64,000 nt of DNA from Flavobacterium luteolum (GTDB taxonomy: Bacteria; Bacteroidota; Bacteroidia; Flavobacteriales; Flavobacteriaceae). Shown here piece after piece: positions 1 to 64,000 of this stretch. The stretch spans positions 1,612,001-1,676,000 of the forward strand of contig NZ_CP114286.1 of the NCBI RefSeq assembly GCF_027111275.1, in the 5' to 3' direction. How positions within the stretch are numbered: position 1 is the stretch's first letter; every line of letters begins with the position of its first letter. The position numbers and the translations under genes are program-made. The notes below the pieces were generated by a model that worked only from the letters and a program-made list of their open reading frames with translations, had not been told where the DNA came from and did no database searches.

Positions 1-792
1 AGTCAGACCGCCTTCTTTTCCGTACTTAATAGAGTTTACAATCAGATTTTCTAAAACTTGCTGTATTCTGTCCTGATCTCCTCGAATCATTACAGACTGC
101 ACATTTTTACTTTCAAAAGCCAATTTGATTTTCTTTTTATCGGCTTTCATTTCAAGCAGTTCAAAAACATTCTGAATTAATTCGACAATATCAAAATCAG
201 TCATATTGAGATCTAAATCGCCCGATTCTAATTTGGTAATCATATCCAAATCTTCTACAATATATATAAGACGTTCTACTCCTTTTTCGGCACGTTTTAA
301 ATATTTCTTTCTGATATTTTTATCGTCCATTGCGCCGTCAAGCAAAGTTGAAACGTAACCTTGAACAGTAAATAAAGGTGTTTTCAATTCGTGCGAAACG
401 TTTCCTAAAAACTCTCTTCTATATTGCTCACGGATTTCGAGCATTTCGATTTCTAGTTTTTTATCTGTCGCAAACTTTTTCACTTCACGCGAAAGCGTTT
501 CCATATCGGTATTAATCGGCTGATTGATTAATGTTGTGGATTCTAGCAACGAAACCTCATCGTAAATTTTCTTCACCCTTCGGTAAATAAAGCGTTCTAC
601 ACGATATTGTAAAACCAGAAAAGAGAAAATATAGATTACGATTATGAAAATTATTCCAAACGCAACTTGATGTTTTAGTTGATTTTTATAAAATAATGAC
701 ATTAACATCAGTACAAATGCTGTTGTAAAAAGACTGATATACAATGCCGATTTTATGGCGAATTTGTATGTTTTTTTAAAATTAATTTTCAT
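1..792 (-). CDS. PhoR-like sensor histidine kinase, C-terminus cut off by window edge
   Basis: Membrane histidine kinase reading leftward out of the window; 264 codons are visible. Two membrane segments are seen (about residues 13-33 and 43-63) with only a very short loop between them, so there is no large periplasmic sensor. A helical linker follows, then the phosphoacceptor H-box NVSHELKTPL with His134, and the N-box ENLIVNSIKY near 248-257. The G-boxes lie beyond the edge. The partner is the OmpR/PhoB-type regulator immediately upstream on the same strand, although a 158-bp inverted-repeat element separates them. PhoR identity is inferred from this architecture and from Pho-like boxes on neighbouring promoters; another OmpR-family kinase remains possible. 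Confidence 0.93.
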   Translation of the reverse strand, partial: MKINFKKTYKFAIKSALYISLFTTAFVLMLMSLFYKNQLKHQVAFGIIFIIVIYIFSFLVLQYRVERFIYRRVKKIYDEVSLLESTTLINQPINTDMETLSREVKKFATDKKLEIEMLEIREQYRREFLGNVSHELKTPLFTVQGYVSTLLDGAMDDKNIRKKYLKRAEKGVERLIYIVEDLDMITKLESGDLDLNMTDFDIVELIQNVFELLEMKADKKKIKLAFESKNVQSVMIRGDQDRIQQVLENLIVNSIKYGKEGGLT

Positions 793-834
793 TGAAATAG
801 TTAAATATTAAAACCAATTAAAGATTATTTTTCA

Positions 835-992
835 CCATATAAGTAATATAAGTTCATTTAAAAATAACTTTTTTTGGGAATAAATAATAATTTTGAAAAG
901 CCCATCTTTATCAAAGTCAGACTTTGACAAAAATGAGCTTTTTTATTTTAAAGTAAACTATAATTTTAAATGAACTTATAATACTTATATGG
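835..992. repeat. 158-bp element with 29-bp terminal inverted repeats
   Basis: Positions 835-863 and 964-992 are inverted copies of each other with one mismatch in 29. The outer ends read CCATATAAGTA. Inside lies a hairpin (896-942). The element fills most of the gap between the response regulator and the kinase gene. An 18-nt stretch of the arm (845-862) recurs exactly at 50513-50530. Confidence 0.75.
896..942. terminator. Hairpin inside the inverted-repeat element, possible attenuator
   Basis: AAAAGCCCAT (896-905) pairs with ATGAGCTTTT (933-942) with one mismatch, and TCAAAGTC (911-918) pairs with GACTTTGA (920-927). It is flanked by T/A-rich tracts on both sides. Lying between regulator and kinase on the same transcript, it could end or reduce read-through into the kinase. 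Confidence 0.55.
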
Positions 993-1011
993 TTCATTTT
1001 TTATAGAAATA

Positions 1012-1695
1012 CTAAACTTCAAATTTGTAACCTACACCTTTTATGGTTTTAAAAAGATCTTCGCCTATTTTTTCGCGCAGTTTTCTGATGTGAACATCGA
1101 TTGTTCTTCCTCCAACCACAACTTCGTTACCCCAAACTTTATCCAAGATTTCGTCTCTTTTAAAAACTTTACCTGGTTTTGAAGCCAATAGATAGAATAA
1201 TTCGAATTCTTTTCTTGGCAAAGCAATTTCTACATTGCCTTTTATGATTTTGTATTCCTCACGATTAATCTCGATTCCGCCTACATTTAAAGTATCTGTA
1301 ACAACTTCTTGTTCCTTTAATCTTCTTAACAGCGCCTTTACTTTTGAGACCAATAATTTTGGTTTAATTGGTTTTGTAATATAGTCATCGGCACCTGCAT
1401 CAAAACCAGCTACTTGAGAATAATCTTCGCTTCTTGCTGTAAGGAATGTTATGATAACATTATTTAATTCAGGAATTTTTCTAATATGCTCGCAAGCCTC
1501 CATTCCGTCCATTTCTGCCATCATCACGTCCATAATGATTAATTCTGGCAACTCTTTCTGTGCTTTTGCTATAGCATCTTTTCCATTAGAAGCTGTAACA
1601 ATCTGATAGCCTTCCTGAGCAAGGTTATAGCCAACGATTTCTAAGATATCTGGTTCGTCGTCAACTAATAAAATCTTAGTTTGTGTTTTTTTCAT
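1012..1695 (-). CDS. PhoB-like OmpR-family response regulator
   Basis: DNA-binding response regulator of about 227 residues. Receiver domain at about 5-118: acidic pair in LLVDDEPD, phosphoacceptor Asp56 in IIMDVMM, conserved Lys108 in YITKPIK. The C-terminal winged helix (about 130-225) has the family signature VWGNEVVVGGRTIDVHIRKL. The ATG at 1695 is chosen because it gives the usual MKKTQTKILL start; an in-frame start three codons upstream is possible. It is divergent from the TonB receptor and upstream of its kinase. The 11-bp-phased TTAACA-like arrays before the receptor (1822-1871) and the lipoprotein (4829-4856) are what a PhoB-family dimer binding direct repeats would need. Confidence 0.95.
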   Translation of the reverse strand: MKKTQTKILLVDDEPDILEIVGYNLAQEGYQIVTASNGKDAIAKAQKELPELIIMDVMMAEMDGMEACEHIRKIPELNNVIITFLTARSEDYSQVAGFDAGADDYITKPIKPKLLVSKVKALLRRLKEQEVVTDTLNVGGIEINREEYKIIKGNVEIALPRKEFELFYLLASKPGKVFKRDEILDKVWGNEVVVGGRTIDVHIRKLREKIGEDLFKTIKGVGYKFEV

Positions 1696-1821
1696 AAATA
1701 GCAAAAATTGAGATTTTTATATCGAAACTTCTTCATTAAACATTCGATATTTCTTATTTCACAGGGTAAATATACTAACAAAAGAACCTTTAAAAAATGG
1801 TGTTAACCGTAATTTAATCTC

Positions 1822-1899
1822 GTAACAATTTGATAATCTTAACAACACAAAAACATAACAAGTCGGTAACATGGACTTCACAGAGCGGTTCTTTCTTTG
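1822..1899 (+). promoter_or_regulatory. Pho-box-like direct-repeat array and -7 box for the TonB receptor
   Basis: Hexamers start every 11 nt: GTAACA (1822), ATAATC (1833), AACACA (1844), ATAACA (1855), GTAACA (1866). The last two match the TTAACA-N5-TTAACA layout of Pho boxes best. After exactly 20 nt comes TTTCTTTG (1892-1899), one mismatch from the Bacteroidota -7 consensus TAnnTTTG. The same spacing occurs at 4829-4884. Confidence 0.6.
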
Positions 1900-1938
1900 C
1901 ACAAAAATAATTAAGACACAAACACAACACTGAAAAAA

Positions 1939-4713
1939 ATGAAATTCAATCTAAGATTTCTCTTTATTGCATTATTTATCTGTACGATTTCGATCGCGCA
2001 AAACAAAGGTACGATTTCTGGAGTTCTGACTGACAAAGATTCGAACAACGCAGCTCTACCATTTGCTAATGTTTTAGTTAAAGGTACAAATATTAGCGTA
2101 AATACCGACGTTGACGGAAAATATTCGTTAAGCGTAAATCCTGGAAATTATACTTTAATTTTTAGTTTCTTAGGATATGAATCTGTAGAAGCTCCGGTTG
2201 CCGTAAAAGCAAACGAAACTGTAACAGTTAACCAAGGGCTTTCTTCTGGAAGCTATACTCTTAAAGATGTAGTCGTAAAATCTTCTGCAGGAAACAAGCA
2301 AAAAGAATCAGCATTATTATTAGATCAAAAAAATGCAGTCCAATTTAAAGCTGCTATTGGTGCTGAGGAAATTGCAAGAAAAGGAGTTAATGATGTTGCC
2401 AACGCTGTTGCAAAAGTGAGCGGGGTTTCTAAACAAGACGATTCTGGAAATGTTTTCGTACGTGGATTAGGTGATCGTTATAACGTAACTACTTTAAACG
2501 GACTTCCGTTGCCATCAAACAACCCTGCAAATAAAAACATTCTTTTGGAAATTTTCTCTACAAACATTGTAGATAACATTGGAATCAGTAAAACTTTTGA
2601 AGCTCAAAACTATGCCGATTTCGGAGGAGCTAATATCGATATTAGTGCAAAGAAATTCAGCGGAAAACCATTCATCAGCTTTTCAGTTGGTACTGGTGCA
2701 AACACAAATGTTTTAGGACAAGATCATTTTTATCTTCAAGACGGACCTACTTATACAGGATTTAAAAAAGTTGGAGTGCCAGATGCCCCATTATTGCCAT
2801 ATAGCTATGCAACAAGCTGGGACAGACAAGAAAGTAAAAATGTATTAAATGCGTTTTACACTTTATCTGGAGGAAAAAGATTTCAAATAAACGACGAAAG
2901 TTCTATTGGTGCTTTTGTTACTGGATCTTTCAGTGCAAAAAACAAATTCACTCAAGGTTACAGCAGAGGAGGAATTACTTCTGATGGAGATATTTATTCT
3001 GACTTTATCAGAACAGCTTACAAACATAACACTACAACAACAGTTATGGGTACAGCTGATTACAAAATCAACAAAAACCATTCTATCTTCTTTACTTCTT
3101 TATTCTTAAACTCTAGTGAGCAAGACTATAGCGAGTACGAAGGAACTAACATCAACTTTGATGGTGGTGGAGATGCTCAACAGCAAATTAGCGGTTTTAT
3201 CAAACGTGGAACTTTTGAAAGAACACAATTAGTGGTAAACCAATTAACAGGAAAAAGCAAATTTAACGATCGATTGAATTTAAACTGGGGAGTTGGATAC
3301 AGTATGTCTGACAGTGCAATTCCAGATCGTATGCAAAACTCTTTCGTGTATGCTCCTAATGCTATTGATTATACATTTTTCACCAATTCAAATATCAATA
3401 ACCACAGATTTTTTCATGACTTAAAAGAAAATGAAATTGCTGCAAATATTGCTCTTTCTTATAACTTCAAAAAAGGAAGTGATGATACTTACAAAGGAAA
3501 AGTAACTGTTGGTTATTCTGGAAAATTCAAAAATGTAGATTACGATATGCAACAGTTTTCGTTCTTCCCGAACAGAACTACAATATCTTTCCCTAAAGAA
3601 GATATCCACCATGTAGATAACTATTTAGATCCTGCACATTGGGGTTCATCTTACTCAAACAGAATTCACCAAACATATAATGGAAATTTAGATATTAATG
3701 CTGCATTTGTTAATGTTCAATATTCTTTAACTGAAAGATTGAGCGTAATATTAGGAGCAAGATTAGAGCAATTGAATCAGAATGTATTCTATATCACTAC
3801 AACAGTTCCATCTGGAGGAAACTCTGACGATTCTAAATTCAATATTTTACCAAGCTTAATTTCAAAATATACATTGAATGACAGACAGAATTTAAAATTC
3901 TCTGCTAGTAAAACCTATACACTTCCTCAGTTTAAAGAAAAAGTGCCAATTATTTACGAAGATGTTGCACAAGCTTACGAAGGAAACCCAAGATTATACG
4001 CTTCAACAAATTACAACTTCGATTTAGGATGGGAATTTTTCCCAAAAGCAAGCGAATTAATTTCGGTTACTGCATTTGGTAAAATCATTCAAAATCCAAT
4101 CAACGAAATGTTCTTGAATTCTTCTTCAAATGATATTTCTTATGCAAATACAGGAGATAAAGGAACAGTAGCAGGAGTTGAAGTTGAGTATAGAAAAGAT
4201 CTTTTTGAAATTGAAAAAAGAGATAACTTAAAAACAAAACTTTCTTTTGACGCAAACGGATCATATTTATATACAAAACAAGATCTAAGCAACGAAAAAG
4301 TAAACAATGAAAATGATTTTGGAGCGAACTTTACTTTTACATCAAGTAAATTAACAGGAGCTTCTAATTTCCTTGCCAATGCGAACTTATCGTTCTTAAA
4401 TGAGTTTTCAGAAAACACAGATATTTCGGCGACAGTTTCTTACTCTTATTTTTCAGATAAATTGGCTGTAATCGGAACTTCAAGAGTTGGAAATATGGTT
4501 GATAAAGCGGTAAATAAACTAGACTTTATCGTAAATTCAAGTTTGACTAAAAACTTAAAAATTGGTCTTATTTACAACAACATTTTAAATCCAACTTTTA
4601 AACGTGTACAAGAACAAGGAGAAGTTCCTGGAAAAGAGTCTGTAGGAGATATTACTGTAACTTCATATAAAGCAGGTTCAGATCTTAGACTTACTTTAAA
4701 CTATACATTCTAA
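1939..4713 (+). CDS. TonB-dependent receptor with carboxypeptidase-like N-domain
   Basis: Outer-membrane active-transport receptor, 924 residues. A signal peptide ends near residue 20 (CTISIAQN). A carboxypeptidase-regulatory-like beta-sandwich follows (about 22-110; GTISGVLTDKD, DVDGKYSLSV). The plug (about 135-240) contains VFVRGLGDRYN and GANIDISAKK. The rest is a beta-barrel ending in aromatic Phe (LTLNYTF), as expected for outer-membrane insertion. It is divergent from the PhoB-like regulator and is preceded by a Pho-like array. The array suggests induction by phosphate shortage, so phosphate or a phosphorylated compound is a reasonable guess for substrate, but nothing in the protein sequence proves it. 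Confidence 0.95.
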   Translation: MKFNLRFLFIALFICTISIAQNKGTISGVLTDKDSNNAALPFANVLVKGTNISVNTDVDGKYSLSVNPGNYTLIFSFLGYESVEAPVAVKANETVTVNQGLSSGSYTLKDVVVKSSAGNKQKESALLLDQKNAVQFKAAIGAEEIARKGVNDVANAVAKVSGVSKQDDSGNVFVRGLGDRYNVTTLNGLPLPSNNPANKNILLEIFSTNIVDNIGISKTFEAQNYADFGGANIDISAKKFSGKPFISFSVGTGANTNVLGQDHFYLQDGPTYTGFKKVGVPDAPLLPYSYATSWDRQESKNVLNAFYTLSGGKRFQINDESSIGAFVTGSFSAKNKFTQGYSRGGITSDGDIYSDFIRTAYKHNTTTTVMGTADYKINKNHSIFFTSLFLNSSEQDYSEYEGTNINFDGGGDAQQQISGFIKRGTFERTQLVVNQLTGKSKFNDRLNLNWGVGYSMSDSAIPDRMQNSFVYAPNAIDYTFFTNSNINNHRFFHDLKENEIAANIALSYNFKKGSDDTYKGKVTVGYSGKFKNVDYDMQQFSFFPNRTTISFPKEDIHHVDNYLDPAHWGSSYSNRIHQTYNGNLDINAAFVNVQYSLTERLSVILGARLEQLNQNVFYITTTVPSGGNSDDSKFNILPSLISKYTLNDRQNLKFSASKTYTLPQFKEKVPIIYEDVAQAYEGNPRLYASTNYNFDLGWEFFPKASELISVTAFGKIIQNPINEMFLNSSSNDISYANTGDKGTVAGVEVEYRKDLFEIEKRDNLKTKLSFDANGSYLYTKQDLSNEKVNNENDFGANFTFTSSKLTGASNFLANANLSFLNEFSENTDISATVSYSYFSDKLAVIGTSRVGNMVDKAVNKLDFIVNSSLTKNLKIGLIYNNILNPTFKRVQEQGEVPGKESVGDITVTSYKAGSDLRLTLNYTF

Positions 4714-4739
4714 GAAAAAGATTTTCAATAAATTACAAA

Positions 4740-4771
4740 AGGCGATTGGTTATTCCAATCGCTTTTTTTTT
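4740..4771 (+). terminator. Rho-independent terminator after the TonB receptor
   Basis: GCGATTGG (4742-4749) and CCAATCGC (4755-4762) form a tight stem with a five-base loop, followed by a run of eight or more T. Confidence 0.9.
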
Positions 4772-4828
4772 ACCCAAAATTGCAATGTAAATTTTACATT
4801 AAGACACTGCGTTTTTACCCCATTATAC

Positions 4829-4884
4829 TTAATAGATTGTTAATATCGTCTTAACTCAGCAAAAACATATGTTCGTTTACTTTG
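4829..4884 (+). promoter_or_regulatory. Pho-box-like triple repeat and -7 box for the lipoprotein
   Basis: TTAATA (4829), TTAATA (4840) and TTAACT (4851) repeat every 11 nt. After 20 nt comes TTACTTTG (4877-4884), a one-mismatch match to TAnnTTTG. Phase and distance to the -7 box are identical to the receptor promoter at 1822-1899, so the two genes are probably co-regulated. Confidence 0.65.
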
Positions 4885-4918
4885 CCTTGAATAAATAAAA
4901 CAATAAAACACAACAAAA

Positions 4919-6049
4919 ATGAAAAAAAGTTTATTTGCAATGGCTGCAATATTAGGACTTGCTTTAACAAGCTGTAGTTCTGATGATAACAACAAAGACA
5001 CAAACAACAGTTCTTTTGTTTTAAAGGTTGACGATTTAAAAGGAGAAATTAAAGACGGTACTGTAACTTTAGATCCTACTCAAACTTATACATTAACTGG
5101 AGGTTTAGTAGTTAAAGGTGGAGCTACTTTAGTAATTCCTGCTGGAACAGTAATTAAAAGTTCTCCTACTGCAGAAGCAACTTCTTTATATATCGCTGTA
5201 GAAAGAAACGCTAAAATTAACATCAACGGTACTGCTGCTAAACCAGTTATTATGACTTCTGGAAAAGCAACTCCTGCTCAAAGTGACTGGGGTGGATTGA
5301 TCATCGCTGGTAACGGTAAAGTAAACACTGGAGACAATGGAACTTCTGAAGTAGGTGGTTTAAGCTACGGAGGTAATGATAATGCAGATTCTTCTGGAAA
5401 CATTAACTTCTTGAAAATTTCTTACACAGGTTCTAAATATACTGCTGAAAAAGAATATAATGGAGTTTCTTTCTTCGGAGTAGGTTCTGGAACTGTAGTA
5501 TCTGATATCTACACTTTCGAAAGTGGTGATGACGGAATCGAATTCTTCGGTGGAGCTGTAAACGCTTCTAACCTGACAATCATTAACTCTTATGATGATT
5601 CATTAGATTTCGCTGACGGATGGCAAGGTACTGCTACAAACGTATACATTAAAGGTGTTTCTAAAGCAGGTGTTGAAGGATCTACTAACGCTAAAGATCC
5701 AAGTGGAGCTTCTCCAATGACTAACGCTAAAGTTACAAACATCTCTATCGTTAAAGGTGGTGCTACATTCTTAGCTGACGAAAAAGCAATCAACTACAAA
5801 GAAGGTGGTGGAAAACAAACTTACACAAACCTATATGTTGCTGACGGAATGCCTGCTGCTTTAACTAAATTATCTGCTGATGCTGGTGTAACTGCAAATC
5901 TTGCAGCTGGTAACTTCACTATCACAAACTACACTTTTGGAGCTTCTGTAACTGATCTTACAGGTCCTAAATTGGCTGGAACAAGCACAGGAAACCTAGG
6001 AGCTGGTAATGGTGCTGAATTACCAACTTGGGCTAACTGGACTAAATAA
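4919..6049 (+). CDS. Secreted lipoprotein, right-handed beta-helix-like, unknown function
   Basis: A 376-residue lipoprotein with a typical Flavobacterium signal and lipobox (LALTSCSS, Cys19) followed by a Ser/Asp/Asn-rich tether. The body is rich in Gly, Thr, Val and Asn in short regularly spaced beta-like stretches (GGLVVKGGATLVIPAG, GDDGIEFFGGAVNASN, DDSLDFADGW), which suggests a parallel beta-helix. No enzyme signature is recognised. It follows the TonB receptor with its own terminator-separated promoter, and both carry the same 11-bp-phased array. I infer a surface-exposed partner induced with the receptor; binding, scaffold or hydrolase roles cannot be told apart from the sequence. Confidence 0.9.
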   Translation: MKKSLFAMAAILGLALTSCSSDDNNKDTNNSSFVLKVDDLKGEIKDGTVTLDPTQTYTLTGGLVVKGGATLVIPAGTVIKSSPTAEATSLYIAVERNAKININGTAAKPVIMTSGKATPAQSDWGGLIIAGNGKVNTGDNGTSEVGGLSYGGNDNADSSGNINFLKISYTGSKYTAEKEYNGVSFFGVGSGTVVSDIYTFESGDDGIEFFGGAVNASNLTIINSYDDSLDFADGWQGTATNVYIKGVSKAGVEGSTNAKDPSGASPMTNAKVTNISIVKGGATFLADEKAINYKEGGGKQTYTNLYVADGMPAALTKLSADAGVTANLAAGNFTITNYTFGASVTDLTGPKLAGTSTGNLGAGNGAELPTWANWTK

Positions 6050-6071
6050 TAAAAGTTAGATTCTAAATAAT

Positions 6072-6107
6072 AAAAAAGCTGTCTGAAATATTCAGACAGC
6101 TTTTTTC
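6072..6107 (+). terminator. Terminator after the lipoprotein gene
   Basis: An AAAAAAGCTGTCTGA arm pairs with TCAGACAGCTTTTTT across a short AT loop. Because it is A-rich before and T-rich after, it can work in both directions. Confidence 0.92.
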
Positions 6108-6257
6108 ATTTTAGCTTTTATAGCACATACAAAATCATATAGTTTCCTAATCACTTCGAATACATAATGTTAAAAACATCCTAAAAATCTAGCATGTTTT
6201 TTTTTGGCGTCATTTTTGTAATTTTTTTTGTATATTTACAGTAATCAAATACATGCG

Positions 6258-6596
6258 ATGGCAAAAAACTACTTTTATATTACTTTCTTATTGGCATTTT
6301 TCTTTACTGTAAGCGTCTCGGCGCAAGACAGCAAGCAACTACCAAAAACTCAAGAATCTACTTCTATCGAGGGTCTAAGCTTGTATCCTAATCCAGTAAC
6401 AAATGGAAAAGTCTATATCTCATCTAAAAACGATTTAGAGAAAGAAATTATTGTGTTTGATATCTTAGGTAAAAAAGTATTGCAGGCACATTTAGTCTCA
6501 AGAGAACTAAGTGTTACAGAATTGCCACCAGGTGTTTACATCATCAAAATAAGCGAACAGAACGCATCGGCAACACGAAAACTCATTATACGATAA
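6258..6596 (+). CDS. Minimal T9SS type A sorting-domain protein
   Basis: About 112 residues. A signal peptide ends near SVSAQ (about 22). Only some 17 linker residues follow before a complete type A T9SS C-terminal domain: SLYPNPVTNGKVYI, IVFDILGKKV, LPPGVYIIKI, and the basic end KLIIR. In this family the domain routes cargo through the type IX secretion system and is normally cleaved at the cell surface; here there is essentially no cargo. The ATG at 6258 is chosen because a -7-like TATATTTA at 6231-6238 would leave the in-frame ATG at 6228 untranscribed. Terminators isolate it on both sides. Confidence 0.85.
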   Translation: MAKNYFYITFLLAFFFTVSVSAQDSKQLPKTQESTSIEGLSLYPNPVTNGKVYISSKNDLEKEIIVFDILGKKVLQAHLVSRELSVTELPPGVYIIKISEQNASATRKLIIR

Positions 6597-6622
6597 AAAA
6601 AAGCTCCTATGGAGCTTTTTTT
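6597..6622 (+). terminator. Terminator after the sorting-domain gene
   Basis: An AAAAGCTCC/GGAGCTTTTTT hairpin with a three-base loop directly after the stop codon, followed by T-rich sequence. Confidence 0.9.
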
Positions 6623-6699
6623 GTTTTCTGTCACAGTTTTCAGTTTATGTACTCTGCTGAAAACTGTGACTGAATACTGCGACTGAACACTAAATATAA

Positions 6700-6707
6700 T
6701 ATCTTTG
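6700..6707 (+). promoter_or_regulatory. -7 box for the LuxE-like gene
   Basis: TATCTTTG matches TAnnTTTG exactly. It contains the in-frame TTG at 6705, which argues that translation begins later, at TTG 6720. Confidence 0.6.
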
Positions 6708-6719
6708 CAAAAAAAAGTT

Positions 6720-7700
6720 TTGATTACAGCCAGCGATATCTTTACCATTTCAAGTCAGAAACAATTTGAAAAAATAGCATTAAAAGTGTTTCGTTTTCAG
6801 CATGAGAACAATAAAGTGTATCGTGAATTCTGTGATTTTTTGAATGTTAATCCACAACAGGTAAAATCACTGCAGCAAATTCCTTTTTTACCCATTCAGT
6901 TTTTCAAAAGTCATGATGTCGTTTCTAATACAGATCCTGCACAAGTAACTTTTACCAGCAGCGGTACAACTGGAATGATTACCAGCAGACATTTAGTAAC
7001 CGACGTTTCCTTATATGAGGAAAGTTATCGCAAAGGATTTTCTCAGTTTTATGGCAATATTGAAGATTACGTTGTTTTAGCCCTTTTGCCGTCTTATTTA
7101 GAACGCGAAGGCTCTTCGTTAATTTATATGGTCGAAGATTTAATAAAACTCTCTAATCAGCCTGAAAGTGGGTTTTATCTACACAATCACGACGACTTAA
7201 TCAAAAAACTTCTTGAATTAGACGAAGCAGGCCAAAATGTAATTCTAATTGGTGTTACTTATGCTTTGTTAGATTTAATTGAAAAACACAAATTCAACCT
7301 TCAAAACACCATTATTATGGAAACTGGAGGAATGAAAGGAAAAAGAAAAGAAATGATTCGTGAAGAATTACATGAAATACTCTGCAAAGGTTTTGGAGTT
7401 TCATCTATTCATTCAGAATACGGAATGACCGAACTTTTAGCACAAGCGTATTCTTTAGGCGATGGAATTTTCGAATGTCCGTCTTGGATGCATATTTTAG
7501 TACGAGATCCAGAAGACGCTCTCACTTACGTGAAAGATGGAAAAACTGGTGGAATCAATGTAATAGATTTAGCCAATATCAATTCATGTTCTTTTATAGC
7601 GACGCAGGATTTAGGCAAAAAATATTCGAACAACTCTTTCGAGGTATTGGGACGTTTTGATAATTCTGATATTCGTGGGTGTAATCTGATGGTTTTATAA
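6720..7700 (+). CDS. LuxE-family acyl-protein synthetase/acyltransferase-like protein
   Basis: About 326 residues related to LuxE (acyl-protein synthetase) and the wider adenylate-forming ligase fold. The ATP-binding-like loop FTSSGTTGMITSRH and the motif IHSEYGMTELLAQAYS are visible. The family activates a fatty acid or other carboxylate with ATP and hands the acyl group to a protein or CoA; here no LuxC reductase or LuxD thioesterase lies nearby, so the substrate is unknown. There is no ATG start. TTG 6720 is preferred because the upstream TTG (6705) sits inside a good -7 box. Homologues with this lone arrangement are, as I recall, common in Bacteroidota. Confidence 0.85.
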   Translation: MITASDIFTISSQKQFEKIALKVFRFQHENNKVYREFCDFLNVNPQQVKSLQQIPFLPIQFFKSHDVVSNTDPAQVTFTSSGTTGMITSRHLVTDVSLYEESYRKGFSQFYGNIEDYVVLALLPSYLEREGSSLIYMVEDLIKLSNQPESGFYLHNHDDLIKKLLELDEAGQNVILIGVTYALLDLIEKHKFNLQNTIIMETGGMKGKRKEMIREELHEILCKGFGVSSIHSEYGMTELLAQAYSLGDGIFECPSWMHILVRDPEDALTYVKDGKTGGINVIDLANINSCSFIATQDLGKKYSNNSFEVLGRFDNSDIRGCNLMVL

Positions 7701-7704
7701 AAAA

Positions 7705-7890
7705 GTTTAATCGATGATTTGGTTAATCGTTTAATCGATGATTTTTTGGATTAATCAAACGTTTCTAGCGACGAAATATTCCTACGGAATGATTAAAAAA
7801 ATCCCAATATTCTTTTCGAACATTGGGATTTATATATTTCATGTAAAAGATTTTGCTGAATCGATTAAACAATTAACCGACTAAACAGTT
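7705..7890. repeat. Nested inverted repeat with central terminator between convergent genes
   Basis: GTTTAATCGATGATTT occurs at 7705-7720 and 7729-7744. Degraded inverted copies of the same words (GTTTAATCGAT, GGTTAATTGTTT on the minus strand) lie at about 7858-7890. Between them is a clean hairpin, AAATCCCAAT (7799-7808) with ATTGGGATTT (7822-7831), which can terminate both the LuxE-like gene and tyrS. Confidence 0.65.
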
Positions 7891-9184
7891 AAACAACTCT
7901 TATTACAAAATAATTTTTCTTTCCGCTTTGTAATAAAACGAATTGATTGTTAATTAAATCATTTGCTGTTAAAACAAAATCTTCTTTTATTTTTTCTCTA
8001 TTTACAGAAATTGAGTTTGCTGTTAAAGCACGTCTCGCCTCTCCGTTAGATTTAAAAAAACCTGTTTTTTCGTTTAAAACTGAAATGATATCCAATCCGT
8101 TTTCTAAATCGGCTTTTGCGATTTCAGCTTGCGGAACTCCGTCAAAAACTTCTAAAAAAGTAGCTTCATCCAGTTTTTTCAAATCTTCTGCAGTTGAATT
8201 TCCAAACAAAATATTTGAAGCCTGAATCGCTTTTTCCAACTCTTCTCTATTATGAACAAAAACAGTAATTTCTTCTGCCAGTTTCTTTTGTAAAACTCTT
8301 AAATGCGGAGCCGTTTTATGCTCTTCAATTAATGCATCGATTGTTTCTTTATCTAAGAAAGTAAATATTTTGATGTATTTCTCCGCATCAACATCTGTTG
8401 TGTTTACCCAAAATTGGTAAAATTTATAAACAGAAGTTTTATCTGCATCTAACCAAACGTTTCCACCTTCAGATTTACCAAATTTAGATCCGTCTGCTTT
8501 TGTAATCAAAGGAGTTGTTAAGGCGTAAGCTTTAGCATTCTCTCCTCCCATTCTACGCACTAATTCTGTTCCTGTGGTAATATTACCCCATTGGTCAGAA
8601 CCACCCATTTGCAGAATACAGTTGTTGTTTTTATATAAATGATAGAAATCGTAACCTTGAATTAACTGATATGTAAATTCTGTAAAAGACATCCCCTCAC
8701 CTTCTCCGCTAAATCTCTTTTTCACAGAATCTTTAGCCATCATATAATTTACGGTGATTCTTTTTCCAACTTCACGTGCAAAATCGATAAAAGAGAATTC
8801 TTTCATCCAATCGTAGTTATTCACCATTACTGGTGCATTTGCTTCGGTTGAATTAAAATCTAAGAAACGAGACAAAACACTTTTGATTCCAGCTACGTTT
8901 TTAGCTAGAGCTTCTTCGTCAAGTAAGTTTCTTTCATCAGATTTACCAGAAGGATCTCCAATCATTCCTGTTGCTCCACCTACTAAAGCGATTGGCCTGT
9001 GACCAAAATTCTTTAGATGAACCAATAAAATAATCTGAACCATACTTCCGATGTGCAGTGAATCTGCTGTTGGATCAAAACCGATATAGGCAGTGGTTGC
9101 TTCTTTTAGCAATTGTTCTTCCGTTCCAGGCATACTATCATGGTATAACCCGCGCCATTTTAATTCTTCAACTAGATTCTTCAT
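7889..9184 (-). CDS. tyrS: Tyrosyl-tRNA synthetase
   Basis: Class I aminoacyl-tRNA synthetase that charges tRNA-Tyr in the cytoplasm; about 431 residues, the usual bacterial length. The HIGH-type motif is HIGS (44-47, in [10 protein letters not shown]). The tyrosine pocket motif QGYDFYHL and the GGSDQWGN loop are present, and the KMSKS-type loop is KFGKS. A C-terminal S4-like RNA-binding domain covers about the last 75 residues ([22 protein letters not shown]). ATG 9184 gives the expected start [12 protein letters not shown]; an in-frame ATG seven codons upstream adds only a basic tail. Promoter TACATTTG lies 18 nt upstream. Confidence 0.97.
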
Positions 9185-9202
9185 TTTTTTAAATAATTTG
9201 CG

Positions 9203-9210
9203 CAAATGTA
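9203..9210 (-). promoter_or_regulatory. -7 box for tyrS
   Basis: On the minus strand the sequence is TACATTTG, an exact TAnnTTTG match, 18 nt before the tyrS ATG. It overlaps the palindrome AATTTGCGCAAAT, which recurs at 10743-10756. Confidence 0.6.
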
Positions 9211-9432
9211 ATCAATGTCAATGGCAATCACAAAAAGCAATTTCATTATCAACAATAAAAAGCCATTTCAATATAAAATTTAATCATTTAAGCTAAAAAC
9301 ATGATACTGAGATTAATTCGAAAAGTCACTTTTCTCAATACAAAAGTCCAAAGGATAAAAAAATCTATTTACGGAAACACGTAAAAATCTATTTCATTTT
9401 TTCTTTAGATTCGCCCACCAAAAACTACCAAA

Positions 9433-10668
9433 ATGAAAAAAACTTTTTTACTTATTCTTTTTCTTTATTGCACATTGAGCAATGCACAGGTTTCTTTTGA
9501 AAAAGGGTACTTTATTTCCAACAATGGAATACGAACAGAATGTTTCATCCGAAACTTAGATTGGAAAAATAATCCAACCGATTTCAAATATAAGTCCCAG
9601 ATTAATGACAATGATTCCAAAACAGAAACCATTGCTAATGTTCAGGAATTTGGTATCGACAATACTGTAACTTTCAAAAGAGCCAAAGTAAAAATGGATC
9701 GTTCCAGTGACAATTTAGACAAACTATCAGAAAGCGGTCAACCTGTATGGGAAGAAAATACTCTTTTTCTAAGATTATTAGTTCAAGGAGAAGCAACACT
9801 ATACTCGTATACTGACGGAAATCTTATCCGATATTTTTACGAAACAAAGAGCATTCCATTAGAACAACTTACGTATTTAAAATACACTTTGACAAAAGGA
9901 GATAAATCAACCGGAGAATTAAAAGAAAATGATTACTACAAACAGCAATTAAACAACAATGTAAGATCAGCCAATACAGCCGATAGTGAGATTACGAATC
10001 TAAAATATAAAAAGTCTGATCTTACCAGATATTTTCTAAAATACAATAATACCGACAACAAAACAAAAAGCGGTGTAATATCCAAATCTAGTAAAGGTCA
10101 TTTTCATTTAAAAATAACACCTGAACTTAGTTTTATCTCAGGATCTATGAATGATGGAGACAGTCCGTCAATAGATGTAAATTTAGATAGCAATACTAAC
10201 TTAAAAATAGGCTTGGAAGCAGAATATCTTCTTCCATTTAACAATAACAAATGGAGCCTCTTTTTAAACCCAGCTTATCAAAAATACGAAACCACTAAAC
10301 AATACAGCAGACCAGGTCTTTTTGCGGGATCTCCTTCTATAACTCGTAATATAGAGATTAAATACTCCAGCATCCAGGTTCCTATTGGATTGCGTTATTA
10401 TTTTCTTATCAATAATAATTCAAAAGTTTTCATAAATGCCGCTTACTCTTTTGATATCAACGGCAAAGCAAGTTTATCTTTTGATAAAAATACAGAACTT
10501 GAAAGTAAATCGGGATCTAATTTCGCTTTTGGAGTAGGTTACAACTTTAAAAACAAATTCAGTGCTGAGATTAGAACAAATACCAAAAAACAGCTATTAA
10601 CGGATTACAATACCATTTCTGTTGAGTACAAAGCCATTGATTTGGTATTTGCATATACTATCTTCTAA
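9433..10668 (+). CDS. Outer-membrane beta-barrel protein of unknown function
   Basis: A 411-residue protein with a signal peptide (MKKTFLLILFLYCTLSNAQ). The N-terminal half (about 20-190) is soluble-looking, beginning VSFEKGYFISNNG and containing an EQLTYLKYTLTKGD segment. From about 215 to the end, alternating strands (KITPELSFISG, LFLNPAYQKYETT, IQVPIGLRYYFL, FAFGVGYNF) and a C-terminal aromatic residue (VFAYTIF) suggest an eight- to ten-stranded barrel like the porin/OmpA-type proteins common in Bacteroidota. No enzymatic motif is seen. It stands alone between tyrS (divergent) and a strong terminator. Confidence 0.88.
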   Translation: MKKTFLLILFLYCTLSNAQVSFEKGYFISNNGIRTECFIRNLDWKNNPTDFKYKSQINDNDSKTETIANVQEFGIDNTVTFKRAKVKMDRSSDNLDKLSESGQPVWEENTLFLRLLVQGEATLYSYTDGNLIRYFYETKSIPLEQLTYLKYTLTKGDKSTGELKENDYYKQQLNNNVRSANTADSEITNLKYKKSDLTRYFLKYNNTDNKTKSGVISKSSKGHFHLKITPELSFISGSMNDGDSPSIDVNLDSNTNLKIGLEAEYLLPFNNNKWSLFLNPAYQKYETTKQYSRPGLFAGSPSITRNIEIKYSSIQVPIGLRYYFLINNNSKVFINAAYSFDINGKASLSFDKNTELESKSGSNFAFGVGYNFKNKFSAEIRTNTKKQLLTDYNTISVEYKAIDLVFAYTIF

Positions 10669-10694
10669 TACACAAATCGAAACTTCACAAAAAG

Positions 10695-10740
10695 ACACTA
10701 AAGCAATGGATAAACATTTGTCCGTTGCTTTAGTGTTTTA
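10695..10740 (+). terminator. Terminator after the barrel-protein gene
   Basis: ACACTAAAGCAA (10695-10706) pairs perfectly with TTGCTTTAGTGT (10725-10736). The loop itself contains a short GGA/TCC stem, and TTTTA follows. Confidence 0.85.
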
Positions 10741-10845
10741 AATAATTTGCGCAAATACAAGCAATGGCAAAAAAATCTGCCACTAAGTGGCAAAATTTTT
10801 TATTTCTATAAAGTTTACGTTAAGCCTTCACAAGAAAAAGCAAAA

Positions 10846-10925
10846 ACTTTGCGTCTCAGCGCCTTTGTGGCAAAAAGAAAAAAAACCTTTGCAACTTTGT
10901 CCCTCTGCAACTTTGCACCTTTCCA
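10846..10925. repeat. Degenerate CTTTGCG-word array
   Basis: Words such as ACTTTGCG, GCCTTTGTGG, CCTTTGCA and ACTTTGCA repeat irregularly. Related words occur at 23022-23090 and 30371-30521. No gene is supported here. Confidence 0.5.
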
Positions 10926-10934
10926 ACAAAAACT

Positions 10935-10942
10935 TATCTTTA
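10935..10942 (+). promoter_or_regulatory. -7-like box very close to the epimerase ATG
   Basis: TATCTTTA matches seven of eight consensus positions and ends four bases before ATG 10947. If used, the transcript would be leaderless or nearly so. Confidence 0.4.
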
Positions 10943-10946
10943 CAAC

Positions 10947-11948
10947 ATGATATTAGTAACTGGCGGAACAGGTTTGGTAGGGTCACATTTATTGCTTCAT
11001 TTAATAGAAAATGGAGAAAATGTTCGGGCAATTTACAGAACCGAAAAGAGTATCCAGAAAACAAAGTCGGTTTTTGATTTTTATAAAAAAACAGATCTAT
11101 TTGAAAAAATCAATTGGCTTGAAGCCGACATTCTAGATATACCTACGCTTGAAACTGCTTTTATCGACATTAAACAAGTATATCACTGCGCAGCATTTAT
11201 TTCATTTGATCCGAAAGACGAAGAAATCCTGAGAAAAACCAATATTGAAGGAACCGCAAATATGGTCAATTTTGCGATCGCCAAAGAAACAGAAAAGTTT
11301 TGCTATATCAGTTCGATTGCTGCTTTAGGAGATATTGCACCTCACGAAACACATATTACCGAAGAAACAGACTGGAATCCTGAAAAACCGCATAGCGATT
11401 ACGCCATTTCTAAATATGGTGCCGAAATGGAAGTTTGGCGCGGGCATCAAGAAGGGTTAAATGTTATTATTGTAAATCCAGGAGTAATTTTGGGTCCGCT
11501 AAAAATGATGGATATTTTTGATGAAGGCAGCAGCGAGATTTATCGTAAAGTTTCTAAAGGACTTTCGTTCTACACGCTAGGAAGTACAGGTTTTATCACT
11601 GTTGATGATGTGGTAAAAACCAGTTATGAACTAATGAGAAGCGATATAAAAAATGAACGCTTTACACTCATCGCAGACAATATTGTTTTCAAAGATCTTT
11701 TAAACACTGTTGCTGATGCTTTAAAAGCAAAAAGGCCTCATATTCATGCCACACCTTTTTTAATGAATTTATTGTGGATGGCTGACGGAATATTTGTTAC
11801 TTTATTTTTCAGAAAAAGAAGCATTACAAAAGCAACTGCAAAAGCTTCGTACTCAAAGAATCTGTATAGTAATGAAAAAATAAAAACCGCTCTAGGAACG
11901 GTTTTTACTGATATTCATAAATATATTTTAGAAAGCTCTAAATTATAA
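10947..11948 (+). CDS. NAD(P)-dependent epimerase/dehydratase (extended SDR)
   Basis: A 333-residue extended short-chain dehydrogenase. The Rossmann motif VTGGTGLVGSH (4-14) binds NAD(P). The SSIAALG segment supplies the catalytic Ser/Thr region, and the Tyr152/Lys156 pair sits in YAISKYGAE. The family covers nucleotide-sugar epimerases, 3-beta-HSD-like enzymes and dihydroflavonol-type reductases; IVNPGVILGP and the LRKTNIEGT region resemble the latter reductase-like group. The substrate cannot be read from the sequence. It is convergent with the DUF4296 gene and overlaps its 3' end by six bases. Confidence 0.93.
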   Translation: MILVTGGTGLVGSHLLLHLIENGENVRAIYRTEKSIQKTKSVFDFYKKTDLFEKINWLEADILDIPTLETAFIDIKQVYHCAAFISFDPKDEEILRKTNIEGTANMVNFAIAKETEKFCYISSIAALGDIAPHETHITEETDWNPEKPHSDYAISKYGAEMEVWRGHQEGLNVIIVNPGVILGPLKMMDIFDEGSSEIYRKVSKGLSFYTLGSTGFITVDDVVKTSYELMRSDIKNERFTLIADNIVFKDLLNTVADALKAKRPHIHATPFLMNLLWMADGIFVTLFFRKRSITKATAKASYSKNLYSNEKIKTALGTVFTDIHKYILESSKL

Positions 11949-12431
11949 ATCTCTTCTGTGCTTTCTTTTTGCCATCTTAATTGAATCGATGTTAACTTTC
12001 GGAATTCTTTTTTGAACCGAATCCTTCGAAACCTCTTTTATTTCTTTGGGCTTATTTTTATTTGCTTTAGCCGCTTTCTTTTCATCAATTTTAGCTAATG
12101 AATCTGCCGCTCTCTGGTTTACAGCAATTCTTTTATTTACCACATCAAACATGTCTTTATAACTATCGTAATCAGAAGCATAATACATATTGTTCTGTGC
12201 AAATTGAAGACTGTCTACTTTGTATTTTTTTAAAATAAATTTCGTCGGATCATTATCTATAGAGTCCAAAGACAATGGTTTTTGATAACGCATTGCTTCC
12301 AAAAGAGATAAATCATACATAATATCGATCATCTTATCTTTCTCAATAAGCTTTGCAGGTTGTTTTACCACCTCTTTTTTACAGCTTATAGAAAGAAACA
12401 AAACCAATAGTATTACTATAAAATTCTTCAT
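11943..12431 (-). CDS. DUF4296 lipoprotein
   Basis: About 162 residues. A lipoprotein signal with lipobox (LFLSISCKKE) is followed by the DUF4296 core: KMIDIMYDLSLLEAMRY, then FILKKYKVDSLQFAQNNMYYAS. The C-terminal 60 residues are Lys/Asp/Ser-rich and helical, ending in a basic tail. The role of the family is unknown; it is found in Bacteroidota and, from this neighbourhood, appears linked to pyrC and the polyprenol glycosyltransferase, with only a nine-base gap after pyrC. ATG 12431 gives MKNF; the preceding in-frame ATG adds one Met. Confidence 0.92.
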   Translation of the reverse strand: MKNFIVILLVLFLSISCKKEVVKQPAKLIEKDKMIDIMYDLSLLEAMRYQKPLSLDSIDNDPTKFILKKYKVDSLQFAQNNMYYASDYDSYKDMFDVVNKRIAVNQRAADSLAKIDEKKAAKANKNKPKEIKEVSKDSVQKRIPKVNIDSIKMAKRKHRRDL

Positions 12432-12440
12432 CATCTTTTT

Positions 12441-13781
12441 TTATCTGTCAAACAATAATCTTTTTCCAGCTCTTGTATCTTTTACTTTGAAATTATTATA
12501 TACCAATTCTCCGTTTACAAAAGTATGCGTAATTCTAGATTTGAAAGTATAACCTTCAAACGGAGACCATCCGCATTTGTATAAAATATTTTCTGGTTTC
12601 ACGCTCCAAGGCAGACTTGGATTAACGATTACTAAATCGGCGTGGTAACCTTCTCTAATAAAACCTCTTTTTTCTATTTTGAAAATCTTGGCTGGATTAT
12701 GGCACATTTTCTCCACGATTTTCTCCACACTAATTTTTCCTTGATGATGCGCTTCAAACATTGCCACAACAGCGTGTTGTACCAACGGACCTCCAGAAGG
12801 AGCATTTAAGTAAGACTGCTGTTTTTCTTCTTTTGTATGTGGAGCGTGATCTGTTGCAATTACGTCAATTCTTCCGTCATTTAAAGCTTTCCAAAGTTCT
12901 GCGCGATCTTCGGCAGTTTTAACCGCAGGATTCCATTTAATGAAATTTCCTTTTGTTTTATAATCTTCATCCGTAAACCAAAGATGGTGTACACAAACCT
13001 CAGCAGTGATTTTTTTATCTTCTAACGGAATTTTATTAGTAAACAATTCCATTTCTTTCGCAGTTGAAAGATGGAAAATATGCAATCTTGCACCTGTTCT
13101 TTTTGCTAAAGCTACTGCTTTTGACGAAGAAATATAACAAGCTTCTGCACTTCTAATTAAATTGTGTGCCGTTACAGGAACATCGTCTCCGTACTGTTCT
13201 TTAAAAGCTGCAAGATTATTTTTAATCGTAGTTTCGTCTTCGCAGTGAACCGCAATTAGCATTGGAGTGCTTGAAAATATCTTTTCTAAAACCGCTTCGT
13301 TATCTACCAACATATTTCCTGTAGACGAACCTAAGAAAATCTTAATTCCCGCAACATTCTTTGGATTCGTTTTTAAAACTTCTTCCAAATTATCATTTGT
13401 TGCCCCCATCATAAACGAGTAATTCGCAAATGATTTTTTTGATGCAATCTGATATTTATCTTCTAAAATTTCCTGAGTAACCGCATTCGGAACTGTATTC
13501 GGCTGTTCGATAAAAGAAGTAATTCCTCCCGCAACAGCTGCACGAGATTCCGATTCGATATCACCTTTATGAGTTAATCCAGGCTCTCTAAAATGCACTT
13601 GATCGTCTATTGCTCCCGGCATTAAATAATTTCCTTCAGCATCGATTACGATACAATCTGAAGTTTTTAATGAAATGCTGTCTGCAATTTCAACAATCAA
13701 ATCGTTTTCAATTAAAACATCACCTTCAAAAATTGTCCCTTCGTTTACAATTTTGGCATTTTTTATTAAAATCCTGTTCAT
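12441..13781 (-). CDS. pyrC: Dihydroorotase (class I)
   Basis: Zinc amidohydrolase that cyclises carbamoyl aspartate to dihydroorotate in pyrimidine synthesis; 446 residues. Visible signatures: IDDQVHFREPG (58-68), the lysine strand VAGIKIFLGSSTG, HCEDE, FHLSTA, and the catalytic ATDHAPH motif. The first histidine of the usual metal-binding DxHxH appears as Gln61 (D-Q-V-H), while His63 is kept. As far as I recall this replacement is shared by other Bacteroidota dihydroorotases, so I still call the enzyme active. It sits in an operon: ten bases after the glycosyltransferase and nine before DUF4296. Confidence 0.95.
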   Translation of the reverse strand: MNRILIKNAKIVNEGTIFEGDVLIENDLIVEIADSISLKTSDCIVIDAEGNYLMPGAIDDQVHFREPGLTHKGDIESESRAAVAGGITSFIEQPNTVPNAVTQEILEDKYQIASKKSFANYSFMMGATNDNLEEVLKTNPKNVAGIKIFLGSSTGNMLVDNEAVLEKIFSSTPMLIAVHCEDETTIKNNLAAFKEQYGDDVPVTAHNLIRSAEACYISSSKAVALAKRTGARLHIFHLSTAKEMELFTNKIPLEDKKITAEVCVHHLWFTDEDYKTKGNFIKWNPAVKTAEDRAELWKALNDGRIDVIATDHAPHTKEEKQQSYLNAPSGGPLVQHAVVAMFEAHHQGKISVEKIVEKMCHNPAKIFKIEKRGFIREGYHADLVIVNPSLPWSVKPENILYKCGWSPFEGYTFKSRITHTFVNGELVYNNFKVKDTRAGKRLLFDR

Positions 13782-13791
13782 TTCGGTTGGT

Positions 13792-14517
13792 TTATAATGA
13801 ATTGACTAATTTTCTTAATCTAAGTGAAATCACTCCAAGAATAGCTTCTTTGATAATAGCATTACTCATTTTAGAAACCCCTTTTGTTCTATCAGTAAAA
13901 ATAATTGGGACTTCGGTAATTTGAAATTTAGCACAGTACGTTCTGTACTTCATTTCAATTTGAAACGCGTACCCGACAAACTTTATTTTATTTAAATTGA
14001 TTTTCTCCAGAACTTCTCTTTTGTAACAAACAAAACCTGCAGTGGCGTCGTGAATTTTCATTCCAGTGATAAATTTCACATAAACAGAAGCAAAATAAGA
14101 CATCAGAACTCGGCTTAATGGCCAGTTCACTACATTTACCCCTTTTACATAACGAGATCCAATTGCAAGATCTGCTCCACCAAAATGGCAGGCGTCGTAT
14201 AATTTTTCTAAATCATTTGGGTTATGTGAAAAATCGGCATCCATTTCAAAAATAAATTGGTAGTCACGCTCCAAAGCCCATTTAAAGCCATGAACATACG
14301 CAGTTCCCAATCCTGATTTTTTTGTTCTCTGTTCTAAAAAAAGTTTTCCTGGATATTCTTCCTGTAATGCCATCACTTTTTTTGCAGTATGATCAGGAGA
14401 ATTATCATCGATAATCAGCAAATGAAAAGGTTTATGCTGCGAAAGTACAGCTCTAACTATACTTTCTATGTTTTCAATTTCGTTATAAGTGGGAATTATG
14501 ACAATACTATCATTCAT
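13792..14517 (-). CDS. Polyprenol monophosphomannose synthase-like glycosyltransferase (GT2)
   Basis: A 241-residue family 2 glycosyltransferase of the dolichol-phosphate mannose synthase type. The nucleotide-sugar motifs are IIPTYNEIENI and LIIDDNSPD; the metal-binding region is FEMDADFSHNP. The segment GSRYVKGVNVVNWPLSR and a C-terminal KGVSKMSN/EA region are typical. There is no C-terminal membrane domain, so it is the short, membrane-associated form. It transfers a hexose, typically mannose, from GDP-sugar to polyprenyl phosphate for periplasmic glycosylation. It is the first gene of the pyrC/DUF4296 operon. Confidence 0.93.
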   Translation of the reverse strand: MNDSIVIIPTYNEIENIESIVRAVLSQHKPFHLLIIDDNSPDHTAKKVMALQEEYPGKLFLEQRTKKSGLGTAYVHGFKWALERDYQFIFEMDADFSHNPNDLEKLYDACHFGGADLAIGSRYVKGVNVVNWPLSRVLMSYFASVYVKFITGMKIHDATAGFVCYKREVLEKINLNKIKFVGYAFQIEMKYRTYCAKFQITEVPIIFTDRTKGVSKMSNAIIKEAILGVISLRLRKLVNSL

Positions 14518-14609
14518 TTTTTTCTCGGTAATTTCACCGCAAAAGTAAACTTTTTATAGCATTTGATTCATAATAAATATATAATAAAAGTATTGCATCA
14601 AAAAATTAC

Positions 14610-14617
14610 TAATTTTG
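14610..14617 (+). promoter_or_regulatory. -7 box close to the DUF4271 start
   Basis: TAATTTTG is an exact TAnnTTTG match ending seven bases before ATG 14625, so the 5' leader would be only a few bases. Confidence 0.55.
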
Positions 14618-14624
14618 CAAGGCT

Positions 14625-15293
14625 ATGATTGAACAATTACATCCTCGAATTCTTGAAAACAAAGACTGGGCAACACTTTTATTTGTGCTGACCTTTGCTG
14701 TTGTTGCCATGACAAAATCGGCTTACGAAACAAGATTTAGTGAATTTAGTAAACTTATTTTTTCTGATAAATACGCCAAAATTTATAGAGACAACAGCCA
14801 CATGAAAAACAGCTTTACGGTTGGTTTATTTTTTGTGCAGATTGTATCGTTTGCCTTTTTTATCCTGCTTACGCTAAATATTTTTGGCCACGCTTCAAAA
14901 ACCGACTGGGTTTTATTTATTCAGATTGCAACTTTCCTACTTTATTTCATTTTAGGAAAGTACTTAATCGAAAAAATTGTAGCCACTTCCTTCAATATTG
15001 ACGAATTTGTAGAGCTTTTTAACTTACAAAAAGTAACGTACAGAACTTATATTGGCGTTTTAATCCTTCCAATCAATGCTGTTTTGTTCTATTACAACAA
15101 TATTCCGCAAATTATACCGCTAGCAATCATAGGCATTTCGCTGTGTATTAGCGTATACTCTTACTTTATTTCAATTAAAACGTATCAAAACGTAATTATC
15201 GGCAAGTTATTTTATTTTATTTTGTATCTTTGCGCTCTTGAAATAGCCCCTTATTATTTTCTCTATTATTGGGTAACAAAAGGGAGTGCTTAG
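14625..15293 (+). CDS. DUF4271 membrane protein
   Basis: A 222-residue integral membrane protein with six or so hydrophobic segments (about 18-33, 62-83, 93-113, 135-157, 160-180, 190-215). The N-terminal stretch DWATLLFVLTFAVVAMTK and the charged segment YETRFSEFSKLIF are characteristic of DUF4271. Function is unknown. It lies directly before hemD, whose ATG comes 14 bases after this stop, and this pairing suggests co-transcription. There is no signal peptide and no catalytic motif. Confidence 0.93.
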   Translation: MIEQLHPRILENKDWATLLFVLTFAVVAMTKSAYETRFSEFSKLIFSDKYAKIYRDNSHMKNSFTVGLFFVQIVSFAFFILLTLNIFGHASKTDWVLFIQIATFLLYFILGKYLIEKIVATSFNIDEFVELFNLQKVTYRTYIGVLILPINAVLFYYNNIPQIIPLAIIGISLCISVYSYFISIKTYQNVIIGKLFYFILYLCALEIAPYYFLYYWVTKGSA

Positions 15294-15307
15294 AAAATAT
15301 TTATAAT

Positions 15308-16057
15308 ATGAAAGTGAAAACAATTTTGGTGTCACAGCCTGAACCTAAAGTGGAGAATTCTCCTTACTTTGAGCTCCAACAAAAACACAAAATAAAAATT
15401 GATTTCAGACCATTTATTCATGTAGAAGGGGTTAGCGCAAAAGAGATTCGATTACAAAAAATCGATCTTAATCATTACACTGCGATCATTTTAACAAGTA
15501 GAAATGCTGTAGATCATTTTTTTAGAGTGGCTGATGAAATGCGTTACAAAGTTCCTGAAGGATTGAAGTATTTTTGTCAATCTGAGGCTGTTGCGTTTTA
15601 CCTTCAAAAGTATGTTGTGTACAGAAAACGTAAGATTTACGTTGGAGCAAAAGATTTTGCAGATTTATCTCCGCTAATTAAGAAGTACAAAGACGAGAAG
15701 TTTTTACTTCCTGCATCTGACCAATTAAATGCAGATGCTCCTGTTACATTAAACAGTCTAAAAGTAGATTGGGCACAAGCAATTTTCTACAGAACTGTAA
15801 TGAGTGATTTATCTGATTTAGCAGATGTTTATTATGATGTCTTAGCTTTTTTCAGTCCGACAGGAATTAAATCATTGTTTAAAAATTTCCCAGATTTTAA
15901 ACAAAACAATACCAGAATAGCCGTATTCGGAAGCACAACTCAAAAAGAGGCTCTTGACCATGGTTTAAGAATTGATATTCTTGCTCCAACTCCTGAAACA
16001 CCTTCTATGACAATGGCTCTAGAAAAATACGTTGCAGAAGCAAACAAAGGGAAATAA
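15308..16057 (+). CDS. hemD: Uroporphyrinogen-III synthase
   Basis: Cyclises hydroxymethylbilane to uroporphyrinogen III with inversion of ring D, for heme and siroheme synthesis; about 249 residues. The HemD fold is recognised from TAIILTSRNAVDHFF, the linker FCQSEAVAFYL, DVLAFFSPTGIKSLF and IAVFGSTTQKEAL, ending near ETPSMTMALEKY. The family is weakly conserved, so the call rests on the SRNAV and FSPTGIKS signatures. ATG 15308 is chosen because the longer frame would overlap the DUF4271 gene. A hairpin follows the stop. Confidence 0.92.
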   Translation: MKVKTILVSQPEPKVENSPYFELQQKHKIKIDFRPFIHVEGVSAKEIRLQKIDLNHYTAIILTSRNAVDHFFRVADEMRYKVPEGLKYFCQSEAVAFYLQKYVVYRKRKIYVGAKDFADLSPLIKKYKDEKFLLPASDQLNADAPVTLNSLKVDWAQAIFYRTVMSDLSDLADVYYDVLAFFSPTGIKSLFKNFPDFKQNNTRIAVFGSTTQKEALDHGLRIDILAPTPETPSMTMALEKYVAEANKGK

Positions 16058-16086
16058 TCCTTTTTAAAATATTCAATTTTTTAAAA

Positions 16087-16121
16087 TTCCAAATTCCAAG
16101 TTAATAGCTTGAAATTTGGAA
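16087..16121 (+). terminator. Terminator after hemD
   Basis: TTCCAAATTCCAAG (16087-16100) pairs with CTTGAAATTTGGAA (16108-16121) with one mismatch, followed by TTTTTG. Confidence 0.7.
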
Positions 16122-16295
16122 TTTTTGTTTTCATTCAATTTCTTATCTTGTTTCATTTCCCTTGGTTAAAATCATAGGTTGTATTTTGGAATTTGTAATT
16201 TAAAAAAATTGAAATTTCCATTTGGCCTGCATTTTAACTACATTTGATTTCTATTCAAAACCCAAATCACAAAAAATAGTTTCAAATTGTAAGTT

Positions 16296-16766
16296 ATGAA
16301 AATCAACTCCCTCTTAATTGAAATTGACGGAATCGACAAGGAAATCCTTCGATACCTAATGGAAGATGCCCGAAAACCAATTTTGCAAATCGCTAATAAA
16401 ATCGGAATTTCTGGAGCCGCAATTCACCAAAGATTAAAAAAGCTAGAGCAATCTGGCGTAATCTCTGGCTCTAAGTTTACTGTAAACCCAAAAGTTTTGG
16501 GGTACAATACAATGGCGTTTGTGGGAGTTTATTTGGATAAAGCGTCTAGAAATTCCGAAGCCGTAAAAGAACTTCGCAAAATTCCAGAAGTTTTAGAATG
16601 TCATTATACAACAGGAAACTGGTCTGTTTTGATTAAAATTATCTGTCGTGACAACGAACACTTAATGCAGCTTTTAAATAACAAAATCCAAGCAATTGAA
16701 GGTGTTTCCAGAACCGAAACTTTTATCTCGCTAGATCAACAGATTGATAGACAGATACAGCTTTAG
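16296..16766 (+). CDS. Lrp/AsnC-family transcriptional regulator
   Basis: A 156-residue feast/famine regulator. The N-terminal helix-turn-helix is ILQIANKIGISGAAIHQRL with the usual preceding IDKEILRYLMEDAR. The C-terminal RAM ligand domain (about 72-150) contains AFVGVYLDKA, VLECHYTTGNWSVLIKI and IEGVSRTETFISL. Such proteins sense amino acids as octamers or dimers and control amino-acid metabolism; the target here is unknown. It is monocistronic and convergent with the zinc peptidase. Confidence 0.95.
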   Translation: MKINSLLIEIDGIDKEILRYLMEDARKPILQIANKIGISGAAIHQRLKKLEQSGVISGSKFTVNPKVLGYNTMAFVGVYLDKASRNSEAVKELRKIPEVLECHYTTGNWSVLIKIICRDNEHLMQLLNNKIQAIEGVSRTETFISLDQQIDRQIQL

Positions 16767-16814
16767 AATTAGATAATGTGTCAATTTGAAAATTAGATAA
16801 TTCTAAAATTAAAT

Positions 16815-16839
16815 GCTTCGACTCCACTCAGCCTGACAA
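16815..16839 (-). repeat. Solo arm of the TTGTC...CTGAG...GTCGAAG repeat family
   Basis: Minus strand reads TTGTCAGGCTGAG then TGGAGTCGAAGC. It resembles the hairpin arm at 23220-23246 and the solo arms at 54666-54690 and 61880-61905, but has no facing partner here. Confidence 0.6.
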
Positions 16840-16854
16840 ACTTCATAAAACACA

Positions 16855-16887
16855 AAACCCGACAGGTTTTAAAAACCTGTCGGGTTT
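16855..16887. terminator. Bidirectional CCCGACAGG terminator, copy 1 of 3
   Basis: AAACCCGACAGGTTTT pairs perfectly with AAAACCTGTCGGGTTT around one base. Near-identical hairpins occur at 50535-50566 and 51051-51083. It lies between convergent genes and can serve both. Confidence 0.88.
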
Positions 16888-16928
16888 GCTATAAATTATC
16901 TAATTGACTAATTATCTCAATTAACGAA

Positions 16929-17615
16929 TTAATTCCTTCTGCTTCCAGAATAAATTGAGATATAGTATAGCAACGTTGCAATAGAACCTATTGCTGCTAC
17001 TACATAAGTTCTTGCAGCCCATTTTAAAGCATCTTTTGCTCCAGCTTGTTCTTCTTGCGTAAGCATATGTTTGTTTTCTAACCAAGCCAAAGCACGGTTA
17101 CTTGCATCATATTCGACCGGAAGCGTAATAACTGAGAACAAAGTTGTTGCCGCGAAAATGATAATTCCGATTAATAATAATCCAGGAAAAACTTTAATCA
17201 TTAAGATTCCTGCAATTAAAATCCACTGTACATAATTTGAAGCGACACTTACAATCGGCACTAACTTAGAACGCATTGTAAGCCATTCGTAACCAATTGC
17301 ATGCTGTACGGCGTGACCGCATTCATGCGCTGCAACTGCGGCTGCGGCTGCATTACGATGGTTATAAACTGCTTCACTTAAATTGACTGTTTTATCTGAA
17401 GGATTATAATGATCTGTTAACTGACCTGGCGTCGAAATCACACGAACATCTGTAATTCCGTTATCGGCAAGCATTTTTTCAGCAATTTCTCGTCCGCTCA
17501 TTCCGTTTCGTAATTGCAATTTCGAATACAATTCAAATTTACTTTTCAGCTGCGAGCTTACCAGCCAGCTGAACAACATGATAGCTCCAGCAATAATTAA
17601 ATATCCTGATCCCAT
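16929..17615 (-). CDS. Zinc-dependent membrane peptidase (YugP-type)
   Basis: A 228-residue member of the YugP-like Zn_peptidase_2 family. The N-terminal membrane helix is at about 4-20. The metallopeptidase signature is HECGH (97-101, in AAHECGHAVQHA). The family's upstream segment VNLSEAVYNHRNAAAAAVA is present, followed by hydrophobic helices (about 125-165 and 205-222). The third zinc ligand is probably the Glu in LPVEYDASNRAL. Biological substrates of this family are not known to me. It is monocistronic and convergent with the lrp-like gene. Confidence 0.95.
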   Translation of the reverse strand: MGSGYLIIAGAIMLFSWLVSSQLKSKFELYSKLQLRNGMSGREIAEKMLADNGITDVRVISTPGQLTDHYNPSDKTVNLSEAVYNHRNAAAAAVAAHECGHAVQHAIGYEWLTMRSKLVPIVSVASNYVQWILIAGILMIKVFPGLLLIGIIIFAATTLFSVITLPVEYDASNRALAWLENKHMLTQEEQAGAKDALKWAARTYVVAAIGSIATLLYYISIYSGSRRN

Positions 17616-17717
17616 TTTTTTGTGTTTTTAGATTGATTTTTAAATTTACAAAACAAACTGCAAATTGTGAACCACTTTAACAAAATGTCATTTTGACATC
17701 ATTTTACCACTTTTGAC

Positions 17718-18347
17718 CTAATTCAGCATGTTGTTTTTGAGTAAAAAAGCAATTAATTCTGCCACATTCTTCATTTTATACTTCTGAAGAATATTGCGTC
17801 GGTGTGTTTGAACGGTTAAAAAACTTAAAAACAAATCGTCGGCTATTTCCTGAGTCGATTTTCCTTGCGAAAGCAATAATGCAATATCACGCTCTCTTCG
17901 GCTCAAACCTGGAATCCTTTCCAAATCTTCAGACAAAGGCTGGCTGATTATGGTTTTTACTTCTTCGCTAAAAACAATTTCGCCATCAATAGCTTTGTAA
18001 ATACATTCTTTAAATTCATAAAAAGAAGCATTTTTAAGAATATATCCGTTTCCTCCATTCTGAATGAACTGCATAACCAAACTTCTTTCAGACTGGCTGC
18101 TCATACCTATAATTACAATTTTAGGATGCTTCTGCTTGATTGTTTTACACAGATCAACTCCATTTATAACGGGAAGAAAAATATCCATTAAAATCAAATC
18201 AACTTTATTGTCTTCGATATAATCTAAAAGTGCAATTCCAGATTCGAATTTTTCTACAATTTCTATATTATCTAAATCCGACAGCAAACCTGAAATTCCA
18301 GAAATCACAATCGGATGATCGTCTACTATTACCGTTTTATACTTCAT
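17718..18347 (-). CDS. NarL/LuxR-family response regulator
   Basis: Two-domain regulator of about 209 residues. Receiver: VIVDDHPIV, phosphoacceptor Asp55 in LILMDIFLP, and the KNASFYEF segment after the conserved Lys. The C-terminal LuxR-type helix-turn-helix is LSRRERDIALLLSQGKSTQEIADDL in three pieces: LSRRERDIALL, GKSTQEIADDL, TVQTHRRNILQKY. ATG 18347 gives MKYKTVIVDD and overlaps the end of the upstream kinase by 11 bases, showing translational coupling. Probable target: the palindrome at 20414-20427 before the divergent lipoprotein. Confidence 0.95.
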   Translation of the reverse strand: MKYKTVIVDDHPIVISGISGLLSDLDNIEIVEKFESGIALLDYIEDNKVDLILMDIFLPVINGVDLCKTIKQKHPKIVIIGMSSQSERSLVMQFIQNGGNGYILKNASFYEFKECIYKAIDGEIVFSEEVKTIISQPLSEDLERIPGLSRRERDIALLLSQGKSTQEIADDLFLSFLTVQTHRRNILQKYKMKNVAELIAFLLKNNMLN

Positions 18348-20349
18348 AATCATGATTTGGGTTATATTTTAATTCTATATAGGTCGAAGTTCCTTTATCC
18401 AAAACTGAATCAATTTCAATTTTTCCATTCAAAAAAGCCACACGGTTCTTAATGTTTCGCAAGCCCATTCCGTCCCTTTTTTCTGCATATTCCAAATTAA
18501 AGCCAATTCCGTTATCTTCTACAGTAATAAAAAAAACATCTTTATTCTGCGAACAAGAAACCAGAATCTGAGAAGCTTTGGCATATTTTAAAGCATTATT
18601 TAAAAGTTCTTGAATGATTCTAAAAATCATAATTTTAAAATGTTGCGGTAAAGTTGTTTTTTTTATCAAATACTGAAATTCAATTGTTGTTTCGGCAGTT
18701 GAATGCGAAGCGCATAAATCTCTAAGCGCATGTTCGAGACCTAATTTCATTAAACTTTCAGGCATTAAATTCTGAGAAATATTACGAAGTTCTTTAATGG
18801 AATCATTCAGCATGCCATTTATATTAGACGCATTTTCATTTTTCTCACGATCGGGCAGATTCAAATGCATTTTAAGCCCAGAAAGCATACTTCCGAGTCC
18901 GTCGTGGAGATCTCTTGCAATCCTTTTACGCTCTATCTCTTCTCCTTCAATCAAAGCATTTGAAATCGATAATTTCTGCTGATTTTCTAATGCCTCGAGT
19001 TCCTGTTTATGATTTACTTCTTTCTGAAAACTTATTTTTTTCTGATAATTATTCCAGCTCCATAAAAACAAAACCGTTAGAAACAAAACAAATGAAAGCA
19101 CGGCAAAAAGCATCATATTCAAACGATTATTATTAACCTGAAGAACTGCTTTTTCATTCTCTGACTGCAACAGACCAATTTTCTTTTCACTTTCTGCTTT
19201 TTTATATTTTGCTTCAAGCTCTACAATTTCACTTTTCAGTTTAGCATCGTTTAAACTATCATTTATAACATTGTATTTGTTCGAATAATAATACGCTTTC
19301 GGATATTCTTTCGTAGCATTATAAACTTTAGACAGCTCTTTGTAATAATTCTTTTTATCTACAATAAAAGGCGTTTTTTCGATCAGATATTCCAAATTAC
19401 TCTTGGCTTTGCCGTAATTTTTCAGTTTAAAAAGCACTTCATATTCAGCAAATTTCAATCTGTTTACCGCAATAGCATTACTATGATTTTCTGCAGATTT
19501 AATTCCTTTTTCAAAACTCACTAATGCTTCATCATGTTTATTTTGTTTGGCATAATAAAGTCCTTCCGAATAAAAATAAGAATCATTCAAATTAGATTCT
19601 GGATATTTTTCTAAAGTCTCATATGCTTTGTCCAGAATTTCTTTAGCGTCATAAAAATGTTTCAGCTCGACTAAATTTTCTGCATTTATAATATAGGTTT
19701 CCATCTTAGACTCCGCTAAAGTTGCAGATTTCTTGGTAGCGCTTTCTATATATTTCTGTGCCTGATCTAAGTATTCAGCTGCTTTTTGGCGTTCCTCATT
19801 ATTCATAAAAATAATGGCAACTGCTTTATTTAAAGCGCTGATTAATTCATAATCACCACTTCTTTTAGCAATAGGAATCGCTTCATTTATCAGCAATTTC
19901 ATATAAGCATTCTCATTATTCTTTCGCTGTTGCATTATACCATAATTCTGCAGTATCACAGCACGAAGTTTATAAGCTTCTTTATTGCGGTATTTTTTAA
20001 GTTTAGCATTGGCATCGAGCAAGGTTTTTTCAAAACCTTCCAAATCGCCTTTCTCTATAAAACTGTAAGCATTATAAAAAATAGAGGCATCTTTTAGAAA
20101 AGGAAATTTGGCTTTAAGCTTATTTGCCTGTTCCAAATATTCTTTAGATTTTTTTGCATCCTGCGACATCAAAAACAGTTTTGATAATCTGAAACTATTC
20201 AAACTTTTGACGCTATCTGATTTTGTGTTTTTTGTGATTTTAACAATACTGTCAATGTAAACAGTATCATCATCTAATGAAAGAATTACTTGTGAATTGG
20301 AAATTGCGGTAAAAAATAAAAAAAATAATAAGGCGTAGATTTTCTTCAT
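18337..20349 (-). CDS. TPR-containing NarX/DesK-type sensor histidine kinase
   Basis: A 670-residue kinase with signal peptide (about 1-19), then a periplasmic helical repeat region of TPR type (about 45-380; AKKSKEYLEQANKL, HDEALVSFEKGIKSAEN, YPKAYYYSNKYN). A coiled stretch and one membrane helix (about 410-432) follow. The dimerisation domain contains ERIARDLHDG-type H-box (ERKRIARDLHDGLGS, phosphoacceptor His482). The HATPase domain shows IQELLNNALKYA, VEDNGIGF and GMGLRNIKNR. TPR repeats suggest it senses through protein contact. Partner is the overlapping NarL-type regulator; the divergent lipoprotein is a likely target. Confidence 0.95.
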   Translation of the reverse strand: MKKIYALLFFLFFTAISNSQVILSLDDDTVYIDSIVKITKNTKSDSVKSLNSFRLSKLFLMSQDAKKSKEYLEQANKLKAKFPFLKDASIFYNAYSFIEKGDLEGFEKTLLDANAKLKKYRNKEAYKLRAVILQNYGIMQQRKNNENAYMKLLINEAIPIAKRSGDYELISALNKAVAIIFMNNEERQKAAEYLDQAQKYIESATKKSATLAESKMETYIINAENLVELKHFYDAKEILDKAYETLEKYPESNLNDSYFYSEGLYYAKQNKHDEALVSFEKGIKSAENHSNAIAVNRLKFAEYEVLFKLKNYGKAKSNLEYLIEKTPFIVDKKNYYKELSKVYNATKEYPKAYYYSNKYNVINDSLNDAKLKSEIVELEAKYKKAESEKKIGLLQSENEKAVLQVNNNRLNMMLFAVLSFVLFLTVLFLWSWNNYQKKISFQKEVNHKQELEALENQQKLSISNALIEGEEIERKRIARDLHDGLGSMLSGLKMHLNLPDREKNENASNINGMLNDSIKELRNISQNLMPESLMKLGLEHALRDLCASHSTAETTIEFQYLIKKTTLPQHFKIMIFRIIQELLNNALKYAKASQILVSCSQNKDVFFITVEDNGIGFNLEYAEKRDGMGLRNIKNRVAFLNGKIEIDSVLDKGTSTYIELKYNPNHDYEV

Positions 20350-20413
20350 AAATGTGGCATTTACTCAAAGTTATTAAAGCTTAATGACTTTCGAAAAGAA
20401 ACCGCTTGCTTTT

Positions 20414-20451
20414 ACCTGATATCAGGTAATAAAAAATACATTTTATCAGGT
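20414..20451. promoter_or_regulatory. Palindromic operator plus extra half-site
   Basis: ACCTGATATCAGGT (20414-20427) is a perfect 14-bp palindrome. The half-site TATCAGGT recurs at 20444-20451, 24 nt after the first TATCAGGT. It lies between the kinase gene and the divergent lipoprotein, so the NarL-type regulator is the obvious candidate binder. Confidence 0.55.
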
Positions 20452-20515
20452 ATTGCCGTCCCGTAAGTAAGGGTCTAATTTTGTTGTAGATCTTACTATT
20501 AATTAAATATATACT

Positions 20516-20914
20516 ATGAAATCAATTTTGAAAACCTTAGCAATTGTAATGACTCTTGCTTTTACAGCAGTTTCTTGCAGCAGTGATAATGATAATAAAG
20601 GAGGGAATAACTCAAGAGACGTTAAATACGAAATAACTGGAAACTTTTCTGGACAGATCGATGCAGTTTATATGGAGTCAGGAAATGCTGCACAAAGTGT
20701 AGATATTACCAAATTACCTTGGACTAAAGAATTTACTGCCTCTGCAAATACTGTCGGTGCAGGAGTACAAGCTTCAGGTCATGGAGGTGTTGTTGATCAA
20801 ACTTTAACTGTAAAAATTTACGTTGGAGGAAAAGTAGAACAGGAAACGACTGCTAAAGCAAAAGCTGATGGAACAATCGTCGCAATTCCTGGTAATTTCA
20901 TCTTCCCGCAATAA
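20516..20914 (+). CDS. Small lipoprotein of unknown function
   Basis: A 132-residue lipoprotein: signal MKSILKTLAIVMTLAFTAVS and lipobox Cys21 (AVSCSSDND), followed by a short Asn/Asp/Gly tether. The remaining about 95 residues look all-beta (VKYEITGNFSGQIDAVY, LPWTKEFTASA, TLTVKIYVGGKVEQE) and form a single small domain that I do not recognise with certainty; similar short C-terminal domains occur in MmpS-like proteins. It is divergent from the TPR kinase, with a palindromic operator between them, and ends in a strong terminator. Likely an output or a signalling partner of the two-component system, by position only. Confidence 0.88.
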   Translation: MKSILKTLAIVMTLAFTAVSCSSDNDNKGGNNSRDVKYEITGNFSGQIDAVYMESGNAAQSVDITKLPWTKEFTASANTVGAGVQASGHGGVVDQTLTVKIYVGGKVEQETTAKAKADGTIVAIPGNFIFPQ

Positions 20915-20958
20915 TTTATAGAAATTTAAAATTTTAGATTTTTGTTTTTGGTAAAAGA

Positions 20959-20987
20959 AAGCTTCGCAATTGCGAAGCTTCTTTTTT
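20959..20987. terminator. Bidirectional terminator between lipoprotein and sigma operon
   Basis: AAGCTTCGCAATTGCGAAGC plus TT (20959-20980) is a perfect 22-bp palindrome followed by seven T; its last base touches the stop codon of the convergent membrane-protein gene. Confidence 0.9.
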
Positions 20988-21583
20988 TATGATTCTAACT
21001 GATGATTAACTTCTTCAAATTTTTCAATTAGACTATTTATTTTTTCCTGCTGTTTTTTGGTTTGTTTTGGATGAATATAAAACCAGTTAAACAACATCCA
21101 GAACAATGTAATTCCATATATTAAAATTGCCATCAAAGGAGTCATCTTACTCGCGTACTCATACATATAAAGGCAAATTCCAACGGTTAATAGAATAAAA
21201 TACAAAGTCATCAGTTTTGTCTGCATGAAGTTTTGTTTCTTTTTAATTAAAATTAGATTTTGCAAATATTCTTGATTAGTCTGATTTGCTTCAATATTTT
21301 TATAATTTCCTAATAGTTTGTTGTAAACCAGTAAATAAATCAACATTGCCAAAATCGTCAAGACAATTCCAATTTTAGTCGAAATAAATTGCGGCTGATA
21401 ATAAAACCAAATAAAGGCAATAAAAGCACAGGTTGCTAAAAGCAGAATATTGGTAAGCCATAAACAACGCAAACTTGTTTTCTTAAACTTATTTATTCGT
21501 GCCAGCAAATCGGTCATGTCTGGCTGACTTACGGATTGTTTTTTCCATAAATCTTTAAAATCTATATTGTTATCGTTGTCCAT
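20987..21583 (-). CDS. Four-helix membrane protein after an ECF sigma gene, possible anti-sigma
   Basis: A 198-residue protein with a cytoplasmic N-terminus (DLWKKQSVSQPDMTDLLARINKF in two parts: DLWKKQ, DMTDLLARINKF), then membrane segments at about 38-58, 68-87, 118-137 and 145-167, and a charged helical tail (KKQQEKINSLIEKFEEVNHQ). Its start overlaps the sigma-factor gene by 14 bases, so the two are translationally coupled. No zinc-binding anti-sigma motif is present and I do not recognise a named family. An anti-sigma or sensory role is inferred only from coupling and topology. Confidence 0.88.
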   Translation of the reverse strand: MDNDNNIDFKDLWKKQSVSQPDMTDLLARINKFKKTSLRCLWLTNILLLATCAFIAFIWFYYQPQFISTKIGIVLTILAMLIYLLVYNKLLGNYKNIEANQTNQEYLQNLILIKKKQNFMQTKLMTLYFILLTVGICLYMYEYASKMTPLMAILIYGITLFWMLFNWFYIHPKQTKKQQEKINSLIEKFEEVNHQLES

Positions 21584-22043
21584 TTTCTTTAAATTTTTGA
21601 GTCAGTTTTTCTTTAATTCTATGAATTTTCACTCTAACATTGGCTTCAGAAAGTCCGACGATTTTAGCAATTTCGGTTTGTTTAATATCTTCTAATTCTA
21701 ACGAAATAATGATACGATCGGTTTCTGGAAGCTCAGCAATACATTTATATAAGAATTGAATCTGAGGTTCTAATGATGTTTGTTTTTCTTCTGAAAGATG
21801 AATCGGCAGTTCTGATTTTGGAAAACGTTTTTGCTTTTCGATCTGTCTCAGACAATTATTGGAAGCAATTCTAAAAATCCAAGTTCCAATAGAAGATTCA
21901 TTTCTAAAAGTTTCCAACTTCTGCCAGACAATTATAAAAGTTTCTTGTGTTAAATCTTGAGCGGCGTCATAATCATTTACAAATCCCATGCAAAGCCTAA
22001 AAATTCTGTCCCAATATGTTTTGTAGATTTCTTCGAATTTCAT
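21570..22043 (-). CDS. ECF-type RNA polymerase sigma factor
   Basis: A 157-residue extracytoplasmic-function sigma factor. Region 2: RIFRLCMGFVNDY, AAQDLTQETFIIVWQKL, then IGTWIFRIASNNCL. Region 4: helix-turn-helix DIKQTEIAKIVGLSEANVRV and the final basic helix HRIKEKLTQKF. It should direct polymerase to a small set of promoters. It sits one base after the hydrolase stop and overlaps the membrane-protein gene, forming a three-gene unit. Confidence 0.95.
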   Translation of the reverse strand: MKFEEIYKTYWDRIFRLCMGFVNDYDAAQDLTQETFIIVWQKLETFRNESSIGTWIFRIASNNCLRQIEKQKRFPKSELPIHLSEEKQTSLEPQIQFLYKCIAELPETDRIIISLELEDIKQTEIAKIVGLSEANVRVKIHRIKEKLTQKFKENGQR

Positions 22044-22044
22044 T

Positions 22045-22893
22045 TTAAACTTTAATAAAATTATTTAACTGCTCCATGTACCAAGCGGTATCATCGTACA
22101 TAATAAAATGCAGACCATTTGTGGCATACTGAAAATTTGCCGTTTTTAAATTTTTATACTGATCTTCAATTGCTGGTTTTAAATTTATAAAATAAGATTC
22201 TAATAGAATTAAAGCCGGGCATTTAATTTGTGCGATTTTTTCTCTTAAATCGATATTGAAAAAATCACAATACATTTGTCCAAAAGTTGTTCTGTCTGAT
22301 TTTACACTCCAATCTACCACCATATCCAGCTTAGATGCATCTGCTAAAAGTCTTGGCATGGTCTTTTTTTGCATATCATAAAACTGATCATTGCTCATGC
22401 CCGTCATTTGATTTACTGTTGAAGAGCAGTCATTATTTATTTTTGATTTAAAAGCAGAATCATTTAAAGCAGCTAAACAAGGAAGCGCATCTACCACCAC
22501 AATTTTACTAATCAAATCTGGATAATCTGCCGCAATAGCAAGCGCAAGTCCGCCTCCCATACTATGGCCAATTAAGATTGGTTTTTCAATATTATTTTCT
22601 TTGATATAATTGGCAATTCCGTTTTTCCAATTTTCAAACGAAGCATTTGGCTGTGCTTTTCTCCCTGCAAAACCTGCCATTGTAAGTGTATAACAGGTAA
22701 AATTATTTTCGAATGCGGCTTTGGTTTCATTCCAAACATCTCCAGAAGATGCAAAACCTGGAATAAATATAATAGATTGATCTCCATTTCCAGTTTTTAA
22801 AACCTCAAACGGAAATTGTTTTGTTTGTCCGAAAACATTTAGACATAATGCTGAGAATAAGAATGCGATAATTAAGATGATATACTTTTTCAT
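22045..22893 (-). CDS. Secreted alpha/beta hydrolase
   Basis: About 282 residues with a signal peptide (MKKYIILIIAFLFSALCLNV..FGQ). The fold is clear: oxyanion region IFIPGFASSGDVW, nucleophile elbow GHSMGGG (Ser111), acidic residue in the CPALILLESYF region, and catalytic His near the end (TNGLHFIMYDD). The last segment after His resembles lipase/esterase-like enzymes of this family; the substrate is not predictable. ATG 22893 is chosen because it starts the signal peptide; the frame runs 18 codons further upstream. It is the first gene of the sigma-factor unit, one base before it. Confidence 0.92.
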   Translation of the reverse strand: MKKYIILIIAFLFSALCLNVFGQTKQFPFEVLKTGNGDQSIIFIPGFASSGDVWNETKAAFENNFTCYTLTMAGFAGRKAQPNASFENWKNGIANYIKENNIEKPILIGHSMGGGLALAIAADYPDLISKIVVVDALPCLAALNDSAFKSKINNDCSSTVNQMTGMSNDQFYDMQKKTMPRLLADASKLDMVVDWSVKSDRTTFGQMYCDFFNIDLREKIAQIKCPALILLESYFINLKPAIEDQYKNLKTANFQYATNGLHFIMYDDTAWYMEQLNNFIKV

Positions 22894-23021
22894 TTTTAAT
22901 AGTTTTAAGTTGTTAATTAAATCGGATCCATGCTTTTGATACGACAACTATTAAAATGTTACAACTCAGATTATTTTTTTATGAAAAAATTACTAATTCT
23001 AATGTTTGTGGAGTTTTTAAC

Positions 23022-23090
23022 CGCAAAGGGCGCAAAGGTTTACGCAAAGAACGCGAGTTTTTTTGCTCGCAAAGACGCGAAGTCGCGAAG
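23022..23090. repeat. Degenerate GCAAAG-word array
   Basis: CCGCAAAGGGCGCAAAGG, ACGCAAAGAACGCGAG and CGCAAAGACGCGAAG follow each other with a 7-9 nt rhythm. The stretch 22894-23402 has no supportable gene: it holds this array, two large hairpins and a terminator. Confidence 0.5.
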
Positions 23091-23105
23091 TTTTTTTTCC
23101 CAATC

Positions 23106-23209
23106 TTGTCATTTCGACGAAGGAGAAATCTTCGCGAGAAGCTCCGCAATCAAAATCATCAATCTTTGTAGAGTTACTTGTGGAGATTTCTCCTTCGTCG
23201 AAATGACAA
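23106..23209. repeat. Long hairpin element A (26-bp perfect arms, 52-nt core)
   Basis: Arms 23106-23131 and 23184-23209 are perfect inverted copies (TTGTCATTTCGACGAAGGAG...). The 52-nt core 23132-23183 is nearly the same as the core of element B at 23247-23298, although the arms differ. Confidence 0.85.
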
Positions 23210-23219
23210 ACTGTACGCA

Positions 23220-23325
23220 TTGTCAGTCTGAGCGAAGTCGAAGACCGCGCGAGAAGCTCCGCAATCTAAATCACCAATCTTTGTAGAGTTACTTATGTGG
23301 TCTTCGACTTCGCTCAGACAGACAA
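23220..23325. repeat. Long hairpin element B (27-bp arms, same 52-nt core as A)
   Basis: Arms 23220-23246 and 23299-23325 match with one mismatch (TTGTCAGTCTGAGCGAAGTC...). The core shares CGCGAGAAGCTCCGCAATC and CAATCTTTGTAGAGTTACTT with element A; only five or so of 52 positions differ. Confidence 0.85.
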
Positions 23326-23336
23326 AACAAGACATA

Positions 23337-23382
23337 AAAAAAATCCCAAACCCCAATCGTAAAATTGGAATTTGGAATTTTT
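23337..23382. terminator. Terminator-like hairpin near the leuS 3' end
   Basis: AAATCCCAAACCCCAAT faces ATTGGAATTTGGAATTT, an imperfect hairpin with A/T-rich flanks 20 nt from the leuS stop. A sister copy lies at 39325-39368. Confidence 0.6.
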
Positions 23383-23402
23383 ATATTGAAATTTTAAAAT
23401 AA

Positions 23403-26267
23403 TTAACCTACAAGGTTGATGATTTTTCCAGGAACGATAATCACTTTATTTGGTGTTCTTCCGTCTAAGTGTTTTTGTGTTCTTTCGTCTTTCATTACGA
23501 TTTCTTCGATTTGTGCAGCGGTTAAATCCAAAGGCAATTCGATTGTGAAACGCATTTTTCCGTTGAAAGAAACTGGATATTCTTTGTTAGTCTCTACTAA
23601 ATGTTTTGCCTCAAAAGCTGGGAAAGCCACTTCTGAAATTGAAGTTGTATGTCCTAACTGTGCCCATAATTCTTCTGCAATGTGAGGAGCATACGGAGAA
23701 ACCAAAATTGCTAACGGTTCTAAAATCGCTCTAGAATGACAGTTTTGAGAAGACAATTCGTTTACACAAATCATAAACTGAGAAACTGAAGTGTTGAAAG
23801 AGAAATTCTCGATATCTTCTGCTACTTTTTTGATTGTTTTATGCAATGATTTTAAGTTGTCTTTTGTTGGTTCGTCGTTGTTTACAATTAAACCATTATC
23901 ATCAAAATACAATCTCCATAATTTTTTCAAGAAACCAAATACACCAGAAATCCCGGCAGTATTCCAAGGTTTTGCCTGCTCTAACGGGCCTAAGAACATT
24001 TCGTATAAACGTAATGTATCAGCACCGTATTCTGCGCAGATATCATCTGGAGTTACAACATTATAGTAGGATTTCGACATTTTTTCAACCTCGCGTCCTA
24101 CAATGTATTTTCCGTTTTCATCAAAAATAAATTCTGCTGTATTGAAATCTTCTCTCCAAGCTTTGAACTTTTCGATATTTAATTCATCCGAAGAATTTAC
24201 AAAATGAACGTCAACACGAATTGGCTGTACATTTTGACCTTCGATTTTATTTTTAGATACAAAAGTATTTGTTCCTTCTAATCTGTAAACATAAGCCGTC
24301 GTACCCAAAATCATTCCCTGATTGATCAGTTTTTTGAATGGTTCTTCGGTTGGAGCAAAACCTTTGTCTTTTAAGAATTTATTCCAAAAACGAGAATACA
24401 ACAAGTGACCTGTAGCGTGCTCACTTCCTCCAATGTATAAATCTACATTCTCCCAGTAAGCCAAAGCTTCCTTGCTTGCAAATTCATTTTCATTGTGCGC
24501 ATCCATATAACGCATCCAATACCATGAACTTCCCGCCCAACCCGGCATTGTATTCAATTCCAAAGGAAAAATCGAAACATTATCAACTAAATCAGTTGCA
24601 ACAACTTTATTTTGTTTTGTATCCCAAGCCCAAACTGCAGCGTTTCCTAATGGAGGCAAACCGTCTTCTGTTGGTAAATATTTCTCTACTTCTGGCAAAA
24701 TAATTGGCAAATGCTGTGTATCGATCATTTTAGGCAATCCGTTCACATAATAAACAGGGAACGGCTCTCCCCAATAACGCTGACGAGAGAAAACAGCATC
24801 ACGCAAACGATAATTGGTTTTACCTTTTCCTTGTCCAATTTCTTCTAACTTATAAATTGCTTTTGCTGTCGCGTCTTTATAATTTAATCCGTTTAAGAAA
24901 TCAGAAGCTGTGATTTCAACATTGTCTTTTGATCCGTAAGCTGCTTCAGAAATATCAACATTTGCGAAGATATTTTTGATTTCCTGCATTCCGTTCTGAC
25001 CTTTAAAGAAATTAGCAAAAGCATAATCTCTTTCGTCTCCGCAAGGAACCGCCATTACAGCACCAGTTCCGTAACCTGCCAAAACATAATCACCAATCCA
25101 AACTGGAATAGCTTCTTTTGTAAAAGGATGTTCAGCATAAGCTCCAGTGAAAACTCCTGAAATGGTTTTTACATCGGCCATACGCTCACGCTCCGAACGT
25201 TTTGCTGTTTTTTCGATATACGCTTCAACTGCTTCTTTTTGTTCTGGAGTTGTAATTTTAGCAACCAAATCATGTTCTGGTGCCAAAGTCATAAAAGTAA
25301 CTCCGAAAATTGTATCAGGACGCGTAGTAAAAACTTCGATTACCTCATCATGATTTTTCACATTAAAAGTTACCAAAGCTCCAACCGATTTCCCGATCCA
25401 GTTTCTTTGAGACTCTTTGATTGACTCACTCCAATCGATATCATTTAGACCCTGAAGCAAGCGTTCGGCATAAGCAGAAATTCGCATACTCCATTGTGTC
25501 ATTTTTTTTCTTATAACAGGAAAGCCTCCACGTTCTGAAACTCCGTTTACAATTTCGTCATTTGCCAAAACAGTTCCTAAGCCTGGACACCAGTTTACTT
25601 CGGTTTCTGCCAAATACGTCATTCTGTATTGCAACAAGATTTTCTCTTTTTGTTCTTCAGAATAAGAGTTCCATTCATCAGCAGTAAAAATCGCAACATT
25701 ATCGTCGCAAACTGCTTCAACCAATGCATTTCCACTTTCTTCAAAAACAATTACAAGCTCCGAAATATCAAATGCTTTTCCTTGTTTTCTGCAATACCAA
25801 GAATTGAACAATTGGATAAAAATCCATTGTGTATGCTTGTAATAATCAGGATTTGATGTACGCACTTCACGAGCCCAATCAAATGAGAATCCGATTTTGT
25901 CTAATTGTTTTCTGTAACCCGCAATTTGTTTTCCTTCTTTGTCTACTCCACCATCAATATTTACGCGCGTTGTATCTTCAGGACGTTGTCCTGTCTGAAT
26001 CGCATATTGTTCTGCTGGCAATCCGAAACTATCGTATCCCATTGGATGCAAAACATTGAAACCTTGATGTCTCTTGAAACGAGAATACACATCTGAAGCT
26101 ATATAACCCAGCGGGTGCCCAACATGCAGTCCTGCTCCAGATGGATAAGGAAACATATCGAGAACATAATGTTTCGGCTTTTCAGAGTTATTCTTTGCTG
26201 CAAAAGTTTGATTTTCTGCCCAATATTTTTGCCATTTGGCTTCAATTTCGTTTGGATTGTACTTCAT
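23403..26267 (-). CDS. leuS: Leucyl-tRNA synthetase
   Basis: Class Ia synthetase that charges tRNA-Leu; 954 residues, longer than the roughly 860 of E. coli. The HIGH motif is HVGH (48-51, in GAGLHVGHPLGY), and KMSKS is exact (729-733). The editing domain (about 270-480) contains TTRPDTIFGVTFM and the GTGAVMAVPCGDERD segment. The extra length comes mainly from an insertion after RKQGKAFDISELV (about 165-220), before WCPGLGTVLANDE, which I believe is usual in Bacteroidota. The C-terminal anticodon-binding part ends PNKVIIVPGKIINLVG. Single gene; an octamer array lies at its start. Confidence 0.98.
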   Translation of the reverse strand: MKYNPNEIEAKWQKYWAENQTFAAKNNSEKPKHYVLDMFPYPSGAGLHVGHPLGYIASDVYSRFKRHQGFNVLHPMGYDSFGLPAEQYAIQTGQRPEDTTRVNIDGGVDKEGKQIAGYRKQLDKIGFSFDWAREVRTSNPDYYKHTQWIFIQLFNSWYCRKQGKAFDISELVIVFEESGNALVEAVCDDNVAIFTADEWNSYSEEQKEKILLQYRMTYLAETEVNWCPGLGTVLANDEIVNGVSERGGFPVIRKKMTQWSMRISAYAERLLQGLNDIDWSESIKESQRNWIGKSVGALVTFNVKNHDEVIEVFTTRPDTIFGVTFMTLAPEHDLVAKITTPEQKEAVEAYIEKTAKRSERERMADVKTISGVFTGAYAEHPFTKEAIPVWIGDYVLAGYGTGAVMAVPCGDERDYAFANFFKGQNGMQEIKNIFANVDISEAAYGSKDNVEITASDFLNGLNYKDATAKAIYKLEEIGQGKGKTNYRLRDAVFSRQRYWGEPFPVYYVNGLPKMIDTQHLPIILPEVEKYLPTEDGLPPLGNAAVWAWDTKQNKVVATDLVDNVSIFPLELNTMPGWAGSSWYWMRYMDAHNENEFASKEALAYWENVDLYIGGSEHATGHLLYSRFWNKFLKDKGFAPTEEPFKKLINQGMILGTTAYVYRLEGTNTFVSKNKIEGQNVQPIRVDVHFVNSSDELNIEKFKAWREDFNTAEFIFDENGKYIVGREVEKMSKSYYNVVTPDDICAEYGADTLRLYEMFLGPLEQAKPWNTAGISGVFGFLKKLWRLYFDDNGLIVNNDEPTKDNLKSLHKTIKKVAEDIENFSFNTSVSQFMICVNELSSQNCHSRAILEPLAILVSPYAPHIAEELWAQLGHTTSISEVAFPAFEAKHLVETNKEYPVSFNGKMRFTIELPLDLTAAQIEEIVMKDERTQKHLDGRTPNKVIIVPGKIINLVG

Positions 26268-26306
26268 TTCTAAGTGACTAAGATTCTAAGTTACTAAGGT
26301 TCTAAG
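26268..26306. repeat. Tandem CTAAG octamer array, copy 1
   Basis: TTCTAAG, TGACTAAG, ATTCTAAG, TTACTAAG and GTTCTAAG follow one another in 8-nt steps directly upstream of leuS. A similar array is at 30260-30291. Confidence 0.7.
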
Positions 26307-26393
26307 CTTTTCACTAAATTAATTAAGCCGCAAATTTACATTTATTGCGGATTGTAGCAAAGCTATTTCACTGACAAACAAATAAAATAACAA

Positions 26394-26474
26394 AATACTT
26401 ATTTTTAATTACGTAAAAATACTTATGTTTGCATTTTAATACTTAGAAAATATATTGCGGAGACAGAATACTTT
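26394..26474 (+). promoter_or_regulatory. Promoter and candidate operator of the ModE-like gene
   Basis: AATACTTA recurs at 26394, 26418 and 26438, with AATACTTT at 26467. TATTTTTA (26400-26407) faces TAAAAATA (26414-26421). An exact -7 box TATGTTTG lies at 26424-26431, so the repeats surround the start of transcription, as for an autoregulated gene. Confidence 0.5.
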
Positions 26475-26517
26475 TATCAGAAAAGAATTATTTTTGAATA
26501 GCATTTAAAAAATCAAA

Positions 26518-26865
26518 ATGGCTGACAGTAAAAAATATAGCGTCGAAGTTCGTGTTTGGATTGAAGAAGCTGAAGGCGCTTTTCTTGGAATAGGAAAAAT
26601 CTGGTTATTGGAAAACATCCAAAAAACAGGTTCGATTACCAATGCCGCAAAAGAAATGAAAATGGCGTATCGTCAGGCTTGGCAACTAGTTGAAGAAATG
26701 AATCAGCGTGCTGAAAGTCCGTTAGTTGAAAAACTTCTTGGAGGAAAAGGTGGCGGCGGAGCACGATTAACCGAAGCAGGAGAAAGAGCTATCACTGTTT
26801 TTTATGAAGTTGAAAAACGTATTAAAGAGTTTGCTCAAAAAGAAACTCAAAATTTGAAGTTTTAA
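26518..26865 (+). CDS. ModE N-terminal-domain-like winged-helix regulator
   Basis: A 115-residue stand-alone winged helix-turn-helix closely resembling the DNA-binding half of the molybdate regulator ModE: KIWLLENIQKTGSITNAAKE, MAYRQAWQLVEEMN, and the diagnostic glycine-rich wing GGKGGGGARLTEAG. The C-terminal molybdate-binding (MOP) domains of full ModE are missing, so ligand sensing, if any, must happen differently. It precedes a TonB receptor and a lipoprotein with a molybdopterin-binding fold on the same strand. ATACTnA-type sites occur before both this gene and the receptor. Regulation of the receptor is inferred from position and these sites. Confidence 0.93.
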   Translation: MADSKKYSVEVRVWIEEAEGAFLGIGKIWLLENIQKTGSITNAAKEMKMAYRQAWQLVEEMNQRAESPLVEKLLGGKGGGGARLTEAGERAITVFYEVEKRIKEFAQKETQNLKF

Positions 26866-26872
26866 AAATATA

Positions 26873-27017
26873 TTTAAACACATAGAAACATAGCTTTAGC
26901 AATCGTAAAAAGGCGTTTCACTTAATTTAAATACACATAGCAAATCTATGTTTTAGAAACTAGTTTCTTTTTCATAATCCTTTTTAGAGTGAAAATCTAT
27001 GTTCCTATGTGTTTAAA
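26873..27017. repeat. Inverted repeat between the ModE-like gene and the TonB receptor
   Basis: TTTAAACACATAG..ACATAG (26873-26893) faces its inverted copy at 26997-27017 with one mismatch in 21. Inside is a small CATAG/CTATG hairpin near 26937-26951. It could be a terminator-like or mobile intergenic repeat. Confidence 0.65.
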
Positions 27018-27054
27018 AAAATAAACATTTAAACCAAAACCTTTTTTTTAACCA

Positions 27055-27080
27055 TCAGTATTCATTTTAAAACATACTGA
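27055..27080. promoter_or_regulatory. Candidate operator for the TonB receptor
   Basis: TCAGTAT (27055-27061) and ATACTGA (27074-27080) form a perfect inverted repeat with a 12-nt spacer, ending 18 nt before the receptor ATG. The half-site resembles the ATACTTA words at the ModE-like promoter. Confidence 0.45.
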
Positions 27081-27098
27081 ATTTAACAGCCAAAAACC

Positions 27099-29654
27099 AT
27101 GAACCAAAAACTGTATTTATTCTTTGTTTTTATAAGCCTGAAAAGTTTTTCTCAAATACAAAATTCGAAAACCCGAGATAGCATAAAAAAAGAAGAACTA
27201 AATGAGATTGTCATTACAGCTTCTCGCCGTTCCGAAAAATTAATGCATTCTCCTATAAGTATTGAACAGTTAAAATCGGCGGAAGCCAAAGTTATGGGAT
27301 CGCCGAGTATTTATGAAGCACTAGAAAATGTAAAAGGCGTTCAGATTATTACGCCAAGTTTGGGTTTTAAAGTTATAAATACGAGAGGTTTTGCCAACTC
27401 TACCAATGTACGATTTGCGCAATTGGTAGACGGAATCGATAATCAGGCGCCACATTTGGGCGCTCCAATTGCAAACGCTTTGGGCGCAAATGATCTCGAT
27501 ATTGATAAAATCGAAATTATTCCGGGAACAGCCGCCGCTTTGTACGGAATGAATGCGATTAACGGTTTAGCCAATATTCAGACCAAAAATCCTTTTGAAT
27601 ATCAAGGAATCGCCATTCAACAATTAACAGGAGTAAATCATGTCGGGAATATTGATCGGTTTTCACCGAAAGTATATTCTCAGTTTAATTTAAGAATTGC
27701 CAAAGCTTTCAATGAAAAATGGGCGTTTAAAATCAATGCATCAACTACAGGCGGAACAGACTGGGTTGCCGATGACAGAACTGATTTGGCTCCAAATGCC
27801 AATGCTTCAACCGGTTTGTTTGGCGCAGATAATCCAGCTTATGACGAAGTAAACGGTTACGGCAACGAATCGGCAAATCGAAAAACATTAAATTTAAATG
27901 GCAAAAATTATGTTGTTGCCAGAACGGGTTATCGAGAAACTGACATTTCTGACTACGAAATCAAAAATTACAAAGCCGATTTTGGATTGTATTTTCGACC
28001 AAAGAAAAATCACGAACTTTCTGTGACTTACAAAACAGCCTTAATCAATACTATTTACCAGCGTTCAAATAGATTTCGTTTAGATAATTATACTTTAAAT
28101 CAATTTTCTGCCGATTATCATACTCTTATTTTTCAGGTAAAAGCTTATGCAACAACCGAAAATACTGGCGATTCATACAACATGCGTTCTCTGGCAGAAA
28201 ATATGGATCGCGCTTTTAAATCGGATGATAAATGGTTTGCAGATTATAGTACAGCTTATAAAAATGCTGTCACTGGCGGAGCAAGCGTTGCCGACGCGCA
28301 CAGAATTGCCAGAACACAATCTGATTCAGGAAGATTTCTGCCTGGAACTGAAGCTTACGAACAAAAGAAAAACGAATTGATCGATATTAATAATTGGGAT
28401 ATTGGCGCTGCTCTGAGAGTAAAATCAACTTTGGTTCATGGCGAAGGATTGATTAATTGGGACAAAGCTTTTGTTTCTTTTTTCGAAAAAATTGATGCGA
28501 AACTTTTAAGCGGTGTCGATTACAGAAATTATATTATTGTTCCCGATGGAAATTATTTCATCAATCCAGTTCATGCTGACGAAAATCTGACGTATCAAAA
28601 AACTGGCGCTTTCACACAAGTGACAAAAGATTTTTTCTCAGATAAATTAAGATTGGGTGCAACTGTCAGAATGGATAAAGCAGATTATTTTGATGCGAAA
28701 TTTACGCCTCAGTTCACAGCTGTTTATTCTCCAAAAGAAACCATCAATTTTAGAGCTTCTTACCAAAACGGTTATCGTTTTCCGAGTATTTTCGAAGGAT
28801 TTTCTAATGTAAATTCAGGCGGTGTAAAACGTGTTGGCGGATTACGAATTATGTCTGACGGAATTTTCGAAAACTCTTATACCAAAGCTTCAATTGATAA
28901 ATTTCAAGCGCAAGTAAATACCGATGTGAATACAAATGGCTTGACTCAAGCGCAAGCCATCGAAAAAAATAAAAATACGATTCAGAAAAATCCGTACACG
29001 TATTTAGAACCTGAATTTGTAAAATCGTTTGAAGTTGGCTTTAGAGGAATTGCACTAAACAGAAATCTTTTTATTGATGCCGATTTCTATTACAACTCAT
29101 ATAAAAACTTCATCGCGCAAGTTGAAGCGAGTATCCCCAACACGACAGATCCAAATATGATTCCGACTGCTTTATATTCTAAAAACACTCAAAATCGCTA
29201 CAGGCTTTGGACCAATTCTAAAAGTAAAATTTACAATTATGGAGGAAGTTTAGGTTTGAAATATCGCTTTGATAATACTTTTAGTGCTCTGACAAATTTA
29301 ACTTATACCAAATTGGATAGAACTGATGATAAAGATGGTTTGGAAGATGGTTTCAATACTCCAGAATTTAATGTGAATGGAACTCTAATTGCTCAAAATA
29401 TTTGGAAAAGCCTAGGTGCGAGTGTTACGGCACGTTATCAAAACAACTTTGATTATGTTTCTTTCTTGGTCAGCGGAACTGTTCCTGCATATTGGTCAAT
29501 GGATGCGCAAGTAAATTATGCTTTCAAAAAAGGCATTTCGGCAAAATTAGGAGGAACAAATATTCTCAATAAACCTTATACTTCAATTCTCGGTGGACCA
29601 TCAATTGGCGGATTGTATTATTTGTCATTAATTTGGGAAACCAGTAAAATTTAA
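27099..29654 (+). CDS. TonB-dependent receptor in the ModE-like gene cluster
   Basis: An 851-residue outer-membrane receptor without an N-terminal carboxypeptidase-like domain. Signal peptide to about 19 (SLKSFSQ); TonB-box-like LNEIVITASRR near 33-43; plug domain about 50-165 with VKGVQIITPS, VINTRGFANS, QLVDGIDNQAP and IEIIPGTAAALYGMNA. The barrel ends with aromatic-rich strands (YYLSLIWETSKI). It takes up a scarce ligand using energy from TonB-ExbBD. The context (a ModE-like regulator before it, a molybdopterin-fold lipoprotein 12 bases after it) makes a molybdenum or tungsten compound a testable guess; siderophore- or vitamin-type ligands are not excluded. Confidence 0.94.
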   Translation: MNQKLYLFFVFISLKSFSQIQNSKTRDSIKKEELNEIVITASRRSEKLMHSPISIEQLKSAEAKVMGSPSIYEALENVKGVQIITPSLGFKVINTRGFANSTNVRFAQLVDGIDNQAPHLGAPIANALGANDLDIDKIEIIPGTAAALYGMNAINGLANIQTKNPFEYQGIAIQQLTGVNHVGNIDRFSPKVYSQFNLRIAKAFNEKWAFKINASTTGGTDWVADDRTDLAPNANASTGLFGADNPAYDEVNGYGNESANRKTLNLNGKNYVVARTGYRETDISDYEIKNYKADFGLYFRPKKNHELSVTYKTALINTIYQRSNRFRLDNYTLNQFSADYHTLIFQVKAYATTENTGDSYNMRSLAENMDRAFKSDDKWFADYSTAYKNAVTGGASVADAHRIARTQSDSGRFLPGTEAYEQKKNELIDINNWDIGAALRVKSTLVHGEGLINWDKAFVSFFEKIDAKLLSGVDYRNYIIVPDGNYFINPVHADENLTYQKTGAFTQVTKDFFSDKLRLGATVRMDKADYFDAKFTPQFTAVYSPKETINFRASYQNGYRFPSIFEGFSNVNSGGVKRVGGLRIMSDGIFENSYTKASIDKFQAQVNTDVNTNGLTQAQAIEKNKNTIQKNPYTYLEPEFVKSFEVGFRGIALNRNLFIDADFYYNSYKNFIAQVEASIPNTTDPNMIPTALYSKNTQNRYRLWTNSKSKIYNYGGSLGLKYRFDNTFSALTNLTYTKLDRTDDKDGLEDGFNTPEFNVNGTLIAQNIWKSLGASVTARYQNNFDYVSFLVSGTVPAYWSMDAQVNYAFKKGISAKLGGTNILNKPYTSILGGPSIGGLYYLSLIWETSKI

Positions 29655-29666
29655 ACTATAAATTCT

Positions 29667-30257
29667 ATGAAAACTAAAAATTACATTCTCGTTCTTTTAA
29701 TTGCATTTTCATGCTCTATGTGCAATTCTTCAAAAAAAGAAGAAAAAAATTCAACTGAAAAAACTTCTGAAACCAAAGAACACGAACACGCAACTCTTTC
29801 TTCGGAAGACAGTTTAAAGCTAGCCAATCATACCATTGAAGTAAAAGGCGATGTTGAGTTTCCTCTACAATTAACTGTTGATTCTTTAAAGAAAATGAAA
29901 GTTGCAACAATTAATAATTTCAAAATTTTAGGTAAAAATGGAGAAGTAAAACGAGAAGTAAAAACCTGCAAAGGCGTTTTACTGAGAGACATTTTAGAAA
30001 AGGCCAAAATCAAACAGGAAGATCATAAAGACCGTAACTTTTACATTGTAGAAAGAGCTTCAGATAATTACAGAGCAACTTACTCATGGGCAGAACTTTT
30101 CAACAATCCTACGGGAGATAATGCCTATATTCTTTTTGAAGAAAATGGAAAACCAATTAAAAATGGAGAGATGATTGCAATTTGCAAAAATGATGTTCGA
30201 ACTGGACCTCGACATGTTTATTGGCTAAAAAGCATTGAAGTTTATAAGGTTAAGTAA
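29667..30257 (+). CDS. Lipoprotein with molybdopterin-binding-like oxidoreductase fold
   Basis: A 196-residue lipoprotein: signal MKTKNYILVLLIAFS with probable lipid-bearing Cys16 (AFSC; Cys19 is an alternative), a Glu/Lys/Ser-rich tether to about 50, then one domain (about 55-196). The domain resembles the short form of the sulfite-oxidase molybdopterin-binding fold: PLQLTVDSLKKM, the CKGVLLRDIL segment, ASDNYRATYSWAEL, then GPRHVYWLKSIEVYKV. It lacks the size and the catalytic-cysteine environment of true Mo enzymes, so it may bind a ligand rather than catalyse. It is in one operon with the TonB receptor and is plausibly its surface or periplasmic partner. Confidence 0.88.
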   Translation: MKTKNYILVLLIAFSCSMCNSSKKEEKNSTEKTSETKEHEHATLSSEDSLKLANHTIEVKGDVEFPLQLTVDSLKKMKVATINNFKILGKNGEVKREVKTCKGVLLRDILEKAKIKQEDHKDRNFYIVERASDNYRATYSWAELFNNPTGDNAYILFEENGKPIKNGEMIAICKNDVRTGPRHVYWLKSIEVYKVK

Positions 30258-30259
30258 AG

Positions 30260-30291
30260 GTTCTGAGGTACTAAGATGCTAAGATTCTAAG
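30260..30291. repeat. Tandem CTAAG octamer array, copy 2
   Basis: GTTCTGAG, GTACTAAG, ATGCTAAG, ATTCTAAG in 8-nt steps, like 26268-26306. The gap 30258-30630 holds this array and two tandem repeat units but no gene. Confidence 0.65.
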
Positions 30292-30297
30292 TTTTTT

Positions 30298-30398
30298 GCC
30301 ACAGATTAAAAAGATTTACACAGATTTTAAAAAATCCTTTTAATCTTTTTAATCTGTGGCTATACTTTTTATTTGCGAACCTTGCGAAAAGCTTTGCG
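30298..30398. repeat. GCCACAGATT hairpin unit with CTTTGCG tail, tandem copy A
   Basis: GCCACAGATTAAAAAGATT faces AATCTTTTTAATCTGTGGC (hairpin 30298-30360), followed by a tail TATACTTTTTATTTG..GAACCTTGCG to 30398. Copy B at 30406-30507 repeats hairpin and tail. Confidence 0.8.
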
Positions 30399-30405
30399 TT
30401 TTTTT

Positions 30406-30507
30406 GCCACAGATTAAAAGGATTTATACAGATTTAAAAAAAATCATTTTAATCCTTCTAATCTGTGGCTATACTTTTTATTTGTGAACCTTGCGAAAAG
30501 CTTTGCG
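30406..30507. repeat. GCCACAGATT hairpin unit with CTTTGCG tail, tandem copy B
   Basis: Hairpin 30406-30469 plus the same tail to 30507; differs from copy A at scattered positions in the stem and in TTTGCG/TTTGTG of the tail. Confidence 0.8.
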
Positions 30508-30630
30508 TACTTTGCGGTTAAATAAAAACTTTGATTCAAGATTTAAATCGTACTTTTAAGTATAAAAGTTTGTTATTAACTTTAAATAAAGAAATTCTTT
30601 ATTATTTTTACCACATAATTTAAGCAAACT

Positions 30631-31506
30631 ATGAGTTCTAACTTTGATAAATTTCAAAAACGCAGGTTAATTTCCTCTTATTTTTCGGTAGTTTTAAGTG
30701 TATTCTTGGTATTATTCCTTTTGGGTGTACTAGGATTATTCATTATTAATTCGAAACAGTTGGCAGACGATTTTAAAGAAAAAATCGCCATGACCGTTTT
30801 CTTCAAAAATGAAGCTAATGACAGTATTATCAAAGCATTCAACACTGAACTTAAAAGAGCGCCTTTTGCTAAATCTTTTGTTTATGTATCGAAAGAAAAA
30901 GCAGCAAAAGAACACACTGATATTATCGGAGAAGACTTTTTAACCTTTTTAGGAGAAAATCCGTTATTGAATTCATACGACATTCACTTAAAAGCAGATT
31001 ATGTAGAAAGAGACAGTATCGTTAAGATTGAAAGTAACTTTCGCAAAAATGCTATGATTTCAGATATTGTTTACGACAAACAATTGGTAAATCTTGTAAA
31101 TGACAACATCAGAAAAGTAAGTATGTGGATTTTGATTATTAGTGGTTTCTTGACAGTAATTGCAGTTTTATTAATCAATAGTTCATTGCGTTTGTCTATA
31201 CATTCAAATCGTTTTATTATCAAAACTATGCAGATGGTTGGAGCTACAAAAGCATTTATCCGTAAGCCGTTTGTAATGCGAAGCGTAAAACTTGGAATGC
31301 TTGGAGCTGGTTTAGCCATTATTGCTTTAATCGCGCTTTTATTATATGTAGACACTAATTTCCCTGGTTTAGGAATTCTAGAAGACAAAGCTTTAACTGG
31401 TTTAGTTTTAGTTGCTGTTTTCGGATTAGGAGTTCTAATTACCTGGGTAAGCACACATTTTGCAACACAGCGTTTCTTGAATTTAAGAACTGACGATCTT
31501 TATTAA
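30631..31506 (+). CDS. ftsX: Cell division protein FtsX
   Basis: A 291-residue permease-like subunit of the FtsEX complex, which controls peptidoglycan hydrolases at the septum. First membrane helix at about 20-45 (VVLSVFLVLFLLGVLGLF), a periplasmic domain to about 165 (MTVFFKNEANDSIIKAF, SKEKAAKEH), then three more helices (about 165-185, 220-245, 255-280). The FtsX-type cytoplasmic loop HSNRFIIKTMQMVGATKAF precedes the third helix. The family normally works with the ATPase FtsE, which is not in this window. It leads the ftsX-DUF3098-uppP-truB group of cell-envelope and translation genes. Confidence 0.96.
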   Translation: MSSNFDKFQKRRLISSYFSVVLSVFLVLFLLGVLGLFIINSKQLADDFKEKIAMTVFFKNEANDSIIKAFNTELKRAPFAKSFVYVSKEKAAKEHTDIIGEDFLTFLGENPLLNSYDIHLKADYVERDSIVKIESNFRKNAMISDIVYDKQLVNLVNDNIRKVSMWILIISGFLTVIAVLLINSSLRLSIHSNRFIIKTMQMVGATKAFIRKPFVMRSVKLGMLGAGLAIIALIALLLYVDTNFPGLGILEDKALTGLVLVAVFGLGVLITWVSTHFATQRFLNLRTDDLY

Positions 31507-31613
31507 TTTTTGATTTTAGATTGCAGACTTTAAATTTTAGATTACAATGCCTTCGCTTTTGCTCAGGCTACAAATAAACAAACTCAGCTTTGCTGGTTTA
31601 ACAAAAGACAAAT

Positions 31614-31868
31614 ATGAAAAACAATAATAAAGAAGAACAACAAGTTCGAAAACAGGAATTCCTTTTTGACAGCATCAATTATAAGATTTTATTGATTGGT
31701 ATTGCTGTAATTGCACTCGGATTTATTTTAATGTCTGGTGGAGGAAGTAAAGATCCAAATGTTTTTAACGAAGAAATTTTTAATTTTAGACGTATTCGTT
31801 TAGCACCGACAACTGTTTTAATCGGTTTTGGAATCACGATTTATTCTATATTCAAAAAATCTAAATAG
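31614..31868 (+). CDS. DUF3098 small membrane protein
   Basis: An 84-residue protein with two predicted membrane helices (about 22-41 and 60-79) joined by a short loop containing LMSGGGSKDPNVFNEEIF and the RRIRLAPTTVLIGFG segment, both typical for DUF3098. The N-terminus is cytoplasmic and charged (KNNNKEEQQVRKQEFLF). The function is unknown. It sits between ftsX and uppP, an arrangement I believe is conserved across Bacteroidota, so a link to envelope assembly or division is likely. Confidence 0.93.
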   Translation: MKNNNKEEQQVRKQEFLFDSINYKILLIGIAVIALGFILMSGGGSKDPNVFNEEIFNFRRIRLAPTTVLIGFGITIYSIFKKSK

Positions 31869-31949
31869 AAAACTTCTTAAAACATATTAGATTGTAGAAT
31901 AATCTTTTTAAAAATCTAAGAATCCTAATTGATATAAAAATCAAATTAA

Positions 31950-32759
31950 ATGAATTACTTACAAGCAATTCTTATTGCAATTGTAGAAGGCTTAACAGAA
32001 TACTTACCTGTTTCTTCTACTGCTCACATGATATTTACAAGTTCTTTTTTTGGAATTCAGGAAGATGATTTTGTTAAACTATTTCAAGTTTCAATTCAAT
32101 TTGGAGCCATTTTAGCTGTTGTTGTTTTATACTGGAAAAAGTTTTTTGATTTCACTAAAATCAATTTCTACCTTAAATTAGCTTGCGCAGTTATTCCTGC
32201 ATTGATTTTAGGAAAATTATTTGATGATAAGATTGATGCAATTTTAGGAAATCCGATCCCAATTGCTATTGTGTTAATCCTTGGCGGTGTAATTTTACTA
32301 TTTATTGATAATTATTTTAAAAATCCAACAATTGTCAATGAAGAAGAAATTACAATAAAAAAAGCAGTTACTATCGGTTTTTGGCAATGTCTTGCAATGA
32401 TGCCTGGAACAAGCCGTTCGGCAGCTTCTATAATTGGAGGTATGCAACAAGGCCTTACAAGACAAACTGCAGCTGAATTCTCTTTTTTCTTAGCGGTTCC
32501 AACTATGCTTGCCGTTACAACTTATTCCTTATTTCTAAAAACATATGAAGTTTCACAATTAAAAGGATACGAATTATTAACACAATCAAATGATAACCTT
32601 AAAATGTTCTTAATTGGAAACGTTGTAGCATTTATAGTTGCTATCATAGCTATAAAATTCTTCATCGGAATTATCAAAAAATTTGGTTTTAAACCTTGGG
32701 GCTATTATCGCATTATAGTTGGAATCCTTTTATTAGCTTATTTTTCTTTAAATAAATAG
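31950..32759 (+). CDS. uppP: Undecaprenyl-diphosphatase UppP (BacA type)
   Basis: A 269-residue membrane phosphatase that recycles undecaprenyl pyrophosphate to the monophosphate carrier used for peptidoglycan and other cell-surface polymers. The signature segments are IVEGLTEYLPVSSTAH (11-26, with catalytic Glu13/Glu17) and MPGTSRSAASI (about 150-160). Seven or eight membrane helices are visible and the length is normal. It sits two bases before truB. Confidence 0.97.
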   Translation: MNYLQAILIAIVEGLTEYLPVSSTAHMIFTSSFFGIQEDDFVKLFQVSIQFGAILAVVVLYWKKFFDFTKINFYLKLACAVIPALILGKLFDDKIDAILGNPIPIAIVLILGGVILLFIDNYFKNPTIVNEEEITIKKAVTIGFWQCLAMMPGTSRSAASIIGGMQQGLTRQTAAEFSFFLAVPTMLAVTTYSLFLKTYEVSQLKGYELLTQSNDNLKMFLIGNVVAFIVAIIAIKFFIGIIKKFGFKPWGYYRIIVGILLLAYFSLNK

Positions 32760-32761
32760 AA

Positions 32762-33460
32762 TTGAAAACGGTCGAAGAATATTTAGAAGGACAAGTTTTA
32801 TTGATTGATAAACCTTTAAAATGGAGTTCATTTCAAGCTGTCAATAAATTAAAATACCTTTTAATCAATAAAGTTGGACTTCCAAAGAAATTCAAAATTG
32901 GTCATGCAGGAACGTTAGATCCTTTAGCGACTGGTCTTTTATTGATCTGTACAGGGAAATTCACCAAAAGAATTTCAGAACTTCAAGGTCAGGCAAAAGA
33001 ATATACAGGAACTTTTTATATTGGAGCCACTACTCCATCGTACGATTTAGAAACCGAAATCGATCAGAATTTTCCAACAGAACATATTAACGAAGCTTTG
33101 ATTTATGAAACGGTAAAACAATTTTTGGGCGAAATCGACCAAAAACCGCCAATTTTTTCTGCTATTAAAAAAGATGGTGTTCGTTTATATGAACATGCTC
33201 GCGCAGGAGAATCTATTGAAATTGCAAGCAGAAAAACTACTATTCACGAATTTGAAATCACTAGAATTGCATTACCAGAAGTCGATTTTAGAGTAGTTTG
33301 TTCCAAAGGAACGTACATTCGTTCTTTGGCTTACGATTTTGGGAAAGCCATGAATTCTGGCTCGCATTTAACTGTTTTACGCCGAACTAAAATTGGTGAT
33401 TACGATGTGAAAAATGCGATTGATATTACTTTGTTTGAAGAAGAACTCCTAAAAAAATAA
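32762..33460 (+). CDS. truB: tRNA pseudouridine-55 synthase TruB, TTG start
   Basis: Makes pseudouridine 55 in the T-loop of tRNAs; 232 residues, short because the C-terminal PUA domain is absent. The catalytic motif GHAGTLDPLATG contains the nucleophile Asp53. KPLKWSSFQAVNKL and the KEYTGTFYIGATT strand are typical, as is the RIKSKGTYIRSLAYD-like segment VCSKGTYIRSLAYDFG. The only workable start is TTG at 32762: the next in-frame codons upstream are GAA and ATA before a stop. The start lies two bases after uppP, so translation is coupled. Confidence 0.96.
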   Translation: MKTVEEYLEGQVLLIDKPLKWSSFQAVNKLKYLLINKVGLPKKFKIGHAGTLDPLATGLLLICTGKFTKRISELQGQAKEYTGTFYIGATTPSYDLETEIDQNFPTEHINEALIYETVKQFLGEIDQKPPIFSAIKKDGVRLYEHARAGESIEIASRKTTIHEFEITRIALPEVDFRVVCSKGTYIRSLAYDFGKAMNSGSHLTVLRRTKIGDYDVKNAIDITLFEEELLKK

Positions 33461-33469
33461 AAACCTTGT

Positions 33470-34033
33470 ATGAAGAGAATTTTACTGACTATTGCGTTTA
33501 TTACCTTTTTTAATCCATTTATACATAGTCAGGCAACTAAATTCACATACGCACAATTTGACTTTGCTGTTTCTATAACTGGAAACCCTAATAACACAAA
33601 CGATTATTACGACTCAGAATCAACATCCTCAAATGCTTTTCTTGTCCCAAATGGTTTAGGTTCAAAACTTGGCTATGGAGTTCATTATAAAAAATGGCTA
33701 ACATTTGGTATTCACAGTGGTATTGACTGGAAATGGGATGATAAACTTGTTGCTGTTCCTGTGTTTTTAAATCTTGGTTTAAGTCCAAAAGTGGGACCAG
33801 AAACGCGAATTATGCTACAGGTTGGTTACGGAAAAGGGTTTGCCATAGGACGTGGCAATTTAAATGGAGAATACAAAAAATTAAAACTCGGAATTGGCTC
33901 AGACGATTTTATTCTTTTTGCAGAAATCTGTGATTACGATTTTCCGCTTCATAATCAAAAAAGCATTGGTATGATTTCTTTTGGAATAACTCTTCAGGAT
34001 TTCTTTTATTACTCATCATCAGAAGCAGACTAA
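33470..34033 (+). CDS. Secreted beta-rich protein of unknown function
   Basis: A 187-residue protein with a signal peptide (about 1-20; FFNPFIHSQA). The mature part has repeated amphipathic strands (KLGYGVHYKKWLTFGIHSGIDW, split as KLGYGVHYKKWLTF and GIHSGIDWKWDD; LMLQVGYGKGFAIGRG; GMISFGITLQDFFYY), consistent with a small outer-membrane barrel. No family is recognised. It follows truB by nine bases and may be the last gene of the ftsX-uppP-truB group. The hairpin beyond it has its T-tract on the other strand, so it is not this gene's terminator. Confidence 0.85.
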   Translation: MKRILLTIAFITFFNPFIHSQATKFTYAQFDFAVSITGNPNNTNDYYDSESTSSNAFLVPNGLGSKLGYGVHYKKWLTFGIHSGIDWKWDDKLVAVPVFLNLGLSPKVGPETRIMLQVGYGKGFAIGRGNLNGEYKKLKLGIGSDDFILFAEICDYDFPLHNQKSIGMISFGITLQDFFYYSSSEAD

Positions 34034-34052
34034 ATATTTGATATAAAAAAAA

Positions 34053-34080
34053 GCACATTACTTATCTGAAAGTAATGTGC
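34053..34080 (-). terminator. Minus-strand terminator after the possible 25-residue gene
   Basis: GCACATTACTT (34053-34063) pairs with AAGTAATGTGC (34070-34080). A run of eight T follows only in the minus direction (A tract at 34046-34052), so it ends a leftward transcript. Confidence 0.75.
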
Positions 34081-34123
34081 CAAGCTCCTAAAAATAAGTA
34101 ATTTTATTCCATACTTATATTAG

Positions 34124-34201
34124 TTAATAGTGAGGCACATTCTTCCCTCCAAATAAAAATTTAGAAAAGAAATCATAAAATCTTTCGAATAACTTTTTCA
34201 T
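34124..34201 (-). CDS. Possible 25-residue small protein
   Basis: ATG 34201 opens a 25-codon frame reading MKKLFERFYDFFSKF then LFGGKNVPHY. The first 17 residues would make an amphipathic helix with Phe/Leu/Tyr on one face and Lys/Arg/Glu on the other; GGKNVPHY is a polar tail. The gene has its own downstream minus-strand terminator (34053-34080), about 45 bases after the stop, and occupies an otherwise empty 346-base gap between genes. No Shine-Dalgarno or clear -7 box was found. A membrane-associated small protein is the best guess; chance ORF remains possible. Confidence 0.42.
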   Translation of the reverse strand: MKKLFERFYDFFSKFLFGGKNVPHY

Positions 34202-34379
34202 AATAGTGTACTTTTTAATTGTTGAACATTAAATAAAACACCAATAAAAAGAGTAAATCTGAAAGCTATAATAGATGTGGGATTAGTTTTACTAAGTTAC
34301 GAAATTTAAAACAGGATAAAAAGACTTTAAGATAATTTTATCAACCAACTAACCTGTTTATCAACATATTAAACAAAAT

Positions 34380-34997
34380 CTACAAACGGTTATATTTAAT
34401 ATTCTCCATAATTTCGACTAATTCTTCTTGTGTTGAGATTCCTTTGTCTGCCAAATACCATAATTGCAGATCCGTTTTTATTTTTTCGTCAATAGCACCA
34501 ACTTCTCTTTTATGCTTCGCCATTAATTCAGTTGCTCCTTTTGGTCTTGGTCCCCAATCGGCGCGTACAATTCCGGCTTCTTTGCAAATAATAATCACTT
34601 TTGGAATTGCTCTTCCGCCATTGGTAAGATAGTGACTCATCAAATCATCGTTTTCATCACGAAATGCAATTCTCAGATCGATCTTTTTATGAGAAACCAA
34701 AGCCATTTTATTTAAAATTGGAAGAATTTGAGCTGCATCTCCGCACCAGCCTTCAGAAAGCACTAGCCAGATATAGTGATTGTCTAAGTTTTGAAGTTTT
34801 TCAGCAATAGCATCAGAAACTGTTATCGTTTTTTCCAGCCTATTCATTCTGGCCTCGTTCAATTTGGTGTAATTGGTCAAACTTTCAGATTGTTCGTTTC
34901 CCGTTGATTTTCCTTCAATCAATAAATCGGTTACTATTTTTCTGTATTCAGCATAAGAATGACTATTGAATAATGCTTTGGCTACGACGCTTTTCAT
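34380..34997 (-). CDS. Thioredoxin-family protein with a single active-site cysteine
   Basis: About 205 residues. An N-terminal helical part (about 1-70) precedes a thioredoxin fold: strand YIWLVLSEGWCGDAAQ (active site W-C-G-D-A, Cys85), IDLRIAFRDEND, the cis-Pro region GGRAIPKVIII, and a C-terminal helix. The second cysteine of CxxC is replaced by Ala88, as in the Thioredoxin_9 group, so it is unlikely to be a disulfide reductase by the usual mechanism. No signal peptide: cytoplasmic. ATG 34997 starts the domain neatly (MKSVVAKALFN); the frame extends 23 hydrophobic residues upstream without support. Confidence 0.92.
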   Translation of the reverse strand: MKSVVAKALFNSHSYAEYRKIVTDLLIEGKSTGNEQSESLTNYTKLNEARMNRLEKTITVSDAIAEKLQNLDNHYIWLVLSEGWCGDAAQILPILNKMALVSHKKIDLRIAFRDENDDLMSHYLTNGGRAIPKVIIICKEAGIVRADWGPRPKGATELMAKHKREVGAIDEKIKTDLQLWYLADKGISTQEELVEIMENIKYNRL

Positions 34998-35161
34998 ATT
35001 TGTTTCATTTTTAGGATACAATAAAAATACAAATTTTAGGAAGACGGAGAAAATGACATTTGTCACATTTCAAATTAAATAACTGTGAAGCCTTTGTATA
35101 CTTAAAATTGCAGCGCGAATTAATTTTTTGCAAACATTATTTTTAAAAATCAGAATATGTC

Positions 35162-35169
35162 TATATTTG
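35162..35169 (+). promoter_or_regulatory. -7 box for pyrH
   Basis: TATATTTG, an exact TAnnTTTG match, 22 bases before the pyrH ATG. Confidence 0.6.
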
Positions 35170-35191
35170 CACAAATTAACGCAACACACAC

Positions 35192-35899
35192 ATGAAATAT
35201 AAAAGAATTCTTCTTAAACTTAGCGGCGAAGCCTTAATGGGTGATTTACAATACGGTATTGACCCGAAAAGATTAGGCGAATATGCAGATGAAATCAAGC
35301 AGATTCACGACAAAGGAGTAGAAATTGCTATTGTTATTGGAGGAGGAAATATTTTTAGAGGCGTTGCCGGAGCAAGCTCAGGAATGGACAGAGTGCAAGG
35401 AGATTATATGGGAATGCTTGCAACTGTTATTAACGGAATGGCTTTGCAGGGCGCTCTTGAAGATAAAGGAATGAAAACGCGTCTGCAGACGGCTTTGAAA
35501 ATGGAATCTATTGCAGAACCATACATTAAGAGAAGAGCTGACCGTCACCTTGAAAAAGGCAGAATTGTAATTTTTGGAGCTGGAACCGGAAATCCATATT
35601 TTACAACTGATACAGCTGCTGTTTTAAGAGGTATTGAAATTAATGCGGATGTTATCTTAAAAGGAACTCGCGTTGATGGTGTTTATGACTCTGATCCAGA
35701 AAAAAATGCTTCTGCTGTAAAATTTGATTTTATCTCATTTGACGACGTACTCAAAAAAGGATTAAATGTAATGGACACTACTGCATTTACCTTAAGCCAA
35801 GAAAACAAATTGCCAATCGTTGTTTTTGATATGAATAAAATCGGAAACCTTTTGAAAATCTGCGAAGGCGAAAATATCGGAACTGTAGTAAATATATAG
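35192..35899 (+). CDS. pyrH: UMP kinase
   Basis: Phosphorylates UMP to UDP in pyrimidine nucleotide synthesis; 235 residues, normal bacterial length, hexameric amino-acid-kinase fold. Signatures: [11 protein letters not shown] at the start, [10 protein letters not shown], the [13 protein letters not shown] uridine-binding stretch, [15 protein letters not shown], and [12 protein letters not shown] near the end. It is followed by frr, a very common pairing in bacteria that couples nucleotide supply and translation genes on one transcript. Confidence 0.97.
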
Positions 35900-35974
35900 T
35901 CATCAGTAACAGTTTTACAGTCGCGCAAGACTTTAACTGAAAACTGAGAATGAAAACTGAAAACTAAAGAAAAA

Positions 35975-36538
35975 ATGACTGAAGAAATAGACTTTATTTT
36001 AGAAAGTACTGAGGAATCAATGAATGGTACTATTGCACACTTAGAGAAAGAATTTCTTAATATTCGTGCAGGAAAAGCTTCTCCAGCTATGCTTGGAGGT
36101 GTTTTTGTAGATTATTACGGATCTGCAACACCGCTTTCTCAAGTATCTAAAATTAGTGTTCCAGATGCTAGAACAATTACATTACAGCCATTTGAAAAAA
36201 ATATGCTGCAAGCAATTGAAAAAGCAATCTTAATCGCTAACATTGGTTTCAACCCAATGAATAATGGAGATATGGTAATCATTAGCGTACCGCCATTAAC
36301 AGAAGAGCGTCGTCGTGATTTGGCTAAACAAGCAAAATCTGAAGCTGAAGATGCTAAAATTGGTATTCGTAACTCTCGTAAAGATGCTAATACTGATATC
36401 AAAAAATTAGAAAAAGAAGGAACTTCAGAAGACATCTGTAAATCGGCAGAAGAAGAAGTTCAGAACTTAACAAACGCTTATATTAAAAAAATTGATGAGT
36501 TATTGGCTGCAAAAGAAGCCGAAATCATGAAAGTATAA
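35975..36538 (+). CDS. frr: Ribosome recycling factor
   Basis: Splits post-termination ribosomes together with EF-G; 187 residues, the standard length. The three-helix arm and hinge are visible: EFLNIRAGKASPAML, the small domain VDYYGSATPLSQVSKISVPD, LTEERRRDLAKQAKSEAED, and the final helix ITNAYIKKIDELLAAKEAEIM-like end (NLTNAYIKKIDELLAAKEAE). It lies 75 bases after pyrH; the gap contains a degenerate ACTGAAA-word array. A terminator follows. Confidence 0.98.
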   Translation: MTEEIDFILESTEESMNGTIAHLEKEFLNIRAGKASPAMLGGVFVDYYGSATPLSQVSKISVPDARTITLQPFEKNMLQAIEKAILIANIGFNPMNNGDMVIISVPPLTEERRRDLAKQAKSEAEDAKIGIRNSRKDANTDIKKLEKEGTSEDICKSAEEEVQNLTNAYIKKIDELLAAKEAEIMKV

Positions 36539-36559
36539 GTAAGATTTGGTTATAAAATA

Positions 36560-36597
36560 AAAATCCGTTTGGTTTATTGTACCAGACGGATTTTTTT
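36560..36597 (+). terminator. Terminator after frr
   Basis: AAATCCGTTTGGT faces ACCAGACGGATTT with one bulge, then a run of seven T. Confidence 0.88.
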
Positions 36598-36657
36598 ATT
36601 GCTATTTTTGCATACGAAAATTAATTTCTTTTCGTTTTTGAAACTATATCATTCTGT

Positions 36658-39153
36658 ATGAAGCTATTTTGTTTTTTGACTTTGTTTTTTACGCTTACCC
36701 TTCAGGCGCAAATTCAAATAAACGGAATCGTAACCGATTCAAACAACAAACCACTTCCGTTTGCCACCATTACCACTTCAGAAAACAATAACACAATTAC
36801 AGATGTTGACGGTAAGTTTATTTTCAAAATTAGCAACTCAGCCACATCGCTTACTGTTTCTTATATAGGTTTTAAGTCAAAAACCATTGCTTTAATCAAC
36901 AGCAAAACTTTTTATTCAATCTCACTTTTGCAACAAACCGATGATTTAAAAGAAGTTGTTGTTTCTAATGAAAACCCGGCTCTAACGATAATAAAAAAAG
37001 TTATTGCCAATAAAGCTACAAATGATCCTCAGAAAAAGCTCAATAATTTTGAATATAAAACCTATAACAAACTTATTGTAACCGCAAATCCAGATTCGAT
37101 TGACGGCCGTATTGATACTTCGGCGGCGTACAAAGATTTAAATAAAAAAATCATCAATATCGATTCTTCCGATTATAAATTTAAAGAAATTGTAAGCAAG
37201 CAGCATTTGTTTCAGACGGAGAAAGTTTCGCAATATCAATTCGGAAATAACAAATTGAAGGAAACTGTTTTAGGAACAAAAATAGCTGGTTTCAAACAGC
37301 CTATTTATGAAGTTCTGGCTTTCAACCTTCAATCTATTTCAATTTACGATTCGAAGTACGAATTATTTGAAACTAAATATGAAAATCCGATTTCGAAAAA
37401 TGCTCCTTCAAGCTACACTTACAAACTCTTAGACACTGTTAGTATACGAGGCCGCGATACGTACATGATTTATTTCAAAAACAAATCAAAACACAGAGCT
37501 TCAGGATTAGAAGGGGTTTTATATATTGATAAAGAAAATTACGCTGTCGCGAAAGCGGTAATGCGCGTTAAAGGCGTTTTAGACATTAGCGGTATTCATG
37601 AATTTGAATATATTCCGAAAGAGAAAATCTGGTTTCAGAGCAATACCACTTTTAAAATCGTAAAAGGAAAAAATGATGACGATATTCGAATTTTAGGAGG
37701 TACTATTCAATTTGACGGAGATGTTGAAGAGAACTTAGAGCGCAGAAAAAAAGTGGCTTCCGATTTTACTTATCTGCTTTCAGAGAGCAATAGTTTTGAC
37801 ATTCGCGTGAATACCGACGCTCCGATAAAAAACCCTTCGCTTTACATCGAAATAAAAGACGATGCGGCCAAAAAGCCCGAAAGTTTCTGGGAAGCTTACC
37901 GAAAGGAAAATCTTGACTTAAAAAGCCAGAAAACCTATTTATTACTAGACAGTCTTTCTGTTCGAAATAGGATTGAAAAACGTTTAGGGATTGGACGAAA
38001 AATCATTAACGGTTTTTACCCAATTGCCCCAGTCGATTTAGATTTAAAAAAGATTATAAGCTACAACAATTATGAAGGTTTTCGTCTTGGTATAGGCGGG
38101 ATTACAAATGACCGTTTGTCTAAATATTTCCGTGTTGAAGGCTATGGTGCTTACGGAACAAAAGATGGTGTTTTTAAATATAGCGTCGGTGGTGGCGTTT
38201 TGTTAGACAAACACACCAACACTTGGCTTAATGGTTATTATGCCGACGATGTTCGAGAGATAGCAAGTACCGTTTTTAGCGTTGATAAACGCGTTTTTAA
38301 AATTTACGATCCGCGTCCAATCAACATTAGTACTTTTTACGAATATGTGGGATGGCGTGCAAATGTTCAAACCAAATTTATTCCGAAAACAGAGGCTGTT
38401 TTAGAACTTTCGCGAAATTATATCGAACCAAAATTTGACTATCTCTATAATCTAAACGGAAAACTGTATTCTAATTATATTATGACCACAGCAATGCTTT
38501 CTATTGTCTGGGCACCTTTTAGTAATTATATGCAAACTCCGACGGGAAGAAACGAAAGCGATAAAAAATTTCCGAGGTTTACTTTTCAATATACTCAATC
38601 TTTGCCAAATGTTTTTGAAAATGATTTTACTTTTAGCAAAATAGATTTTAAAGCCGAATACGAAAAACAATACTTAAACCGCCAGAAAACAGGTTTGCTT
38701 TTACAAGCTGGTTTGGCAATGGGAGATGTTCCTATAACGCATTTGTACAACACTGCTCCGAATAACTTAACAAAAGAAACGGTTGTTCAGCGTATCACTT
38801 TTGCAGGACGAAATGCTTTTGAAACCATGTATTTTAATGAATTCTTTTCAAGCCAATATCTGATGTTTCAAATTAAACATGGTTTTGACCGACTTACAAT
38901 TTTAAGAAAAGTAAGACCATCTCTAGTTTTAGTTACGAGAATGGCTTGGGGAAGTATGGAAAAACCAGAACAGCATGTTGGTCCAGCTTACAAAACTTTG
39001 GATAAAGGTTATTTTGAATCAGGAATCGAATTGAACAAAATCTTTAAAGGTTTTGGTTTAGGCGGATTTTATAGATACGGTCCAAACCAATTATTGAGAT
39101 TTGAAGATAATATTGCGGTTAAGATTTCTTATGTTCTTGATCTTGGGCTTTAA
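36658..39153 (+). CDS. DUF5686 outer-membrane protein with carboxypeptidase-like domain
   Basis: An 831-residue protein with signal peptide (about 1-18; TLTLQAQ), a carboxypeptidase-regulatory-like domain (about 20-105; QINGIVTDSNNKPLPFATIT, DVDGKFIFKIS), then a large DUF5686 region that ends as a beta-barrel (YRYGPNQLLRFEDNIAVKIS, VLDLGL). It looks like an outer-membrane assembly or anchoring protein; no plug domain or TonB box is seen, so it is not a TonB receptor. Function of DUF5686 is unknown. Single gene between the frr terminator and a palindromic intergenic region. Confidence 0.93.
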   Translation: MKLFCFLTLFFTLTLQAQIQINGIVTDSNNKPLPFATITTSENNNTITDVDGKFIFKISNSATSLTVSYIGFKSKTIALINSKTFYSISLLQQTDDLKEVVVSNENPALTIIKKVIANKATNDPQKKLNNFEYKTYNKLIVTANPDSIDGRIDTSAAYKDLNKKIINIDSSDYKFKEIVSKQHLFQTEKVSQYQFGNNKLKETVLGTKIAGFKQPIYEVLAFNLQSISIYDSKYELFETKYENPISKNAPSSYTYKLLDTVSIRGRDTYMIYFKNKSKHRASGLEGVLYIDKENYAVAKAVMRVKGVLDISGIHEFEYIPKEKIWFQSNTTFKIVKGKNDDDIRILGGTIQFDGDVEENLERRKKVASDFTYLLSESNSFDIRVNTDAPIKNPSLYIEIKDDAAKKPESFWEAYRKENLDLKSQKTYLLLDSLSVRNRIEKRLGIGRKIINGFYPIAPVDLDLKKIISYNNYEGFRLGIGGITNDRLSKYFRVEGYGAYGTKDGVFKYSVGGGVLLDKHTNTWLNGYYADDVREIASTVFSVDKRVFKIYDPRPINISTFYEYVGWRANVQTKFIPKTEAVLELSRNYIEPKFDYLYNLNGKLYSNYIMTTAMLSIVWAPFSNYMQTPTGRNESDKKFPRFTFQYTQSLPNVFENDFTFSKIDFKAEYEKQYLNRQKTGLLLQAGLAMGDVPITHLYNTAPNNLTKETVVQRITFAGRNAFETMYFNEFFSSQYLMFQIKHGFDRLTILRKVRPSLVLVTRMAWGSMEKPEQHVGPAYKTLDKGYFESGIELNKIFKGFGLGGFYRYGPNQLLRFEDNIAVKISYVLDLGL

Positions 39154-39172
39154 TTTTTAAATTCTTTTTTTC

Positions 39173-39320
39173 GCCACGAATTCACAAATTTATGTACGTA
39201 AACTTTGCGAAAATTTTACCGATGAATTTCACAAATTTCCGCTAGTAATCTGCTCAAGTTTGTGCAATTTATCGACAAGTATGTCGTAAAGAAATTCATT
39301 AAAATTCGTGAATTCGTGGC
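39173..39320. repeat. Nested palindrome between convergent genes
   Basis: GCCACGAATTCAC (39173-39185) is matched by GTGAATTCGTGGC (39308-39320). A second inner pair, GATGAATTTC and GAAATTCATT, lies near 39222-39231 and 39291-39300. Confidence 0.65.
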
Positions 39321-39324
39321 TAAA

Positions 39325-39368
39325 AAAAATCCCAAAGCCCAATAAGTAAAATTGGAATTTGGGATTTT
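39325..39368. terminator. Terminator between the DUF5686 and antiporter genes
   Basis: AAATCCCAAAGCCCAAT faces ATTGGAATTTGGGATTT, with A tracts and T tracts on the two sides, so it can serve both convergent genes. Nearly the same as 23337-23382. Confidence 0.75.
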
Positions 39369-39390
39369 AAAATTTTGAAAATTCAAAAGT

Positions 39391-41661
39391 TTACGGCTTC
39401 AGGATCAAAACTGATGGAGAATTATTTAACCAAATACTTTGAGATTCTATTAGTTTTTTCCAGCTTTCCAGACTGATAATCATCAAATCTTGGCTTTCTA
39501 AAAACTCTTTTTTCAAGGTTCTGTCATTCATAATCATGATGTGATTTGGGGCAATCTGTTCAATGGAACGAATGGTTTCTTGAATTTCTCTTGTATTTTT
39601 CACTTCTCCACCAGCATCTAAAACTGTAATTTGGGAACCGTTATTATTGATTAATTTTTTAGCATATTCAATCAAAAAGGCATCTTCTTTATTAAAAACA
39701 GGCATCAGAACCTGATTCACTTCTTCCAGGTCTTTATCAATAAAAATTCCGACCGGCATTTTAGACTTTGCAATAATATGACGTGTTCTTTCATCAAAAG
39801 GAGAATTCTCAAACAATCCTTCTTTTCCTGTAAACTTATCAATCAAACGATCTGGATTTACAATTCGGGTCGTAAAACCAAGGATCTTCCCAAGTAAAGT
39901 TCCGTCAAAAATAGACTGTCCTAAACCAACCAGCAATAAATCGTATTCACCTTGATTAGCCGTATCAATAATATCTGAATCAATATCATTAGAAACTTTA
40001 AACAAACTCACCACATTCTGATTTAGACGATTTGATTCTTCGATAATCGGAACCAGCATTTTGCGTTCGTGTTCTTTAACATCAAAAGAATGCACTTCGG
40101 TACTTAAAGACACATGCATCGCTGCTACAACAGAATTATCTCCTTGTTTTTTAACCAAACTATTAGCAATCTGAAGTAGTTTTTTACCTCTTTCTGGAGT
40201 AGCAAATGAAAGCAGGATTTTGTATTTACTCTTAGTTCCAATTTCTTCTGGAACAGCAGTAACTTTATCTTTAAAAATAAATTCGATAAGATCTAATGCT
40301 GGACCAGTCATAAAAGTAGTCAGCAACGCCATAATTACCATCATGGTAAAAATTTCTGCAGACAACACGCCAAGGTCGTAACCGATATTTAAAACTACCA
40401 GTTCCATTAAACCTCTTGTATTCATCAAGGCACCAATTGCTAAACTGTCTTTCCAGTTTTGTCCCATAAATTTTGCCGCCAAAGCACTTCCGAAGAATTT
40501 ACCAACTACAGCAACCAAAATAATCAAACCTGTAATTTTCCATAATTCAGGATCGTTCAATAATCCAATTTGTGTACGCAAACCTGTAAACACAAAAAAC
40601 AAAGGCAATAAAACAATGATTGAAACATCTTCTACTTTCTCAATAAATATGTTTCTGAATTTATTGTTTTCTGGCATAATTGCTCCAGCCAAGAAAGCAC
40701 CAAACAAAGCATGGATTCCGATTAATTCTGAAGCATAAGCAGAAATTAAAAGCGTAATAAAGAAAATAGCAACAACTGGTTTATTTAAACTTTCACGCGT
40801 TGCATTTAAATCCCCTACTCTTTTTAAGAACGGACGAACAATTTTTAACATGATGATCACATATAAAATCGCCATTCCGATTACATATAATGAACTTGAA
40901 AGCGAACCTGCTTTTACAATTGCAATAACAACTGCCAAAATACACCAAGCTGTAATATCGTCTGCAGCGGCACAAGTGATTGCAATGGTTCCTAATTTGG
41001 TTTTCTGCATGCCTCGTTCTTGGACAATTCTAGCCAAAACAGGAAAAGCTGTAATACTCATCGCGATACCCATAAACAATCCGAAAGATGAAAATTCGAC
41101 TCCCTGAGGCGCAAAAGTTTCATATATAAAATAAGCCAATGACAACCCTAAAGCAAACGGAATGACAATACTAGCGTGACTGATAACAACCGCATCGTGT
41201 GCTTTATTTTTCAAGACTTTCAGATCCAATTCCATTCCGATAACAAACATGAAAAGAATTAAACCGATTTGGCTTAAAAACTGTAAATTTCCTAAAGACT
41301 CTTTTGGAAATAAAGCGGCCGAAAACTCCGGAAAATACATTCCGACCAAAGATGGTCCTAAAACAATTCCGGCAATCATTTCGCCAATTACAGAAGGTTG
41401 TCCGATTTTTCTAAAAAACCAGCCAAACAAACGTGCCACTAAAATTATAGTAATAATCTGCGCCAATAAAATGGCCAAAGGATGCTGTAAATTATCGACC
41501 ATCGAATGCAGAAAATCTTTCCAATGATTACTTTCGACGCTTTTCTTTACAATATGACGTCCTGCTTCTAATGAGACGCCTTTTGAAATTACCCAATATA
41601 TCAGGGCGGTAAAACCACCAATAATTGTTACGTAGAATAGAGAGTTCTTAATCTTATTCAT
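39391..41661 (-). CDS. Cation:proton antiporter (CPA2/KefB type) with C-terminal stress domain
   Basis: About 756 residues. The N-terminal part (about 60-470) has a dozen membrane helices of the Na+/H+ exchanger fold: GEMIAGIVLGPSLVG, LFMFVIGMELDLKVL, TAFPVLARIVQERG, the DDITAWCIL pair typical of ion-binding Asp, and NTRGLMELVVLNIG. The C-terminal 250 residues are soluble with UspA-like segments (KILLSFATPERGKK, YDLLLVGLGQSIF), probably regulatory. It exchanges Na+ or K+ for protons. ATG 41661 is chosen because the upstream extension is not membrane-like and lies over the intergenic region. Confidence 0.94.
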   Translation of the reverse strand: MNKIKNSLFYVTIIGGFTALIYWVISKGVSLEAGRHIVKKSVESNHWKDFLHSMVDNLQHPLAILLAQIITIILVARLFGWFFRKIGQPSVIGEMIAGIVLGPSLVGMYFPEFSAALFPKESLGNLQFLSQIGLILFMFVIGMELDLKVLKNKAHDAVVISHASIVIPFALGLSLAYFIYETFAPQGVEFSSFGLFMGIAMSITAFPVLARIVQERGMQKTKLGTIAITCAAADDITAWCILAVVIAIVKAGSLSSSLYVIGMAILYVIIMLKIVRPFLKRVGDLNATRESLNKPVVAIFFITLLISAYASELIGIHALFGAFLAGAIMPENNKFRNIFIEKVEDVSIIVLLPLFFVFTGLRTQIGLLNDPELWKITGLIILVAVVGKFFGSALAAKFMGQNWKDSLAIGALMNTRGLMELVVLNIGYDLGVLSAEIFTMMVIMALLTTFMTGPALDLIEFIFKDKVTAVPEEIGTKSKYKILLSFATPERGKKLLQIANSLVKKQGDNSVVAAMHVSLSTEVHSFDVKEHERKMLVPIIEESNRLNQNVVSLFKVSNDIDSDIIDTANQGEYDLLLVGLGQSIFDGTLLGKILGFTTRIVNPDRLIDKFTGKEGLFENSPFDERTRHIIAKSKMPVGIFIDKDLEEVNQVLMPVFNKEDAFLIEYAKKLINNNGSQITVLDAGGEVKNTREIQETIRSIEQIAPNHIMIMNDRTLKKEFLESQDLMIISLESWKKLIESQSIWLNNSPSVLILKP

Positions 41662-41774
41662 AACTCGTTCTTTAAATTTATTGCAGCAAATATCAGAACT
41701 GAGTTTTAAGTGAAAAAGCAAATTTCCTGCTAATTTTCAATGTATGTAACAAGTCGGAAAAACTTTGTAATAAG

Positions 41775-42494
41775 TTATAATTTTACTTTTTTCAAAAAAT
41801 CAGAACGATAGGTTTCACTTAAAATTAAGGCTGTATTTTTATTGTTTTCTTCCAAATGATGAAGCACAATCTCATTATGATTGAAGAATTTGATGGCTTT
41901 TACAGCTACAATTTCTTTTTTATTGATTCGACAGAAATCGGCATCTGGCAATTCATTTAAAAGCGTATCGAATTTTACATTTTTCAAATTCAGAAAACTT
42001 CCATCAGCAAGCAGAACCGTTTTGTCTCGGCTATCGCTCAAAGCTGTTTTTATATATTGAATTTTATTAAAATACAGCAGCGTTTTTCCTTTGTCGGTAT
42101 TGAGCTGAATAAACTTTTTTGAATTATCTGATTTATCGAAACGTTCCAGCGCTTTTGAAACTGCTTTTTGAAGCCGTTCTAATCTTACAGGTTTGGTGAT
42201 ATAATCTACAGCATCAATATTAAAAGCATCAGCTGCATATTCTTTATACGCGGTACAAAAAATGACCAATTTATGATCTAGCAGTTCTGCCAAATGAAGA
42301 CCGTCCATTCCTGGCATTTCGATATCCGAAATCAAAAGATCAAAATCCAGTTCTGGAATATCAGATAATAGTTTTTGCGGATTATTAAATGTTTTTACAA
42401 TTTCCAATTCTGGAATTTGCTCGCAAAGCATTTTCAAATAAGTCAATCCTGGAATCTCATCGTCCAGAAGCAAGCATTTCAGTTTTGTATTCAA
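41775..42494 (-). CDS. LytTR-family response regulator
   Basis: A 239-residue regulator. Receiver: LLLDDEIPG, phosphoacceptor Asp57 in LLISDIEMPGMDG, Lys in YITKPVR. The C-terminal LytTR DNA-binding domain (about 130-235) shows the FIQLNTDKG, ILYFNKIQYIKT and DADFCRINKKEIV segments. It overlaps the 3' end of its kinase by 38 bases, so the pair is translationally coupled. The 114-base gap downstream to the antiporter gene makes the antiporter a candidate target, but no site is evident. Confidence 0.94.
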   Translation of the reverse strand: MNTKLKCLLLDDEIPGLTYLKMLCEQIPELEIVKTFNNPQKLLSDIPELDFDLLISDIEMPGMDGLHLAELLDHKLVIFCTAYKEYAADAFNIDAVDYITKPVRLERLQKAVSKALERFDKSDNSKKFIQLNTDKGKTLLYFNKIQYIKTALSDSRDKTVLLADGSFLNLKNVKFDTLLNELPDADFCRINKKEIVAVKAIKFFNHNEIVLHHLEENNKNTALILSETYRSDFLKKVKL

Positions 42495-43218
42495 GTAAAT
42501 CTATTTTTAGATGAGCAATGTAGACATCATTTTCTACAAACTTATCGAGTTTGAAATTATTCTTATAAATAATACGAAGGCGGTGTTCAAGAGTCGCATG
42601 GCCAAAACCGCTTCGTTCTTTTTTCAGTACTTTTTTATCGGAGATTTTATTAGAAACCGTCATAAAAAAAGCATTGTTTTTAAATTCAAAAACTACCGAA
42701 ATAAAAGCATCTGCACTTTGAAGATCAGCATGTTTAAAAGCATTTTCAATTAAATCAATCGAAATTAAAGGCGCCAACAAAGGTTGATCATACAATTTAT
42801 CTTCCTCATTAATGTTGGTTTTAACCTTAAGTTCAAAAAGCGGACTGATTTTAATTTTGTTGATTTCGATTAAATTCAACGCAAAATCAATTTCCTCTTT
42901 GGCCGTTACAAACTTCTTTTTGCTTTCGTACAAAATATAATCCAAAACATTAGCCAGTTTATCCAGAGCGAAATAAGTCTGATACGCGTGCGACTGAATC
43001 GAATTCAGGATATTCTTAAACAAATGCGGATTCAGTTTCGATTCTAAATTTTCCAATTGTAAATCGTTCACTTTTACTTCCAACGCATAAAAGCTTTTTT
43101 CGGCATCTTCTTTTGCTTTTTTGGCCTGCATCAATTGATAGACCATAAAACAAATAATGACGATCAAAAGCAATAGAATTGCCAGAAAAATAAAAGTTGT
43201 TGTATTGTTTTGCTGCAT
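42457..43218 (-). CDS. LytS-type sensor histidine kinase
   Basis: A 253-residue kinase: a membrane anchor (about 9-29), a coiled coil to about 60, then the LytS/His_kinase core. The phosphoacceptor region reads LNPHLFKNILNSIQ (His65) instead of the usual NPHFLFN, and the N-box is SIDLIENAFKHAD. The G-box region GFGHATLEHRL is degenerate. It has no extra sensor domain, so signals must come through the membrane helix or a partner; the membrane protein encoded nine bases upstream is the obvious candidate. Downstream, the LytTR regulator overlaps it. Confidence 0.92.
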   Translation of the reverse strand: MQQNNTTTFIFLAILLLLIVIICFMVYQLMQAKKAKEDAEKSFYALEVKVNDLQLENLESKLNPHLFKNILNSIQSHAYQTYFALDKLANVLDYILYESKKKFVTAKEEIDFALNLIEINKIKISPLFELKVKTNINEEDKLYDQPLLAPLISIDLIENAFKHADLQSADAFISVVFEFKNNAFFMTVSNKISDKKVLKKERSGFGHATLEHRLRIIYKNNFKLDKFVENDVYIAHLKIDLLEYKTEMLASGR

Positions 43219-43227
43219 TGTTAAAAA

Positions 43228-43827
43228 TTAAAAAAATGATTTGATTTCCCTAACATCATTTGATTTGAATAATCCATACAAAGTATCTAACTCGATTTCG
43301 GTTATTAACCTTTTATCAACTACTAATATTGCTCGAGCAAATGCTTCGTCACCAATAAAAACAAAATCCTTACTAACTTTATAATTTGAAAATTTTATCC
43401 AATTTATTCTCATGTAAAGATCATAGCTTTTATATTCAACACAATCTTTATCAAACTGAATTGCGTAATCATTTCCTGTTTCTAAAAATCTTTTAGCAAT
43501 TTCCGCAGACTTTCTAAAAGAATTTCTCTTTGTTATAAAATGAAGTCGGAATAAAAAAAGTACAACTACAAACATTACGACACCTATAGATTCAGCAATA
43601 TGCCGATTTGAATAGCTATTAAATGTAAGTATCTGAACATTTGACTCAGAATGAACAGACTCTCCTTTAGAAAATTCTTTAGAATGCAAAGCACCATAAA
43701 CGGATAAAAAAACACTGAATACAAGCAAAATAGCAAGAACTATTATCCTCTTTCTTGATGTTATTTTCCAGAAAGCGCTGTTCGCTTCTAGGGTACTCTC
43801 ATACGCATTTGAACATTTTATTTCCAT
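43228..43827 (-). CDS. Two-helix membrane protein (YcxB-like), upstream of the LytS kinase
   Basis: A 199-residue protein with membrane helices at about 28-48 and 77-97 and a soluble C-terminal half containing IQFDKDCVEYKSYDLYMRINW, FSNYKVSKDFVFIG and ILVVDKRLI, a pattern like the YcxB-type domain. It starts the three-gene operon with the LytS kinase (nine-base gap) and LytTR regulator, and probably gives a membrane input to the kinase. Both name and role are tentative. The 296 bases upstream, to the divergent exporter gene, hold no other gene. Confidence 0.85.
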   Translation of the reverse strand: MEIKCSNAYESTLEANSAFWKITSRKRIIVLAILLVFSVFLSVYGALHSKEFSKGESVHSESNVQILTFNSYSNRHIAESIGVVMFVVVLFLFRLHFITKRNSFRKSAEIAKRFLETGNDYAIQFDKDCVEYKSYDLYMRINWIKFSNYKVSKDFVFIGDEAFARAILVVDKRLITEIELDTLYGLFKSNDVREIKSFF

Positions 43828-44095
43828 ATGAAACTTAAATTAGTAATCAGCAACAAGTTTGAATCAAAATTAATTAAACCCAAAAATGACAGGTTGACTA
43901 TTCACAAAAAAACTTGTTGTTACATTTTACGAATAGTTGATTTATTCTTTCCTTGTTTAAATTACTTGCAAATATGAGAAAAGCTAACGATTAAACAGTA
44001 AAAAACAGAAAATCGTCACAATTAAAAAACGTGCAAATTTGTGTTAACATTATATAAAATACAATCGATTGTTTATGATTTTGAGGCATTTTCAC

Positions 44096-44103
44096 TACAT
44101 TTG
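44096..44103 (+). promoter_or_regulatory. -7 box for the MMPL/RND exporter
   Basis: TACATTTG, an exact TAnnTTTG match, 20 bases before ATG 44124. Confidence 0.6.
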
Positions 44104-44123
44104 CATCCATTTTTAAAGATTTT

Positions 44124-46490
44124 ATGAAAAACACTGTCCAAGTTGGATTTTGGGAAAAACTTGCCCGAATCATACTTAAAAACCGAATTACGATTCTGGT
44201 TATACTTTCTGCTTTAACTATTTTCTTTGGTTATCAGTGGAAGAATCTTTCTATGACTTACACCGAGGCAAACCTGCTTCCGAAAGATCATGTTGCAAAT
44301 AAAGATTATCAAAAATTCTTAGACAAATTTGGCGAAGAAGGAAACTTAATTGTTATTGGTTTTAAAGATCCTAAATTCTTTACACCAAAAAATTATGCGG
44401 CCTGGACCGAATTGATGAATGGTTTGAAAAAAGCCAAAGAAGTTGATTTGGTAATTTCTTTGAATGATTTAAAGAAACTTGAAAAAGATACGGTAAACCA
44501 AAAGTTTGTTCTAGCACCATTTATTGATGAAAGCAAGGTGCTTGACGCCAATTATTTAAAAAGCGTCCAATACGATTTATTTCACAACCTTCCTTTTTAC
44601 GAAGGATTGCTGTTTAACAAAGAAAGCGGAAGCGTTCGATCTGCGATTTACATGAACAAAGCGTTGGTAAATACGGCAGAAAGAAAGACTTTTATCTTAA
44701 ATGATTTAGTTCCTAAAATCGATAAATTTGAAAAAACAACCGGAATCGATCTTAAAGTTTCTGGAATGCCATACATCAGAACGATTAACGCGGACAACAT
44801 GAAAGGCGAAATCGGACTTTTCATTGGAGCGTCTTTATTGACCGTTTCTTTGATTTTCTTTTTCTTCTTCCGTTCGTTCAGAGCTACGTTTATTTCAATC
44901 TGTATTTTAATTGTCGGAGTAACTTGGTCGTTTGGAACACTTGGATTATTTGGTTATAAAATCACGATTTTAACAGCAATTATTCCGCCTCTAATTATCG
45001 TAATCGGAATTACAAACTGTATTTTCCTGATCAACAAATATCAGCAGGAAATCAAAATACACAACAATCAGGCAAAAGCTTTACAGCGTGTTATTTCAAA
45101 AATTGGGCATTCGACTTTTATGACCAACTTAACGGCTGCAATTGGTTTTGCAACCTTAATGATTACAGGAAACGAACTGCTTTTTGAGTTTGGATTAGTA
45201 ACTTCTATCAACGTGATTTCTGTTTATACTTTGACACTTTTTATCGTGCCAATTATTTACAGTTTTATGCCATTGCCAAAAGAGAAACATTTATATCACT
45301 TAGACAAAACTTACATTTCAACACTTTTAAATACAGTTACAAATATCGTTAAAGGCAAAAAGACAATTGTTTATTGCATTTACGCTGTTCTGTTTCTTGT
45401 GAGTTTGAATGGAGTTAGACAAATGAAAGTTTCTGGAAGTTTGATTGGCGAAATGCCAAAAAGCGCTTCTTTCTTTAAGGATATTTTATTTTACGAAAAA
45501 GAGTTCAACGGTGTAATGCCTCTTGAAATTATGATTGACACCAAAAAGAAAAAAGGTGTTATGAAGCCATCGACAATTCGTAAAATGGACGAATTGCAAA
45601 ATACCATTTCTGAAATTCCAGAATTGGCAAAACCTGTTTCGGTTGTAAACTTGGTTAAATATGCAAAACAGGCTTTCTACAACGGAAACCCTGAATATTA
45701 CCAATTGCCAACTTCTCAGGAACAGACTTTTATTTTGGGTTATGCTAAAAATGCAACCAAAAACAGTAAAGAAAACTTAATGAAAGCGTATGTTGATTCG
45801 ACTGGACAATATGCCAGAATCACTACTTTCATGAAAGATATTGGAACAGATGAAATGGCAAAAGTAGAAGGAAAACTTCGCAAAAAAATTGACGAAATTT
45901 TCCCGAAAGACCGTTATGAAGTTACGATTACAGGAAAAGCATTGGTTTTCCAGAAAGGAACAACTTATTTGGCGCATAACTTAATTGAATCATTATTGTT
46001 TGCGATTTTAACTATTGCAATCTTGATGCTGTATTTATTCCGTTCGTTCAAAATGGTAGCAGCTTCTTTGATTACAAATATTTTACCGCTTTGCATCACT
46101 TCGGGATTAATGGGTTATTTCGGAATTCCGTTAAAACCTTCGACGATTTTGGTATTCAGTATCGCTTTCGGAATCTCGGTTGATAATGCCATTCAGTTTA
46201 TGGCGAAATACAAAGATGAATTGACTCAAAATAAAGGAAAAGTAAAAAAATCTGTTTTCAGCGCTTTAAGAGAAACTGGAGTAAGTACATTCTACACTTC
46301 TATCGTTTTGATCTTAGGTTTTGCAACTTTCACATTATCAAGCTTCAGCGGAACAATCGCTTTAGGAGGATTAATTTCTTGTACTTTGGTTTTTGCAATG
46401 TTTGCTAATTTGGTTGTTTTACCATCGCTAGTTTTAACTTTCGAGAAAAAGAAAACTAAGAAAGAGGAATTGGAGAATTTGGAGAAATAA
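44124..46490 (+). CDS. MMPL/RND-family transporter
   Basis: A 788-residue inner-membrane permease with the twofold RND plan: one membrane helix (about 16-36), a periplasmic domain (about 40-230), five helices (about 235-385), a second periplasmic domain (about 430-610), then five or six more helices. Sterol-sensing-like segments IGLFIGASLLTVSLIFFFF and GISVDNAIQFMAKYKDE are visible. No neighbouring membrane-fusion or outer-membrane partner, so it more resembles hopanoid/lipid-exporting MMPL proteins than drug efflux pumps. Substrate unknown; export of a lipid is inferred from the family. Confidence 0.93.
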   Translation: MKNTVQVGFWEKLARIILKNRITILVILSALTIFFGYQWKNLSMTYTEANLLPKDHVANKDYQKFLDKFGEEGNLIVIGFKDPKFFTPKNYAAWTELMNGLKKAKEVDLVISLNDLKKLEKDTVNQKFVLAPFIDESKVLDANYLKSVQYDLFHNLPFYEGLLFNKESGSVRSAIYMNKALVNTAERKTFILNDLVPKIDKFEKTTGIDLKVSGMPYIRTINADNMKGEIGLFIGASLLTVSLIFFFFFRSFRATFISICILIVGVTWSFGTLGLFGYKITILTAIIPPLIIVIGITNCIFLINKYQQEIKIHNNQAKALQRVISKIGHSTFMTNLTAAIGFATLMITGNELLFEFGLVTSINVISVYTLTLFIVPIIYSFMPLPKEKHLYHLDKTYISTLLNTVTNIVKGKKTIVYCIYAVLFLVSLNGVRQMKVSGSLIGEMPKSASFFKDILFYEKEFNGVMPLEIMIDTKKKKGVMKPSTIRKMDELQNTISEIPELAKPVSVVNLVKYAKQAFYNGNPEYYQLPTSQEQTFILGYAKNATKNSKENLMKAYVDSTGQYARITTFMKDIGTDEMAKVEGKLRKKIDEIFPKDRYEVTITGKALVFQKGTTYLAHNLIESLLFAILTIAILMLYLFRSFKMVAASLITNILPLCITSGLMGYFGIPLKPSTILVFSIAFGISVDNAIQFMAKYKDELTQNKGKVKKSVFSALRETGVSTFYTSIVLILGFATFTLSSFSGTIALGGLISCTLVFAMFANLVVLPSLVLTFEKKKTKKEELENLEK

Positions 46491-46562
46491 TTTTTTATTT
46501 GCCACAAATTTCACGAAGTGGCACGAATTAAATTATTTGATTAGAGCATTGCGAAACATTTT

Positions 46563-47207
46563 ATGAAGAACATTTTTTTTTATTTCATATTACTAAATTC
46601 TTTCACCTTTTTTGGTCAGACTAAAATTGATGAAAACATTTTAATAACCTTTCCAAGCAAACCGGAAATCTTTGAAATAAACGAACAAAGCGTTAAAGGA
46701 AAAGTCTATTATGTAAATTCTAAAGAAGATTCTTTTTTCGTAATGAGATTAAATGTAATTCCTAATGATACACTAAGTGAAGAAAGCCCTAAAGATCTAA
46801 ATGAATTAAAAAGAAATTACAAGATTAAAATAGCCAAGCAAATTAAAAGCATGGCAAAAAAAGGTTTATTTCTCAAAGATTCGTCCGAAATAAAAATTAA
46901 TAGTTTTTTTGCTTACAAATTAAATTTCAAAGGAAATAATTCTGACGACGAAATAGGAGAAAGCCGAATTTTATTTTTAAATGGAACAACTTATATTTTT
47001 ATTTATTCAAAAGTTGGCGATTATAGTAAAATAAAAAAAGAGCATTTTTTTGAATCTATAAAAATTAATGATCCTGAAAATTCAAAACAAACTAGCGAGC
47101 CGTATAATTATTTTACTGCAATTTTATCGATTTTAGGTTCCGTTATTTTTCTCTATCTGATCACTAAATTTCAAAAAAACGAGAAAAAGCAAAACTTAAT
47201 ACGATAA
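46563..47207 (+). CDS. Membrane-anchored exported protein of unknown function
   Basis: A 214-residue protein with an N-terminal signal sequence (about 1-18; NSFTFFGQTK), a periplasmic domain containing ITFPSKPEIFEIN, VKGKVYYVNSKEDSFFVM and FAYKLNFKGN, and a C-terminal membrane helix (about 183-203) followed by a basic tail. The domain looks like a beta-rich PsbP-type fold, but I do not recognise a family. It follows the transporter by 72 bases on the same strand, with no strong terminator between them. Confidence 0.85.
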   Translation: MKNIFFYFILLNSFTFFGQTKIDENILITFPSKPEIFEINEQSVKGKVYYVNSKEDSFFVMRLNVIPNDTLSEESPKDLNELKRNYKIKIAKQIKSMAKKGLFLKDSSEIKINSFFAYKLNFKGNNSDDEIGESRILFLNGTTYIFIYSKVGDYSKIKKEHFFESIKINDPENSKQTSEPYNYFTAILSILGSVIFLYLITKFQKNEKKQNLIR

Positions 47208-47278
47208 AATAATTTCTAGTGCAATTCCTCGTTCCTCGGAATGACAAAAAAGATAAATAGGTTCACATAAAACCAAAT

Positions 47279-47360
47279 GCCCTAGCCCCGATCGTAGCGG
47301 CATCCTTTCTATTTTTCCTTTAAAAATAGAAAGATATAGCGAAGAGCGGGAAACAGCTTC
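47279..47360. repeat. GCCCCGATCGTAGCGGCATCC-type intergenic repeat
   Basis: A central hairpin pairs CTTTCTATTTTT (47305-47316) with AAAAATAGAAAG (47322-47333). CCCCGATCGTAGCGGCATCC lies before it, ATATAGCGAAGAGCGGGAAA after it, and CCCG/CGGG can close an outer stem. Confidence 0.65.
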
Positions 47361-47380
47361 AAAAATTAATTATTATCGAT

Positions 47381-47388
47381 TATATTTG
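47381..47388 (+). promoter_or_regulatory. -7 box for asnS
   Basis: TATATTTG, an exact TAnnTTTG match, 43 bases before the asnS ATG. Confidence 0.55.
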
Positions 47389-47431
47389 CAGTTGTTCAAA
47401 ATGAATATTATTTAATATCAATTATATAAAA

Positions 47432-48877
47432 ATGAGACACACAAAGGTTAAAGACTTATTAAACAGTACGACGACGCTACAGGAAGTGAATGCAAAAGGA
47501 TGGGTGAGAACTTTTAGAAATAATCAGTTCATCGCGCTAAATGACGGTTCTACAATTAATAATATTCAATGTGTTGTTGACTTTGAAAATACACCAGAAG
47601 AGACTTTAAAAAGAATCACTACTGGAGCAGCAGTTTCTGTAATTGGAACTTTGGTTGAAAGTAAAGGTGCAGGTCAGAAATATGAAATTCAAGTAAACAA
47701 ACTTGAAATCCTTGGAGATTCTGATGCGGAGAAATTCCCAATGCAGCCTAAAAAACACTCTTTAGAATTTTTACGTGAAAACGCTCACTTGCGTGTACGT
47801 ACAAATGCTTTTGGCGCGATTATGCGTGTGCGTTCGGTTTTATCTTATGCGGTTCACAGCTATTTTCAGCAAAAAGGTTTCGTATATGTAAACACGCCAA
47901 TTATTACTGGAGCTGACGCTGAAGGTGCTGGAGAAATGTTCCAAGTTACTTCTTTGCCATTGGATAATCTTCCAAAAAATGAAGAAGGAAACATTGATTT
48001 CAAAAAAGATTTCTTTGGAAAACATACAAACTTGACGGTTTCTGGACAATTAGAAGGTGAAACTTTCGCTATGGCCTTGGGTCAAATTTATACTTTTGGA
48101 CCAACGTTTAGAGCAGAAAACTCAAACACTTCTCGTCACTTGGCAGAATTCTGGATGATCGAACCTGAAGTTGCTTTCAACGACTTGGATGATAACATGG
48201 ATTTAGCTGAAGATTTTATTCAGTATGTAATCAAATATGCTTTAGAAAACTGTAAAGACGATTTAGCATTCTTAGAAGGAAGACTTTTAGAAGAAGAAAA
48301 ATCAAAACCACAGGCTGAAAGAAGCGAAATGGCTTTGTTAGAGAAATTGAACTTCGTATTGGAGAACAACTTCAAACGTGTTTCTTATACAGAAGCAATT
48401 GATATTTTAAGAGATTCAACTCCAAATAAAAAGAAGAAATTCCAATATTTAATCAACGAATGGGGAGCTGATTTACAATCAGAACACGAGCGTTTCTTGG
48501 TTGAAAAACACTTTAAATGTCCAGTAATTTTATACGATTACCCAGCAAACATTAAAGCGTTTTACATGCGTTTGAACGATAACACAGAGCCAGGAAGAGA
48601 AACTGTTCGTGCAATGGATATCCTTTTCCCTGGAATTGGAGAAATTGTTGGTGGTTCTGAAAGAGAAGAGCGTTACGACGTTCTAGTTGAGAAAATGGAA
48701 AAACTAGGAATTGATAAAGAAGAATTATACTGGTACTTAGACACTAGAAGATTTGGATCGGCAACTCACGCAGGTTTCGGTTTAGGATTTGAGCGTTTAG
48801 TATTGTTTGTTACAGGAATGACAAACATTAGAGACGTAATTCCTTTCCCAAGGACTCCTGGAAGCGCTGAGTTTTAA
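47432..48877 (+). CDS. asnS: Asparaginyl-tRNA synthetase
   Basis: Class IIb synthetase charging tRNA-Asn directly; 481 residues. N-terminal OB-fold anticodon-binding domain (about 15-105; [15 protein letters not shown]). Motif 2 region [20 protein letters not shown] is diagnostic for AsnRS, and motif 3 is [33 protein letters not shown] is also typical. Its presence shows the organism does not depend only on the amidotransferase route for Asn-tRNA. A palindromic repeat and a -7 box lie upstream, a TTTCAGG-word array downstream. Confidence 0.98.
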
Positions 48878-48895
48878 TCGATTTAGTTTAAAAAA

Positions 48896-49003
48896 GTTTC
48901 AGGTTTCAGGTTTCAAGTTATTGGAACATGAATTAAAATAATAAAATTTGTTTCAGGTTTCAGGTTTCAAGTTGCAGCACGTTCTCAACCTGAAACTTGA
49001 AAC
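48896..49003. repeat. TTTCAGG-word array with inverted copy
   Basis: GTTTCAGGTTTCAGGTTTCA plus AGTT occurs at 48896-48919 and 48950-48973, each made of 7-nt steps. An inverted piece AACCTGAAACTTGAAAC lies at 48987-49003, so the region can fold on itself between asnS and rpoN. Confidence 0.7.
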
Positions 49004-49025
49004 TTTAAACTTTTAACAAAATCAA

Positions 49026-50486
49026 ATGCTAAAGCAATTTTTAAATTTAAAATTATCCCAAAAATTATCTCCACAGCAAATTCAGCTGATGAAGTTAATT
49101 CAATTGCCTACGCAAGCTTTTGAACAGCGTTTATTAGAAGAAATGAACGAAAATCCAGCTCTTGAAGCTGGAAAAGAAGACGATTACGAAGCTGATGAAT
49201 ACGCTAATGAAGACTACGACGATTATGATGATGCAGAATCTGACAGAATCGAAGCAGACGACATTAATATTGACGAATATCTAAGCGACGATGATACACC
49301 TGATTACAAAACTCAGGTAAACAATTACAGCGACGACGAAGAACGCGAAACTCCTTTTGCGGCTCCAATAAGTTTCCATCAGGACTTAATCAATCAGCTG
49401 AATACTTTTATTTTGAACGATGAAGAGCGCGAAATCGCTGAATTTCTTGTTGGAAGTATCGATGATATGGGTTATATCCGAAGAAGTATACCGGACATTG
49501 TAGACGATATGGCTTTTACTCAGGGAATTTATACTGACGAAGCAATGGTTGAAAAAATGTTGACGGTAATTCATGAATTGGAACCTTCGGGAGTCGGCGC
49601 ACGTGATTTACAAGAATGTTTACTGCTTCAACTAAAACATAAAACACCAACTGAATATGTTGATTTAGCCATTGACATTATAGAAAATCAGTTTGATGCT
49701 TTTACAAAGAAACATTACGATAAGCTTTTACAGAAATACAGCGTTTCTAATGAACAGCTTAAAAAAGCAATTCATGAAATTGAAAGATTAAACCCAAAAC
49801 CGGGTGGTTCTTTTGCAGGAAACAATAAAGTTACAGAAAACATTGTTCCCGATTTTGCCATCAGAATTGTTGACGGTGAACTGGAGCTAACTTTAAACGG
49901 AAGAAATGCTCCTTCCCTACACGTTTCTAAGGATTATCAAGAAATGATGCAGACGTACAAAGAATCTCGTGATAAATCGAGTGCGCAGAAAGATGCCGTT
50001 CAGTTCATCAAACAAAAACTAGATTCTGCTAAATGGTTTATTGATGCGATTAGACAACGTCAGGAAACGCTTTTTGTAACAATGAATGCGATTATGCATT
50101 ATCAGGAAGAGTATTTTTTAGATGGCGACGAAACCAAACTAAAACCAATGATCTTAAAAGATATTGCTGATATGGTTGGTTTGGATATTTCGACGATTTC
50201 ACGTGTAGCGAACAGTAAATACGTAGAAACACCATACGGAACTAAATTGATTAAAGAATTCTTCTCTGAAGCCATGAAAAATGATCAAGGAGAAGACGTT
50301 TCGACTTTAGAAATTAAAAAGATTCTTCAAAATACGATTGAAGAAGAAGATAAGAGAAAACCACTTCCAGACGATCAATTGGCAGAAATCTTAAAAGAAA
50401 AAGGATATCCGATCGCAAGAAGAACTATTGCAAAATATCGCGAACAACTAGATATTCCGGTTGCAAGAATGAGAAAGAAGATTTAA
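49026..50486 (+). CDS. rpoN: RNA polymerase sigma-54 factor
   Basis: A 486-residue sigma-54. Region I (about 1-50) is Gln/Leu-rich as expected (KLSQKLSPQQIQLMKLIQL). Region II (about 54-100) is strongly acidic (EDDYEADEYANEDYDDYDD). The core-binding domain spans about 110-300 (LEPSGVGARDLQECLL, IERLNPKPGGSFAG). The DNA-binding HTH is followed by the exact RpoN box ARRTIAKYRE (464-473) near the end. Sigma-54 promoters need an AAA+ activator; none is in the window. A hairpin terminator of a repeated type follows. Confidence 0.98.
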   Translation: MLKQFLNLKLSQKLSPQQIQLMKLIQLPTQAFEQRLLEEMNENPALEAGKEDDYEADEYANEDYDDYDDAESDRIEADDINIDEYLSDDDTPDYKTQVNNYSDDEERETPFAAPISFHQDLINQLNTFILNDEEREIAEFLVGSIDDMGYIRRSIPDIVDDMAFTQGIYTDEAMVEKMLTVIHELEPSGVGARDLQECLLLQLKHKTPTEYVDLAIDIIENQFDAFTKKHYDKLLQKYSVSNEQLKKAIHEIERLNPKPGGSFAGNNKVTENIVPDFAIRIVDGELELTLNGRNAPSLHVSKDYQEMMQTYKESRDKSSAQKDAVQFIKQKLDSAKWFIDAIRQRQETLFVTMNAIMHYQEEYFLDGDETKLKPMILKDIADMVGLDISTISRVANSKYVETPYGTKLIKEFFSEAMKNDQGEDVSTLEIKKILQNTIEEEDKRKPLPDDQLAEILKEKGYPIARRTIAKYREQLDIPVARMRKKI

Positions 50487-50512
50487 GATTTCTTTTAATT
50501 CTTATAAGAAAA

Positions 50513-50530
50513 AATATAAGTTCATTTAAA
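50513..50530 (+). repeat. Exact 18-nt partial copy of the 835-992 element arm
   Basis: AATATAAGTTCATTTAAA is identical to 845-862. It abuts the terminator hairpin at 50535-50566. Confidence 0.6.
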
Positions 50531-50534
50531 TAGT

Positions 50535-50566
50535 AAACCCGACAGGTTTTAAAACCTGTCGGGTTT
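50535..50566. terminator. CCCGACAGG terminator, copy 2 of 3, after rpoN
   Basis: AAACCCGACAGGTTTT pairs perfectly with AAAACCTGTCGGGTTT, the same stem as at 16855-16887. Confidence 0.88.
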
Positions 50567-50726
50567 TGTTTTATAAAAATTTTAATAATTTAAGATACTA
50601 ATCTTTTTTATGATTCAGCGAAATCGTAATCTGATTAACATAAATAATTTTCAACTTTGATTATCCTCGTACTTACTTCAAAAACAACAAACTGATTTTT
50701 ATTATATTGCAATTAAAAAACAGAAA

Positions 50727-51011
50727 ATGAAAATTTCAAAAAAAGTCAATTCATATCTATTACATTTACTCTACTTGTTCATGTACTTTGCCGTTTGTTT
50801 ATGCATTACTATTATTTTTGACCTATATTCATCAAATACAAAAAGAATTGAAATTACGCCCGGTTATTTATTAGGATGCACACCTCTTCCAATTATCTAT
50901 TGGATTATTTATACAGCATCGGGAACATTATCCAAAAAATTCAATTTGATTTATGATAAAAATGAAGAAGAAAAATTACTAAAAAACAATTCAACAACAA
51001 CTGTTGAATAA
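50727..51011 (+). CDS. Small two-helix membrane protein, unknown
   Basis: A 94-residue protein with membrane helices at about 13-34 and 48-66, a short loop (YSSNTKRIEITPGYLLGC) and a charged C-terminal tail (DKNEEEKLLKNN). There is no signal-peptide cleavage site and no family I recognise. It is flanked by two copies of the CCCGACAGG terminator hairpin, so it is its own transcription unit. Real expression is likely but unproven. Confidence 0.75.
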   Translation: MKISKKVNSYLLHLLYLFMYFAVCLCITIIFDLYSSNTKRIEITPGYLLGCTPLPIIYWIIYTASGTLSKKFNLIYDKNEEEKLLKNNSTTTVE

Positions 51012-51050
51012 AATACTCAAACAACTCTTTCTTCAATTCTTATAAAAAAC

Positions 51051-51083
51051 AAACCCGACAGGCTCCAAAAACCTGTCGGGTTT
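51051..51083. terminator. CCCGACAGG terminator, copy 3 of 3
   Basis: AAACCCGACAGG (51051-51062) pairs with CCTGTCGGGTTT (51072-51083) around a nine-base loop. Lies between convergent genes. Confidence 0.87.
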
Positions 51084-51101
51084 ACCAACATATAAGTTTA
51101 A

Positions 51102-51539
51102 TTATTTATACTGATCAGGCAGTATTTTTATCGTAAATAAATACACTTTCTTTTTATCACTATAACTATAATTCAGTGTATAATCGTTTTCTCTAAAGAC
51201 CTGCAGTCCAGGATTTGCCTTTGCAGTGCTTAAAAGACTTTTTCTAATTTCTTCCTGAATTACATTAATCTCCGCAGTTTCTTTAGCCACTTTCATCAAG
51301 GTTAAATTATACTGAACGGTTCTTTCTTGCGGCAATGTGACACTGTCTAAACGAATTCCTTCCTGAATATTTAACGGACAGCTTTTATTATATTTTTCAA
51401 CCAATTCTGTTATTTCAGTACTAACCTCATCAGCTTTTTCCGAAAGGAAGAACTGAAAATATGCCGCAACAGCCAAAGCAATTCCAATAATAACTAATAA
51501 TAAAATGTTCTCTTTTTTCGTTTTTTGTTTTTCTTGCAT
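51102..51539 (-). CDS. Membrane-anchored protein of unknown function
   Basis: A 145-residue protein with one N-terminal membrane helix (about 13-31; ILLLVIIGIALAVAAYFQFF) and a periplasmic part predicted to be one small alpha/beta domain (LVEKYNKSCPLNIQEG, VQYNLTLMKVAKETAEI, LQVFRENDYTLNYSYSDK). A single Cys (in SCPLNI) is present. Family not recognised. It lies 28 bases after the thymidine kinase gene, same strand, and may share its transcript. Confidence 0.85.
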   Translation of the reverse strand: MQEKQKTKKENILLLVIIGIALAVAAYFQFFLSEKADEVSTEITELVEKYNKSCPLNIQEGIRLDSVTLPQERTVQYNLTLMKVAKETAEINVIQEEIRKSLLSTAKANPGLQVFRENDYTLNYSYSDKKKVYLFTIKILPDQYK

Positions 51540-51567
51540 CGCTTTTAAAATTGAAATAAAAATAAGA

Positions 51568-52158
51568 TTATTTTTCCTCGTTTTTCTTCATTGCATTAAA
51601 ATACGCTGCACGGCTAAGTGGTTCGTATTCTTCTGTTTCCCCAAGCATCACCAATTTATCGTTATCGGTTTTTCTAAAACTATAATTTGCTAAGTTTCCA
51701 GTTCTGGTGCAAACTGCATGAACTTTAGTAACATATTCTGCCGTTGCCATCAAACCTGGCATTGGCCCAAACGGATTTCCTTTAAAATCCATATCTAATC
51801 CTGCCACAATGACACGAATTCCTTGATTCGCCAAATCGTTACAAACGGTAATAATTTCGTCATCAAAAAACTGAGCTTCATCAATACCAATCACATCACA
51901 GCCTTGCGCCAAAATCAAAATATTGGCAGCTGCAGGCACTGGAGTTGAGCGTATTTCGTTGGCATCGTGAGACACGACCATTTCGTCATGATAACGAGTA
52001 TCAATAGCGGGTTTAAAGATTTCGACTCTTTGTTTGGCAAATTGGGCGCGTTTTAATCTTCGGATTAACTCTTCGGTTTTACCCGAAAACATTGATCCAC
52101 AAATAACTTCAATCCAACCAAATTGTTCTTTGTGATTTACTGTATTTTCGAGAAACAT
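51568..52158 (-). CDS. tdk: Thymidine kinase, zinc site degenerate
   Basis: Type II thymidine kinase (salvage of thymidine to dTMP); about 196 residues. P-loop GSMFSGKT (21-28), lid and nucleoside-binding region [12 protein letters not shown] with catalytic Glu94, and the lasso segment (about 150-180). The structural zinc site of the family normally has two CxxC pairs; here the first reads CTRT (Cys150 kept, Thr153) and the second SRAA (Ser182, Ala185), so three of four ligands are gone. ATG 52158 starts the conserved part; a longer frame of 31 more residues has no support. Confidence 0.95.
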
Positions 52159-52393
52159 TTTGTATTTTTCTACCTTTAAAAATGAATAGTTTTTATTACT
52201 TTGTACTGGCAATAAATTAATGTAAAAATGTACTGTTTTACATTTTTTCAAAAGTAGAAAATTTTTACCAAACCTTAGATTCGCGAAAGCGTATTAACAG
52301 AAATTAAAAATTATCTTTTGAATTTCCTTGAGAATAGAGACATTCAGACATTAAATACACAAAAATACCTTATTCACTATAATTTCAACAGTT

Positions 52394-53455
52394 ATGAAAA
52401 AAAAATTGGAAGCTGATTTAATCAGCATTGCACATCGAATTTTAAAACTTAAAAACAAATCCGATATCAATCAATTGTATCTTGAAACTCAGAAATTATA
52501 TGAGAAATTAGCGGTATTAAAATTTGTCGAAGAGAATTTCGACGCAGTAAAACCAACAATTGGGCAAAATGATATTGTTTCTGAATTGGAAACAATTTTT
52601 GAAAAAGAAGAGGCAATTCCAGCTATAATTGAACTTGAAGCTCCAGCTGAAGAAAAAGTTATTGCACTTGAAGAGTCTTACGAACCTGAAATTGAAGAAG
52701 AAAAACCAGCAGAAGTTGTTGAAACTGCTGAACCAATTACTGAATCTGAAGAAACAGTAATCGAAGAAACTGTTGAACCAATCATTGCTGAAGTTGAAGA
52801 ACCAATTATTGAAGAAACTGTAGAACCAATTGCTGAGAAAATAATTGAATCTGAGAAGGAAGAACAAGTTCAAAACCCTGTTGAAGAACTTTCTTTTACA
52901 ACTGTTAATGAATCAAAACCAATTCCAGATTTCAAACCTGCTTTCGAATTAGAAACAGAACCAATAAAAGAAGAAATCAAGGAAGAAATTAAAGAAGAGC
53001 CAAAAGCTGCGAGTTCTACACAACCAACAATTTTATTTGAAGATTTTGGAATAAATTATGCCGATGCACAATTTGTAAAAGTAGAAAGTTTTGAAGCTGT
53101 TCCTCCAGTTAAAGCTCCTTCTATTAACGATTTCAAAGAAGAAAAAAAGGAAGAGAAAAAAGTAGAAACAGCTATTCTTGATACTCCTGTTCAGCCAAAG
53201 GCTGTAAGTTTAAATGAAAAACTGGCAAGAGGTTTTCATATCGATTTAAACGATAGAATTGCTTTCACTAAAAATCTTTTCGGAAACAGCACAGAAGATT
53301 ACAGCCGTGTTTTAAACCAATTAATGACTTTTGATTCTTATAGCGAGGCAAAAGATTTTATCGAAGACATGGTAAAACCAGACTATAATAATTGGGAAGG
53401 AAAAGACGATTACGCGGAACGCTTTATGGGAATTATCGAGAAAAAATTCTCTTAA
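52394..53455 (+). CDS. Glu/Pro/Ile-rich repeat protein with conserved C-terminal domain, unknown
   Basis: A 353-residue cytoplasmic protein with three parts. N-terminal helical segment (about 1-70; DLISIAHRILKLKNKSD, LYEKLAVLKFVEENF). Middle (about 75-215) is a disordered, very acidic repeat region with words such as VEPIIAEVEEPIIEET and IKEEIKEE. The C-terminal domain (about 270-353) looks conserved: NEKLARGFHIDLNDRI, AFTKNLFGNSTEDYSRV, then AKDFIEDMVKPDYNNW. I do not recognise the family. It lies 44 bases upstream of rsmI on the same strand, probably one operon. Confidence 0.85.
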   Translation: MKKKLEADLISIAHRILKLKNKSDINQLYLETQKLYEKLAVLKFVEENFDAVKPTIGQNDIVSELETIFEKEEAIPAIIELEAPAEEKVIALEESYEPEIEEEKPAEVVETAEPITESEETVIEETVEPIIAEVEEPIIEETVEPIAEKIIESEKEEQVQNPVEELSFTTVNESKPIPDFKPAFELETEPIKEEIKEEIKEEPKAASSTQPTILFEDFGINYADAQFVKVESFEAVPPVKAPSINDFKEEKKEEKKVETAILDTPVQPKAVSLNEKLARGFHIDLNDRIAFTKNLFGNSTEDYSRVLNQLMTFDSYSEAKDFIEDMVKPDYNNWEGKDDYAERFMGIIEKKFS

Positions 53456-53499
53456 AGACTTTTCATATCTCACATTTTACATTTCACGAATAAACAATT

Positions 53500-54219
53500 A
53501 TGTCAAAATTATATATCGTTCCAACGCCAATTGGCAATCTTGAAGACATGACTTTTAGAGCCATTCGGGTTTTGAAAGAAGTCGATTTGATTTTGGCGGA
53601 AGACACACGCACAAGCGGAAAACTCCTAAAGCATTTTGAGATTGGCACGCACATGCACAGCCATCATATGCATAACGAGCACAAAACCACCGAAAATTTA
53701 ATTGCACGTTTGAAAGCCGGCGAAACTATCGCTTTGATTTCAGATGCCGGAACTCCCGCAATTTCAGATCCAGGATTTTTATTAACTCGCGCTTGTGTAG
53801 AAAATAAAATCGAAGTAGAATGTCTTCCAGGTGCAACTGCTTTTGTTCCGGCATTGGTAAACAGCGGACTTCCAAATGACAAATTTGTTTTTGAAGGTTT
53901 CTTGCCTGATAAAAAAGGACGTCAAACTCGATTTTTGGCTTTAGCCGAAGAAACCCGAACAATGATTTTATACGTTTCTCCGCATAAACTCGTTAAGACT
54001 TTAGCAGAATTCGTGCAATATTTTGGAGAGGATAGACAAGTTTGCGTTTCGAGAGAATTATCAAAATTACATGAAGAAAATGTACGCGGAACGGCAAAAG
54101 AAATTTTAGCACATTTCGAAAAAACAGCACCGCGTGGCGAAATCGTAGTTGTCGTTGCTGGAAAAACAATAACCAAAGAACCTAAGAAAAGTAAGTTTTC
54201 TAAGGATGATGAAGAATAA
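53500..54219 (+). CDS. rsmI: 16S rRNA 2'-O-methyltransferase RsmI
   Basis: Methylates the 2'-O of C1402 in 16S rRNA using SAM; 239 residues, tetrapyrrole-methylase fold. The start LYIVPTPIGNLEDMTFRA, then AEDTRTSGKLLKHF, ALISDAGTPAISDPGF, and the GATAFVPALVNSGLP and FVFEGFLPDKKGR segments are all diagnostic. The C-terminal small domain is shortened and ends in a Lys-rich tail. It follows the acidic-repeat protein and precedes a GCCACAGATT hairpin. Confidence 0.97.
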   Translation: MSKLYIVPTPIGNLEDMTFRAIRVLKEVDLILAEDTRTSGKLLKHFEIGTHMHSHHMHNEHKTTENLIARLKAGETIALISDAGTPAISDPGFLLTRACVENKIEVECLPGATAFVPALVNSGLPNDKFVFEGFLPDKKGRQTRFLALAEETRTMILYVSPHKLVKTLAEFVQYFGEDRQVCVSRELSKLHEENVRGTAKEILAHFEKTAPRGEIVVVVAGKTITKEPKKSKFSKDDEE

Positions 54220-54231
54220 ATAATTATTTCA

Positions 54232-54297
54232 GCCACAGATTAAAATGATTCTCACAGATTATTTTAAAAATCCTTTTTAATCCTTTTAATCTGTGGC
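54232..54297. repeat. GCCACAGATT hairpin after rsmI
   Basis: GCCACAGATTAAAA at one end faces TTTTAATCTGTGGC at the other, with a second CACAGATT in the left half. Same family as 30298, 30406 and 54713. Confidence 0.78.
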
Positions 54298-54318
54298 AAA
54301 AAAAATCAAATCATAATC

Positions 54319-54663
54319 ATGAGCATTCAAGCCTTTTTAGAAAAAGTAAAACAAACTCCAACACAAATCACATTTCCAGAAACTATTGCAGTAATTGAAG
54401 AAAATTACAACTTTACTCCAACTGCTTTTCAAAACGGAACACAACATAACGCTGCAGGCGAAAATTCAGGTTCTTGTAAATTGTTTTCTTTCGCAAAACT
54501 GCAAAATTTAAGCAAAGAAGAAACTTTAGCTTGTTTTGGCGCTTTTTATTTTGAAGAAGTTTTAGGAGATCCAAACGGAACAAATCACCAAAACATTAGA
54601 AATTTCATCAACTTAGGTTGGGACGGAATTCAGTTTGAAGGTAATGCTTTAGAAGCAAAATAG
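54319..54663 (+). CDS. HopJ-type protein
   Basis: A 114-residue protein of the HopJ family: IQAFLEKVKQTPTQITF, the TIAVIEENYNFTPTAFQNG core, GSCKLFSFAKLQNLS, and the ending NHQNIRNFINLGWDGIQF. The family is named after a Pseudomonas type III effector, but free-living bacteria carry it widely, so a secreted role should not be assumed. There is no type III system or signal peptide here; a cytoplasmic housekeeping role is more likely. Flanked on both sides by GCCACAGATT hairpins. Confidence 0.93.
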   Translation: MSIQAFLEKVKQTPTQITFPETIAVIEENYNFTPTAFQNGTQHNAAGENSGSCKLFSFAKLQNLSKEETLACFGAFYFEEVLGDPNGTNHQNIRNFINLGWDGIQFEGNALEAK

Positions 54664-54665
54664 CA

Positions 54666-54690
54666 TTGTCAGGCTGAGCGAAGTCGAAGC
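54666..54690 (+). repeat. Solo TTGTC...GTCGAAG repeat arm
   Basis: TTGTCAGGCTGAGCGAAGTC then GAAGC, matching the arm of the hairpin at 23220-23246. No facing partner occurs in this gap. Confidence 0.65.
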
Positions 54691-54712
54691 CCTTCTAAAT
54701 ACAAGATATTTT

Positions 54713-54773
54713 GCCACAGATTAAAATGATTAACACAGATTAAAAAATCATTATAATCCTTTTAATCTGTGGC
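54713..54773. repeat. GCCACAGATT hairpin before recJ
   Basis: GCCACAGATTAAAATGATT faces AATCCTTTTAATCTGTGGC, 61 nt in all, followed by an A tract. Confidence 0.78.
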
Positions 54774-54816
54774 AAAAAAAATTACAATCAGATTAAACGA
54801 TTTCACAAATCTGAAG

Positions 54817-54837
54817 TCTAAAATCTAAAATCTAAAA
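54817..54837. repeat. Three tandem TCTAAAA heptamers
   Basis: TCTAAAA repeats three times without a gap, seven bases upstream of the recJ ATG at 54845. Confidence 0.6.
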
Positions 54838-54844
54838 TCAACCC

Positions 54845-56548
54845 ATGCGTTGGACCTTAAAACCAAAACCTTCTGAAGAAAAAGTCAAACATTTGGCGCA
54901 AGCCTTAAATGTAGAAGATTTTGTTGCAACGCTTTTGATTCAGCGTGGTATTGAAACTTTTGAAGATGCCAAGAATTTCTTTCGCCCATCTTTAGAACAT
55001 TTGCACGATCCGTATTTGATGAAAGATATGGACAAGGCCGTTACTAGAATTGAATTGGCTATTGAAAATCAAGAAAACATTTTGGTTTTCGGCGATTATG
55101 ACGTAGACGGGACAACGGCGGTTTCTTTAGTTTCTTCTTATTTAAAATCACATTATCCACATATTGCCACTTATATTCCAGATCGTTACGACGAAGGTTA
55201 CGGAATTTCATATAAAGGAATCGATTATGCAGACGATAACGGAATTTCGTTAATTATTGCTCTCGACTGCGGTATCAAATCGATTGATCATATCGCTTAC
55301 GCGAAAGCGAGAAACATCGACTTTATTGTTTGTGATCACCACCGTCCTGGAGAATTTCTTCCAGATGCTGTTGCTGTTTTAGATCCAAAAAGAGAAGACT
55401 GCTCTTATCCTTACGATGAACTGTGTGGCTGCGGAGTTGGTTTTAAATTGATTCAGGCTTTAGGTCAGAATCGAAATGAAACTATTGAAGATTTAGTTCC
55501 GTATCTAGATTTGGTCGCTACAGCAATTGCCGCAGATATTGTTCCGATAACAGGCGAAAATCGTGTATTGGCTTACTTTGGTCTGAAAGTCATTAACAGC
55601 GAACCACGACCAGGAATTAAAGCATTGGTTCATCAGGTAAAAAAGAAAGTTTTAGATATTACCGATGTTGTATTTATTATTTCTCCTCGAATTAATGCCG
55701 CCGGAAGAATCAAACACGGAAATCATGCCGTAGAATTATTGACTGAGTTTAATTTTGAACAAGCACAGCAATTCGCTTCAGAAATTGAACAATATAACGC
55801 CGACCGAAAAGATTTAGACAAAAAAATTACCAAAGAAGCTTTTCAGCAAATTTTACAAAACAACGAAGAAGAGCGTTTTTCTACCGTCGTTTTTCAAGAA
55901 GACTGGCACAAAGGCGTAATCGGAATCGTCGCTTCGAGATTAATAGAAACCTATTATCGTCCAACTTTGGTTTTCACAAAAAGTGGCGATAAATATGCCG
56001 CTTCTGCCCGATCTGTAAAAGGTTTTGATGTTTACAATGCACTCGATGCATGTTCAGAACATTTGGAACAATTTGGTGGACACATGTATGCAGCGGGAAT
56101 GACTTTAAAAGCCGAAAATTATCAGCTTTTTAAAGATGCTTTCGAAAAACAAGTCGAAACGACCATTCTTCCAGAAATGCGAACTCCAGAAATCGAAGTT
56201 GATGCCGAAATTAATTTCTCAGACATTACACCAAAACTAATTCGAATCTTAAAACAATTTGAACCTTTTGGCCCACAAAATATGACACCTGTTTTTATGA
56301 CCAGAGATTTAAAAGACACTGGTTATGCCAAAACTCTTGGTGCAGAAGAAGAGCATTTAAGACTTTTTGTCAAACAATATAACTCCGACGGAATTGCAGC
56401 AATTGGCTTTGGACTCGGAAAAAAATTAAACATAGCAAAAAATCAAAATCCGTTTCAGCTGGCTTATACAATTGCCGAAAATGAATGGAACGGTACAATT
56501 TCAACTCAGCTTATGCTGAAAGACATTAGAACAGATGGAAGAGATTAA
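54845..56548 (+). CDS. recJ: Single-stranded-DNA-specific exonuclease RecJ
   Basis: 5'-3' ssDNA exonuclease for recombination and mismatch or excision repair; 567 residues. The DHH phosphoesterase motifs are visible: FGDYDVDGTTA (Asp84, Asp86, Asp88), ALDCGIKS, and CDHHRPGE (DHH 164-166). The DHHA1-type segment includes VVFQEDWHKGVIGIVASRL and GGHMYAAGMTL. The C-terminal OB-like domain reads FEPFGPQNMTPVF. The following MFS gene overlaps its 3' end by 14 bases. Confidence 0.97.
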   Translation: MRWTLKPKPSEEKVKHLAQALNVEDFVATLLIQRGIETFEDAKNFFRPSLEHLHDPYLMKDMDKAVTRIELAIENQENILVFGDYDVDGTTAVSLVSSYLKSHYPHIATYIPDRYDEGYGISYKGIDYADDNGISLIIALDCGIKSIDHIAYAKARNIDFIVCDHHRPGEFLPDAVAVLDPKREDCSYPYDELCGCGVGFKLIQALGQNRNETIEDLVPYLDLVATAIAADIVPITGENRVLAYFGLKVINSEPRPGIKALVHQVKKKVLDITDVVFIISPRINAAGRIKHGNHAVELLTEFNFEQAQQFASEIEQYNADRKDLDKKITKEAFQQILQNNEEERFSTVVFQEDWHKGVIGIVASRLIETYYRPTLVFTKSGDKYAASARSVKGFDVYNALDACSEHLEQFGGHMYAAGMTLKAENYQLFKDAFEKQVETTILPEMRTPEIEVDAEINFSDITPKLIRILKQFEPFGPQNMTPVFMTRDLKDTGYAKTLGAEEEHLRLFVKQYNSDGIAAIGFGLGKKLNIAKNQNPFQLAYTIAENEWNGTISTQLMLKDIRTDGRD

Positions 56549-57818
56549 ATCCAATAAACCTGATCCGTATCAGGCGCTTCGTTATAGAGAATTCAACGTA
56601 TTTTTATTATTGCGTTTTGCGATGGTTTTTGCCTGGTCAATGCAGTTTATTGTTATCGAATGGGAAGTTTATAGTTTAACTAAAAATCCGCTTTCGTTAG
56701 GAATTATTGGTTTAATGGAAGTTATCCCAGCTGTCGGAATGGCTTTATTTGCTGGACATATTGTAGATCAAAGAGAAAAGAAAGGATTATTGGTAAAATG
56801 TATTTTAGGATTTTCAGTAATCAGTTTTGGATTATTTTTGTTGACTTGGCCAAAAGTTGTTGGCGGTTGGTCTTCAAATGTAATCTTGTATTCAATTTAC
56901 GCTTTAGTATTTTTCGGAGGATTGGTTCGTGCTTTTATGGGACCAACTATTTTCTCGCTTTTATCCTTAATTATTCCTAAAAAAGTATACCCAAATGCCG
57001 CAACTTGGAGTAGTTCGGTTTGGCAGATTGGAGCCGTTATGGGACCAGCATTAGCAGGATTTTCAATCAATTGGATTGGAGTTCACTGGTCAATGTGTTT
57101 GGTTTTCGGATTCTCAATCCTTTCTTTAATCGCATTATCACAAATCAGTGCAAAACCAATCATCAATCCGAAGATTGGAGAATCAATAAAAGATAGTCTC
57201 ACAGAAGGTTTAACTTTTGTATTTAAAAACAAAATTGTTTTAGGTGCTTTATCACTTGATATGATTGCAGTACTTTTTGGAGGTGCGGTTGCATTATTAC
57301 CCGTTTTTGCTCAAGACATCTTGAAAGTAGGTTCTGAAGGTTTCGGAATTTTAAGAGCCGCTCCTGCTGTAGGCGCTTTTATTACAATGATTGTTTCGGC
57401 TTATGTGCCTCTATATAAAAATGCAGGAAAAAAACTTTTAATCGCCATCTTTGTTTTCGGATTATCGATTATCTTATTTGGACTTTCTACTTATTTCTGG
57501 CTTTCTGTTTTCGCTTTATTCTTAAGCGGTTTAGCTGATGGAATTTCAGTAGTTATCCGCCAGACAATTTTACAGCTTAAAACTCCTGATCATATGCGTG
57601 GACGAGTTGGTGCTGTAAATTCAATTTTTGTTGGATCTTCTAATGAATTAGGTGCTTTTGAAAGCGGTGCCACTGCCAAATTGATGGGGGCAGTGACTTC
57701 TGTTGTTTTTGGAGGAAGTGTTACGCTCTTAACTGTAGTTTTCACTGCATTGAAATCGCCAACTTTTAGAAATTTAGATTTGAAAAAAGATATGGACGAT
57801 CATCATAAATTAGAATAG
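56535..57818 (+). CDS. MFS transporter
   Basis: A 427-residue major-facilitator with about 12 membrane helices, of the MFS_3/EntS-like exporter type: LIGLMEVIPAVGMALFAGHIVD, then the short-loop motif DQREKKGLLVKC, and later DHMRGRVGAVNSIFVGSSNELG. Substrate is unknown; homologues export siderophores or drugs. It overlaps recJ by 14 bases and its stop touches the ATG of the hydrolase gene, so recJ-MFS-hydrolase should be one transcript. Confidence 0.94.
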   Translation: MEEIKSNKPDPYQALRYREFNVFLLLRFAMVFAWSMQFIVIEWEVYSLTKNPLSLGIIGLMEVIPAVGMALFAGHIVDQREKKGLLVKCILGFSVISFGLFLLTWPKVVGGWSSNVILYSIYALVFFGGLVRAFMGPTIFSLLSLIIPKKVYPNAATWSSSVWQIGAVMGPALAGFSINWIGVHWSMCLVFGFSILSLIALSQISAKPIINPKIGESIKDSLTEGLTFVFKNKIVLGALSLDMIAVLFGGAVALLPVFAQDILKVGSEGFGILRAAPAVGAFITMIVSAYVPLYKNAGKKLLIAIFVFGLSIILFGLSTYFWLSVFALFLSGLADGISVVIRQTILQLKTPDHMRGRVGAVNSIFVGSSNELGAFESGATAKLMGAVTSVVFGGSVTLLTVVFTALKSPTFRNLDLKKDMDDHHKLE

Positions 57819-58733
57819 ATGAAGTCATTTTTTCTTTCTTTATTTCTAATATTTTCCTTTTTTGCAAAAGGGCAAAATCTCTATATCAAAACTTACGGAA
57901 ATGAAAAGAACAAGCCCATAATTTTCATTCACGGAGGACCAAGTGGCAATTCAACATTATTTGAAGGAACAACAGCTCAAAAACTAGCCGATCAAGGCTT
58001 TTATGTTATCGCTTACGACCGAAGAGGCGAAGGAAGATCGGCAGATCCTAATGCAAAATTTACTTATGAAGAAGCTTTTCAGGATCTGAATTCAATTTAT
58101 GCAAAATATCACTTAAAGAAAGCTGTTATTTTAGGTCATAGTTTTGGCGGTTTAGTGGCGACACTTTATACCCATAAATATCCGCAAAATGTAAGTGCAT
58201 TGGTTTTGGCTGGCGCTTTATTTTCTCAACAGGAAACTTACGATCACATTTTAAATACGCTGAAGAAAAAGTACAGCAACGATTCTGAACAATTAAAAAA
58301 AATCAGCATTGTTGAGAATCTAAATAAAAATTCAGCTGAATACAGAAAAGGATGTTATGAGCTGGCTAGTGAAAACGGCTTTTTTAAAATGCCAAATCCA
58401 ACAGCAGCATCTAAAAAATTATATGCCGATTATGAAGCTGGTGAATTTTATAAAACTAATATTCGAAATAAAAATGCTCCGCTTCTCTTCTATCAAAACG
58501 AAAAACAAAACAACATTGATAGTAGGCCTTTTTTAAAGAAAATCAAAACCGCTGGAGTTCCTATTTATGGAATTTACGGAAAAGATGATGGAATTTTTTC
58601 ATCAGATCAAATCAATTCTCTAAAGGCAATAACTGGAGAAAAACATTTCGCTTTTCTTGACAATTGCTCTCATTATTTATTTGTCGACCAACAAGCAACA
58701 TTTCTTTCTAAGCTAAAAAATTGGCTCAAATAA
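57819..58733 (+). CDS. Secreted alpha/beta hydrolase, proline-iminopeptidase-like
   Basis: A 304-residue hydrolase with a signal peptide (about 1-18; FSFFAKGQN). Oxyanion motif HGGPSG (38-43) and the YDRRGEGRS segment (66-74) are those of the S33 peptidase/epoxide-hydrolase-like group; nucleophile elbow GHSFGG (Ser108); acidic residue in YGKDDGIF; catalytic His in NCSHYLFVD near 285. It is the last gene of the recJ-MFS unit with zero spacing. Substrate uncertain: small peptide or ester. Confidence 0.93.
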   Translation: MKSFFLSLFLIFSFFAKGQNLYIKTYGNEKNKPIIFIHGGPSGNSTLFEGTTAQKLADQGFYVIAYDRRGEGRSADPNAKFTYEEAFQDLNSIYAKYHLKKAVILGHSFGGLVATLYTHKYPQNVSALVLAGALFSQQETYDHILNTLKKKYSNDSEQLKKISIVENLNKNSAEYRKGCYELASENGFFKMPNPTAASKKLYADYEAGEFYKTNIRNKNAPLLFYQNEKQNNIDSRPFLKKIKTAGVPIYGIYGKDDGIFSSDQINSLKAITGEKHFAFLDNCSHYLFVDQQATFLSKLKNWLK

Positions 58734-58790
58734 TCTTGTTATGAGATAGAATTTCATAAAAAAGCAAAATCACAAACACTTTATAAATAA

Positions 58791-58829
58791 CTAAAAATCA
58801 AACAGTAATATTAGTTTTTAGCTTTTTTT
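58791..58829 (+). terminator. Weak terminator after the hydrolase gene
   Basis: CTAAAAA (58791-58797) can pair with TTTTTAG (58815-58821), followed by eight T. Confidence 0.5.
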
Positions 58830-58867
58830 TATGCTTTTCTTAGTCAAGTATTAATATAAAGAGTGCG

Positions 58868-58875
58868 TATCTTTG
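58868..58875 (+). promoter_or_regulatory. -7 box for the first paralogous small gene
   Basis: TATCTTTG, an exact TAnnTTTG match, 18 bases before ATG 58894. It overlaps the in-frame TTG at 58873, which therefore cannot be the start. Confidence 0.6.
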
Positions 58876-58893
58876 TGGCCTAAAAAAATTGCC

Positions 58894-59250
58894 ATGAAAG
58901 ACATCGAGCAAATATACCGAAACGATTTTGGAATTTCATTTTATTGGAAAGAAGGCAACGAAATTATATCAGATAAAATCCAGTTGCTTTTTAAACAAAT
59001 GGGATTTTACTTTTCAGTTGAGGAATTAAATGAATTTCACGATTTAATTGAAGACTGTGTAACAGATCATAATAACTACGATACACGTGGCGTAAAACGC
59101 GCCTTCGATAAATTTTTATTGAAAACACCATACGTTGCTATAGATTTAGAAATATCACCAATGGAATTAGATTCTATAAAAGACTTGGTTGATGGTTCAT
59201 TATTCCGACTTAATCTCAATGAATATATCTATGGTTCGGGTATGAACTAA
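58894..59250 (+). CDS. Small cytoplasmic protein, tandem paralogue 1
   Basis: A 118-residue protein with no signal or membrane segment. It begins MKDIEQIYRNDFGISFYWK and ends EYIYGSGMN. By hand alignment it is identical to the next gene at 68 of 118 positions with no gaps. The middle (about 55-73) is the most divergent part; here it reads CVTDHNNYDTRGVKRAF, with only one cysteine. Family not recognised. It has its own -7 box (TATCTTTG). Probably a tandem duplication followed by specialisation. Confidence 0.88.
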   Translation: MKDIEQIYRNDFGISFYWKEGNEIISDKIQLLFKQMGFYFSVEELNEFHDLIEDCVTDHNNYDTRGVKRAFDKFLLKTPYVAIDLEISPMELDSIKDLVDGSLFRLNLNEYIYGSGMN

Positions 59251-59319
59251 TGCTTGCTCAAAAAATATTTTTTTCAAACTTTTATGATTTTTTTATTTAG
59301 AATTAATATAAATAATATT

Positions 59320-59327
59320 TATATTTG
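59320..59327 (+). promoter_or_regulatory. -7 box for the second paralogous small gene
   Basis: TATATTTG, an exact TAnnTTTG match, 20 bases before ATG 59348. Confidence 0.6.
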
Positions 59328-59347
59328 TTGAAATAAAAGGATTTACG

Positions 59348-59704
59348 ATGAGAGAAATTGAGCAGATATATCATAACAACTTTGGAATAGCTTTTTACTG
59401 GAAAGATCACAATACTACGATTTCCGACAAAGTGCAATTGGTTTTTAAAGAAACTGGCTTTTATTTTACGGTTCAGGAATTAAATCAATTTTGTGATTTA
59501 ATTGAAGACAGCATGATAGAAAATGCTTGTTGCGAAGCTTGCGAAATGAAATACTCCTGCCATAAGTTTTTATTGAAAACACCTTGCAATTCTATAGATC
59601 TGGCTGTAAACATGACCGAATTAAAATCTATTAAAGATTTGGTTGAAGGTTCTTTATTTAAAATTGAACTGGATGAATATGTTTATGGAGTTGGCATGAA
59701 TTAA
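59348..59704 (+). CDS. Small cytoplasmic protein, tandem paralogue 2, cysteine-rich
   Basis: A 118-residue paralogue of the previous gene: MREIEQIYHNNFGIAFYWK at the start, EYVYGVGMN at the end, the same length without gaps. It differs by a cysteine cluster in the middle, ENACCEACEMKYSCHKF, giving Cys61, 62, 65 and 71 plus Cys49 and Cys80; its sister has none of these. A metal-binding or redox role is inferred from the C-C-x2-C-x5-C pattern alone. It has its own -7 box. Confidence 0.88.
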   Translation: MREIEQIYHNNFGIAFYWKDHNTTISDKVQLVFKETGFYFTVQELNQFCDLIEDSMIENACCEACEMKYSCHKFLLKTPCNSIDLAVNMTELKSIKDLVEGSLFKIELDEYVYGVGMN

Positions 59705-59774
59705 GAAGCATTCTAAATATTTTAACAGCATTTTTTCATTATTGAAATATATTTTGATTCAATTCAAAAAAAAG

Positions 59775-59782
59775 TATATTTA
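59775..59782 (+). promoter_or_regulatory. -7-like box very close to the cytochrome ATG
   Basis: TATATTTA matches seven of eight consensus positions and ends five bases before ATG 59788, so the leader would be two or so bases. Confidence 0.45.
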
Positions 59783-59787
59783 CAGCA

Positions 59788-60999
59788 ATGAAAAAAGCTG
59801 CATTTCTACTTACCATAACCGTTCTGGCACTTCTTTTTGCCAGCTGCAATAATAAATCAGAGGAATACATTGATCCGCGTGGAACTGATTACGCAGGTTC
59901 AGAAAGTTGTATACAATGCCATAAAGTACAATCAGACATGGCATTCAAAAGTTCGCATTTTAAAGCGACCTCTCCAGCAATTTTAGGAAATGTTTCAGGC
60001 GATTTCGATTCTAAAAATCATACTTTCATTTATGATAAAGACACCAAACTGGTCATGGAAAAACGTGGAGACAGTTTGTATCAAGTTGTTTATAAAAACG
60101 GTAAAGAAACAGCCAAATACAAATTTGAAATTGTTTTTGGAACCAAACACGCTCAAACTTCAGTTTACTGGAAAGACAACAATACATACGAATTGCCAGT
60201 TTCTTTTTATCACTCTATAAACAATTGGGCAACAAGTCCAGGTTTTCCTGCCGACAAGCCTTATTTTGATCGAATGGTAGTTAAAGATTGCTATTCGTGC
60301 CACGCCTCAAATGCCAGCAGCCGAAGCGTAAATCAAAATTCTGAACAAAGAAATATGATGTCTATGGATGTTGAAGATATCATTAAAAAAGAAACAATTG
60401 TTTACGGAATTGACTGTGAACGCTGCCACGGTCCTGCGAAAAAGCATGTTGAATTTCATCTAAAAAATCCAAACGTAAAAGTTGCCAATAACATTACAAG
60501 TTTCAAAACCTTAAACAGACAGCAAAAGCTAGATGCGTGTGCATTATGTCACGCAGGAAATGATGGAATGAAACTAAAATCGCGTTTTGAATTTAAACCT
60601 GGAGATAATTTATCAGAATTCTTTCGTGAGACTAAAAGTATTAATGATACAACAAATTTTGATGTTCATGGCAATCAGTATAGATTAATGGCACAAAGCA
60701 AATGTTTTATCAAAAGCGACAAAATGGATTGTATCACCTGCCACAATCCGCATGAAAATGCTTCCAAAAACATGGCTTCATATTCTAAAATCTGTATGAG
60801 TTGCCATCAAGGTTTAAAGCACAAAGAAACCACTTTAAAAACAATGCCAGAGAAGTTATTGGCGAGCAATTGTGTAGAATGCCACATGCCGAAAAAAGCA
60901 TCTGGAGCAATTAAGTTTCAGCTTTCAAACAGTAAACAGCTTTCAGAATATATTTTGCGAACGCATAAAATTGGCATTTACCCAACAAGCGCAAAATAA
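59788..60999 (+). CDS. Seven-heme cytochrome c lipoprotein (cytochrome c554-like)
   Basis: A 403-residue periplasmic or surface lipoprotein: lipobox LLFASC (Cys20), then seven CxxCH heme sites: CIQCH (41-45), CYSCH, CERCH, CALCH, CITCH, CMSCH and CVECH. The overall layout resembles the cytochrome c554/multiheme c family, with extra histidines in segments such as KSSHFKA and SFYHSIN as likely distal ligands. It would move electrons across the periplasm or act as a small-molecule reductase; no partner dehydrogenase or terminal enzyme is nearby. Heme attachment needs a cytochrome c maturation system elsewhere. Confidence 0.94.
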   Translation: MKKAAFLLTITVLALLFASCNNKSEEYIDPRGTDYAGSESCIQCHKVQSDMAFKSSHFKATSPAILGNVSGDFDSKNHTFIYDKDTKLVMEKRGDSLYQVVYKNGKETAKYKFEIVFGTKHAQTSVYWKDNNTYELPVSFYHSINNWATSPGFPADKPYFDRMVVKDCYSCHASNASSRSVNQNSEQRNMMSMDVEDIIKKETIVYGIDCERCHGPAKKHVEFHLKNPNVKVANNITSFKTLNRQQKLDACALCHAGNDGMKLKSRFEFKPGDNLSEFFRETKSINDTTNFDVHGNQYRLMAQSKCFIKSDKMDCITCHNPHENASKNMASYSKICMSCHQGLKHKETTLKTMPEKLLASNCVECHMPKKASGAIKFQLSNSKQLSEYILRTHKIGIYPTSAK

Positions 61000-61094
61000 A
61001 AATTTTGTTTTATTTTTTTTGACAAAGGACTTTGAATTAAGTTCAACAATAAGATTTGTCCTTTTCAACTTTTGACTTTTAACTTTCGACTAAA

Positions 61095-61838
61095 CTACTT
61101 TTCGAATTTTTTAAGCTCGAATTTTTCACCGTCAAAAACACCGTAAGTAAAATAGCCGATCCAATCGCCAAGATTGACATATTCGGAGTTTTCTCCAACC
61201 GGAATAATCATTGGTAAATGGCGGTGCCCGAAGATGAAATAATTATAATGTTTGGTTTCTAGTTTTCGTTTGGCATATAAAACCAGCCATTCGTTTTCTT
61301 CACCCAAAAACTTTACATCTTCGTCGCCCGAAATCAGTTTGTTTTTTACTGATAAATATTGAGCCAAACTTACGCCAACATCTGGATGAAGCCAGCGGAA
61401 AAGCCATTTTGAAAACGGATTTGTAAATACCTTTTTCATTCGTTTGTAGCCTTTATCACCAGGACCTTTTCCGTCTCCGTGACCAATCAGGAACGTTTTT
61501 CCGTTAAATGTAAACTCTTTGTTATCGTGATAAACCGGAATATTCAATTCGGTTTCAAAATAATCATTCATCCACAAATCATGATTTCCAACAAAAAAGT
61601 AGATTGGAATTCCGCTGTCGCGAATTTCAGCCAGTTTGCCTAAAATTCGAACAAAACCTTTCGGAACCACCGTTTTATATTCAAACCAAAAATCAAATAA
61701 ATCTCCCAATAAAAAAATTGCTTCTGCATCTTCCTTAACCTCATCAAGCCAAGCCACGAATTTCTTTTCACGCGGTAAACTCAATTCTGGAGTTGGCGCA
61801 CCAAAATGCTGATCTGAAGCAAAATATATTTTTTTCAT
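61095..61838 (-). CDS. UDP-2,3-diacylglucosamine diphosphatase-like metallophosphatase (LpxH type)
   Basis: A 247-residue calcineurin-like metallophosphoesterase with the LpxH order of motifs: SDQHFG (8-13), GDLFDFWFEY, GNHDLWM, IGHGDGKGPGD, and GHRHLPM near residue 205. In this family it cleaves UDP-2,3-diacylglucosamine to lipid X in lipid A synthesis on the inner leaflet. Asp replaces the first His (DQH) as in many Bacteroidota members, so the exact substrate is a family inference. Lies 93 bases from the convergent cytochrome gene's 3' end. Confidence 0.92.
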   Translation of the reverse strand: MKKIYFASDQHFGAPTPELSLPREKKFVAWLDEVKEDAEAIFLLGDLFDFWFEYKTVVPKGFVRILGKLAEIRDSGIPIYFFVGNHDLWMNDYFETELNIPVYHDNKEFTFNGKTFLIGHGDGKGPGDKGYKRMKKVFTNPFSKWLFRWLHPDVGVSLAQYLSVKNKLISGDEDVKFLGEENEWLVLYAKRKLETKHYNYFIFGHRHLPMIIPVGENSEYVNLGDWIGYFTYGVFDGEKFELKKFEK

Positions 61839-61879
61839 TTAGAGTTGTAGATTACTAGACTTCTTAGAATTTTAGACTT

Positions 61880-61905
61880 TTGTCCCTCTGAACGAAGTCG
61901 AAGAG
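61880..61905 (+). repeat. Solo TTGTC...GTCGAAG repeat arm
   Basis: TTGTCCCTCTGAACGAAGTC then GAAGAG, a degraded copy of the arm at 23220-23246, between lpxH-like and queD-like genes. Confidence 0.55.
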
Positions 61906-61931
61906 TTTGGAATTTAAAAAAAATTGGACTT

Positions 61932-62384
61932 TTAGATATTATCCGATGCGTACCATTCTGCAAAAGACGATTCTGTTTCCTGAAGTTTTAATGAGAAAAG
62001 AGAAATTCCTTCTGGAAGCCTTGCAACGATTCTCTCTGCAAAATCAACCACCATATTTTCGCTTGTTGGCTGATAATCTACCAAAATCACATGATGTCCA
62101 CGGTTTTTCAATTCATTGGCCAATTCGATATGCGGTGTAGTCTGATTGAAAACAGTTGCATGATCAAACTGATCGACGATTTCTTCTTTTACAATTTTCT
62201 TTAGATCAGAAAAGTCAATCACCATTCCGAACTTTACATTCGATCGGTCTGTAATTGGCGAACCAATAACCGTTACCGATAATTTATAACTGTGTCCGTG
62301 AACGTTCTTGCATTTTCCGTCGTAACCGTACAAAGCGTGACCGGTTTCGAAACTAAATTGTTTTGTAATTCTGATATTACTCAT
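61932..62384 (-). CDS. 6-carboxytetrahydropterin synthase (QueD/PTPS family)
   Basis: A 150-residue zinc enzyme of the 6-pyruvoyl-tetrahydropterin synthase family. Zinc ligands His16, His29 and His31 and catalytic Cys25 are visible in TGHALYGYDGKCKNVHGHS (15-32). The segments VKFGMVIDFSDLKKIVKE and FDHATVFN are typical. In bacteria such proteins mostly make 6-carboxytetrahydropterin, the second step of queuosine/7-deazaguanine synthesis, but true PTPS activity cannot be excluded. It is followed on the same strand by the LpxH-like gene after 93 bases. Confidence 0.95.
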   Translation of the reverse strand: MSNIRITKQFSFETGHALYGYDGKCKNVHGHSYKLSVTVIGSPITDRSNVKFGMVIDFSDLKKIVKEEIVDQFDHATVFNQTTPHIELANELKNRGHHVILVDYQPTSENMVVDFAERIVARLPEGISLFSLKLQETESSFAEWYASDNI

Positions 62385-62417
62385 CGATTTTTAATTTTAA
62401 GCTTGCAAATTTACGAA

Positions 62418-62576
62418 TTAATTGCCGTTTTTAGCTCTTTTTTTAGCACGAGTATACATCCACAAAGCAATTCCGCCCAAAACTAGAAACGGAATGAAAG
62501 ATCCAATGACAACGCCAATTTGATAACCGCTGTCTGGAGCATCTTTAATTTTCTCTGCAATGTCAACTTTTTGCAT
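62418..62576 (-). CDS. Small single-helix membrane protein
   Basis: A 52-residue protein: charged N-terminus (MQKVDIAEKIKDAPDSGYQ), one membrane helix (about 22-41; GVVIGSFIPFLVLGGIALWM) and a basic tail (TRAKKRAKNGN). ATG 62576 is chosen; an in-frame ATG eight codons upstream is possible. No family recognised. It lies 33 bases before the queD-like gene, so it may share that transcript. Confidence 0.7.
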   Translation of the reverse strand: MQKVDIAEKIKDAPDSGYQIGVVIGSFIPFLVLGGIALWMYTRAKKRAKNGN

Positions 62577-62684
62577 TAACGAAATAATAGTCATGTTCAA
62601 TAATTTATATAGTGGAAATTTGATTTTAAAATATTTTTCAAAGCTATGCTCCTATTTTTCTAAAATCAATGACTTATATCATAC

Positions 62685-63449
62685 CTATTTTTTAAACTGC
62701 AGCAAAGCATTTTTAGTAAAATCAGACAAAACCAATTTACCCGTAATGGCAGCACGTTCAAATAAAAGTGATTCCCATTGTTCTGTTCCTTCCCAAATAA
62801 TTTTTTTCATTTGCAATAATGCTTCTGGGTTATACGAACTTAATCTTTTTGCAAAATCATCAATTTTAAGATCCAGACTAAAAGATTCGCAAACCACAGA
62901 GAAAAGTCCTTTTTGACTTGCCCATTCTGCCGATTTCCATTCATTTGCTGCCAATGTCATTTCTGTCATCGCAGTTTTACCTACTTTTCTGGAAACAGCT
63001 GGTTCGATAACAAAAGGTCCTATTCCAATTGCTAATTCTGATAATTTCACATCACTTTCAGGCGTAGCAAAAACATAATCACAAGCCGCAATAATACCAA
63101 CGCCACCACCAACTGCTTTTCCCTGGACACGTCCAATAATTAATTTATTACAATTACGCATCGCGTTAAGCAAATGAGCAAATCCCGAAAAGAACTCTGT
63201 ACCCTGTTCTTCATTTTCAACTTGCAAAAGTTCATCAAAAGAAGCGCCAGAACAAAAAGCTCTCACCCCTTCACTTTTCAGAATAATAACTGAAACATTT
63301 TCATCTCTGCTTAGCAAATTAATTTCTGCCGTGAGACGATCTAATAACTGACGCGGGAAAGAATTACTAGCTGGATGCCCAAACTCAATAGTTGCAATTG
63401 TATCCTGAAAAGAAGTTTCTAAACTGCCTTTTATACTTTCTGAACTCAT
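62685..63449 (-). CDS. Enoyl-CoA hydratase/isomerase-family protein
   Basis: A 254-residue crotonase-fold enzyme. Oxyanion-hole strand GVRAFCSGASFDEL and the second motif KAVGGGVGIIAACDYVFA are clear; TPESDVKLSELAIGIGPFV supplies the active-site acids. The fatty-acid or aromatic CoA substrate cannot be told from the sequence, and dienoyl or carboxylase-type crotonases are alternatives. Single gene, facing tRNA-Ala. Confidence 0.94.
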   Translation of the reverse strand: MSSESIKGSLETSFQDTIATIEFGHPASNSFPRQLLDRLTAEINLLSRDENVSVIILKSEGVRAFCSGASFDELLQVENEEQGTEFFSGFAHLLNAMRNCNKLIIGRVQGKAVGGGVGIIAACDYVFATPESDVKLSELAIGIGPFVIEPAVSRKVGKTAMTEMTLAANEWKSAEWASQKGLFSVVCESFSLDLKIDDFAKRLSSYNPEALLQMKKIIWEGTEQWESLLFERAAITGKLVLSDFTKNALLQFKK

Positions 63450-63554
63450 AAAAATTACATTTAAAGGTAAAGTTACGCTTTTGAAAATAATTGATACGAA
63501 ACTTCTGGAAATTTGTTTTTTGAGAATTAATTGACTTTATTTGTTAACGCATTT

Positions 63555-63631
63555 GGGGGATTAGCTCATTTGGCTAGAGCGCTACGCTGGCAGCGTAGAG
63601 GCGACCGGTTCGAATCCGGTATTCTCCACCA
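63555..63631 (+). tRNA. tRNA-Ala (anticodon GGC)
   Basis: A complete cloverleaf. Acceptor GGGGGAT/ATTCTCC is followed by an encoded CCA. The anticodon stem CTACG/CGTAG flanks loop CTGGCAG, with anticodon GGC reading alanine codon GCC. The T-loop GGTTCGAATCC is present. D-loop is AGCTCATTTGGCTAGAGC. Length 77 including CCA. Confidence 0.97.
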
Positions 63632-63638
63632 TAAACAT

Positions 63639-63672
63639 AAAACCCTTGTAAATCTAGTTTTACAAGGGTTTT
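63639..63672. terminator. Terminator after tRNA-Ala
   Basis: AAAACCCTTGTAAA faces TTTACAAGGGTTTT around a six-base loop; A/T-rich on both sides, so it can also end the convergent gene. Confidence 0.85.
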
Positions 63673-63700
63673 ATATTTCTTATATGATTAACAACTACTC

Positions 63701-64000
63701 CTACTCATATTCAAAAACAGTAATATCGGTTGTGTAATTAAATCCAGCAGCATCGTACTTTATTAAATAACCTTCTTCATCATAAAAATATTTCGGAACT
63801 GCTTCAAATTGCACCTGCCATACTCCATTAGATAAAACATTTGAAGAGATTTTTGTTACATGCAGATATTGATTATCCAATCTATAATATGGCTCTTTAT
63901 TATAAACTCCTGCTTTAGTATTATCAAAGGTATAGACTACATAACTTGTCAAAGTCCCAATTTGATCCGCATTAACACTATACCAGCTTTTAATATAACT
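63701..64000 (-). CDS. 3' part of an unknown gene, start beyond the window
   Basis: An open frame runs from the window edge to TAG at 63701: 99 visible residues. The protein shows beta-rich, aromatic segments (VVYTFDNTKAGVYNKEPYYRL, given as YTFDNTKAG and PYYRLDNQYLHV; NGVWQVQFEAVP; VFEYE at the end). It could be a secreted or lipoprotein-type domain, but the N-terminus is missing, so I cannot tell. Family not recognised. It is convergent with tRNA-Ala across the shared terminator. Confidence 0.7.
   Translation of the reverse strand, partial: SYIKSWYSVNADQIGTLTSYVVYTFDNTKAGVYNKEPYYRLDNQYLHVTKISSNVLSNGVWQVQFEAVPKYFYDEEGYLIKYDAAGFNYTTDITVFEYE

Follow-up and report, generated by a model that had tools for sequence, protein, structure and literature searches.

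Two neighbouring promoters of Flavobacterium luteolum, one in front of a TonB-dependent receptor gene and one in front of a surface lipoprotein gene, carry NTAAY-type units that recur once per helical turn (11 nt) upstream of a -7-like box. Both lie beside genes for a PhoB/PhoR-like pair in the window, a stretch of 64,000 nt of contig NZ_CP114286.1. We document this array together with its geometry, conservation and association with phosphate genes. Very probably these arrays are Flavobacteriaceae Pho boxes, through which PhoB, whose binding we infer, would co-induce the TonB receptor and the lipoprotein at low phosphate (Pi). A broader reading, which we regard as probable with somewhat less confidence, is that of a family-wide box in which TTAAC-type units of 11 bp stand at set distances (14, 25, 36, 47, 58 and 69 nt) from the -7 box, on which PhoB in tandem takes the place of the -33 contact made by the unusual Bacteroidota sigma factor, and whose core targets in Pst-less lineages are the TonB receptor-lipoprotein pair and PiT transporters. 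Such a box would give the phosphate response of a large bacterial family a candidate operator that is fixed in position and can be searched for. From sequence alone, it would connect surface TonB uptake modules with unassigned substrate to the supply of phosphorus, and it would make the action of PhoB on a Bacteroidota promoter type directly testable.

Architecture of the two promoters

The TonB promoter holds four clear hexamers in a single 11-nt register on the forward strand, namely GTAACA (1822..1827), ATAATC (1833..1838), ATAACA (1855..1860) and GTAACA (1866..1871), with gaps of 69, 58, 36 and 25 nt, respectively, to the TTTG of the -7-like box TTTCTTTG (1892..1899, forward strand). The in-register position at gap 47 (1844..1849) is occupied by the degenerate unit AACACA, and a promoter-proximal unit TTCACA (1877..1882) is found at gap 14. 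Also on the forward strand, the lipoprotein promoter carries TTAATA (4829..4834), TTAATA (4840..4845) and TTAACT (4851..4856) at gaps 47, 36 and 25, a weak promoter-proximal unit AAAACA (4862..4867) in register at gap 14, and the -7-like box TTACTTTG (4877..4884).

The initial annotation had described 11-nt phased hexamers at both promoters with an equal distance to the -7 box, which the letters of the window confirm. A TAnnTTTG-type box had been assigned to both promoters; its position holds, but each of the two boxes deviates from this consensus by one mismatch. The distance of 20 nt between the end of the last hexamer and the -7 box (1892, 4877) is likewise correct for the clear hexamers, but the weaker units at 1877-1882 and 4862-4867 had been overlooked, and when these units, 11 nt nearer, are counted, only 9 nt separate the array from the -7 box. 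Both promoters therefore have at least two direct-repeat units at 11 bp, as expected of a Pho box, and these keep a constant helical phase relative to the core promoter (gaps of 25, 36, 47, 58 and 69 nt, and 14 nt for the weaker unit).

Within the window, the pattern NTAAY-N6-NTAAY-N24..26-TTTG has exactly two matches on both strands, which are the two promoters. Genome-wide counts of TAAY pairs upstream of TTTGC are 11, 13, 10, 20, 4, 12 and 11 at spacings of 8, 9, 10, 11, 12, 13 and 14 nt, and the combination of spacing 11 with gap 25 accounts for 12 matches, all other combinations reaching at most 7. The reversed pattern, used as a genome-wide control, gave 11 matches versus 20 for the true pattern. 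Of these 20, eight lie in intergenic DNA with a gene correctly positioned downstream, ten lie within genes, one (L076) overlaps a start codon and one (L066) is without a downstream start. SLB02 has 22 matches versus 8 in the reversed control, and 8 of its matches are in promoter position. A three-unit pattern with one mismatch allowed and no -7 box showed no enrichment (57 genome matches versus 65 reversed), so the -7 box is needed in the pattern.

Conservation in orthologous promoters

Absence of the array from orthologous promoters had been named as the observation that would speak against it, and the array is present in close as well as in more distant relatives. Upstream of the TonB receptor it was found in 23/23 close promoters, all of which retain the TTTG, and in 9/9 promoters from other or unclassified Flavobacteriaceae, although L030 and L032 share one assembly and resemble L025, so that these nine loci are not nine independent cases. 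At locus L031 no TonB receptor of this kind was seen. For the unit counts, 22 of the 32 available TonB promoters were used, consisting of the window, 12 of the 22 close relatives (near-copies were thinned) and 9 others; L028, in which the anchor is the wrong TTTG, was kept as a miss. NTAAY fills gaps 25, 36, 58 and 69 in 21, 21, 20 and 21 of these 22, and the degenerate position at gap 47 in none of them. The gap-14 unit, TTTACA in most relatives, reads TTTAC in 14, TTCAC in 3, GTTAC in 1, GAAAG in 3 and TTATG in 1. TTG is present in the -33 zone of 1/22 TonB promoters, the background promoters used for comparison being without a clear -33 peak.

In the lipoprotein promoters, the units at gaps 25, 36 and 47 are each conserved in 23/23 close relatives (window included) and in 13, 9 and 13, respectively, of 18 other congeners, where other offsets are occupied at most 5 times. 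These 18 rows were obtained from 20 loci (L084-L103) after dropping L096 (short flank) and L102 (no -7 candidate); weaker best matches from four genomes (L104-L107) and second matches (L108-L112) were left out of the count and inspected by eye where a flank was available. The gap-14 position reads AAAAC in 21/23 close promoters and NTAAY in 1/18 other congeners, and the weakness of this unit is counted against the Pho-box reading. When the anchor was picked independently of the array, the register offsets were still strongly enriched in orthologous promoters, and the letters of the spacers vary while the register stays.

Other promoters carrying the array

Ten loci of other or unclassified Flavobacteriaceae have the array in 12 of 73 upstream regions, and these 12 belong to the nine TonB receptors adjoining a lipoprotein (9/9) and to three PHO4-family transporters, and to nothing else. 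When PHO4 (PiT) loci were chosen by family and not by motif, 11/20 had the array within 150 nt upstream and one further PiT locus had it upstream of its operon, the whole survey giving 16 array matches in 158,046 strand-bases; 9/20 are without an array within 150 nt, which is counted against the proposed reading. Recurrence before phosphate-acquisition genes was found for PiT, for PhoX (two promoters, one of them weaker) and for a phytase-TonB gene, in a set without pstS and phoU. The genome scan that had been proposed as a check does match phosphate genes, namely PhoU_div/PitA, a Porin_O_P gene and a choice-of-anchor-I lipoprotein, and the PiT match extends family-wide, pstS and phoU proper being outside the set.

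A scoring matrix was trained on 19 lipoprotein promoters and its scores were compared with those of 111 background promoters. Among the promoters selected by gene, those of TonB, one lipoprotein paralogue and one PhoX scored above all 111, the phytase-TonB score was reached by 1/111 and that of the second PhoX by 2/111. The glycosyltransferase promoter is weak at the fixed gap (13/111; gap 26), and one lipoprotein paralogue is without the array (score reached by 86/111). The OprP-like gene, the choice-of-anchor-I lipoprotein and PhoU_div-PitA (all above the 111), MoxR (reached by 1/111), the L127 TonB gene (27/111, weak at the fixed gap) and an RprY-side TonB gene were first found by pattern, so that their scores are not independent. 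The PlcP-like promoter was reached two ways, by family and by the three-unit pattern, and its score is reached by 4/111. The scored PhoX promoters come from two congeners because the genome of F. luteolum has no match to PF05787, which is present in 7/26 genomes; searches of this genome for PF00245 (PhoA) and PF04231 (EndA) also gave no match.

The OprP-like box (matrix score 31.4) is among the best and is kept in the 9/9 loci in which its ORF was picked; the other 13 loci, in which phoR was picked instead, were left out. The counterpart of this gene with a top-class box, Fjoh_0542 of F. johnsoniae, is nevertheless not induced in the published low-Pi data (log2 -1.3, not significant; PMC8115612), an observation counted against the Pho-box reading.

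Regulator and phosphate response

The presumed binder of the array is a PhoB-like OmpR-family response regulator (1018..1695, reverse strand; Response_reg and Trans_reg_C), in which a receiver is combined with a winged-helix domain and which adjoins a PhoR-like histidine kinase (1..792, reverse strand; HisKA PF00512) truncated by the window edge, the whole gene being located at contig positions 1611707-1612792. With the window part only as query, the top NCBIfam matches of the kinase are PnpS, WalK and PhoR, all below cut-off. The regulator scores 214.9 bits against TIGR02154 (PhoB; cut-off 296.2) and 204.2 bits against NF053854 (PhoB equivalog; cut-off 270), and its place below both equivalog cut-offs is counted against the reading. 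It is the top TIGR02154 match among the eight full-length OmpR-type regulators of the genome, and E. coli PhoB (1gxp_A) is one of the 66 chains matched by its DNA-binding domain (E 1.6e-15). The promoter of phoB equals background by matrix (52/111 reach its score) and shows no right-phase array by eye either; for phoR no matrix score was obtained.

The TonB-dependent receptor (1939..4713, forward strand; CarboxypepD_reg_2, Plug, barrel) corresponds to Fjoh_0545 of the F. johnsoniae PUSIV, with which it was paired by its place beside phoBR and its domains. The lipoprotein (4919..6049, forward strand), for which Pfam and NCBIfam searches gave no match, was paired by position with Fjoh_0546 ('FII'). 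At low Pi, Fjoh_0545 and Fjoh_0546 are induced with log2FC of 8.02 and 9.91 (PMC8115612), and the same paper describes such loci as kept under tight repression when N or Fe was limiting. A lack of phosphate response in both genes had also been named as an outcome against the proposal, and the induction of these counterparts, matched by position and domains, answers it. Together with the array at PiT promoters, this supports the suggested phosphate-regulated surface uptake module. In the same data phoB itself is induced (3.06; PMC8115612), though its promoter scores as background, and this too is counted against the reading.

At low phosphate, the PhoR-like kinase would phosphorylate the neighbouring PhoB-like regulator, whose protomers would then bind head to tail on the 11-bp (N)TAAC-type direct repeats, the closest of which lies at gap 14 to the TTTG. 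The six in-register units of the TonB promoter, two of them degenerate, amount to three 22-bp boxes back to back, and the lipoprotein promoter has four units with a weak nearest one. Because only 9 nt lie between the nearest unit and the -7 box, this geometry suggests that bound PhoB could touch the primary sigma factor and replace the -33 element. The expected outcome is that the TonB receptor at the surface and the lipoprotein partnered with it are induced together. Upstream of phosphatase genes and of PiT/PitA phosphate transporters, the window genome and its relatives carry the same box.

Comparison with known systems

In E. coli the Pho box precedes the core promoter, and roughly 10 nt separate its near unit from the -10 box. 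The PhoP box of Bacillus subtilis resembles the array in having TTAACA-like repeats about 11 bp apart, with four units at activated promoters, but differs in sigma factor, distances and its Gram-positive targets. The E. coli unit is CTGTCAT, whereas the window has TTAAC/TAAC-like units, up to six of them, and a Bacteroidota-type -7 box. What the E. coli box shares with the array, as far as described in PMC4415409, is at least two direct-repeat units of 11 nt. The targets differ from those of the E. coli box, too: here they comprise TonB modules and PiT, and the group is Pst-less when plant-associated, PstSABC being described as missing from plant-associated Bacteroidetes (PMC8115612).

In the open-licence literature we found no Flavobacterium Pho box of this architecture; judged from the accessible text, the putative Pho boxes of plcP clusters (PMC4796936) and the Riemerella PhoP motif (PMC9603813) come nearest. 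The module's low-phosphate induction and the TTTAACA PhoP motif of Riemerella are already published. The F. johnsoniae PUSIV/phoBR cluster is the same cluster by position and domains and is induced at low Pi, and its paper mentions neither promoter nor Pho box in the main text (PMC8115612). For marine plcP clusters, one of the strains being the flavobacterium Dokdonia MED134, upstream Pho boxes were predicted bioinformatically, and the accessible text gives no flavobacterial sequence, geometry or box-bearing flavobacterial clusters (PMC4796936). Riemerella anatipestifer also belongs to the Flavobacteriales, and the most conserved letters of its PhoP DAP-seq motif are TTTAACA; this motif, with moxR and a TonB receptor as EMSA targets, is counted in favour of the Pho-box reading, as is the array at the moxR promoter of F. 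luteolum. From its 583 peaks, the accessible text reports no 11-bp tandem layout or -7 box distance (PMC9603813). Bacteroides fragilis PhoB, another Bacteroidota case, bound the pstC promoter in EMSA, with no binding sequence stated in the accessible text (PMC3547664).

Alternative explanations

TTAAC-like words are common in this genome, as the unenriched three-unit pattern illustrates, so that one might think of a chance periodicity of AT-rich intergenic DNA. Spacing 11, however, stands out once the -7 box is included, and orthologous promoters hold the register despite changed spacer letters; on the genome-wide peak and the kept register we reject chance, whose probability appears negligible. 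We consider it unlikely that another regulator, e.g. an RprY-like one, or several of them use the array as a generic direct-repeat site of the OmpR family, with PhoB as one user among them. Seven full-length OmpR-type regulators exist besides the window PhoB, and a TonB-type gene transcribed away from an RprY-like pair has similar TTAAC repeats with the same spacing here and in SLB02, which is counted against the Pho-box reading. The Riemerella motif is moreover rated ArcA-like and found at 579/583 peaks, i.e. a low-information site, according to the accessible text (PMC9603813). However, all 12 matches in the other Flavobacteriaceae loci belong to TonB receptor and PiT genes, it is low Pi that the published data link with induction of the counterparts (PMC8115612), and by eye the other seven regulators have different recognition helices.

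That PhoB binds the array mainly as a housekeeping or stress regulator, e.g. of the Bat operon, with phosphate as one of several inputs, seems very improbable. The moxR promoter carries the array in the window genome, with 45 nt identical in SLB02. In Riemerella, the Bat operon is described as under PhoP control and the PhoP EMSA targets include moxR and a TonB receptor (PMC9603813), while pstS is reported to rise 8-fold in the phoPR mutant, the opposite behaviour (PMC5399024), and this pstS increase is counted against the Pho-box reading. This argument leans on Riemerella PhoP as the presumed orthologue of the window PhoB, however, and the F. johnsoniae loci are tied to Pi depletion, not to N or Fe (PMC8115612). 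The array is also found at PiT, phytase and PhoX promoters, which favours the interpretation as a Pho box.

A second conserved element, TTAAC-N6-TTAAT (1803..1818, with no strand assigned), is out of phase with the TonB array. Its TTAAC-N6-TTAA part is missing in locus L022 and kept in 22/23 close promoters, and the element could perhaps serve phoB.

The array and its conservation

A phoR-like kinase gene, interrupted by the window start, and a PhoB-like regulator gene (1018-1695) lie on the minus strand, the latter divergent from a TonB-dependent receptor gene (1939-4713) which is followed by a lipoprotein gene (4919-6049). The host genome (5.36 Mb) is Flavobacterium-like, and the lipoprotein shares up to 98% identity with those of named Flavobacterium strains. 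In the receptor promoter, units start at 1822 (GTAACA), 1833 (ATAATC), 1855 (ATAACA) and 1866 (GTAACA), with AACACA in the place at 1844, giving gaps of 25, 36, 58 and 69 nt between the 5-mer NTAAY and TTTG in the -7 box. The lipoprotein promoter has TTAATA at 4829 and 4840 and TTAACT at 4851 (gaps 25, 36 and 47). The pattern NTAAY-N6-NTAAY-N24..26-TTTG matches only these two promoters within the window, and the initial annotation was correct in placing the array at the same distance, 20 nt, from both -7 boxes.

For the comparison of orthologs, lipoprotein promoters were anchored at the most downstream TTTG, chosen blind to the array. NTAAY is found at gaps 25, 36 and 47 in 23/23 promoters of the window and 22 close relatives and in 13, 9 and 13 promoters, respectively, of 18 other congeneric species, where the next-best offset is 69 (5/18), also in register, and the remaining ones reach at most 2. 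All 23 close TonB receptor promoters match the array pattern, and in a thinned set (n = 22, of which 9 from other or unclassified Flavobacteriaceae) NTAAY occurs at gaps 25, 36, 58 and 69 in 21, 21, 20 and 21 promoters and at gap 47 in none; these promoters share descent, those from outside the genus being the most independent. The array was rightly recognised, and is conserved beyond what could be known from the window.

At gap 14 the 22 TonB promoters carry TTTAC (14), TTCAC (3), GTTAC (1), GAAAG (3) or TTATG (1), so that the array runs one unit closer to the -7 box than had been noticed. This unit is weak in the lipoprotein promoters, as it reads AAAAC in 21/23 close promoters and NTAAY in only 1/18 other congeners. 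The TonB promoter therefore resembles a row of three adjoining 22-bp boxes, and the unit closest to the -7 box stops 9 nt short of it. A second TTAAC-N6-TTAAT pair (1803-1818), kept in 22/23 close promoters but shifted by 8 nt from the TonB array's phase, may serve phoB.

Genome-wide, TAAY pairs before TTTGC gave 11, 13, 10, 20, 4, 12 and 11 matches at spacings 8 to 14 (81 in total), and the surplus at spacing 11 is concentrated at gap 25 (12 matches; all other spacing/gap cells at most 7). The reversed pattern gave 11 matches against the 20 at spacing 11. A longer array pattern without the -7 box showed no enrichment in the whole genome (57 versus 65 in the reversed control).

Association with phosphate genes

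Of 73 upstream regions at 10 loci of other or unclassified Flavobacteriaceae, 12 contain the array, namely those of 9/9 TonB receptors adjoining a lipoprotein homolog and of three PHO4-family phosphate transporters. As no phoB is among the listed ORFs of three loci (L023, L024, L028), closeness to phoB does not explain the box. Among 31 genomes of the family, 18 contain PHO4 loci picked by gene family (E 1e-20 or better; 20 loci); the array lies within 150 nt of the start in 11/20, in our own genome upstream of the PhoU_div-PitA operon, and 8/20 lack it. Across these loci there are 16 array matches in 158,046 bases (both strands).

A matrix built from 19 lipoprotein promoters was compared with 111 background promoters. 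All 111 were outscored by the promoters of TonB, the OprP-like protein, a choice-of-anchor-I lipoprotein, PhoU_div-PitA, one lipoprotein paralogue and PhoX of one congener. The choice-of-anchor-I lipoprotein was taken as putatively of the Fjoh_3414 type because of the beta-propeller-like InterPro signatures and the name putative phosphatase given to the latter in Table 1 of PMC8115612. Scores were equalled or exceeded by 1/111 background promoters for phytase-TonB and MoxR, 2/111 for a second PhoX, 4/111 for PlcP-like, 13/111 each for the glycosyltransferase and an RprY-side TonB, and 27/111 for a TonB receptor at locus L127. The matrix gap was fixed at 25, which penalises promoters with gaps of 24 or 26; with gaps 24-26 permitted, both the glycosyltransferase and the L127 receptor match. 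The phoB promoter (52/111) and another lipoprotein paralogue (86/111) did not stand out from the background, and phoR received no matrix score.

The L127 receptor gene adjoins a phosphoglucose isomerase gene (PF00342); its array (3165-3208, plus strand) is kept in SLB02, a second species (L167), and the receptor is a possible counterpart of the orphan Fjoh_3841, which is induced by low Pi.

Regulator and relation to known systems

Phosphate control of the TonB/lipoprotein module is already known. In the PUSIV cluster of F. johnsoniae, which holds the counterparts of these genes, Lidbury and co-workers report low-Pi log2 fold changes of 8.02 for the TonB receptor, 9.91 for the lipoprotein, 3.06 for PhoB and 5.42 for the glycosyltransferase (PMC8115612). 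The text of PMC8115612 contains neither the term "promoter" nor "pho box". For marine bacteria, putative Pho boxes in plcP clusters were predicted earlier (PMC4796936). The present analysis adds the operator with its multi-unit geometry and the family-wide tie to PiT transporters, and the proposed phosphate reading of the array is well supported.

One difference concerns the Porin_O_P gene beyond phoR, whose array (L122:7573-7617, minus strand) is among the strongest and includes the gap-14 unit, whereas its F. johnsoniae counterpart OprP is given as uninduced by low Pi (log2 fold change -1.3, not significant; PMC8115612).

No protein of the genome matches the PhoB model better than the PhoB-like one encoded next door (214.3 bits), yet it stays under the equivalog cut-off. 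The genome has seven further full-length OmpR-type regulators, whose recognition helices are unlike when compared by eye. In addition, a similar array stands at a TonB-type gene for an OMP_b-brl_3 barrel that lies divergently to an RprY-like two-component pair (L135:996-3110, minus strand, and 3250-5308, plus strand; G000:C1:400139-400197 in our own genome); it has TTAAC units spaced at 11 nt and a gap of 26 to TTTGC, present in SLB02 too (L154), perhaps a sister regulon with the same unit. For these reasons PhoB is most likely the binder of the array, though a putative one.

TTTAACA is described as the most conserved part of the PhoP DAP-seq motif of Riemerella anatipestifer, and moxR and a TonB receptor are named among the EMSA targets (PMC9603813), the Riemerella moxR promoter being reported as bound by PhoP. 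The moxR (Bat operon) promoter has a 45-nt array identical in our own genome and SLB02 (L126:3216-3260; L168). Against this possible parallel speaks the reported rise of pstS in the Riemerella phoPR mutant (PMC5399024). An FMN-reductase-like gene of SLB02 (PF03358; L164) has an array as well, at a promoter position 85 nt upstream of its start.
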